Source of the DNA: Deltaproteobacteria bacterium | GTDB lineage: Bacteria; Bdellovibrionota; Bacteriovoracia; Bacteriovoracales; Bacteriovoracaceae | Length of the DNA: 34,164 nt | Assembly: GCA_006226755.1 (NCBI GenBank) | Contig: SBGE01000028.1 | Span: 1-34,164, forward strand | Reading direction: 5' to 3' | Part shown: one piece after another, positions 1 through 34,164 of the stretch | Layout of the letters: each line of letters opens with the position of its first letter | Numbering within the stretch: position 1 is the stretch's first letter | Program-made: the position numbers and the translations under genes | The notes under the pieces: generated by a model | The model's database searches: none | Told to the model about the DNA's origin: nothing | Seen by the model: the letters and a program-made list of their open reading frames with translations, nothing else

Positions 1-822
1 GAGAAACTCTCACATATCAAGTCCCTTCATGTAAAAAATCAAGAGAATGAAAATCGTTATTATGAAGTTAGACAAAACTATCATTCTATTTCCGTGCTTG
101 ATCTTATCAACCGCAATTCAGAAAACTTTGGAGAGATCGTTGGGGATCCTTGTGCTGATGGCCTCAGTTTTGCCCTATTTCGAGATAATGAAAAACAGAA
201 GAATCTGTATACCTGTCAGGTTAGAGTGAGCGAAGCCGATCGTGTAAAGCTAGGTCTTGAGAAGTCGGGAGTTCTGACACTTAAAGATATGAGAGAGCTT
301 TTGAAGAATGATGAAATGCAACTGATAAGTAAATCTTCAGTCGATTCAGTCGCATCACTTAATCAAAATTTCAGAGTGCAGGACTTTGCAGAATATGAGC
401 TGAAAATTTTCAAGCAAGCTGGTGTGGTTTATCTTGAAGGTTCTTGTCGTGAAAGGAGAGTTTGGTTTTCAAATATTGAGCCATTCACAGAAGAGCAAAG
501 ACGTCCTAAAGAAGATACTTTTGTGAATCCCTTGGATTTCAAGATCAATGTAGCGGGAATGGATGTTGGATTTCCCTTTGATGTCAAAATGAAAAATAAC
601 GGGACACAAAATCGTGAAGGTGAGGATCAATACGATATCGATCTTAACCTTGGACTCTCTACTGATGTAAATCTTGGAGGGGGAATCATGATGAATATTG
701 AACCAAGTGTTCAAGTTCCTTTTGCTCGGAATGTATCAGGGATATCAGACTTCAATGCAAATAATCTAACCCGCGACCTCATTCCGACAGAAGTCGGGGT
801 TAGATTTAGTTTAGAGTTTTAG
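1..822 (+). CDS. 3' part of an exported or outer-membrane-like protein of unknown function
   Basis: The reading frame is open from the first base of the window to the TAG at 820-822, so this is the C-terminal part (about 273 residues) of a gene that begins upstream. The GTG at 94 is only an internal codon; the 31 codons before it read sensibly in frame. I do not recognise a family. The last 100 residues alternate polar and hydrophobic residues (for example DIDLNLGLSTDVNLGGG) and the protein ends in GVRFSLEF. A terminal strand ending in Phe is typical of outer-membrane beta-barrels, so a C-terminal barrel or beta-sandwich at the cell envelope is plausible. The stop lies three bases from the stop of the convergent secreted-protein gene. 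Confidence is good for coding, low for function. Confidence 0.75.
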   Translation, partial: EKLSHIKSLHVKNQENENRYYEVRQNYHSISVLDLINRNSENFGEIVGDPCADGLSFALFRDNEKQKNLYTCQVRVSEADRVKLGLEKSGVLTLKDMRELLKNDEMQLISKSSVDSVASLNQNFRVQDFAEYELKIFKQAGVVYLEGSCRERRVWFSNIEPFTEEQRRPKEDTFVNPLDFKINVAGMDVGFPFDVKMKNNGTQNREGEDQYDIDLNLGLSTDVNLGGGIMMNIEPSVQVPFARNVSGISDFNANNLTRDLIPTEVGVRFSLEF

Positions 823-825
823 TTA

Positions 826-1995
826 CTACCAACCAGTGGCATTCCACCCACCTGTATTAAATCCTGGGCCAATGTTCCCATTCTGATAGGGATTGATTTC
901 TACTTTGGGCCAGAACTTCTTATCTTCAAATATAGTTAGTCCCTGCATTTTACACATCTCTAACATTTGGTTAGCTTGAACAAGAGGAGGAGATGAAGAG
1001 TATGGGCTTTGAAAAGCTAGATTTGCCACTTGGTTTTCAAGTTGAAACATAAAGCCATAGCCAGGGTAGCCCATGCCGAAGCCTCCACCCATTCCAATTC
1101 CTCCTCCGGCTCCTGGAAATGTTCCCATTCCCATTCCGAATCCACCAAATCCAAATCCAAAATTTTGCATCGGATTTTCTCTACCGGTTCTATCATAAAA
1201 GTTTTTTGCTAATTTAGAGAGATCTTTTGCTGCATCATCACTGAAGCATTTTTTTAGTTTATCTTGATGTTTTTTTACAACTGCACCAAGTTCCTTACAG
1301 AGTTTTGTGTCAAAATCTACGCTTTCATGCTTGTAGCCATTTTTGACATCATTTTCAAGTAAGTGAGTAGTTGTCTTTTTGTCTATCTTACATTCCCCAT
1401 CGACAATGGATAAATGTATATCTGACTTTAGAGGCATCATTATAGGAGCTTGAAAATCTTTTAATCCCCATTGCTCTTGCATCTTTTTCATTTCTTTTTT
1501 GTATTTGTCACTATACGTGTACTCATACCACTTCTTCATCATCTTATTGTGCTTATCTATTTCTTCTTGTTTAACATTGAAATCATTTGTGATCTTTGAG
1601 ATTTCATTTTTATCATCTCTTTGTATAACTACTTTTTGAACTTTCATCACTGGTTTGTATTTTGACCAGTCGATTTGTTCTCCTGGTTCCATTGTGTATG
1701 GAAAGGTCGCTACTTCATACTCAATGATTTCTTGATTCTTTTTCTTGTCGTGTTTGTATGACTTTATTCCTTTGGCGGTTTTAACTTTTCCATCAGCTTC
1801 AATTGAATAGGGGTTAATACCTAGACCAAAGCCACTACCAAAACTTCCGGATGACATCATTGAGCCTGGTATCCGACTTTCTTCAAATTGACCTTCAAAA
1901 GGATTTAAAACTTTATTACATTTTTTATAGTCTGTGGCCTGGGCCGATAAAGAGAGGGCAAGGGTCGATAGACCCAGAATTATCTTTGTCTTCAT
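826..1995 (-). CDS. Secreted Lys-rich protein with a Gly/Phe/Met-rich segment
   Basis: The 389-residue protein starts with a Sec signal peptide (MKTKIILGLS..., likely cut after AQA near residue 20). The mature N-terminal two thirds are hydrophilic, rich in Lys, Glu and Asp, with long helical stretches around residues 130-175. From about residue 280 to 325 there is a low-complexity segment of Gly, Phe and Met with a few Pro and Tyr, and a smaller Gly/Ser/Phe patch near residues 45-60. There are several Cys residues, which could form disulfides in the periplasm. The start is supported by AGGAG six bases upstream of the ATG. The gene is last in a minus-strand series after the probable outer-membrane protein. 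No family is recognised; a cell-surface or matrix role would be a guess. Confidence 0.8.
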   Translation of the reverse strand: MKTKIILGLSTLALSLSAQATDYKKCNKVLNPFEGQFEESRIPGSMMSSGSFGSGFGLGINPYSIEADGKVKTAKGIKSYKHDKKKNQEIIEYEVATFPYTMEPGEQIDWSKYKPVMKVQKVVIQRDDKNEISKITNDFNVKQEEIDKHNKMMKKWYEYTYSDKYKKEMKKMQEQWGLKDFQAPIMMPLKSDIHLSIVDGECKIDKKTTTHLLENDVKNGYKHESVDFDTKLCKELGAVVKKHQDKLKKCFSDDAAKDLSKLAKNFYDRTGRENPMQNFGFGFGGFGMGMGTFPGAGGGIGMGGGFGMGYPGYGFMFQLENQVANLAFQSPYSSSPPLVQANQMLEMCKMQGLTIFEDKKFWPKVEINPYQNGNIGPGFNTGGWNATGW

Positions 1996-2072
1996 TTAGA
2001 CTCCTATGGAATGGATATTCTCACTCAACGATTCTTATCGGTTGATTAAGTGGAGTGGATAACTCGGAAATA

Positions 2073-2101
2073 AAAAATGGCTTTAATTACTGAAGCTTAG
2101 T
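2073..2101 (-). terminator. Weak terminator-like hairpin after the outer-membrane protein gene
   Basis: Read on the minus strand just past the stop at 2104, a short stem (AGCTT paired with AAAGC, loop of about nine bases) is followed by a run of six T. The stem is short, so this is only a weak candidate for termination between the two secreted-protein genes. Confidence 0.3.
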
Positions 2102-2103
2102 GA

Positions 2104-3009
2104 TTAATTCCAACTGAAATTGGCACCCAATTTCAGATAGATACTGTTTTGAATTCGGTACCTTTCATCGTCAGTATTGAAGATATTCTCACCTCTAAAA
2201 AACATACGATCAAACTCATATCCGGCAGCACCATAAATCTTAAATTTCCAAAAATGAGATGAAGTGTAGCGGAATTCCACATCATGCTTTTCAAGTAAAA
2301 GACTTTGTTCATCATTAAATGCCGGCGATTCAAGTTGATATGAATCTACTCCGTAAAAATACGTCAACGCCCACGTGGAGTTTTTGGAAGTTTTCAATTC
2401 ACTTCCTGTTTTCACTCCACCTGGAGAGAGTGAGAAGAGGTAGTCAAACTTACCAGCGATAGGACCGTTTAGACCAATGAAGGGAAAGCCAGCAGAAAGC
2501 CGATGCTTACCAAACATTGTGGTGTAAATGAAAAATGGCATGGGAATTCCTCTAAGGGCCCCCTGATCTTGCAAGAAGAGTCCGTAGCTCCAAGTGCTCA
2601 CTCCATTTTTATGTCCAGTTAAGAAACGAAACTCTAAAGTGGTGTCTTTGTTTTCGAACCATTTATGTCCGTGGAAAGTGTAGGTGAGACTGGAAATCCA
2701 GGGGAGATGATCATTGTCCCTGGGCTTGAAAAAATTCCAAGAGAACGCAGTAGAGTAAAAATCGTTGTAAATAAAACGATCTTTAATTTCCTGGTAATCT
2801 AGAAGTGTTTTCTTTTGTTCAACTCCGATGGCGTGCCGACCATATTCTATAGGAATACCTGTCGGGATTCGAAAACCGAGCCCTAAATGTCTTTCGTGAG
2901 TTTCAAATAGTCCAAGATCGAGATAATAATGAGGCTTTTTCCCTCGTTGAGCGAAACAATCTAAACTGAAGATGAACGCAAGAATGAAAAAGAAAGTCTT
3001 CTTAAACAT
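2104..3009 (-). CDS. Probable outer-membrane beta-barrel protein
   Basis: The 301-residue protein has a clear signal peptide (MFKKTFFFILAFIFSLDCFA, then QRGKK). The mature part is rich in aromatic residues and made of alternating strands with Gly turns (HYYLDLGLF, HLGLGFRIP, SKNSTWALTYFYG), and it ends in SIYLKLGANFSWN. This is the pattern of an outer-membrane barrel, although the last residue is Asn rather than Phe. Its ATG lies inside the end of metG, overlapping by eight bases (ATGTTTAA contains the metG stop), so the two are probably cotranscribed and translationally coupled. No specific family is recognised. Confidence 0.75.
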   Translation of the reverse strand: MFKKTFFFILAFIFSLDCFAQRGKKPHYYLDLGLFETHERHLGLGFRIPTGIPIEYGRHAIGVEQKKTLLDYQEIKDRFIYNDFYSTAFSWNFFKPRDNDHLPWISSLTYTFHGHKWFENKDTTLEFRFLTGHKNGVSTWSYGLFLQDQGALRGIPMPFFIYTTMFGKHRLSAGFPFIGLNGPIAGKFDYLFSLSPGGVKTGSELKTSKNSTWALTYFYGVDSYQLESPAFNDEQSLLLEKHDVEFRYTSSHFWKFKIYGAAGYEFDRMFFRGENIFNTDDERYRIQNSIYLKLGANFSWN

Positions 3010-4930
3010 TATCTACACTCGGAAAATATTCCGCTTGTTCTCCAATTTGATGGCCACCTGCAATTGGTAGGCAAAGTTCATCTAGACTGAACACTGATTC
3101 TGGTAAATTAAGAGACTGTCTTAATTTGTCCATGGTCTTTGGTGCAAAAGGATGCAACATGATCATAGTATTTTTCAAAATGAAAAAACATGAGTAGAGG
3201 GCATCTTTTCTCTCTTCAATATCAAATCTATCGTCGTGAGGTTTGTGTTGAGTAAAGAGTCCATTGATGATTCTTGCATAGTTTTCAACCGCAAAAAGAA
3301 TCTTGGAATAGTCACCTTTTTCCATCATACGAAGATAGTTTTGAACAATCTTGTATGTTTCCTTTCGAGTTTTACCAATCAGTTTACCTTCTGGAACTTT
3401 ACCATCGAACTGTTTGTGACAGGCAGAGATAGGTTTCTCAAAAGCTGCGTTCATAGGACCTGCCAAAAAGGCATTTCTTTCTTTAAAGTTTTCAAAATCA
3501 AAATTGGAGTTCTTTTCTGGTAAACTCAAAATAGCGAGGAAATAACGAATTTGATCAGAGTCATATCCCATCTCTTCAATCAATTGATCTCCACTATAAA
3601 AGTTCCCAATAGACTTACTCATTTTCTGGCCATCAATCTGAAGATGGTAATTGGCGAAAATGTCAGTCATCTGTAGTTCTCCGGCCTTTGGCTGACGATG
3701 AACATCTGCCTGCGTTCCAAACCACATCGCTCCTTGCATCAACACATAAAAGAAAATGTTATCTTGTCCGAGGAATTGAAACACTCTGGACTCAGGGTCT
3801 GTCCAATAGTCTTTCCAAAGATCAGGATTCATTCCTTTTTCTTTAAGAGCTGTCATTGTAAAACCAATCGGCGCAATCAAAGACTCCGGCCAGACATAAA
3901 ATGTTTTCCCTGCCATATCTTTATCGATATCGTCAGGAACTGGTATTCCCCAAGAAACATCTCTAGTGATGGATCGGTGGGCCCAACCATTTTCTAGGGC
4001 ACATTCGATTCCCGCATCTTCAAGAATTTTCTTTGCCTTTTCAAGATCAGATATACTTTCGAATTGGGCAACAATCCTTTTTCCTGGAGCATATCGGCTT
4101 TTATGAGAAGGTAGTTGTTCTTTTAAACTCTTGAATGTTTCTTCATCTTTGTTTGAAAATCCAAAAGAGGGAAGAACTGTATTGATGGTTTCAAGATAAA
4201 CATTCTTACGCCAAAACTTTTGACGACTTTGAATCCACTCACAAAGTTGATCCGAAACTTTCCACATATTAAGCCACCAATGATCAGTTTCTTTTAAAAC
4301 TGGGGTAGCGTCACTGACTGTACTTTTTGGATTTTGAAGTTCTTTAGGGTCGTAGTTGGCGCCACAAACGTCACATTCTTCACTGTAGGCCTTTTGATTT
4401 TCGCACTTTTCATTAGGGCAAGATCCAAAGACAAAACGGTCTGGCAGGAACATGTTCAATTTTGGGTCATACCATTGCTCGGTCGTTTTCTTGTCGAGCA
4501 TTTTATTTTTATAAAGTGTTCTCAAAAAATCCTGACAATAGTTTTTATGAGCTTCATAATTTTCTTCTCTTGAAGTTCCTGTATAGACATCCAAAGAGAT
4601 GGAGTAATTACTCATGGTCTTTTTTTGACCTTCATGAATCTTATTAATGAATTCTTTGGTGGAAATTCCCTGTGTCTTTGCAGCAACTTCTGAGTTTGAA
4701 CCATGATCATCAGTTCCGTTGACGAAAAGAACGTTTTCCTTTCCGATCATCATTCTCATGTAGCGAGCATAGATATCTGCGGGAACATGAGCGCCGGCCA
4801 AGTGACCAATATGAACAGGGCCATTGGCATAAGGCATACCAGCAGTAATCAATGCTTTTTTAGGTCTTTTGAATCTTCCAAAAACGGTTTTAATTTCTTC
4901 TTGGAGTGCTAAGAGTTCATTGTCGCTCAT
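3002..4930 (-). CDS. metG: Methionyl-tRNA synthetase, with an extra segment in the catalytic half
   Basis: This class I aminoacyl-tRNA synthetase charges tRNA(Met) with methionine in the cytoplasm. Counting from the upstream ATG at 4936, the HIGH motif is at 42-45 (PVHIGHLAG), KMSKS at 438-442 (QKMSKSIGN), and the zinc knuckle has four Cys at 173, 178, 188 and 191. I prefer the second ATG at 4930 because GAGGG then sits eight bases upstream; from 4936 the spacing is too short. The protein ends after the anticodon-binding helical domain and lacks the C-terminal tRNA-binding domain of the E. coli enzyme. Unusual are about 60 extra residues near 252-315, before TRDVSWGIPVP, and a small insertion in the usual YVWLDAPIGY motif (here YVWPESLIAPIGF). 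It follows a lipoprotein gene and overlaps the next gene. Confidence 0.95.
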   Translation of the reverse strand: MSDNELLALQEEIKTVFGRFKRPKKALITAGMPYANGPVHIGHLAGAHVPADIYARYMRMMIGKENVLFVNGTDDHGSNSEVAAKTQGISTKEFINKIHEGQKKTMSNYSISLDVYTGTSREENYEAHKNYCQDFLRTLYKNKMLDKKTTEQWYDPKLNMFLPDRFVFGSCPNEKCENQKAYSEECDVCGANYDPKELQNPKSTVSDATPVLKETDHWWLNMWKVSDQLCEWIQSRQKFWRKNVYLETINTVLPSFGFSNKDEETFKSLKEQLPSHKSRYAPGKRIVAQFESISDLEKAKKILEDAGIECALENGWAHRSITRDVSWGIPVPDDIDKDMAGKTFYVWPESLIAPIGFTMTALKEKGMNPDLWKDYWTDPESRVFQFLGQDNIFFYVLMQGAMWFGTQADVHRQPKAGELQMTDIFANYHLQIDGQKMSKSIGNFYSGDQLIEEMGYDSDQIRYFLAILSLPEKNSNFDFENFKERNAFLAGPMNAAFEKPISACHKQFDGKVPEGKLIGKTRKETYKIVQNYLRMMEKGDYSKILFAVENYARIINGLFTQHKPHDDRFDIEERKDALYSCFFILKNTMIMLHPFAPKTMDKLRQSLNLPESVFSLDELCLPIAGGHQIGEQAEYFPSVDNV

Positions 4931-5005
4931 GGTCATTTCCCTCAGGGTTTAGGTCGACCATTTTAGCTTACAGTGAACTCTTTTTCTATGCCGAAGTATC
5001 GACTT

Positions 5006-6232
5006 TTACTGGCATTTACCCATCTCTTCAGGGATCAAGAAGGCCTGATCCTGAAGTTTCTGACCTGTCTTTGGATGTTTTATGGTTCTCTTCAAGGCCA
5101 GATCAAATAGAAGAGGGTTGAACTCATAGATTTCATTAAGGTGATCCCTCTCTTTTGATGTGATGTAACCCATGTCTTCAAATTGTCCGGTTCGATACAA
5201 GATATTGATGGCAGGGAGCGGATAATCGGAACCATTTACGATTCGATGATGGTACTCAGGATGTTCGAGAATTGTATCGATGGCCTCTCCCACTCGGGTA
5301 TGAATGGTAACCCCTGAGATTTCGCCGAAAAGATTTTTCTCGTATTTCTTGTCTTTGAATAATTTCCAAAAAAGTTTGAAGCAAAAGACCTCTTTGTCTC
5401 CATCAGTGAAGTCTTTACACTGACCAAGGCTCGCCAAATGCGCCATGATAATTTTGACTCCAAGATCAAGAGGACGTCTAAGCAGGAGTGGATTTGCCAG
5501 TTTTTGAAACTCTTCACCTTCGACAGCTTTTTCATGACCTGTATGAGTTAGAATTGTAATGTCGTACTTCTTGACCATCTCATAATAAGCATCATGCTTT
5601 TCAAGACTTGGATTGATTCTTTGAGCGTTAGGTAGCCATTTAATATATTTTGCACCTTTCTTGGCCCATTTCTCTAATTCGTCGAGAGCGTCCTTTCTGT
5701 CGGGGTGAACAGAGATTACCGGAATAATGACATCTGGATATTTTTCCTTCATATCGAAGACGTATTCATTGGGAATATAAAAAGTACTTTTATCTTTGTT
5801 GATTGTTCCATCTTCATTGTAATGATGATCAAAAGCAAAGAGATGAAGTTTTCCATAGCGCTTGTCCGCTGTGGCCAATCTTACCAATCTATCCATGTAC
5901 TGTTGATCTGCATTTTCTAGATCATCAATTCCCGAAGCCGACATATAGACTTTGTATTGAAGGTACTTATAAGGACTCGACATGGATTGCATTTTCGGGT
6001 TCACCCAGTTGTGGGTTCCATGAGTTCCCATACCAACAGCGTGAACATGAAAGTCTTGCTGACAAGAATTATCTATGCCTTTAAAGATTTGATTAAGAAA
6101 CTCCTTGGTTTCCGAAGTCATTTTCTTGTCCATTTCACCAGGTTCGTAATCAAAGGATCCAGCAATCGGGGTGACGATGGCGGAGCAAGAGGTCAATAAA
6201 AATAGTATTAGAGTAAGAGATAAGGTTTTCAT
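5006..6232 (-). CDS. Lipoprotein amidohydrolase, TIM-barrel metal-dependent hydrolase
   Basis: The 408-residue protein starts with a lipoprotein signal (lipobox LTSC, acylated Cys16), so it should be anchored to a membrane in the periplasm. The rest fits the amidohydrolase superfamily (Amidohydro_2 type). It has the HxH metal motif at 62-64 (DFHVHAVG), a conserved Lys in AKYIKWLPN, a His in ILTHTGHE, another in IIMAHLASLG, and the late metal-binding Asp in IVNGSDYPLPA. This set matches an active metal centre. The substrate cannot be read from the sequence; relatives hydrolyse or decarboxylate small acids, lactones and amides. AAGGAT lies just upstream of the ATG. metG starts about 75 bases downstream on the same strand, so the two may share a transcript. 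Confidence 0.85.
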   Translation of the reverse strand: MKTLSLTLILFLLTSCSAIVTPIAGSFDYEPGEMDKKMTSETKEFLNQIFKGIDNSCQQDFHVHAVGMGTHGTHNWVNPKMQSMSSPYKYLQYKVYMSASGIDDLENADQQYMDRLVRLATADKRYGKLHLFAFDHHYNEDGTINKDKSTFYIPNEYVFDMKEKYPDVIIPVISVHPDRKDALDELEKWAKKGAKYIKWLPNAQRINPSLEKHDAYYEMVKKYDITILTHTGHEKAVEGEEFQKLANPLLLRRPLDLGVKIIMAHLASLGQCKDFTDGDKEVFCFKLFWKLFKDKKYEKNLFGEISGVTIHTRVGEAIDTILEHPEYHHRIVNGSDYPLPAINILYRTGQFEDMGYITSKERDHLNEIYEFNPLLFDLALKRTIKHPKTGQKLQDQAFLIPEEMGKCQ

Positions 6233-6355
6233 AACTATCCTTTTTAAGTTTCTCTAGGATACTTGACGATTCAAAAACACGAATGGAGCAGCGCATACTT
6301 CACTTTTTTTCCTCGAGCTTTGTCTAATTTTAGTTATACTTAAGGTAGGGTTAAA

Positions 6356-6400
6356 ATGAATAAAATTATTTTGGCTCTGGAGACCAAAATTGAATATTAA
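6356..6400 (+). other. Possible 14-codon leader ORF overlapping the receiver start
   Basis: An ATG at 6356 preceded by AAGGTAGGG opens a 14-codon frame ending in TAA at 6398-6400. It overlaps the TTG start of the receiver gene at 6390 in another frame, and its codons contain the GGAG that serves as that gene's ribosome site. This layout would allow translational coupling. There is no evidence beyond the layout that the peptide is made. Confidence 0.25.
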
Positions 6401-6743
6401 AAAAGTATTAGTTGTAGACGATGAAGAGCTGATTTGTGATCTATGCAAATCCCTTTTCGAAGATGAAGGCATTGAAGTCAAAATCGCTTATAGCGGTAAG
6501 GACGCAATTGATATTGTTAAGAATGAAGAGTTTGATTTTATTCTGAGCGATATTCGTATGCCCAAAGGCGATGGAGTTCAATTCAAAAAAGAGCTTAACC
6601 AACTTGGAATTAAAACACCGTTTCTTTTTATGACCGGTTTTTCCGATTTGACCTATGAACAGGCCAAAGAACTTGGAGCTTTGGGGATCCTTAAAAAGCC
6701 ATTTGATTTTGAAGAACTTGAAGAAGTTATCAAGTCCTGCTGA
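6390..6743 (+). CDS. Stand-alone response-regulator receiver domain (CheY-like)
   Basis: The 117-residue protein is a single receiver domain with no output domain. It has the acidic pair D10/D11 (VVDDEE), the phosphoacceptor D54 (FILSDIRMP), T82 (FMTGF) and K103 (LKKPFDF), so it should be phosphorylated by a histidine kinase or take part in a phosphorelay. No kinase gene lies nearby. The start is a TTG with GGAG seven bases upstream; no ATG is available near the domain start. The end abuts the stop of the convergent DUF501 gene with no gap. It may act by protein-protein contact, as CheY or Spo0F do, but the partner is unknown. Confidence 0.9.
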   Translation: MNIKKVLVVDDEELICDLCKSLFEDEGIEVKIAYSGKDAIDIVKNEEFDFILSDIRMPKGDGVQFKKELNQLGIKTPFLFMTGFSDLTYEQAKELGALGILKKPFDFEELEEVIKSC

Positions 6744-7247
6744 TTACAAGTATTCTTTCAATGAAAATCTATTTTCCAACCATTCTCCAACAGAATTTCC
6801 ACTCACAAGATAGTGGGCGAAATGCATATGAAGGCAACGTACACGAGAGTAATCGGAGAGTCCGCCAATACCTTTCGTTTTCAAAGCTTCTAGATACTCA
6901 GGTCTGAGATCTTTTAAATCTTCTTCCTCTTGCATGTATTTTAAGCGCAGCTCGATATAGTTTATATGGTCTTGGATCAGGCGATTTTTGAAGTCTTCGT
7001 CAGCCTTTAAAATTTCATTTTCAAGATTTTTGATGAGTCCTGTGGCCTCGACTTTATCGATTTCTTTTTTCAAAATTGGGTCGGTTAACCAAAAGAGATT
7101 GGGAAAGGGTTTGCCTCGCACCATGGATCGCACCCGGATGACTACCGGACGGCCGTCTTTTCCACGGATTGGAATCTCTTGGACGCCTTCTGGCTCCCGC
7201 CCAAGTTGCTGCGTAATGGTATTCAGATCTTCATTGGAAATTGTCAT
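6744..7247 (-). CDS. DUF501 family protein
   Basis: The 167-residue cytoplasmic protein matches my memory of the DUF501 family: an N-terminal LGREPEGV with PVVIRVR, then PFPNLFWLTDPILKKEID, and near the C-terminus GIGGLSDYSRVRCLHMHFAHYL with a conserved C-L-H-x-H. The function is unknown. In actinobacteria the family lies between the divIC/ftsB-like gene and a Ppx/GppA phosphatase. Here it is divergent from gltX with only 49 bases between the start codons, so the two promoters must overlap each other or the coding regions. The conserved Cys and His residues could bind a metal, but that is a guess. Confidence 0.8.
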   Translation of the reverse strand: MTISNEDLNTITQQLGREPEGVQEIPIRGKDGRPVVIRVRSMVRGKPFPNLFWLTDPILKKEIDKVEATGLIKNLENEILKADEDFKNRLIQDHINYIELRLKYMQEEEDLKDLRPEYLEALKTKGIGGLSDYSRVRCLHMHFAHYLVSGNSVGEWLENRFSLKEYL

Positions 7248-7296
7248 GCGGGCAACCTAATGCTAAAAACTCTAAAACACAAGTTAGTGAGGTTTT

Positions 7297-8736
7297 ATGT
7301 CCGTTCGAGTCCGTTTTGCTCCTAGTCCAACAGGTTATCTCCACATTGGTGGGGCCCGTACAGCTCTTTACAGTTATTTGTATGCTAGAGCGACAGGAGG
7401 AAAATTTATTCTCCGCATCGAAGATACTGACCAGGAAAGAAGTAAGCGTGAATATGAAGAATCTCAAATCGCCGATCTCAAGTGGGTTGGTCTCGATTAT
7501 GATGAAGGCCCGGACAAAGACGGAGGGTTTGGTCCTTATCGTCAATCTGAGCGCCTCGATATTTATAAAAAATATGCTTGGGATCTGATTGAGCAAGGCA
7601 AGGCCTATCCCTGCTTTTTGACTCAAGAAGAGCTTGATGAACTGACGGCCAAGGCCGAAGCAGAAAAAATTCCTCACCATGCCTATCACGGAAAGTATCG
7701 CGATTATTCTTTGGATGAGGCCAAGAAAAGAATTGAGGCCGGCGAAGAGCATGCTATTAGATTTAAAAATCCAGGAAAGAAATGGAGTTTTACCGACTTG
7801 GTCAGAGGGGAAGTAACTTTTCCTGAAGATATGGTTGGAGACTTTGTTATTATTCGCTCAAGTGGACTTCCTGTCTATAACTTCTGTTGTGTGATTGATG
7901 ATCATTTGATGAAGATTTCTCATGTTATTCGTGCTGAAGAACATTTGAATAACACCGTCAGACAGTTGATGGTGTATGAAGCGATCGGAGCCTCTGTTCC
8001 AGAGTTTGCTCATTGTTCACTTCTTGTTGGTGAAGACAGACAAAAACTTTCTAAGCGACATGGAGCGACTTCTGTCAGTCAGTATAAAGAGGAATTTTAT
8101 CTTCCTCAGGCATTGATCAACTACCTTTGCCTACTTGGCTGGTCACATCCCGAAGAGAAAGACATCTTCAATATTAATGAACTGGGAGAGACCTTTGATC
8201 TCAATCGTTTTTCCAAGTCTCCTGCGATGTATGACATCAAGAAATTGAATTTTTTCAATGAGCAACACTTAAGAGCACTTCCTGTAGAAGAACAAGTGAG
8301 CTGGTTTGAAAAAGTCATTCCGACTGACAGTTCTTACTTCAAACAAACACAAGAGTGGAGAAACACTTTTGCTACTTTGTTTGTGGATAAAATCCAATTG
8401 GTTGCCGAGATTACCGAAAAGCTTCCCTTGATATTTGATTCTTCTGTGTCTGAAGATGAAGACTACAAGGAAGCACTGTCTTGGGAGACAACACCAGCTA
8501 TTGCCAAGTATCTTGAAGGAGAGCTTAATGCTCTTTCAACACAGTCTCCAGCTCCTGAAAAAGTTGAAGAATGGATGGACTACTTGAAAAAAGAATTAAA
8601 GATCAAAGGTAAACCTCTTTTCATGGGAACCAGAGCTGTCCTGACCGGACAAAATCATGGGCCAGATCTTAAAGTTCTTGTAAGTTTGACTCCAAAAGAA
8701 ATTCTATTAGAAAGATGTAAGAAGGCCCTCTCTTAA
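7297..8736 (+). CDS. gltX: Glutamyl-tRNA synthetase
   Basis: This 479-residue class I synthetase charges tRNA with glutamate. It has the HIGH-type motif at 16-19 (YLHIGGART), the RIEDTD motif at 40-45 and the KLSKR loop at 250-254 (DRQKLSKRHG), followed by the alpha-helical anticodon-binding half. The Cys-based zinc site found in the E. coli enzyme around residues 98-125 is absent (only one Cys, in YPCFLTQ), so this is the zinc-free type. Length is normal. GTGAGG lies four bases before the ATG. Whether it is discriminating or also charges tRNA(Gln) cannot be told here, because no glnS or gatCAB is in the window. Its stop overlaps the convergent pentapeptide gene. Confidence 0.96.
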   Translation: MSVRVRFAPSPTGYLHIGGARTALYSYLYARATGGKFILRIEDTDQERSKREYEESQIADLKWVGLDYDEGPDKDGGFGPYRQSERLDIYKKYAWDLIEQGKAYPCFLTQEELDELTAKAEAEKIPHHAYHGKYRDYSLDEAKKRIEAGEEHAIRFKNPGKKWSFTDLVRGEVTFPEDMVGDFVIIRSSGLPVYNFCCVIDDHLMKISHVIRAEEHLNNTVRQLMVYEAIGASVPEFAHCSLLVGEDRQKLSKRHGATSVSQYKEEFYLPQALINYLCLLGWSHPEEKDIFNINELGETFDLNRFSKSPAMYDIKKLNFFNEQHLRALPVEEQVSWFEKVIPTDSSYFKQTQEWRNTFATLFVDKIQLVAEITEKLPLIFDSSVSEDEDYKEALSWETTPAIAKYLEGELNALSTQSPAPEKVEEWMDYLKKELKIKGKPLFMGTRAVLTGQNHGPDLKVLVSLTPKEILLERCKKALS

Positions 8737-8748
8737 GAGAGAGGGACC
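8724..8748. terminator. Hairpin at the gltX / pentapeptide-repeat junction
   Basis: CCCTCTCT (8726-8733) and AGAGAGGG (8738-8745) form a perfect 8-bp stem with a 4-base loop, extended by GG/CC past one bulged A. It spans both convergent stop codons. There is no T run on either strand, so it may be a weak bidirectional terminator or only a 3'-end stabiliser. Confidence 0.4.
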
Positions 8749-9278
8749 ATGATCATACCGTGATTTAAGGCAGCTTCTCTTGAAAAGGGAAGAACTGTAT
8801 TGAGATTGAATCTCGCACCTTTCAAATTGCAATTGATCAACTTGGCATCTTTCATATTGGCATCGCAAAGATCGGCCTCTTTGAGATTACACTGAACAAA
8901 TCTCAATCCTCTGAGATTCGACCATCTGAAATCAGCTTTTTCTAGTTTGCATTTTTCCAGTTCGGAATTCTCCAAAGTGGCGCATTGGAAGTTGCTCTGG
9001 TTGAAATTTGTATCTATCAAGTTGGTATGAGAAAAATTTGTCCATTCCATATCGACTTTGGAAAGGTTGCTTTTACTAATTACGCAATGTGAAAGTCGAC
9101 TTTTCTTAAAAGTTGAAGAACTTAAGTTTGAATCAAAGACCTGAAGACTTGGAAAATTAACCATCTCAAAGTTGGATTTTACCACTTTGGAGTTCTTGAT
9201 AGTCTTGAGGGTGTTTGTTTCTGAGAAGTCCTCAGCTTTAAGATCAACGTTTGCCAGAATCTTTCTGTCTTTGCGCAT
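8733..9278 (-). CDS. Pentapeptide-repeat protein
   Basis: The protein is about 181 residues and consists almost entirely of pentapeptide repeats of the A(D/N)LXX kind with many degenerate copies (for example SNLSKVDMEWTNFSHTNL and CNLKEADLCDANMKDAKL). Such proteins fold as right-handed quadrilateral beta-helices. There is no signal peptide or membrane segment, so it is probably cytoplasmic. Some family members mimic DNA and bind gyrase (Qnr, MfpA), but most have no known role, and nothing here singles out gyrase. The start is placed at the ATG at 9278, which has AAGGA eight bases upstream, rather than at the ATG three codons earlier, which overlaps that site. Its last four bases overlap the gltX stop through a shared TTAA. 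Confidence 0.85.
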   Translation of the reverse strand: MRKDRKILANVDLKAEDFSETNTLKTIKNSKVVKSNFEMVNFPSLQVFDSNLSSSTFKKSRLSHCVISKSNLSKVDMEWTNFSHTNLIDTNFNQSNFQCATLENSELEKCKLEKADFRWSNLRGLRFVQCNLKEADLCDANMKDAKLINCNLKGARFNLNTVLPFSREAALNHGMIMVPLS

Positions 9279-9365
9279 TATAATCATCCTTGTTTATTTT
9301 GCTTTCTGAATTGTGAGCGACTATCATACACTTTTTTTATTGAGTTGACAGTCGCTTTGCGTCGA

Positions 9366-10307
9366 CTACTCTTCTTCGAGAGAGCCGTGGCCTTGGAAGT
9401 TGAGAATAGAGGCGCCAATTGTTGGCCCATATTTTTCTTCGAGAACACTCAGGTTTTCTGAAACAAATGGACAGTGATGTGGTTTCCCTGTTTCTCTTTC
9501 AAGTTCATCTATTCGATTAAGAACCTTACTCAAAAGTTTTTTATTTCTAAATTTTGAACAGTTGGTGGCCTCATCAAATGAAAGGTCGATGTAGTGATTG
9601 AAGTCGAGCTTTTTGACTTGAACCCATTTGTCTTCTTGGCATTCGATATATGGACCGGCCGGTTGATCAAGAACATCCGGACGAAGAAGAAGCATATCAT
9701 TCCAAAATCTCATCCCATTGAAGTTCGCTGCGAGATCTCCCTGGGAATAAACACCTGTGGTCTGAGCACCCAAGAAAAATTTCTCAGAGTTTTGACCAAA
9801 TTTCAAAATATAGCGTAAGGATTTTCCCTCGAGATAGTAGCTTTCAAAATACTTGAATCCTCTCCCGAACATGTGTTCAAACTTATCGGATCCAATAAAG
9901 ATTCCACCCATGTTCAGGGCGTAGGCAGCAGAATTTTTATAAAGTCTTTTTACAGCGGCCAAAGAAAAAGCTTCATACCATTTAAAGTCACGATAAACAG
10001 TGTCATCAAACTTGGTCTGAATTTTATCAATGTCTTTTGACTTCAAAATAAAGGGGACAAATTCCCCTTGATAATGATTTTTGAAAAACTTTCTAAGCTC
10101 TTTATATAATTTCTTTTCTGAACAATTTTCGCTTTTATTATTAGCCTTGCTGATTGCGATTAAAATAGATTCGTTGGCCTTGTCGTTGATGATTTTTGAT
10201 GCATCCCTAAGCTTCCAGTCGTGACGGCCAGTAAAGCTGTCGAGCTCAGAACTCATCGATGAGAGACTGAGGCAGAAAACAAATAAAATTTGAGCAATGC
10301 GTTTCAT
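9366..10307 (-). CDS. Exported protein of unknown function with an SDKFEH motif
   Basis: The frame is open further upstream, but the best start is the ATG at 10307: it gives a proper signal peptide (MKRIAQILFVFCLSLSSMSS) and has GGGG about ten bases upstream. The mature part of roughly 290 residues contains GGIFIGSDKFEHMFGRGFKY and later VYSQGDLAANFNGMRF. A D-K-x-x-H element followed by a G..S..DL.AN pattern resembles small envelope proteins such as DUF2279/YfiM-like or VanZ-like families, but the resemblance is weak and I do not assign it. Several Cys residues lie in the C-terminal half. It stands alone, transcribed away from the large Cys-rich gene. Confidence 0.75.
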   Translation of the reverse strand: MKRIAQILFVFCLSLSSMSSELDSFTGRHDWKLRDASKIINDKANESILIAISKANNKSENCSEKKLYKELRKFFKNHYQGEFVPFILKSKDIDKIQTKFDDTVYRDFKWYEAFSLAAVKRLYKNSAAYALNMGGIFIGSDKFEHMFGRGFKYFESYYLEGKSLRYILKFGQNSEKFFLGAQTTGVYSQGDLAANFNGMRFWNDMLLLRPDVLDQPAGPYIECQEDKWVQVKKLDFNHYIDLSFDEATNCSKFRNKKLLSKVLNRIDELERETGKPHHCPFVSENLSVLEEKYGPTIGASILNFQGHGSLEEE

Positions 10308-10590
10308 GATAATGGACCCCGTAAAAATTGTGCTCCCAAACAATATCAATCGAAACACACTATGTCACATACCCCCTTGAAATCTTTACGTTTTAATCAA
10401 TCCTTCACACATCTCTAAAGCATCTCTTAACCACCTTTTGTAAATGTCTGAATTTATTGAAGTTGGCTGATTCTTGAGGCGGAGGATTTGAAACAAAAAA
10501 TATTTACACTGAAAAAAATAAAAATTTTCCGCATAGGTCGGGGAGCTAAACTACTGTAATCTGGATATTTGTGACAACTAAATACCGCGA

Positions 10591-10622
10591 ACTTACATAA
10601 AGGGTCTTGAGCTTTTGTAAGT
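10591..10622 (+). ncRNA. Strong hairpin of unknown role, possible part of a small RNA
   Basis: ACTTACA (10591-10597), a bulged T and AAAG (10599-10602) pair with CTTT (10612-10615) and TGTAAGT (10616-10622), leaving a 9-base loop. The stem has eleven base pairs and no T run follows. It lies 47 bases upstream of the -35 box of the large gene, so it is not in that gene's mRNA if the promoter call is right. It may belong to an unannotated transcript. Confidence 0.3.
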
Positions 10623-10668
10623 AGCTGAAATTTAAAAGATAAAAAAAGGCAGGTCCATTCTTACTATT

Positions 10669-10696
10669 TTGAGTGGTTCTTGCATCAACTTATAAT
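10669..10696 (+). promoter_or_regulatory. Sigma-70-type promoter of the large Cys-rich protein gene
   Basis: TTGAGT at 10669-10674 and a perfect TATAAT at 10691-10696 are separated by 16 bases. Transcription would begin near 10703, giving a short leader of about 30 bases before the ATG at 10732. Confidence 0.6.
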
Positions 10697-10731
10697 GAAA
10701 AGACAACAACTTGAACAACTTGGGTAGTACC

Positions 10732-13700
10732 ATGAAAACAAAATTCTTTTGGATCATCTGTATCTCACTGATCTCTTCCTCTATCGCGTTCGCACAGTAC
10801 GCGCCTCAGAACATTACGACGGGCAGTACTTTTGAACGTCCTGGTGTGGATGATGAAGACAAAGACTTCATCATGAAAGACGCTGAAATGGGATTGGAAG
10901 AACATAAAAAAGAGAATGATGGCAAAATCGATCTCACAAAATTCAAACCAGTTGTCATGAAGGCCTTGTATGAAACTTTTCAGGCCGAAGAGATTACCAG
11001 AAAAGAGTTGGTTGAAATCAGAAATGCTTACGAGAAATTGGAGAGAGACTCAAAGAATATGAGTCAGGCCCAAATTGAAGAAGCACTTAGAAAATTGTTC
11101 AAGCAGTTGTTCGACAAAATTCAAAGCACGAAGCTTCAATGTACTGGTGAAGGTAAACAGTGTAACGATTGGGGTTGTTGTGCCGGTCTCGTTTGTGCTG
11201 CAGTACCTGAAAGAGCTTGGCAGCCAATGAATAATTGTAAACGTTTTAGAAATGAATGTAAGCAAGACAGTGATTGCTGCTCTGGTGAATGTGTAGACGA
11301 TCTTGATAAGGGTAAAAAAGTTTGTGCAGCGGTACGAAGATGTTTCAAGCCAGGAAAAGCTGGAGCTTCTTGTGACAAGAATCCTGTCTGTGGAGAAGGT
11401 GAGTGTCTTCCATTTAATAAAGGATTACTGGGAATCAATGAATGTACTCAAAATGATAACAAATGTGCTTCAGATGATCAGTGTTGTTCTAATAAATGTA
11501 ATCAAGGTAAATGTGTAGATAACTTTCAGTGTAAAAACTGCGTGGGGCAAGGTGTAGAACCTAAGCGTGGTCAGAAGTGTTGCGAAGGTCTTTATAAAGA
11601 CCCAGATACTAAGAAGTGTAGAAGAGAAATGCCTCCATTTGTCCTTCCTCAGGTCAAGGTGGTTCCAATGAAAAAATCAATTCTTGGATTTGTTGCTTCA
11701 CTCTTTATAAGTGAAGCCCATGCTTTTCTTCCTGCCATACCAACTCCCAATCCGGTACAGGTACAAAATGCAGCAACCAATGCTGCTGAAACGGCTAAAG
11801 CAGCAGAAGTCATCAAAAATGATCAACAGTTAAGAAACAAGATCATGATGCAACAATATTACTCAGGTCCTATGCCAGGAACTCTTAATAAGGATGCCAA
11901 TTACAAAAAGCATAAATTGGAAGAGTACATGGTGAGAGAAGGTTCTGATTTCGACAAATGTGAAATCGACCTAAAAGCTGACTACCTGATTCGTCTTCGT
12001 GATTATGGAAAAGACGGAAACGGTCTTGGCGGAATCGACAACGCCATTGGTATGGAAATGGCCCTGATGGCCTTTGAATATATGGTTCTAGGTGAAGGTG
12101 TTGAAGACTTTTGGAGAGAAGATAAAAACAAGGCCAAAACAAACGTCTACCAAAGGATGAGATCAGTTGCCGAGCAACATAGAGATAACAGACACGCTAT
12201 CTTTAAAGATCTCACTGATCAATCAAGAAGACTTCAGTGTCTTTGTTGGGATAAGCAAGGCTATACAAAACTAGAAACTGATACTCAAGATAGATTCAAA
12301 GAACAATGTCCAGATGAATACGCGGCTTACTTGGCCTATAGGGACTCAAACCCTAATATGACAGATGAAGATTACTCAGGTGATGCTTCAGGGATTAAGT
12401 CTCAAGCTCTTATGGTGAGATGGTTGCAACTTATCGTGGAAATTGAAGGAGCGATGAGTATTCAAAACACCAGAGTTTTTGAAGGTCTTAATGAACTCGC
12501 TTCATGGGCCAATAATAATGACTGGGGTAATAACGAAGTTAAAAAGAAAGTTATTTATAACTGGACGATGGCCACTTCTGGTTATCAAGTTCAGGGTGGA
12601 AACTATGCTCCTGAAAGTATGAACATGGAGCAGGCGGCAATCGTTGTTGCCGGTGTTGTCGGTATCATTGCTGGTCTTGCATCACTCACCGTGTGGCCTG
12701 GTCTTTGGGTTTCAGCTGGTATCATTGCTGGGGGAGCTTCTCTAGGTAGTGCTGGGATGTGGCTGGTTGGTGCAATGAAAGGTGCTTGGGAATCGAGAGC
12801 TCCTCTCATTCAAGACAAGTCAACCAGAGCTTATAAGTGTGGTAAGAAAACTTACTGTACCGATTTCAATAGAGAATTCCATGTGCCTTACAGTAAAATC
12901 TGTAATGCCTATGTCTCAGGTAATGGTTGTTTGAAAAACTTTTTAGTGGAAACCATTGAAGATAAAGATAGATATCTTGTCGATCCATTCATTCCTTTTA
13001 GAGTAAGCAAAAGCAAAATTATTAAAGATAATACGAAATTCACAGATTACTTTAATAATGCCTATGCCAACGCTGTAACAAAGTATTCCGCGAGAAAACC
13101 TAGTGGAAATCAAGGGCAAAATTATTTGAAACGTGTTTTCATTGATGCTCTACAAGTAGGGCAAATGGCACCAAAATTCAGAATGCCTTTGAAAGATTAC
13201 TACAAAGTAACTAAGAACATGAGAGATGAGATTAAAGAAAAGGCGATGGTATACATCCTTGATGAAGGTGTTTTTGCGACAGACATCGGTCGTTGTGATC
13301 GTCCAGAACCAGGCGGAGAGTGTAGTGGAGGACAATCTCCTAACGTCGTCGAGTATGGATCTGGTAAGTGGTATTTCAATACTGCTAAGAATGCTCAAAA
13401 GATGAAGCGAGATATCGACAAGCTCGAAAAAGATATGAAGAACTTCAGTGAATATACCTATGACTTCCATTGGGTATGGCCACGTCTGGCTCAAGAAGGG
13501 ATGATTGCTTACCCAATGCCTGGATTCATTTCTTATCTTGAATTGGTATCGAATACCATGGGGAGTAAAGCAGCTGTAAACCTTGGTAACGTCAACGACA
13601 TCAATAACAAACTCTTGAAGCCTCAACTTCAAAACATGCAATTGACATGCGCCAAGTATGTAGAGGCCGAAGGTGGTACCCCTAGTGGTACAATCCAAGG

Positions 13701-14505
13701 CGACTGTAACCAGATGTTGGCCGTTCGTCTCGAGGGTGCTGTAGTTGATAAGACTGCAGGAAACGGGCTATTTGATGGAATGGATGACCTACTCAACAAT
13801 TCTGTAAACTATGCTGGAGGTTTCGACCTTGGCGCTGGAAACGGAAATGGTTCTGGTGGGAACATGGCATTTAAAGGAAACAGAGGCGGAGAAGGTGGCT
13901 CTGGAAATCTTTCCGGCGGAAGTGTTTCAGGAAGTGGGGACAGTGGTCTTCAAGGAGCTACCAAGGCCAAAAAACGCCTAAGAGAAATCAGAAAGCAACA
14001 GCTTGATAAGATGGAAAAATTTAAAGAAGCAGTTGGAGCGGCCAGAGCGAACCAACTTCTTAATGCTCAAAAGGCCATGGTCTCGAGTTTCAATAATCCA
14101 ACTGGAAGTGGAACTGTCGCTTCTCTTGGTTCTGGTGGAGTTGCCGGAATTCTTGGAAATGGAAGTGGTGGGCAAAATGCTGCTGGAAAAACCAATAGAA
14201 ATGACCTGATGGGTGGTGGAAACCTCGGTTCAAATAATAATGGAGGAGTATCGATTCCTAAGCCGAACTATGACCTAAGTTATAATACCGGAGGAGATAG
14301 TTCCGGTGGTGGTGAAATGAGTGCTGAGATGTCAGCTGCTCAAGATAGATTGGCCGAAGCTGTAGAGTACAGAGATCAAAATCCAGAGGATTATAAGAAA
14401 AATAATGAAGGGGATACTCTTTGGAAGATTATCACCCGCTCTTATATCAGAAACTACGATAAGCTTCTGAGAAAGAGAAAAAAGAATATTGATTCAGGTC
14501 TTTAA
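10732..14505 (+). CDS. Very large exported Cys-rich protein with an internal signal-peptide-like segment
   Basis: The frame extends upstream to a TTG at 10711, but the ATG at 10732 gives a clean signal peptide (MKTKFFWIICISLISSS, then IAFAQ) and a 1257-residue product. Layout: a charged helical region to about 135; a region of about 137-297 with 26 Cys in repeats such as CKQDSDCCSGEC and CASDDQCCSNKC, typical of small disulfide-knot domains; at 313 a second segment that reads like a full signal peptide (MKKSILGFVASLFISEAHA); a long mixed domain; hydrophobic stretches near 636-690 that could span a membrane; and a Gly/Ser/Asn-rich linker from about 1020 to 1200 before a charged tail. No known family was recognised overall. 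It is likely secreted or surface-exposed. A promoter with a perfect -10 box precedes it and a terminator-like hairpin follows. Confidence 0.85.
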   Translation: MKTKFFWIICISLISSSIAFAQYAPQNITTGSTFERPGVDDEDKDFIMKDAEMGLEEHKKENDGKIDLTKFKPVVMKALYETFQAEEITRKELVEIRNAYEKLERDSKNMSQAQIEEALRKLFKQLFDKIQSTKLQCTGEGKQCNDWGCCAGLVCAAVPERAWQPMNNCKRFRNECKQDSDCCSGECVDDLDKGKKVCAAVRRCFKPGKAGASCDKNPVCGEGECLPFNKGLLGINECTQNDNKCASDDQCCSNKCNQGKCVDNFQCKNCVGQGVEPKRGQKCCEGLYKDPDTKKCRREMPPFVLPQVKVVPMKKSILGFVASLFISEAHAFLPAIPTPNPVQVQNAATNAAETAKAAEVIKNDQQLRNKIMMQQYYSGPMPGTLNKDANYKKHKLEEYMVREGSDFDKCEIDLKADYLIRLRDYGKDGNGLGGIDNAIGMEMALMAFEYMVLGEGVEDFWREDKNKAKTNVYQRMRSVAEQHRDNRHAIFKDLTDQSRRLQCLCWDKQGYTKLETDTQDRFKEQCPDEYAAYLAYRDSNPNMTDEDYSGDASGIKSQALMVRWLQLIVEIEGAMSIQNTRVFEGLNELASWANNNDWGNNEVKKKVIYNWTMATSGYQVQGGNYAPESMNMEQAAIVVAGVVGIIAGLASLTVWPGLWVSAGIIAGGASLGSAGMWLVGAMKGAWESRAPLIQDKSTRAYKCGKKTYCTDFNREFHVPYSKICNAYVSGNGCLKNFLVETIEDKDRYLVDPFIPFRVSKSKIIKDNTKFTDYFNNAYANAVTKYSARKPSGNQGQNYLKRVFIDALQVGQMAPKFRMPLKDYYKVTKNMRDEIKEKAMVYILDEGVFATDIGRCDRPEPGGECSGGQSPNVVEYGSGKWYFNTAKNAQKMKRDIDKLEKDMKNFSEYTYDFHWVWPRLAQEGMIAYPMPGFISYLELVSNTMGSKAAVNLGNVNDINNKLLKPQLQNMQLTCAKYVEAEGGTPSGTIQGDCNQMLAVRLEGAVVDKTAGNGLFDGMDDLLNNSVNYAGGFDLGAGNGNGSGGNMAFKGNRGGEGGSGNLSGGSVSGSGDSGLQGATKAKKRLREIRKQQLDKMEKFKEAVGAARANQLLNAQKAMVSSFNNPTGSGTVASLGSGGVAGILGNGSGGQNAAGKTNRNDLMGGGNLGSNNNGGVSIPKPNYDLSYNTGGDSSGGGEMSAEMSAAQDRLAEAVEYRDQNPEDYKKNNEGDTLWKIITRSYIRNYDKLLRKRKKNIDSGL

Positions 14506-14527
14506 TAAAGATTAAATTATTTTAAGC

Positions 14528-14585
14528 AAAGCCTTCTTCCTGTAGAATAAAAGATATCTACACTTCAAAGGGAGAAGGCTTTTTT
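14528..14585 (+). terminator. Terminator-like nested hairpin that also contains the next gene's ribosome site
   Basis: The outer stem pairs AAAGCCTTCT (14528-14537) plus CC with GGAGAAGGCTT (14571-14581), with one bulged T, and runs into six T at 14580-14585. An inner stem pairs TGTAGA (14541-14546) with TCTACA (14557-14562). This is a good intrinsic terminator for the large upstream gene. However, GGAGAAGG in the 3' arm is also the ribosome site for the TTG start at 14584, so the structure could control expression of the next operon. Confidence 0.7.
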
Positions 14586-15684
14586 GCGTCAGGACGACTC
14601 AAGAATTGTAAATTTTGACCTTCTAAGAGGATTTTTCATCTTCTTGGCCTTGTGGCAACACTTCGCTTATTACCTCAATATTTGGTACGCTGAATACTTT
14701 CGTGAGATGGGAGTACTTGAGAAAAATTATCTGTCTCACAAGCATATGATTGGTTTCAATCTTCCTGTTGATTCTTTCTCTCATTGGGCAGCTTGGTTTT
14801 TTACACCTTGGGTAAGTCAGGTTTATCTGACTCTGGCGGCCTTTAATCTAGCGAAGAGAAGCCAAGAAGAGTTCAAGTTTGTCTTTGCTAGCAAGCTTAA
14901 AATATTCGGCCTGCTCTATCTGTACTTTGTGATGGAAAACATTCTTGTCGCTCCGAACTTTGGGGAAGGCATAAGTTTTTATCCGATTATGAGTTGGATG
15001 ATCATTTTGACTTTGAATGCTGTTCTCTATCGATATTTTGGTATCAAGGGCGTTTTCGTACTTTTTGTTTTGAGTTTCGCCAAGTGGTTCGCGCCAGACT
15101 CCTGGTATGACAGCGGCGGTTTGGAATATTGGATGCAACAGAATGTGCATGCTCAGTATGAGCTTGATGCTCAGATTCATTACTTTCTCACCAGTGGCTG
15201 TATGGGATTCATATTGGGTTGGATCAATTCCCAAAAAGAAGAATGGGGTTATAAAAGAGAGCTTGGTCAATTTGTCTTGGGCTTTATCCTTCTTATGGTT
15301 TGGGTGATCTGGGGAGAGAAGTTTACAGTCAATTTCATGGATGTATTTGAAACGGAGCATGATCTTGCCGATGACATTCTTGGCCTTCTCAGCATTCTTG
15401 GTGTCCAACTCATGGTACTCTCTTCTTTTCTCTTTGCTGAGAAAAAAGGTTTCTCTTTCAAAGTTCCGCTTTTGCATTGGATTGGAGTTAATTCCTTGAC
15501 GATTTTCGCCTTTCATCGTGTGCTCTTTGTTCACTTCATGGTTCCTGTCATGATGATTGTGGCCAACTTCAATAAGACGATTTTGATTAATAAATGGTAT
15601 ATTTGTTGGGGGAGTACTTTACTGGTCTGCCTCTTTACTTGGTTTGTACAAAAAACCCAGATACACAAACTTGTGGTGAGATAA
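14584..15684 (+). CDS. Polytopic membrane protein resembling membrane acyltransferases
   Basis: The 366-residue protein has about ten hydrophobic helices. The N-terminus reads RIVNFDLLRGFFIFLALWQHFAYY, which matches the opening of the membrane acyltransferase families (acyltransferase-3 or the DUF1624/HGSNAT-like group: Arg, then D-L-L-R-G, then a His in helix 1). A second His lies late in WIGVNSLTIFAFHRVLF. The role could be acylation of a sugar or amine at the inner membrane; the substrate is unknown. The start is a TTG at 14584; GGAGAAGG lies five bases upstream, and no other start keeps the family's N-terminus. Its stop is one base before the SpeD-fusion start, so these genes are probably cotranscribed, which hints at a shared pathway with polyamine chemistry. 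Confidence 0.75.
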   Translation: MRQDDSRIVNFDLLRGFFIFLALWQHFAYYLNIWYAEYFREMGVLEKNYLSHKHMIGFNLPVDSFSHWAAWFFTPWVSQVYLTLAAFNLAKRSQEEFKFVFASKLKIFGLLYLYFVMENILVAPNFGEGISFYPIMSWMIILTLNAVLYRYFGIKGVFVLFVLSFAKWFAPDSWYDSGGLEYWMQQNVHAQYELDAQIHYFLTSGCMGFILGWINSQKEEWGYKRELGQFVLGFILLMVWVIWGEKFTVNFMDVFETEHDLADDILGLLSILGVQLMVLSSFLFAEKKGFSFKVPLLHWIGVNSLTIFAFHRVLFVHFMVPVMMIVANFNKTILINKWYICWGSTLLVCLFTWFVQKTQIHKLVVR

Positions 15685-15685
15685 G

Positions 15686-16777
15686 ATGGATATACGATCG
15701 CAGCACATGCTCGTCGATTTATGGTTTCAAAACGAACTTAAAAGTTCGGATATTGAAAACATCTGTAGCGTTATTGAAAGTGATCTGACTGTCATCAAGA
15801 AGTCGAGTCATCAATTTGAACCTCATGGAGAAACAATAGTTTTCATTCTGGGAGAGTCACATTTTTCTTTGCATACATACCCTGAACATAATTACGTCAC
15901 ATTAGATGTCTACATTTGTAATATGGATGTAGATCTACATGCTATTTTGGAAAAGATTGTTAAGAATCTTGATCTTCTTCATATCGAAAGAAAGTTTCTT
16001 ACGAGAGGAGAGTGGGAAGAATTTGATGAGAAAAATGTTGAACTGAGTCCTACCCAAAAGAAAGCTTCAAGTCTTTTGGTCATTACATTCATCGTTGCGG
16101 CTTGCTCAATCATTTACGAACTACTTATGGCCCAAACCTTGTCTTCAACTCTCGGAGACACCACCTTTCGTTACAATATGACGATTGGACTTTATATTGC
16201 TGCTATGGGGATAGGGGCCCTTTGTTATGAAAAGTTGATGAAAGGAGATAAGCTCCAAAATCTAGCAAAGCTAGAGGGTGTTATCTCTATTGTGGGTGGC
16301 TTAGCTCCAATAGCCGTACTGTTTGGTGATTTGGTTGCTCACTGGCTTACCAAAGTGATGGGAATAAATTATTTTGGCTTTTTCATTCAAACCTATTTGT
16401 CGATTTTTTGCTACGGTATTATTGTTTTGATCGGCTTCTTGACAGGACTCGAGCTTCCTCTTTTGATGGAACTTGGAAAGAGAATCAAAGAAAAATATGG
16501 CTCAATTGTCCTTTCTGTCGATTACTTGGGGACACTTGCTGGGGTTGTGGCCTTTCCTATTATCATCTTTCCAAATTTCGAACTTTTTTCAATTGGATTC
16601 CTCGTTGCATTTTTGAATGCTTGTGTCGCGTTGGTTTTATATTTCACCAACGGTATTAAAAACATAAAAATTATGATTCCTTTGATTCTTGTGGCCGTGT
16701 TCTATCTGGTCGCTCTAATCAATGGCAGTACTATTAACCAGTTTATCTTGAAAAAGATGTACTACTTTAATCTGTAG
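15686..16777 (+). CDS. speD: AdoMet decarboxylase (SpeD) fused to a spermidine-synthase-type membrane domain
   Basis: Residues 1 to about 115 are a class 1b S-adenosylmethionine decarboxylase. The self-cleavage motif is GESHFSLHTYPE, with Ser58 as the future pyruvoyl group, His63 for processing and Cys78 as proton donor (VYICN). The spacing (+5, +20) equals that of Ser63, His68 and Cys83 in the Thermotoga maritima enzyme as I recall it. Residues from about 125 to 363 form seven or so membrane helices (CSIIYELLMAQTLSSTLGD, GLYIAAMGIGALCYEKL, GLELPLLMELGKR, VDYLGTLAGVVAFP). They are clearly related to the membrane half of the next gene and of membrane-linked spermidine synthases. Normal SpeD is soluble and ends near 120-130 residues, so this is a true fusion. 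It would supply decarboxylated AdoMet at the inner membrane. Confidence 0.88.
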   Translation: MDIRSQHMLVDLWFQNELKSSDIENICSVIESDLTVIKKSSHQFEPHGETIVFILGESHFSLHTYPEHNYVTLDVYICNMDVDLHAILEKIVKNLDLLHIERKFLTRGEWEEFDEKNVELSPTQKKASSLLVITFIVAACSIIYELLMAQTLSSTLGDTTFRYNMTIGLYIAAMGIGALCYEKLMKGDKLQNLAKLEGVISIVGGLAPIAVLFGDLVAHWLTKVMGINYFGFFIQTYLSIFCYGIIVLIGFLTGLELPLLMELGKRIKEKYGSIVLSVDYLGTLAGVVAFPIIIFPNFELFSIGFLVAFLNACVALVLYFTNGIKNIKIMIPLILVAVFYLVALINGSTINQFILKKMYYFNL

Positions 16778-16785
16778 GATGAGGC

Positions 16786-18486
16786 ATGCTAGATAAATCA
16801 GTAAAGCAGACATTGGTTGTGACTTTGCTTTTGAGTTTTTGCAGTATTGTCTACGAGTTGACACTCGCCAATACCTTATCCATTTTGACTGGTAACTATA
16901 TCTGGTGGCATTCCTGGACGATTGGTTTTTACATTGCAGGTTTGGGATTCGGAGCATTGAAGGCAGGAAAGAAACTTAATTCCTGGCGTGAACTTTTTTG
17001 GATTGAGATTGGTTTGTCTATTTTAGGTTCAATCAGTGTGGTTTACGTCCATTTTCTTTATCTGGTTTTCTATAGCTATGATTATATGGCCTATATGGGA
17101 GGGGAGTTCTACACCGCTTCTTATATTCAGAACAGTTTCTATATGAAAGTCTTTTTCTTTGTGATGGCACAGTCTGTGACTTTCTTGATTGGACTACTTT
17201 CAGGTTTTGAGATTCCTCTTCTGATGAAAATTTTAAAGGAATCTACCGGCAAGGATCACGAAAACAAAGTCTTGGGATTTAACTATATTGGAACACTTGT
17301 TGGAACGCTTTTCTTTGCTCTTTTCTTCCTGCCAAAATTGGATGTTTTCTGGACGGCGATCATTGTCGCTGGAATGAACTTGATGATTTGTCTCTATATA
17401 GTGCTACAAAGAAGAGTTAAGCATTCTCCTGACGTTCTGGTACCAAGTGCTCTGGTCTTCTTATTTTTAGTTTTTATGAGCTTTAAGAATGACAAGATTG
17501 TGGAGACATATCTTAAAATTCGTTACCATGCTCACCGTATCATCACTGAAGATAAAACTCAGTTTGGAACATTTCTTGAACATTTGAATCGAATCAAACC
17601 TGTAGAGAGAATTAAGTCCCTCTATCAATACATAGACGTTTTTGAAGTCGATGAAAAAGATGGAACGGTTGAAACCATCGTTACGATGGATAGTAACTTT
17701 CAGTTCTCTACTTTGACAGAAAAGTTTTATCACGAAGGTTTTTCCCACGTGGCCATGAATTTGGTTGGTCAAAGACCTAAAAATATTCTTGTTCTAGGTG
17801 CCGGTGACGGTTTCCTTTTAAGAGAACTTTTGAAGTACGATGAAATCGAGAAAATCACTCATATTGAACTTGATCCTGAAATTCTCAAACTTGCCAGAAG
17901 AGACAAGTTTAAAAAAATAAACAAATCAAGTCTCGATAATCCAAGAGTTAATACGATTGTTGGGGATGGCTTTTTCTATCTTCGAAATACCGATGAAAAG
18001 TTTGATGCCATCTTTATCGATTTTCCTTATCCAAAGAATTACAACTTGGCGCGACTGTATTCTGTTGAGTTTTATACTTACGTCAAGGCCAGGCTTAAAC
18101 CTGATGGCTTTGCTGTTCTCGATACTCCTGTTTTTGAGAAAAAGTCATTTGATAAGAAAAAGTATTATGGACAGCTTATTGATAAGCCGATTTTTACAAT
18201 CAAAGATTTGCAGAACAACTCCATTATTCTTAGCACCATTCATTACTCTGGATTCACCAAGTATTTGCCTTACAAAGTGGGGGGAGAGTCGTTTGTTGTG
18301 ATGCGAAACTCGGATACCCCCTTCCAGTTCGACCTCGACAAGGCCGATCTTTCAAAGATTGAGTCAGTGACAGATGTTCAACTCAGAGCAATATCGGACC
18401 AGTATTTTCCCTATGAGATCAAGGAAAAGTACGTGAATTCGATCTTTCATCCAACCATACTCGACGCCGGACTTTCCCAGTTCTGA
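16786..18486 (+). CDS. speE: Membrane-linked aminopropyltransferase (spermidine synthase-like) with altered active site
   Basis: The 566-residue protein has seven N-terminal membrane helices (1 to about 235), then a Rossmann methyltransferase-like domain of the spermidine synthase family. The nucleotide loop is LVLGAGDGFLLREL (336-349), followed by the acidic IELDPE (360-365), the GDGFFYL motif near 393 and the catalytic-loop Asp412 (IFIDFPYP). It should move an aminopropyl group from decarboxylated AdoMet to an amine. Two residues differ from the family: RDE.xYHE reads LTEKFYHE (Thr311 where Asp grips the substrate amine), and DxxDP reads DFPYP (Tyr415 for the second Asp). The acceptor may therefore be unusual. 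The gene starts eight bases after the SpeD fusion, with GGATGAGG before the ATG. Confidence 0.87.
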   Translation: MLDKSVKQTLVVTLLLSFCSIVYELTLANTLSILTGNYIWWHSWTIGFYIAGLGFGALKAGKKLNSWRELFWIEIGLSILGSISVVYVHFLYLVFYSYDYMAYMGGEFYTASYIQNSFYMKVFFFVMAQSVTFLIGLLSGFEIPLLMKILKESTGKDHENKVLGFNYIGTLVGTLFFALFFLPKLDVFWTAIIVAGMNLMICLYIVLQRRVKHSPDVLVPSALVFLFLVFMSFKNDKIVETYLKIRYHAHRIITEDKTQFGTFLEHLNRIKPVERIKSLYQYIDVFEVDEKDGTVETIVTMDSNFQFSTLTEKFYHEGFSHVAMNLVGQRPKNILVLGAGDGFLLRELLKYDEIEKITHIELDPEILKLARRDKFKKINKSSLDNPRVNTIVGDGFFYLRNTDEKFDAIFIDFPYPKNYNLARLYSVEFYTYVKARLKPDGFAVLDTPVFEKKSFDKKKYYGQLIDKPIFTIKDLQNNSIILSTIHYSGFTKYLPYKVGGESFVVMRNSDTPFQFDLDKADLSKIESVTDVQLRAISDQYFPYEIKEKYVNSIFHPTILDAGLSQF

Positions 18487-18499
18487 CAGAGCTGATAGA

Positions 18500-18523
18500 C
18501 TTTTTGTTCATCAACAAAAAGGA
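18500..18523 (+). promoter_or_regulatory. Hairpin that buries part of the xdhA ribosome site
   Basis: CTTTTTGTT (18500-18508) and AACAAAAAG (18513-18521) form a perfect 9-bp stem with a CATC loop. The AAGGA ribosome site (18519-18523) is five bases before the xdhA ATG and is half inside the stem. No T run follows, so it is not a terminator for the upstream gene. Confidence 0.4.
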
Positions 18524-18528
18524 CTTTC

Positions 18529-19989
18529 ATGCGGGATTCTATCTGCTTTTCAATAAATGGACAGTCACATGAAGTGAAAGGCGACAAGGTATTCATGACT
18601 TTGTCAGATTACTTGCGCTACGACCAAAATATGCCTGGTACTAAAGTTGTATGCGCTGAAGGGGATTGTGGCGCATGTACCGTACTTGTGGGCTCAGTAA
18701 GAGACCTGAATTCAGGAAAAATCAAATACCGTTCAATCAATTCATGTATTTCGTTTCTTTATACTTTGGATCTTCATTCCATTGTAACCATTGAGGGAAT
18801 CGAAGATAGTGAACTTCATCCTGTTCAAGAGTCTATGCGAGTGAATCATGGGGCGCAATGTGGTTATTGTACACCTGGATTTGTTTGCGCAATGGCAGGA
18901 ATGACGGATACATTGATCAGAGAAAAGAAGCCTCTTGAAACCAAGCGCTCGATGAATTATCTCACTGGAAATCTTTGTCGATGTACAGGCTATGAACCGA
19001 TCATCAAGGCATGTGAGACCCTTGATCTAAAAAAAATCACGCCACTTTATGAGCGTTATCACGATCAGAAGATGATTGATCAATATACTGAACTTTCAAA
19101 ACAAGATGTTCGAATCTCAACTCAAACTCGAGAACTTCGTCTTCCAGCGACTGAAGAAGGTGCCCTAAAAATTAAAAGTGCTGAAGTACGCATTACAAGC
19201 GGCGCGACTGATTTGGGAGTGTTGGTAAACAAAGGCAAGCTTGAGCAACAAAAGGTGGCTTGCTTCAACAATGTTTCTGATTTTTACAAAATTGAAAAAA
19301 TTGGTCGTGAATACCATGTCGGAGCTAAAGTGACTTGGACCGCCCTTGAAGAGGCAATTGAAAAAGATCTTCCTGAATATGCTGATATGATCAAAATTTT
19401 CGCTTCTCCACAAATCAAGAATCAAGGTACTTTGATTGGAAATATTGCTAATGCTTCTCCAATTGCCGATGGTATTCCTTATTTGATGGTCAATGATTCT
19501 CGACTTATTCTTGCCTCTAAAAATGGTGAGCGAGAAGTTGAAACCAAGAATTTTTTTAAAGGCTACAAACAACTTGATCTGCAATCTGATGAAATAATCA
19601 AAAAAGTCATCTTACCAGTTCCTGATAAAGACGTTTGGACCAAACTGTATAAAGTCAGTCTAAGACGAGATATGGATATTTCAGCAGTCACCTTTGCAGG
19701 TACAATAAATGTGGTTAAAGATAAAATTAACTCAGTTCAATTAGCTCTAGGTGGAGTGGGACCTATTGTCCTTCGTTTACCAAAAACAGAAGCGGCCTTG
19801 ATTGGAAAAGATTTTTCCCGAGAAGAATTCTTCAAAGCAAGAGATATCCTGATTACTGAAATTACTCCCATATCAGATATCAGAGGTTCTAGAGAATTCC
19901 GTCTTCAAGTGGCGAAAAATCTCTTGATGAAATTTCATGATGAATTGGCCAAAGAAAAACTGTCCCAAGAAGTGGAGGTGAGGCTATGA
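18529..19989 (+). CDS. xdhA: Xanthine dehydrogenase small subunit (2Fe-2S and FAD domains)
   Basis: This 486-residue subunit carries electrons from the molybdenum site to NAD+ through two iron-sulfur clusters and FAD. The plant-type 2Fe-2S cluster uses Cys42, 47, 50 and 73 (CAEGDCGAC), and the second cluster Cys111, 114, 150 and 152 (CGYCTPGF, CRCTGY). The FAD domain follows from about 190, with ITSGATDLGVLV and GTLIGNIANASPIADGIPYL. The fused FeS-FAD layout is that of the Rhodobacter-type XdhA. The gene overlaps xdhB by ATGA, so the two are translationally coupled. In a prey-eating or scavenging cell it would degrade hypoxanthine and xanthine to urate. Confidence 0.95.
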   Translation: MRDSICFSINGQSHEVKGDKVFMTLSDYLRYDQNMPGTKVVCAEGDCGACTVLVGSVRDLNSGKIKYRSINSCISFLYTLDLHSIVTIEGIEDSELHPVQESMRVNHGAQCGYCTPGFVCAMAGMTDTLIREKKPLETKRSMNYLTGNLCRCTGYEPIIKACETLDLKKITPLYERYHDQKMIDQYTELSKQDVRISTQTRELRLPATEEGALKIKSAEVRITSGATDLGVLVNKGKLEQQKVACFNNVSDFYKIEKIGREYHVGAKVTWTALEEAIEKDLPEYADMIKIFASPQIKNQGTLIGNIANASPIADGIPYLMVNDSRLILASKNGEREVETKNFFKGYKQLDLQSDEIIKKVILPVPDKDVWTKLYKVSLRRDMDISAVTFAGTINVVKDKINSVQLALGGVGPIVLRLPKTEAALIGKDFSREEFFKARDILITEITPISDIRGSREFRLQVAKNLLMKFHDELAKEKLSQEVEVRL

Positions 19990-22295
19990 GTATTGGAAAG
20001 AATATTGCTCATGATTCCTCAATTGGGCATGTTACTGGGAAATCGATATTCATAGATGATCGAGCAGCCATTCAAGGAGAACTTCAAGTCGGTGTGGTTG
20101 GAGCTCCTGTAGCAGCGGGAAGACTAAAACAAGTCAATACCAGAAGAGCTGAGCTTATTCCTGGTGTGGTGGGAATTTTTACTGCTAAGGACCTCCATCA
20201 CAATCAGTGGGGAACCATTATCAAACATCAACCGATTTTGGTTGAAGATAAGATCGGCTATATGCACGAGCCAACTGTAGTGGTCGCCGCTGAGACACGT
20301 GAAGCGCTTACAAAAGCTCTACGAGTTATTGAGATCGAATGTGAGGAAGGAAAACCAGTCTTCACCATTGATGAAGCGATCGCCAAAGAGGATTTCTTGT
20401 ATGAGGCCACTCCCTTTGTCCAAGGAGATGTGGAGCAGGCCTTGAAAACTGCAGATCATAGGTTGAAGCAGTCATTTGAATGTGGAGGACAAGAGCATTT
20501 CTATCTTGAGAGTCAGGCGACAGTCGCTATTCCTCTAGAAAACGGTCAAATGGAAATACACTCTTCAAGCCAGCATCCGACAGAAACACAGCATGTCGTT
20601 GCACACGCTTTGGGACTTCCATACCATTACGTGACATGTACAGTGAAGCGAATGGGTGGGGGATTTGGAGGCAAAGAATCTCAGGCGGCTCCTTTTGCCG
20701 CAATGGCAGCAATGGTTGCTGCTAAATTCAATCGTCCGGCCCGTCTCATTCTTTCTAAAGATGATGACATGCAGATGACTGGAAAACGACATCCTTTCAA
20801 AAATTTCTATGAAGTGGGATTTACAAAAGAAGGTATGATCACAGCTCTTAAAGCTGATCTTTATTCTGATGCTGGAGCCTATGCCGATCTTTCAAGCTCC
20901 ATCATGGAAAGGGCCATGTTTCATATCGATAGCGCGTACTATGTTGAAAATGTCTTGATCACAGGAAGATGTTGTAAGACCAATCACCACTCCAATACAG
21001 CATTTAGGGGTTTTGGAGGGCCACAAGGCGCCATTACCATGGAGGCCTTGATTGAAGATATTGCCAAAGTTGTAGGGAAAGATCCGGCCGAAGTTCGCCG
21101 TTTGAATCTTTATGGAAAAGACGTTCGAAACAGAACTCCTTATGGACAAATCATTGATCACAATCCTCTTCCCGAAATGACGGATAGAATTTTATCCGAA
21201 AGTGAATATGCAAGACTTCGAAGTGAAGTGGATGCCTTTAATGCCAAAAAATGTGGAAAGGTCAGAGGACTGGCCCTATCTTATACCAAGTTTGGAATTG
21301 CTTTCACCGCCAAATTTCTCAATCAAGGAAATGCTTTGGTGAATGTACACCTAGATGGAACCGTTCAGGCCTCAACTGGTGCCACTGAAATGGGACAAGG
21401 GGTGAATACCAAGATTCAGCAAGTGATCGCTCATGCTTTTGGAATTCCTCCTAAAGATGTCCAGTTGATGCCTACGTCAACTGATAAAAATCACAACACT
21501 TCTCCTACAGCTGCTTCGAGTGGTTCAGATATTAATTCTGCTGCCGCCCTGATGGCCTGTGACAAGATCAAACGTCGGTTACAAATACTTCTTCACAAGT
21601 TTTGGAATGGAGAGACCTTTGATGATGTGAAAGAGATTGAATTGGATTTTGAAGGAGACCTGGACCATATCGAATTTATTGATGAAAAAATCATCGATAC
21701 CAAAACCAAAAAAGAGTTACCATTCAAAGAGGCCATCACCATGGCGTATTTAAACAGGATATCTCTTGGTGGATATGCCTTTTTTAAGACTGAGAACCTT
21801 GGATTTGACAAAAAGAAATGTGAAGGGCGGGCCTTCAATTATTTCACCAATGGAGCTGCTGTATCCATGGTGGAAATTGATGAATACACTGGAGAGATGA
21901 AAGTATTGATGACCAGAATTCTTATGGATCTTGGACGTCCTCTTAACCCTGGAATTGATCGTGGTCAGGTGACAGGAGCCTTTATTCAGGGGATGGGCTG
22001 GGTGACCCATGAAAGTTTGGTCTACTCAGATAAGGGTGTTCTTCTCTCTCATTCTCCTACGACTTATAAAATTCCGAATATCCAGGATACACCAAGAGAG
22101 TTCGTGGTTGATTTTATAGAAAACAATGAAAATAAACAGGCCGTTCACCGTTCGAAGGCCGTCGGCGAACCACCTTTTCTCTTGGGAGGCGCTGTCTTCT
22201 GTGCCATCAAAGATGCTATTGGTTATCGAACAGCAAATAATAAAATCTCTAGTCCTGCAACCAATGAACGTATTTTGATGGCCCTTTCGGAGTAG
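19986..22295 (+). CDS. xdhB: Xanthine dehydrogenase molybdopterin-binding subunit
   Basis: This 769-residue subunit holds the molybdenum cofactor and oxidises hypoxanthine and xanthine. Residues that mark true xanthine dehydrogenases are present: Glu231 in RMGGGFGGKES and Arg341 in NTAFRGFGGPQ (the counterparts of bovine Glu802 and Arg880), plus the catalytic Glu728 in KAVGEPPF. The cofactor loop GATEMGQGVNTK is also present. This argues against an aldehyde oxidase or CO dehydrogenase. Length is normal for the bacterial subunit. It overlaps xdhA by four bases, and its TAG is followed two bases later by the xdhC ATG. No molybdopterin biosynthesis gene lies in the window, so the cofactor must come from elsewhere in the genome. 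Confidence 0.95.
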   Translation: MSIGKNIAHDSSIGHVTGKSIFIDDRAAIQGELQVGVVGAPVAAGRLKQVNTRRAELIPGVVGIFTAKDLHHNQWGTIIKHQPILVEDKIGYMHEPTVVVAAETREALTKALRVIEIECEEGKPVFTIDEAIAKEDFLYEATPFVQGDVEQALKTADHRLKQSFECGGQEHFYLESQATVAIPLENGQMEIHSSSQHPTETQHVVAHALGLPYHYVTCTVKRMGGGFGGKESQAAPFAAMAAMVAAKFNRPARLILSKDDDMQMTGKRHPFKNFYEVGFTKEGMITALKADLYSDAGAYADLSSSIMERAMFHIDSAYYVENVLITGRCCKTNHHSNTAFRGFGGPQGAITMEALIEDIAKVVGKDPAEVRRLNLYGKDVRNRTPYGQIIDHNPLPEMTDRILSESEYARLRSEVDAFNAKKCGKVRGLALSYTKFGIAFTAKFLNQGNALVNVHLDGTVQASTGATEMGQGVNTKIQQVIAHAFGIPPKDVQLMPTSTDKNHNTSPTAASSGSDINSAAALMACDKIKRRLQILLHKFWNGETFDDVKEIELDFEGDLDHIEFIDEKIIDTKTKKELPFKEAITMAYLNRISLGGYAFFKTENLGFDKKKCEGRAFNYFTNGAAVSMVEIDEYTGEMKVLMTRILMDLGRPLNPGIDRGQVTGAFIQGMGWVTHESLVYSDKGVLLSHSPTTYKIPNIQDTPREFVVDFIENNENKQAVHRSKAVGEPPFLLGGAVFCAIKDAIGYRTANNKISSPATNERILMALSE

Positions 22296-22297
22296 TG

Positions 22298-23104
22298 ATG
22301 GAAAAAAATTTCGAAGCCTTTATTCAGGCCTGGCAAGACCACAAACAAAGCGGAAAATCTTTTGTCACTGTTACTTTAGTAAATTCGAGAGGGTCTGCAC
22401 CTCAAGATCAAGGTGCAAGAATGATTACAGACGGAAAGTCTGTTTTGTTTGGTACTATCGGTGGTGGCAAAGTAGAAGCTAGGGCCATCGAAGAAGCGGC
22501 AAAACTTATTCAAGATAAAGAAAGTAAAACACATCATGTGTTGTGGAATCTTCAAAAGGATGTCGGAATGACATGCGGGGGAGAGGTTTCACTTTTCTTT
22601 GAATGTGAGGGTGATTGTAGGAAAAATTGGATAATTTCTATTTTCGGAGCAGGACATGTTTCTCAAGAGCTATGTCGTGTCCTTGAGAGATTGGATTGCT
22701 CTATAACATGTATAGATCAACGCCAAGAATGGCTCGCAAAATTGCCAAAGACAATCAATACACTTCAGTCAGATTCACCAAAAGACTATGTGAAAGAGAT
22801 AGATGACAATTCGTTCGCCATATTAATGACTATGGGACACGCAACTGATGCTCCTATCCTAGAAGAAATACTAAAAACTAAAAATCTTCCTTATGTCGGC
22901 GTGATTGGAAGTGACTCCAAGGCGAAACTACTGAAAAATGAAATGGAAAAGGTCGGTGTCCTCAGGGAAAAAATCGATAGTTTTATTTGCCCAATTGGTG
23001 AAAGTTTTGGAGACAATAGTCCGGCTGAGATTGCTCTGAGTATTGCGGCTCAACTTATAAAAGTGAAAGATGAAGTTTTCCAAACGGCTAAACGAACAAA
23101 ATAG
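22298..23104 (+). CDS. xdhC: XdhC-type molybdenum cofactor insertion factor
   Basis: The 268-residue protein belongs to the XdhC/CoxI family. It binds sulfurated molybdenum cofactor and delivers it to XdhB. It has the N-terminal SAPQDQGARMITDGK segment with FGTIGGGKVEA, the Cys motif GMTCGGEVSLFFE, and a C-terminal Rossmann domain (IFGAGHVSQELCRVLERL, ending in ICPIGESFGDNSPAEIALSIAAQ). The ATG at 22298 is preferred to the GTG at 22295 because GGAG lies five bases before it. It is the last gene of the xdhABC operon and its stop is one base from the stop of a convergent membrane-protein gene. Confidence 0.93.
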   Translation: MEKNFEAFIQAWQDHKQSGKSFVTVTLVNSRGSAPQDQGARMITDGKSVLFGTIGGGKVEARAIEEAAKLIQDKESKTHHVLWNLQKDVGMTCGGEVSLFFECEGDCRKNWIISIFGAGHVSQELCRVLERLDCSITCIDQRQEWLAKLPKTINTLQSDSPKDYVKEIDDNSFAILMTMGHATDAPILEEILKTKNLPYVGVIGSDSKAKLLKNEMEKVGVLREKIDSFICPIGESFGDNSPAEIALSIAAQLIKVKDEVFQTAKRTK

Positions 23105-23105
23105 T

Positions 23106-23993
23106 TCAGATTTGTTTTAAGTAGACAATGGCCTTCTCTAGAGCGCGTCCGGTATTTTTGAATTTACCTTCTTTCAACTTTTGACTGAGACCTTCCATCG
23201 GCATTACCCTAACCAGATAAAACAGAATAAAGCCCCCTGCCAGAGGTCGAAGGAGACCCCATATAGTGGTGGATGCGGAGCTATTTGAAAAAAAGAAAAA
23301 GAGTCCAAGAAGAAGCAAACTGATAAGAAATAGAGGATTCATTAAATCTTTAATGGCCCCTCTCAATGGCGTTAAATTTTTTCTCGAAGACTCTACTTTT
23401 GTTCTCAGAAGTTTTGTTTCATACATTTTGAATTTTTGATCAGACAGATAATAACTGGCGATGACCACCAATTGTCCGAGAATGATTTTAATGGCGATGA
23501 TGGAGACGAGAATTCCTATTAAAGTTTCTTCATGAACAGGCGTAACTTTGGAAATCTTATCGATAAAATAATCGGCCATGAAAAGAAGATTCTTTCCAAA
23601 CAACAAGAGATAGATCATTAGAGGTTGGATGAAGGCCCAAAGTGAGAGCAAGAACATCCCAAAACTCAGACCCATGAAGTTGTTTCCAAAGAGGATCACG
23701 CCAAGAGCGAAAAGATTACCTTGGGCGGCGATGGCCAGCATTGGAGTCAGTTTTTTTCCGGCCGGAGAAAGGCTTTTTAGCACCGCTGAGACATTTGAAA
23801 TCCCAGAAGGTGTCCTAGAGCTCCATTTTTCTCCCCGTGATTTATGACAGGCCCTCGATAAGATCAGTCCTTGATTTAAGCTTAAAAATTGGCCTGAAAA
23901 CGGAACGCGAAAGCTATGAAGCAAACTTCCAAGTCCTATCTCAATTCCGCTTAAGAGAGCAGCATATTTGCCGGTAAACTCAAATCTATCCAT
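23106..23993 (-). CDS. Integral membrane protein of unknown function
   Basis: The 295-residue protein has about five to six hydrophobic helices from residue 85 onward (for example NFMGLSFGMFLLSLWAFIQP, IGILVSIIAIKIILGQLVVI, PLFLISLLLLGLFFFF). They are preceded by a soluble stretch with the segment SAVLKSLSPAGKKLTPMLAI, which looks conserved-family-like but which I cannot name. There is a charged loop near 190-215. It may be a transporter component or a membrane scaffold. It is divergent from coaD with 50 bases between starts and convergent with xdhC. Confidence is good for coding, none for function. Confidence 0.75.
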   Translation of the reverse strand: MDRFEFTGKYAALLSGIEIGLGSLLHSFRVPFSGQFLSLNQGLILSRACHKSRGEKWSSRTPSGISNVSAVLKSLSPAGKKLTPMLAIAAQGNLFALGVILFGNNFMGLSFGMFLLSLWAFIQPLMIYLLLFGKNLLFMADYFIDKISKVTPVHEETLIGILVSIIAIKIILGQLVVIASYYLSDQKFKMYETKLLRTKVESSRKNLTPLRGAIKDLMNPLFLISLLLLGLFFFFSNSSASTTIWGLLRPLAGGFILFYLVRVMPMEGLSQKLKEGKFKNTGRALEKAIVYLKQI

Positions 23994-24043
23994 GAAGGGA
24001 TATTACCTTTTCTTTTTGGGCTTAGGTAGGGTAGAACAGGTCT

Positions 24044-24550
24044 ATGAGTGGAAAAGTAATCGTTTATCCTATTTCGGCCAATCCTCCAACTTGGGGTCAT
24101 GCAGACATCATGATGAGGGCCTCAGAAAAGTTCGACAAGCTTTACTGGGTAGCTGCTATCAATCCTCACAAACCAGATCCTCTTTTTGGAGATCAGTTTC
24201 GTCTTGATATGATGCAGGCCTACGTTGATTACTACAAACTTAAAAATGTGGAAGTGGCCTCTCACCACGGAACCATTATTCGCTTTGCAGAAGAGAAGGG
24301 CGCAGGCTTTCTTCTTCGTGGTCTTAGAAACACCACTGATTTTCAGCACGAGCTTGAACTTGCTGCAGGGAATAGAGGAATAAATAAAGAAGTCGAAACC
24401 ATCTGTATGTTTTCAAAACCGCACTTTGCGACAATAAGCTCATCTTTGGTTCGAGAATTGGCCTTTTTAGGGGAAAAAATCGATCAGTATGTGCTTCCAA
24501 GTTGGGCCGACAAAATCATCGAAAAATGTCAGAAATCCCAATCTGTTTAA
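24044..24550 (+). CDS. coaD: Phosphopantetheine adenylyltransferase, divergent form
   Basis: This 168-residue nucleotidyltransferase catalyses the fourth step of coenzyme A synthesis: 4'-phosphopantetheine plus ATP gives dephospho-CoA. The TxGH motif is at 16-19 (PTWGH), the RGLRNTTDF motif at 92-100 and the ISSSLVRE motif at 131-138, all in the usual order and spacing. The N-terminal loop is unusual: E. coli has YPGTFDPITNGH, here YPISANPPTWGH, so Gly, Phe and the Asp of the GTFDP loop are replaced. Length is normal. AGG lies a few bases before the ATG. It is the only gene on its strand here and has a 228-base gap downstream. Confidence 0.9.
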   Translation: MSGKVIVYPISANPPTWGHADIMMRASEKFDKLYWVAAINPHKPDPLFGDQFRLDMMQAYVDYYKLKNVEVASHHGTIIRFAEEKGAGFLLRGLRNTTDFQHELELAAGNRGINKEVETICMFSKPHFATISSSLVRELAFLGEKIDQYVLPSWADKIIEKCQKSQSV

Positions 24551-24778
24551 GAAAAATCGACGCTCTCAAAATCCATTTTTTAAACGCCGACAAAAGTGTG
24601 TTCAACAAATGACCCGATGATTCAATTCTATGTAAGAGTGCCTGTATCTCTAAGTTAATTATTCTTACAATAAGTAACATCTTCAATCGTAACTGTCCGA
24701 TATTACTTAACTGTCTGGAATTGCGTAGAGCACTAAATAAGTCTACTCGAAGAGTAAAAGTGACAGTTATTCAACTGA

Positions 24779-25510
24779 CTAGCGGGTCATATAAGAAGGG
24801 ATATTTTTTAGGCTGTCTTCGAGTATTTTAATGTATTTTTGCATCAGTTTTGGGTCTTGATCACGTGCACGAATGATCTCTTTTTTGATGGCATCCAATG
24901 ATGCAGTCACATCGGAAACCATGGTGTTTTTAAAGATTCCTGCCAGCAAACTTTTAGGGTCAATGAAGCTTTGATAAACCCACAAGGTCTTTTGGGCCTG
25001 GGGTATTAGTGGATTTTTGGGTGGGAAGAAGTAACTTTTCCCTTGAACTCTTTCTGAGACATCGGACTCGACTAAGAACCAAGACAGAGAGTAGATGCCA
25101 TTATTTTCAGGATCTAGGTGAGTGCCGTGAATATATTTTGAAGTGGAAAGTGGCCAAGGCAAATCCATTTCATAGGCAGTGTGGATAGTTGTCGCATCCA
25201 CCACCTTGATGACATCACTTTTAAGGAGATTGGGTACATAGTTTTTTTGATGATCGAAGGCGGCGTAGATGGCCATGCACTCTTGGGGAGTTGCGTCAAT
25301 CGTGGTGTAGATTGTAAGTTCCGGCCATGCCGAATCCTTCATCTTCTTTTTTTTGACGACATACTGACCGCTATTGACGATTTTCCACTCATCATCAGTC
25401 AAAGAGTGTGGGAGAGAGGGCATTTCTCGCATGGCCTGGGCAGATTGAGTTTGTCCAATCAGGATCAAAACAAGAGCGAAAAGGCTTACTAAGATCATTT
25501 TTAGGTTCAT
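24779..25510 (-). CDS. Exported START-like lipid-binding protein
   Basis: The 243-residue protein has a signal peptide (cut after SAQA near residue 26). The mature part resembles the START/SRPBCC helix-grip fold: DDEWKIVNSGQYVVKKKK at the beginning, TIYTTIDATPQECMAIYAAFDHQKNYVPNL in the centre, an AYEMDLPWPLSTSKYIHG strand pair, and a long C-terminal helix. Such domains bind lipids, sterols or other hydrophobic ligands. It is divergent from the fatty-acid hydroxylase operon with 95 bases between, so the two may be coregulated. It could carry lipids across the periplasm, but that is inference. The ribosome site is weak at both possible Met starts (residues 1 and 5). Confidence 0.7.
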   Translation of the reverse strand: MNLKMILVSLFALVLILIGQTQSAQAMREMPSLPHSLTDDEWKIVNSGQYVVKKKKMKDSAWPELTIYTTIDATPQECMAIYAAFDHQKNYVPNLLKSDVIKVVDATTIHTAYEMDLPWPLSTSKYIHGTHLDPENNGIYSLSWFLVESDVSERVQGKSYFFPPKNPLIPQAQKTLWVYQSFIDPKSLLAGIFKNTMVSDVTASLDAIKKEIIRARDQDPKLMQKYIKILEDSLKNIPSYMTR

Positions 25511-25569
25511 TTGGGCATGTTAAACATAGGCCTTGTAATGAGCAACTAGAATTTACAACTTGGTTCATT

Positions 25570-25578
25570 TGATATAAC
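25570..25578 (+). promoter_or_regulatory. Extended -10 promoter of the hydroxylase operon
   Basis: TG at 25570-25571, one base, then TATAAC at 25573-25578 form an extended -10 element. TTTACA lies 15 bases upstream as a weak -35. Transcription would start near 25585, ahead of the AAGAGGTAG ribosome site and the ATG at 25606. Confidence 0.5.
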
Positions 25579-25605
25579 TTGCCGCGATACAAGAGGTAGA
25601 AAAAT

Positions 25606-26226
25606 ATGAAGAAATACGAAAGTGTGAGAGTCTTTGAAAACCCTATTTTAGAGGCCTGTACTCATGTTCATCCAATCGTGCCACTTCTTCTTTGGGCACC
25701 TATTATTGGCTATTGGCTTTATGACTCCAGTGTTACTCATAGTTTGAGTACTGCTGAGTTTGCAGTACTTGGATTTGTTGGACTTCTTCTTTGGACCCTA
25801 ACAGAATATGTTCTTCATCGTTTTGCTTTTCACTATCCGGCCAAGAATAAATTCTCGCGTCGTTTGATTTATCTTTTTCATGGTATTCACCACGATGATC
25901 CTAATGATCCAACAAGACTTGTGATGCCACCAGTTCCTGCACTCATTTACGTATTTTTTATCTATCAGTTCTATGCACTGTTTTTTCCTGATCGCTACAT
26001 CCAGGGATTCATGGCCTTTTTCATGATCGGATATCTCTTTTACGATTACATCCACTACGCCACTCATCACTTTAAAATGACCAGTAAAGTGGGAAGATAT
26101 CTTAAAAAGTATCACCTCGTTCATCACCATGCTCATGAGTACGCCAAGTTTGGTGTTTCGAATCCTCTTTGGGATTATGTGTTTAGAACAGTGAATGGTC
26201 CCAAGGAAGAAAACCCTTGGCATTAA
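25606..26226 (+). CDS. Fatty-acid 2-hydroxylase of the FA2H/Scs7 type
   Basis: The 206-residue membrane protein belongs to the fatty acid hydroxylase family of di-iron enzymes. The His boxes are H71xxxxH76 (EYVLHRFAFH), H92xxHH96 (FHGIHH), H150xxxHH155 (YIHYATHH) and H170xxHH174 plus H177 (HLVHHHAHEYAKFG). Text such as TRLVMPPVPAL, GYLFYDYIHY and FGVSNPLWDYVFRT closely follows eukaryotic FA2H and yeast Scs7 as I remember them. Those enzymes hydroxylate carbon 2 of the fatty acid in ceramides, so this one may do the same here. It lacks the cytochrome b5 domain of the eukaryotic forms, so its electron donor is separate. The stop overlaps the next gene by ten bases. Confidence 0.9.
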   Translation: MKKYESVRVFENPILEACTHVHPIVPLLLWAPIIGYWLYDSSVTHSLSTAEFAVLGFVGLLLWTLTEYVLHRFAFHYPAKNKFSRRLIYLFHGIHHDDPNDPTRLVMPPVPALIYVFFIYQFYALFFPDRYIQGFMAFFMIGYLFYDYIHYATHHFKMTSKVGRYLKKYHLVHHHAHEYAKFGVSNPLWDYVFRTVNGPKEENPWH

Positions 26227-27146
26227 AATCGCTTCTCATCACAATTATTACATTTCAACTTCTTGCCCCAATTGCTTTGGGGCAAAGTTTTAATAAAGCT
26301 CAAGACAATCCGCTTGAGAGTAAAGACAAGCAACTTCTTCCCAAAAAAGATGACCATACAGATAAACTTCTTTTGGCCTCTGACAAAATAGAGCTTGATA
26401 ATTCACTGGTACCAAGAGATTCATGGAATGATCTTCTGATCAGTTTTACCTGGCTCTTTAAGGGTGCTTATCTTCAGTTTACTCAAGTCAATAATCTCTA
26501 TTATCTTCCGCCTGCCGTCGCTACAACTTGGTATGCTTTTGAAGAAGATGAAAGAATTTCTGCCTACGCAAGATCAAGAAAACTTAGAAAACATGTCGAT
26601 ATAGTGGGTGATATGGGCGTCGTTTTAAATTTCCCTTTCTTGCCTGCGGCTTTTTATTATTATGGAAGGGCCTACGATAATCACCATGCAGTCCAGTTTG
26701 GGATGGAGTATTTTGCGGCACTTTATCTTGCTCTTTCAGAGTCAGGTGTCCTTTCATTCTTTGATGTACATGAAAGACCTGAAAAGCACGAATTAAGTTT
26801 TTGGGAAACGCAATTTAGAGGTGATAGTTCGTGGCCTTCTGGTCACATTATTCCTTACACCACACTCTTTTTTAAAACCATGCAGTTCTATGGACCTTAT
26901 TGGTCTATTCTACCTCTTATTGGTTCAGTCTGGTCTTCTCAACAACGAGTTCAGGATGGAAAGCACTGGCTTTCTGATGTCGTGGCCTCATTCTGGTTGT
27001 CGGCCTTTGCTTCAGAAGGTGTACGTGCTGCCGGCAAATATAAAAACAATCACCCTTTTTATAAATGGATTTTTGAAAGAGAGGCGAGAGTAGGGATCAT
27101 TCATCACCAAAATAAAATTGGTCCTCGAATCGTCTGGAATTTCTAA
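26217..27146 (+). CDS. PAP2-type phosphatase, exported or membrane-bound
   Basis: The 309-residue protein starts with a signal peptide or anchor (ending ALGQ near residue 23) and has hydrophobic stretches flanking the active site. The phosphatase motifs are PSGH at 207-210 (SSWPSGHIIPY) and R244-x5-H250-x3-D254 (RVQDGKHWLSD). A clear KxxxxxxRP motif is missing; RPEKHELSFW at 187-196 may stand in for it. Family members dephosphorylate lipid phosphates such as phosphatidate, isoprenyl pyrophosphate or sphingoid phosphates at the outer face of the inner membrane. It starts with TTG inside the hydroxylase gene, with AAGGAAG upstream, so the two are translationally coupled and may act on the same lipid. 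Confidence 0.82.
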   Translation: MALKSLLITIITFQLLAPIALGQSFNKAQDNPLESKDKQLLPKKDDHTDKLLLASDKIELDNSLVPRDSWNDLLISFTWLFKGAYLQFTQVNNLYYLPPAVATTWYAFEEDERISAYARSRKLRKHVDIVGDMGVVLNFPFLPAAFYYYGRAYDNHHAVQFGMEYFAALYLALSESGVLSFFDVHERPEKHELSFWETQFRGDSSWPSGHIIPYTTLFFKTMQFYGPYWSILPLIGSVWSSQQRVQDGKHWLSDVVASFWLSAFASEGVRAAGKYKNNHPFYKWIFEREARVGIIHHQNKIGPRIVWNF

Positions 27147-27160
27147 GACTAGGTCATTTT

Positions 27161-28537
27161 ATGAATAAACTTCTCTTAATTATGTCAGTCCTCTTTGGAC
27201 TGATTTCCTGTTCAACTTCCTCGGAAAAACAAAATCAACAACCGAATACAAACAAAGAAAAGGCCATACATGTGGTTGATCACATGGTTTCGGGGGAATA
27301 TGAAAGCGCAAAGAAAAACTTCAATGAGCTCATGATGAGGGCACTCACTCCCGAAATGATCAAAAATGTTTGGGAGCGATTGGTTGCAAAAGAGGGAAAA
27401 TATAAAGGACATGGTTTTTTAAATGAACAGAAAAACAAAGTTTATGTCAGAGTAGAATTTGAAAAGGCCTTCTATGCCTTTCGAATCAACTTCGATCAGT
27501 CCGGTAAAATCTCAGGTCTTTTCACTGGTGCTGCCATCACAAAAGAAAATCTTGAGCATCTAAAAAGCTTTGATGGCTTTGAATTACCTTATATCATTGA
27601 TAGTCCGAAATCTCAGAGTAGAGGTGTTTTTGTTTTTATTCACGGCTCAGGTCCCGGTGGAGTCGAAGGAACAGATACGAAACTCTTTTCAGAAATAGCA
27701 AAAGAGCTGAATAAAGTAGGATTCACAACTCTTCGATATAATAAGAGAAGTCTTGAGATCAACAAGCTTGCCAGTCAAGGAAGCGACTTTATGGAGTCTG
27801 AAGAGTTCAAAAAATTTGATCGTGATTTTTATCTTTATTTTATTCGAGATGCTCGAGCAGTGGTTCAATTTGCCAAGAAGAAGTTCAAAGATCAGCCAAT
27901 CTATCTTTATGGTCTAAGCCAAGGCGCGAATATTGCACTCCAGTTGGTAGATAGTGAGGAAGACGTAAAAGGAGCTGTCCTTACTGGATTTAGTGTCTCA
28001 AAAATAAATGAAACAGTTTTTTATCAGTACGTCTTTAGAAATGATTTTTTCTTCAATCAAGGCGATAAAAACCGTGATGGGAAACTCTGTGGTAAAGAAC
28101 TATCCAAAAACCTCAAGGCACAGCTTTCATTTCTTGATTTAAACAATAACAAATGTATGGACCTGGATGAATACCGTGCCGGGAATTATTCAAATCTATT
28201 GGTTGAACCTAGTAAGAATTATGAGAACTGGCTTAGAAATGAAATGAGCTTGAGGCCTGCGACCGAGATTCTTCCAAATCTTCATAAGAATATTCTCTTT
28301 TTTCACGGAGAACTCGATCATCAAACACCTTCCTTTCAGCTAAAAGCACTTCAGATGTTGAACACCTTGAAATGGAAAAATGATCATTTAAAATTTAGTT
28401 ATCTGTCGAACGTTGGGCATGTTTTGAATGATCAAAAAACTCTAGTGGAGTTTAATTATACTCCAGCATCTAACAAGACCCTGAATCGACTAGTCAAAGA
28501 AGTGAACAAGCTGGTTCAGCCCATTCACAGTCATTGA
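27161..28537 (+). CDS. Lipoprotein alpha/beta hydrolase with an EF-hand pair in the lid region
   Basis: The 458-residue protein has a lipobox (GLISC, Cys17). Residues 30-135 look like a DUF3887-type helper domain with a cystatin-like fold. An alpha/beta hydrolase follows: oxyanion loop HGSGPGG (161-167), nucleophile Ser253 in YGLSQGA, acid Asp386 in GELDHQT and His420 in NVGHVLN. Between nucleophile and acid lie two 12-residue EF-hand calcium loops, D302-E313 (DKNRDGKLCGKE) and D326-E337 (DLNNNKCMDLDE), so calcium may gate the enzyme. The substrate could be an ester or a peptide; relatives of the S33/dienelactone type are diverse. It is the third gene of the operon, 14 bases after the PAP2 gene, and ends four bases from the convergent GH26-like gene. 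Confidence 0.88.
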   Translation: MNKLLLIMSVLFGLISCSTSSEKQNQQPNTNKEKAIHVVDHMVSGEYESAKKNFNELMMRALTPEMIKNVWERLVAKEGKYKGHGFLNEQKNKVYVRVEFEKAFYAFRINFDQSGKISGLFTGAAITKENLEHLKSFDGFELPYIIDSPKSQSRGVFVFIHGSGPGGVEGTDTKLFSEIAKELNKVGFTTLRYNKRSLEINKLASQGSDFMESEEFKKFDRDFYLYFIRDARAVVQFAKKKFKDQPIYLYGLSQGANIALQLVDSEEDVKGAVLTGFSVSKINETVFYQYVFRNDFFFNQGDKNRDGKLCGKELSKNLKAQLSFLDLNNNKCMDLDEYRAGNYSNLLVEPSKNYENWLRNEMSLRPATEILPNLHKNILFFHGELDHQTPSFQLKALQMLNTLKWKNDHLKFSYLSNVGHVLNDQKTLVEFNYTPASNKTLNRLVKEVNKLVQPIHSH

Positions 28538-28541
28538 TTTA

Positions 28542-29729
28542 TTACTGAAGATGTGAATCTATAGCATTATCACTCGGAGAATTCTCATGAATTGCATATT
28601 TTCCACCTTTTTCAAATCCATTAAAAATTGTGAAGTTTTGGATGTCATCCTCTAAATTCGAATTCGAGTTAACACTTTCGAAATATTCCAAAGCGTCTTT
28701 CATCCATTTTCCTTTCTGCTTGTCCTTGATTTGCTGTGAGGAGTGTTTATTACCAAGAACATTGGATTCACCAATCATAAAAGGTTTGTTCCCAAGACCT
28801 TCTGCTTTGTAAATCCTCTTCCATCTTACCACGCTGTCTTTAAGAGGAGTTGGAACCGAGTACTCTGAAGTTGGATATATGTTTAGACCTGCAATATCGA
28901 TATTTTCAGGTCCAATTTTTCTGATAAGCTGTTTTACTGAATAGACAGAACTTGGTCTATATCCATAGTCAATTGGATTAAAAGAGAATTTCACATTCTC
29001 AGCTCCTTCTTCATCGAAAATCTTTTTCATGAGCTTCCATGATTTTGCAAAATCATCAATCTTTTTATGAGTTTGAATGTTCCATGCCATACCTTTGTCA
29101 TTCATTTCGCTCAAAGGTCTGAGGACAATTGCCGCTCCACTTTCTTTTAGTTTTTTAGCATAGCTGATTACGTTTTTTCTAACTTCACTATTTGGATCTT
29201 CAAGTTCTTTGGCTAATTGAGTGACATCTAGATTCTTGATTTTACCATCTTCAAACTTGTTTGATTCAAAACCAATTTGAACAGTGGCACCTTGTTGTTT
29301 GGCACTTTCTAGAAGTCCTGAAAGGCCACAGTGTTTACCTTCAATTTCTCCTGTATTAGAAGCTAGTGCTTTACACTTATGTTTACTCTTGGCATCTTTT
29401 TCATCAAAACTTAGTGCTGTTCCCGAATACCAAAGAAAACTCTTTGTTTTAGGGTATTTCTTTAATGTCCTTTGAAACTGAAGGCCTGGGTCGTTTATTC
29501 CTTCTCCTGAAGAGAGATACATCCCAACAGCTTGATGAGAGTGAACCTCATCTAGGTTAAAGGATGATTCCTCTTGTTGTTCCTGACATCTCGATTCGAC
29601 TTGTCCAAAATGTGAAAAAGAATTCATAGAATTGATAAGGTTTTGAACTCTACTTCTGGAATCCTGAGCATTAATAGATAAGGAAAACGATAGACAGACG
29701 GATAGACACAACAGATTCAACTCTCGCAT
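28542..29729 (-). CDS. Secreted glycoside hydrolase resembling family GH26
   Basis: The 395-residue protein has a signal peptide (cut near SINAQ, residue 21). The rest looks like a TIM-barrel glycosidase of the GH26 kind: AVGMYLSSGEGIND early, then AAIVLRPLSEMND with Glu208 as acid/base (GH26 normally has RPxHEMN), DIAGLNIYP, and FMIGESNV with Glu321 as nucleophile. GH26 enzymes cut beta-mannan or mixed beta-glucans. Here the His before the acid/base Glu is Ser, so the substrate may differ. AGAGAGG lies five bases before the ATG. The gene is monocistronic, and a secreted glycosidase fits attack on prey or matrix polysaccharide, but that is inference. Confidence 0.72.
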   Translation of the reverse strand: MRELNLLCLSVCLSFSLSINAQDSRSRVQNLINSMNSFSHFGQVESRCQEQQEESSFNLDEVHSHQAVGMYLSSGEGINDPGLQFQRTLKKYPKTKSFLWYSGTALSFDEKDAKSKHKCKALASNTGEIEGKHCGLSGLLESAKQQGATVQIGFESNKFEDGKIKNLDVTQLAKELEDPNSEVRKNVISYAKKLKESGAAIVLRPLSEMNDKGMAWNIQTHKKIDDFAKSWKLMKKIFDEEGAENVKFSFNPIDYGYRPSSVYSVKQLIRKIGPENIDIAGLNIYPTSEYSVPTPLKDSVVRWKRIYKAEGLGNKPFMIGESNVLGNKHSSQQIKDKQKGKWMKDALEYFESVNSNSNLEDDIQNFTIFNGFEKGGKYAIHENSPSDNAIDSHLQ

Positions 29730-29913
29730 GGTAACCTCTCTTCAACTAATACAACTTCTACTTCTAAGTGGTGAATGTCTTTGTAATTCAATTTTATTAA
29801 GAGTATGGCATTTGACCTATCGAAAAAAAATTTGATTACATAGGTGTTTGTTATTAGGTGGTTTTAAGCTAAAAGTTGATGAGACTGAGTGCCAATTATC
29901 TAGGGCAAATGAA

Positions 29914-30918
29914 TTAGATCCAGTTACGTTCTTGATAATCCTTCAAGGTTTCTGTGATTGTTTTGGATAGATCCCAAGAATAAGTGTAATCCAGTTTTTC
30001 ACATGATTTCTCTGAACAACAGACCCAAGCTGGCTGGCTAATTTCACCAATTTTATCAGGAGTCAGAGGTAGGGACAGAGGGATGATTCGTCTTAAAGCA
30101 TCTAAAAAATGTGCGAGAAAGCTAACCATGAACATCGGAAGAGAGAGGTTCATCACAAACTTTTTCCCGAGTGCTTCTTTGATTGATCCAACAATTTCAG
30201 AATAGCTGACAGTAGATGTATGTGCCGCAAAGAACACTTCGGCATGGCTCTCTGGGGACTTGTGTTCTGTTGCCTTGACGATAACGTTTACGAGATCGTG
30301 AACGCAGATGAAGGAATACCTATTATTCATGCCATTCATTCCCGCCACAAGAACCAGTCCTGACTTTACCATCTTGAAGACTTCGAGAATGGCCGGATCA
30401 CGAGGTCCAATCACCATTGGTGGACGAATGATAGTTTTGTCCCATGAAAGGGGAGCTAGATGATTAAGAGAAATCTCTGCATAGCGCTTTGATTTCCCAT
30501 AATGGCTCACAGGCCTTGGATCATGATGTTCTTTCTTTTTATTGTCTTCTCCTGCAGGACCGGCTGCGGCCTGTGAAGAGATGAGGACAAACTTCAGATT
30601 GGTGGGATATTTCTTTTTAAGATCTTCAATCAGCTTTTCTGTGGCCCTAGTGTTGACTGAATAAAAATCTGACCAGTCAAAGCTATGAACAATCCCAGCT
30701 GTATGAATGACAGCATCGAGATCTTCTGGAAGAGAGGCAATCCATTCATGATCTTTTCTTTCATCCAGAGAGCCTAGAACCATTTTTCCTGGGACTTTGA
30801 ATTCTTCGAATTTTTTTGGACTTCTTGCCAAGGCATAGACTTCATGACCCTCTTCTGTGAGGCGTTCACATAAATGAGAGCCGACGAATCCTGTTGAGCC
30901 AGTGACAAGAATTTTCAT
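29914..30918 (-). CDS. cerR: CerR-like NAD(P)-dependent reductase of the extended SDR family
   Basis: The 334-residue protein is an extended short-chain dehydrogenase: the nucleotide loop [10 protein letters not shown] is at 6-15, Ser114/115 in [10 protein letters not shown], and the catalytic Tyr140 and Lys144 in [11 protein letters not shown]. Relatives include 3-beta-hydroxysteroid dehydrogenases and epimerases. In Caulobacter, CerR is such an enzyme and reduces 3-oxo-ceramide to dihydroceramide (my recollection of published work). The gene is third in an operon with serine palmitoyltransferase and a GNAT-like gene, five bases after the latter, which is why I favour CerR. A hydrophobic segment near 255-280 ([20 protein letters not shown]) may attach it to the membrane. 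It could still be another SDR reductase. Confidence 0.75.
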
Positions 30919-30923
30919 GGTTA

Positions 30924-32048
30924 TTAAAGACCTTTTTCTAAAATTCTATACGTCTTATAGGGAACACCACCCATTGCAATAATAGGCTTGTTCATTTCCA
31001 GATTGTCTTCGAGAACCCAACTCATCTCACACTCTTCAATTCCGGAGTTGAAGGCATTTTCCCAACAGCGATGGTAAAGAACAGTTTCAATACCCATCTT
31101 TCTAAACTTTTGTTTGGTGCCAAGAGTGATTACTCTCATTCTCTTGATCCCTTTTTTTCCAAAAAGAAGTTTGAAAATCCCAGTTGGCAGTAGTTTTCCA
31201 TCAGGAATTTTTTTAAAGACTTGATTGTAGTCGGGAAGAGCAACAATAAAGCCTGCCGCTTCTCCATCAACTTCAGCAATGATGATGAGTCTTGAATCTA
31301 CAATTTGCTTCATATCTTTTGCGGTATGAGCAAACTCATCTGGAGTCATAGGGACGAATCCCCAGTTCTTTTCCCAAGCATCGTTATAGATATCTTGAAG
31401 AATTTTGATATCTCTATCCCAATGCTTGGTTGAGATTTCTCTATAAGTAATTTTTTTGGACTTTTGAACTCTCTCTGCAATACGAACGATTTTTTCTGGC
31501 ATACCTTTGGCCATTTCGAATTGATAGGCGAGTAGGTCCTTGGCCTTTGCGTACTTCATATCTTCGAAGTAATGCTCATAATATTTCGGATTATAAGTCA
31601 TCATGAGTTGTGGAGGATCATCATATCCTTTCACAAGAAGGCCACATTCATAATTGGTAGATGGATTGACGGGACCTACGACTTTGTCTTTTCCTTTCGA
31701 TTTTAGCCATGTCTCAACCTGATTGATTAGCGCAATGGCCACTTCATCATTTTGAACACACTCAAAAAAACCGAAAAATCCAGTCTTGTCGTTATGATAT
31801 TCATTGTAGGCTTTGTTATCGACACCCATGATTCGGCCGGCAACTTCTCCGTTAAGTTCAGCTATCCAGCATTTTACTTCTCCGGTTTGGTAGAAGGGGT
31901 GATTTTTTTGATCGAGCATTTCAAGGAGAGCAAGTCTGAGGGGAGGAACCCAAGTTGGATCGTTTTTATAAATTTTCCAAGGAAGGAAGGCAAATTCCTT
32001 TACCTCTTTCTTTTTTGAAAGATCGACTTCTCGTAATTTGATGGCCAT
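30924..32048 (-). CDS. GNAT-like acyltransferase, candidate bacterial ceramide synthase (bCerS)
   Basis: The 374-residue cytoplasmic protein has a GNAT-like fold. Its N-terminus reads [19 protein letters not shown] and [25 protein letters not shown], the middle [22 protein letters not shown], and the C-terminus carries [23 protein letters not shown], a degenerate acyl-CoA loop. This matches the YghO-like group that, as I recall, contains the bacterial ceramide synthase of Caulobacter. That enzyme acylates 3-ketodihydrosphingosine. The gene sits between serine palmitoyltransferase (14 bases before it) and the CerR-like gene, so the same role is likely. AAAGG lies six bases before the ATG. Other N-acyl transfers remain possible. 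Confidence 0.72.
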
Positions 32049-32062
32049 ATACGAACCTTTGA

Positions 32063-33262
32063 CTAGTGCATAATTGATGGAATTTCCATCTCTTTCTTAG
32101 CACGTTTGAAGACATCTAGTACATATTGGAGGTCTTCTTTTTTGTGGCTCGCCATGTAGCTGGTTCTGATTAGGGCTTCACCTTTTGGAACAGCTGGAGT
32201 GATTACTGGAGTACAGAAAACACCTTGCTCCATCAGGTAATTGGTGACCTGCATCGCTTTGAGGTCATCTCCAATGAAGATAGGAATAATTGGTGTTTTT
32301 GATTCATATGTATAGAAACCGATTTCTTTGAAACCTTCTCTCATGAAACGAACATTTTCCCACAAGTTTTCATGGATGGTGTCGTCTTTTTCAATAACAT
32401 CAAGACAAGCAGATACCGTTGCTACGGCCGAAGGAGGCATTGAAGCAGAGAACATGAAACTTCTTGCTGAGTGCTTGACGTAATCCATGTTTTCTTTTGT
32501 TCCCGACATCACTCCACCAATTGAGGCAAATGATTTAGAGAATGTACCCATGTTGAAATCAACTTGATCGGCAAGACCAAAATGATCCATGGTTCCTCGT
32601 CCCTTATTACCCATCACACCTAGTCCGTGAGCATCGTCAACGTACACAAATGCGTCATACTTTTTAGCAAGCTCAATAACCTTTGGAAGATTAAGGATAT
32701 CTCCAGTCATAGAGAAAACACCGTCTGCTACGATGATGGTTCTTTGAAAACGTGAACAGTTTGCTTCAAGTTGTTCTTCAAGAGAATCCATGTCGTTGTG
32801 TTTGAATTTGAAAGTTGTTCCGAATGCTAATCTTGAAGCATCGAGTATAGAAGCATGGTTTTCAGAATCAAAAAGCATGCAGTCTTTTGGTCCACAGATG
32901 GCAGAGAGTGTTCCCAAATTGGTTTGCATCCCAGTTGAGAAAACGATGGCCTGCTCGTGACCTAGGTAGCGAGCAAGTTTTTCTTCGAGTTCTTCGTGAA
33001 GGTTAAGGTTACCGTTTAGGAAACGTGAACCAGTACAACCTGTACCGTATTTTTCAATCGCTTTGATAGCAGCTTCTTGAACTTCAGGATGGTGCGTGAG
33101 CCCTAAGTAATTGTTAGAACCAATCATCACTTGCTTCTTCCCACTGATGGTCACTGTAGAGCCGTCAGAGGCCTCAATGGCCCTAAAGAAAGGGTAGAGG
33201 TTGTGCTTTCTTAGCATGTCTGCTTTTTGGATGATCTTGCTTCCAGCGTAGGACTTTCTCAT
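32063..33262 (-). CDS. spt: Serine palmitoyltransferase, first enzyme of sphingolipid synthesis
   Basis: The 399-residue PLP enzyme belongs to the alpha-oxoamine synthase family. It condenses serine with a fatty acyl thioester to give 3-ketodihydrosphingosine. The PLP Lys is 243 (MGTFSKSFASIGG), the stacking His is 136 (DSENHASILD), and Asp209/His212 lie in YVDDAHGLGV. It has NLYPFFRAIE at the start, GSNNYLGLT, YGTGCTGSRFLNGNL and SARSFMFSASMPPS, all very close to bacterial SPT of Sphingobacterium as I recall it. The neighbouring candidate ceramide synthase and reductase also argue against a biotin or threonine-catabolic relative (BioF, Kbl). It is the first gene of the operon, with a possible promoter upstream. 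Confidence 0.92.
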   Translation of the reverse strand: MRKSYAGSKIIQKADMLRKHNLYPFFRAIEASDGSTVTISGKKQVMIGSNNYLGLTHHPEVQEAAIKAIEKYGTGCTGSRFLNGNLNLHEELEEKLARYLGHEQAIVFSTGMQTNLGTLSAICGPKDCMLFDSENHASILDASRLAFGTTFKFKHNDMDSLEEQLEANCSRFQRTIIVADGVFSMTGDILNLPKVIELAKKYDAFVYVDDAHGLGVMGNKGRGTMDHFGLADQVDFNMGTFSKSFASIGGVMSGTKENMDYVKHSARSFMFSASMPPSAVATVSACLDVIEKDDTIHENLWENVRFMREGFKEIGFYTYESKTPIIPIFIGDDLKAMQVTNYLMEQGVFCTPVITPAVPKGEALIRTSYMASHKKEDLQYVLDVFKRAKKEMEIPSIMH

Positions 33263-33310
33263 AGCTAACTATCCGATTTTACAAGGTTCATTTATTTTGC
33301 GGTGTAGAAT

Positions 33311-33347
33311 ACACTACTTTTCTTGATATGAGTAGTCAATTATTGAC
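33311..33347 (-). promoter_or_regulatory. Possible promoter of the sphingolipid operon with an overlapping inverted repeat
   Basis: On the minus strand, TTGACT (33339-33334) and a weak TAGTGT (33316-33311) are 17 bases apart. The -35 box overlaps a perfect inverted repeat, GTCAAT, one base, ATTGAC (33335-33347), which could be an operator. The -10 match is poor, so confidence is modest. Confidence 0.4.
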
Positions 33348-33383
33348 TCTCTTCTAAATTGGGAAGAGCTTACAGGAATTGAG

Positions 33384-34139
33384 TTATTTTTTTGTTCCGA
33401 GATTGAACTTCTTTTTGACTTCTTCAGCGCGGGCCTCAGAGTTAATGTGCTTAAACAGTTCTTCTTCAGTGTCTTTACCGAGCTTCTCAAAGGCAATTCC
33501 AAGGCGTAGGAAGCCTGTTTCGTTACCAAGAGCGTCTTTATCTGGGAAAGTTCCCTTTATGACGCATAGTGGAATATCAAATTTTTTCCCATTCACCATT
33601 AGCTCATTTTTTTCAAAGCGTTTTTCTACAGGGTAGTCGCCTTCTTTACCTTCAGGACAAGTGACAGAAGTACCACCTGCTGAGATATCATGAGCGTTGA
33701 AAACGACATTATTCATTTTGAATTGAATCTTGACCAACTGAGAGGCCATTAATCGAAAGTTGGTGCGCTGTTGAGATTTATAGACGTCGAGTCCAAACTG
33801 GATTTTATATTCTTTCGCCTTGGAATCGAACATCAAATGGCACATGGTGAAGTAATGAAAGCGATCGACTTTGAACTTTACCAGCACATCTTTATCGATC
33901 AATGAAGAGCCTGTTAGTTTTGATAGAAGTGATCCTTTTTGTCTGAGATAAAAGGCCTTTTCTTCTTTTGAAAATTTGGAAAGTTCAAAGTCCTCTGAGT
34001 TTTCCTCTTTGCCTTTAAGCCAAAGAACAATGTCTTCTTTTTCTTCCTGCTTGGAATACTCTTCAAGTACCTTGATCACTTCTATTTTAGGCACTGTTGT
34101 GAAGTAGTGTTTTTTGTTATGATCTTTTTTGTCGCTCAC
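33384..34139 (-). CDS. PilZ-domain c-di-GMP-binding protein
   Basis: The 251-residue cytoplasmic protein has a C-terminal PilZ domain with the c-di-GMP signature R125-xxx-R129 (QRTNFR) and D151-x-S-x-x-G (DISAGGTS), as in YcgR. Residues 1 to 120 form another beta-rich domain (VLVKFKVDRFHYFTMCHLMF), which resembles the N-terminal YcgR-like half. It would sense c-di-GMP and alter a partner, often in motility or in the predatory switch, but no target is visible. The start is a GTG with GGA about eight bases upstream, as no ATG precedes the domain. It lies upstream of the sphingolipid operon on the same strand, with a 121-base gap. Confidence 0.88.
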   Translation of the reverse strand: MSDKKDHNKKHYFTTVPKIEVIKVLEEYSKQEEKEDIVLWLKGKEENSEDFELSKFSKEEKAFYLRQKGSLLSKLTGSSLIDKDVLVKFKVDRFHYFTMCHLMFDSKAKEYKIQFGLDVYKSQQRTNFRLMASQLVKIQFKMNNVVFNAHDISAGGTSVTCPEGKEGDYPVEKRFEKNELMVNGKKFDIPLCVIKGTFPDKDALGNETGFLRLGIAFEKLGKDTEEELFKHINSEARAEEVKKKFNLGTKK

Positions 34140-34164
34140 GTCTTTATTCCATTATTTCCACTAC

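Follow-up and report, generated by a model that had tools for sequence, protein, structure and literature searches.

Tandem SpeD and SpeE Genes Fused to Related Membrane Domains

Within a 34,164-nucleotide stretch of DNA (the window), we identified two adjacent open reading frames (ORFs) on the forward strand that each join an enzyme domain to a seven-helix membrane (7TM) domain. The first (15686-16777) encodes a 363-aa protein, P0001, in which an AdoMet decarboxylase (SpeD) precedes the 7TM domain; the second (16786-18486), which begins after 8 intervening bases, encodes a 566-aa protein, P0002, in which a 7TM domain precedes a SpeE-type aminopropyltransferase. The original prediction had read an intact SpeD joined to membrane helices and similar helices joined to an aminopropyltransferase in these same two ORFs, and profile searches bore it out. 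Residues 8-108 of P0001 matched the Pfam profile AdoMet_dc (PF02675, E 6.5e-21) and residues 121-359 matched positions 13-239 of NF002956/PRK03612 (E 8.6e-40), the model of the membrane polyamine aminopropyltransferase. P0002 matched NF002956 over residues 10-455 (E 1.7e-81) and PF01564 over residues 312-447 (E 8.1e-27). At the nucleotide level, the SpeD domain spans 15704-16009, the 7TM domain of the SpeD half 16046-16762 (supported by the NF002956 match, conservation and hydropathy), the 7TM domain of the SpeE half 16813-17529 and the SpeE domain 17611-18150. The two membrane halves are paralogous, as had been proposed: they share 31% identity across 248 aligned residues (E 8e-27) and contain the strings quoted in support of their kinship.

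Against PF02675, P0001 scored 75.1 bits (curated cut-off, 25), which assigns it to the class-1b SpeD proteins; against the narrower TIGR03330 it scored 72.9 bits, just under the cut-off of 75.65. With T. maritima S63/H68/C83 as the reference motif, the self-cleavage Glu-Ser (E57-S58, at ~15854-15859), the catalytic His (H63) and the catalytic Cys (C78) are all present, and the motif is identical in all 15 fused SpeD copies read. With regard to AdoMet, as opposed to ornithine or arginine, as the substrate, a Pro distinguishes AdoMetDC from ADC (PMC10407285); P0001 keeps a Pro, P66, in its HTYPE motif, which may or may not be the residue concerned. Structure prediction gave a usable SpeD part (pLDDT ~65-87) and an unreliable transmembrane part (pLDDT <50). 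As in the SpeD-SpeD fusions and neofunctionalized SpeD proteins (PMC10407285), a class-1b core with the Ser/His/Cys motif carries an additional fused domain, which here is a membrane domain and not a second SpeD.

P0002 resembles the PRK03612/NF002956 membrane SpeE proteins of PspA- and DUF350-linked operons (PMC11237479) in having a 7TM domain N-terminal to the SpeE-type (Spermine_synth) domain of the same chain; P0001 has no SpeE domain and carries SpeD instead. Both are homologous to this family and score below its curated cut-off of 472 bits (P0002, 274.2; P0001, 136.6), and P0002 differs from its members in having a second 7TM partner, here bearing SpeD. The window's genome also encodes, on contig C236, a third SpeE system (type C), a Band7-DUF4178-DUF350-membrane SpeE-amine oxidase cluster of a type described previously (PMC11237479), whose membrane SpeE is a full-length NF002956 member above the cut-off. 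None of the neighbors searched for (DUF350, DUF4178, Band7/PspA, ATP-grasp and amine oxidase) lies beside the SpeD-7TM/7TM-SpeE pair. Soluble single-chain SpeD-SpeE fusions, for example in Candidatus Pelagibacter (PMC11107197), likewise couple AdoMetDC and aminopropyltransferase physically; unlike these, the window pair consists of two ORFs (with a stop codon and the 8 bases between them) and two chains, each with a 7TM domain and with the enzymes predicted on opposite faces of the membrane. The same phylum also has a 438-aa SpeD-SpeE fusion that lacks the 7TM domain (L055). SpeD, membrane SpeE, SpeD-SpeE fusions, SpeD-SpeD fusions and residue-altered membrane SpeE variants are already known, in agreement with the original prediction for SpeD-SpeE fusions (PMC11107197) and membrane SpeE (PMC11237479, PMC7298707). 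It named no precedent for a SpeD carrying the membrane domain, and we found no prior description of one in the open literature, nor of the paired 7TM/7TM-SpeE arrangement or a trans-side SpeE, most of the subscription literature lying outside the search.

Distribution of the Fusion

The SpeD-7TM fusion is real and is neither a frameshift nor an assembly artefact, because the same fused architecture is present in 17 genomes of six genera (among 129 genomes of the host's family), one of which, the nearest relative, also appears in a separate contig collection (L037, a contig with 77% identity). Its absence from every related genome, which had been named as grounds for dismissing the fusion, is therefore not what we found. 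A membrane SpeE adjoins SpeD-7TM downstream in all 17 genomes, which answers the question of whether the two always occur together, and in all 15 fully read loci the end of SpeD-7TM lies -4 to +8 bases from the start of 7TM-SpeE. We found no SpeD-7TM fusion outside the host's family among 369 genomes of the phylum and no match beyond L037 in the separate contig collection. Viral contigs matched the SpeD part only, and the matches in plasmids were partial (25-30% identity) and fell mostly in the membrane part. In one further genome, G068, the 7TM half stands without a SpeD; this 7TM domain nests within the fused clade of the tree described below, which suggests that SpeD was lost there. The host itself is a relative of predatory bacteria.

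Relationship Between the Two Membrane Halves

The proposal that the membrane halves may pair is very probably correct: the halves are always adjacent, form separate clades and have relatives in which both are part of a single chain. Those relatives (L173, L174 and L175; 731-775 aa), which come from other families, carry both 7TM domains and SpeE in one polypeptide, which indicates that the membrane halves work together. An arrangement without SpeD (system B), in which a stand-alone 7TM protein (~200-250 aa) lies directly 5' of 7TM-SpeE, is widespread in the phylum. In a tree of the 7TM domains, SpeD-7TM proteins formed one clade (SH-aLRT 97) that grouped with the stand-alone 7TM proteins (89), and the 7TM-SpeE proteins of the window-type arrangement (system A) formed a separate clade (97). 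Judged from this grouping, the fusion is most simply explained by a single addition of SpeD to a pre-existing stand-alone 7TM subunit.

Conserved acidic residues in the membrane domain of the SpeD half are E145, E256 and D279. The Asp at position 279 is kept in 15/15 SpeD-7TM proteins, 29 of the 30 stand-alone 7TM proteins and all four type C proteins; at the same position, nearly all 7TM-SpeE proteins of systems A and B have Asn or Ser (Asn166 in P0002, a further difference from the PRK03612/NF002956 enzymes). Retention of the Asp in one half and its loss from the SpeE half is as expected if the halves split a function.

Active Site of the Paired SpeE and the Housekeeping Pathway

In the spermidine synthase of P. 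falciparum, Asp199 anchors putrescine by its distal amine, and His103, Asp127 and Asp196 hold the aminopropyl group of the donor (PMC4356361). When P0002 was aligned to the Plasmodium enzyme (2pwp), Asp196 corresponded to D412 (18019-18021) and the putrescine-anchoring Asp199 to Y415 (18028-18030), and the YHE and GDG motifs were retained (Y315, H316 and D341). P0002 reads DFPYP where NF002956-type membrane SpeE proteins read DFPDP, and thus keeps the first and replaces the second Asp of the DxxD gatekeeper of spermidine synthases. At the position of the second Asp of DxxDP, all system A copies carry Tyr; system B proteins have mainly Tyr or Phe (and in a few cases another residue, e.g., Leu, His or Ala), and the soluble and type C (DUF350-type) membrane SpeE proteins of the same family have Asp. 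The Asp-to-Tyr change and the retention of H316, D341 and D412 indicate a donor site that looks intact and a putrescine site that does not. The acceptor of the paired SpeE is, we think, probably not putrescine.

A separate pathway is encoded elsewhere. On contig C256 of the window's genome, a soluble SpeE follows a class-2 (eukaryote-type) AdoMetDC (PF01536, E 2e-56), and 16 of the 17 fusion genomes encode a second AdoMetDC plus a soluble SpeE, the second AdoMetDC being class 2 in seven genomes and a class-1a-sized PF02675 protein in nine. G002 (92% complete) has neither. A PF02675 search had found the fused SpeD alone, as if it were the cell's sole AdoMetDC; the class-2 enzyme on C256 refuted this candidate role. 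We are confident that the SpeD-7TM/7TM-SpeE pair has a dedicated, non-housekeeping role.

These results bear on the original prediction that the pair couples supply and use of decarboxylated AdoMet (dcAdoMet) at the inner membrane. In its conventional form, SpeD and SpeE would both be cytosolic, anchored to the membrane and channeling dcAdoMet into spermidine or a related triamine. The SpeD catalytic residues and the donor and catalytic residues of SpeE are intact, as this requires, and soluble fusions provide a precedent for the physical coupling (PMC11107197). Read as polyamine synthesis, however, the coupling was not supported as written: the separate AdoMetDC and soluble SpeE, the Tyr found in every copy in place of the putrescine Asp, the operon with a secreted protein and the predicted placement of SpeE opposite SpeD all oppose it, and we consider a conventional spermidine pair improbable.

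Alternatively, the SpeE domain could use dcAdoMet or AdoMet in another way, for example for methyl transfer, or only bind it as an envelope sensor. The evolution of SpeE into methyltransferases has a precedent in plants, whose putrescine N-methyltransferases arose from SpeE. A membrane SpeE with altered catalytic residues, SpeE2 of the Pseudomonas ISS locus, has no assigned reaction (PMC7298707). SpeE2 is like P0002 in its N-terminal helices, its altered SpeE active site and the presence of a separate canonical SpeE; unlike SpeE2, in which T556/E624/P627 occupy the three Asp positions, P0002 keeps the catalytic Asp and alters the acceptor Asp, and no SpeD-7TM partner was noted for SpeE2 (PMC7298707). 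A dedicated fused SpeD would be hard to explain unless the donor is dcAdoMet, and the residues that contact the aminopropyl group (H316, D341 and D412) are kept, so that changed chemistry appears very improbable.

Operon Context and Exported Partners

Two genes upstream of the pair, overlooked in the original prediction, complete the arrangement that defines system A (giant secreted protein, ACT, SpeD-7TM and 7TM-SpeE). The first gene of this conserved cassette (10732-14505, forward strand) encodes a giant secreted Cys-rich protein of ~1257 aa with an N-terminal signal-like segment. It is followed on the same strand by the gene for ACT (14584-15684), a 366-aa polytopic membrane protein with a DLLRG motif, which ends 1 base before speD-7TM. 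By eye, ACT is OpgC/acyltransferase-3-like; it had no match in Pfam. The four-gene order is kept across the fusion genera, and ACT lies upstream of SpeD-7TM in 14 of the 15 loci read, G022 being without an ACT gene. ACT, SpeD-7TM and 7TM-SpeE are missing as a block at the same site beside the giant gene in a genome of genus g15 (G067). The giant-protein family is also present in many genomes without SpeD-7TM and therefore does not depend on the module. In a crude test, the exported partner families had an N-terminal hydrophobic, export-like segment in 68/68 proteins, compared with 44% of other ORFs. The xanthine dehydrogenase genes downstream were rejected as functional partners, being common only within the genus, and a C-terminal motif of the giant protein was rejected as a general sorting tag for the fusion genomes tested, each having one copy.

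System B pairs also have exported neighbors, among them pilin-like proteins with the N-methylation motif (PF07963), and adjoin a polytopic protein, in some cases ACT and in others a member of another, DLLK-type family. We found nothing in the open literature that links SpeE to pilins.

Membrane Topology and Cysteine Content

Hydropathy averaged over 88 sequences fits seven membrane segments, of which TM7 is the most hydrophobic and TM5 and TM6 merge in the smoothed profile. In all 88, loops 2+4+6 are richer in Lys and Arg than loops 1+3+5. SpeD requires the N-terminus to be inside and the number of helices is odd, which puts the SpeE domain after TM7 outside. This pattern suggests an N-in/C-out topology, with SpeD and SpeE predicted on opposite faces of the membrane.

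The cysteine content suggests the same independently. Cys is absent from the SpeE domain in all 16 system A sequences (0 in 4557 aa, counted through to the C-terminus), a difference from the PRK03612/NF002956 enzymes, as well as in 21 of 23 system B sequences and four of four long chains. Each of 30 soluble SpeE proteins has 2-5 (93 in 7800 aa), against a background of ~1.1%, and type C is intermediate, with one Cys in each of four SpeE domains. Cys could be avoided for some other reason, and the sequences, being related, are not independent of one another. Furthermore, the 7TM-SpeE proteins of system A have ~3 Lys/Arg per 17 residues after TM7, which is atypical for an outer loop and speaks against an external SpeE. 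On balance, we lean toward a SpeE domain that is predicted to lie outside the cytosol. Well-studied aminopropyltransferases are cytosolic and act on free polyamines, and passage of dcAdoMet through a membrane has, to our knowledge, not been described.

The topology also bears on a scheme in which synthesis is coupled to export: SpeD and SpeE, both cytosolic, would act on a polyamine-like acceptor, the 7TM pair would export the product to the envelope and ACT may acylate it there. The 7TM domain has been described as transporter-like (PMC11237479), its conserved membrane acids would suit a polyamine, the partner proteins are exported and stand-alone proteins closely related to the fused SpeD adjoin a LysE-type exporter. 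The charge pattern and seven helices, however, place the domain after TM7 outside, the SpeE domain is without Cys and the putrescine-anchoring Asp is lost; we regard synthesis-coupled export as unlikely.

A Proposed Model for Aminopropylation in the Envelope

We tentatively favor a reading in which the pair forms a dedicated heteromeric inner-membrane complex, with a cytosolic SpeD, a 7TM conduit and a periplasmic SpeE that acts on an envelope acceptor other than putrescine. At the cytosolic face, SpeD would self-cleave at E57/S58 and make dcAdoMet. The paired 7TM domains would serve as the conduit, in which the membrane acids of the SpeD half (E145, E256 and D279) may favor a cationic substrate, and would pass dcAdoMet across the membrane to the periplasmic SpeE. 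This enzyme would then move the aminopropyl group onto its acceptor, for which an amine of an exported protein is the likeliest choice and another envelope molecule the alternative. An exported protein is a possible, if doubtful, acceptor; the candidates would be the co-encoded giant secreted protein and the pilin-like proteins of related operons. ACT may work on that product or client as well. The full scheme of trans-membrane aminopropylation, from cytosolic SpeD through the 7TM conduit to a periplasmic SpeE that modifies exported proteins (the giant Cys-rich surface protein or, in relatives, pilin-like proteins), we hold to be rather unlikely.

If SpeE lies outside and has abandoned the putrescine site, dcAdoMet would be an exported building block and aminopropylation a modification of the envelope. 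The clearest instance is the SpeD fusion, which makes donor synthesis physically part of the membrane complex and the idea directly testable. The same logic would extend to the 7TM/7TM-SpeE pairs that lie beside pilin-like genes across the Bdellovibrio-related phylum, and is perhaps relevant to the unexplained membrane SpeE genes that are annotated as spermidine synthases in other bacteria. Proof of the topology would make the system categorically new and, if the model is true, these bacteria would modify proteins after export in a new way, with a donor supply dedicated to it.

The giant secreted protein gene (10732-14505 of the window) belongs to a protein family that is present in 77 of the 129 genomes of the family set. 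It is thus more widespread than the SpeD-7TM module, and where that module is missing the gene lies in another conserved neighbourhood. These proteins range in size from about 1130 to 1480 aa and match no Pfam family. They have knottin-like Cys repeats, a hydrophobic stretch rich in glycine and, in the C-terminal part, a conserved motif. Immediately 3' of the SpeD-7TM and 7TM-SpeE pair are the genes for both subunits of xanthine dehydrogenase, small and large, together with xdhC (18529-23104); this arrangement is shared by members of the genus only.

The window's genome carries two other SpeE loci. On contig C256 of this bacterium, a eukaryote-type (class 2) AdoMetDC adjoins a soluble SpeE (L050:4534-6315); 39/129 family genomes contain a PF01536 match above the cut-off. 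A third SpeE system, on contig C236 (L049:6622-14143), encodes a Band7-SHOCT protein, two DUF4178 proteins, a DUF350 protein, a full-length membrane SpeE that retains DFPDP, and an amine oxidase, as well as a membrane protein of 356 aa.

In two loci (L179:7454-9331 and L180:6279-8249), stand-alone SpeDs close to the fused SpeD are accompanied by genes for a LysE-type exporter and for a protein resembling the branched-chain polyamine synthase BpsA. A small SpeD encoded divergently next to a 7TM gene occurs in a different family of the phylum (L045:9030-9422, L046:7490-7897, L047:129-539 and L192:6688-7056). This divergent SpeD may be inactive or changed, because Ser occupies the catalytic His position (ESHFIISTWPE).

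Throughout the phylum, the genes of system B (L126-L136, L173-L191 and L048), encoding a stand-alone 7TM protein, a 7TM-SpeE and a polytopic DLLK/DLLRG protein, adjoin pilin-like and pseudopilin-like genes. Tyr or Phe mostly replaces the SpeE acceptor Asp in this system. Some of its pilin-like proteins (L126:6144-7658 and L178:1557-3317) carry a C-terminal Hint/intein-type domain, which suggests self-processing.
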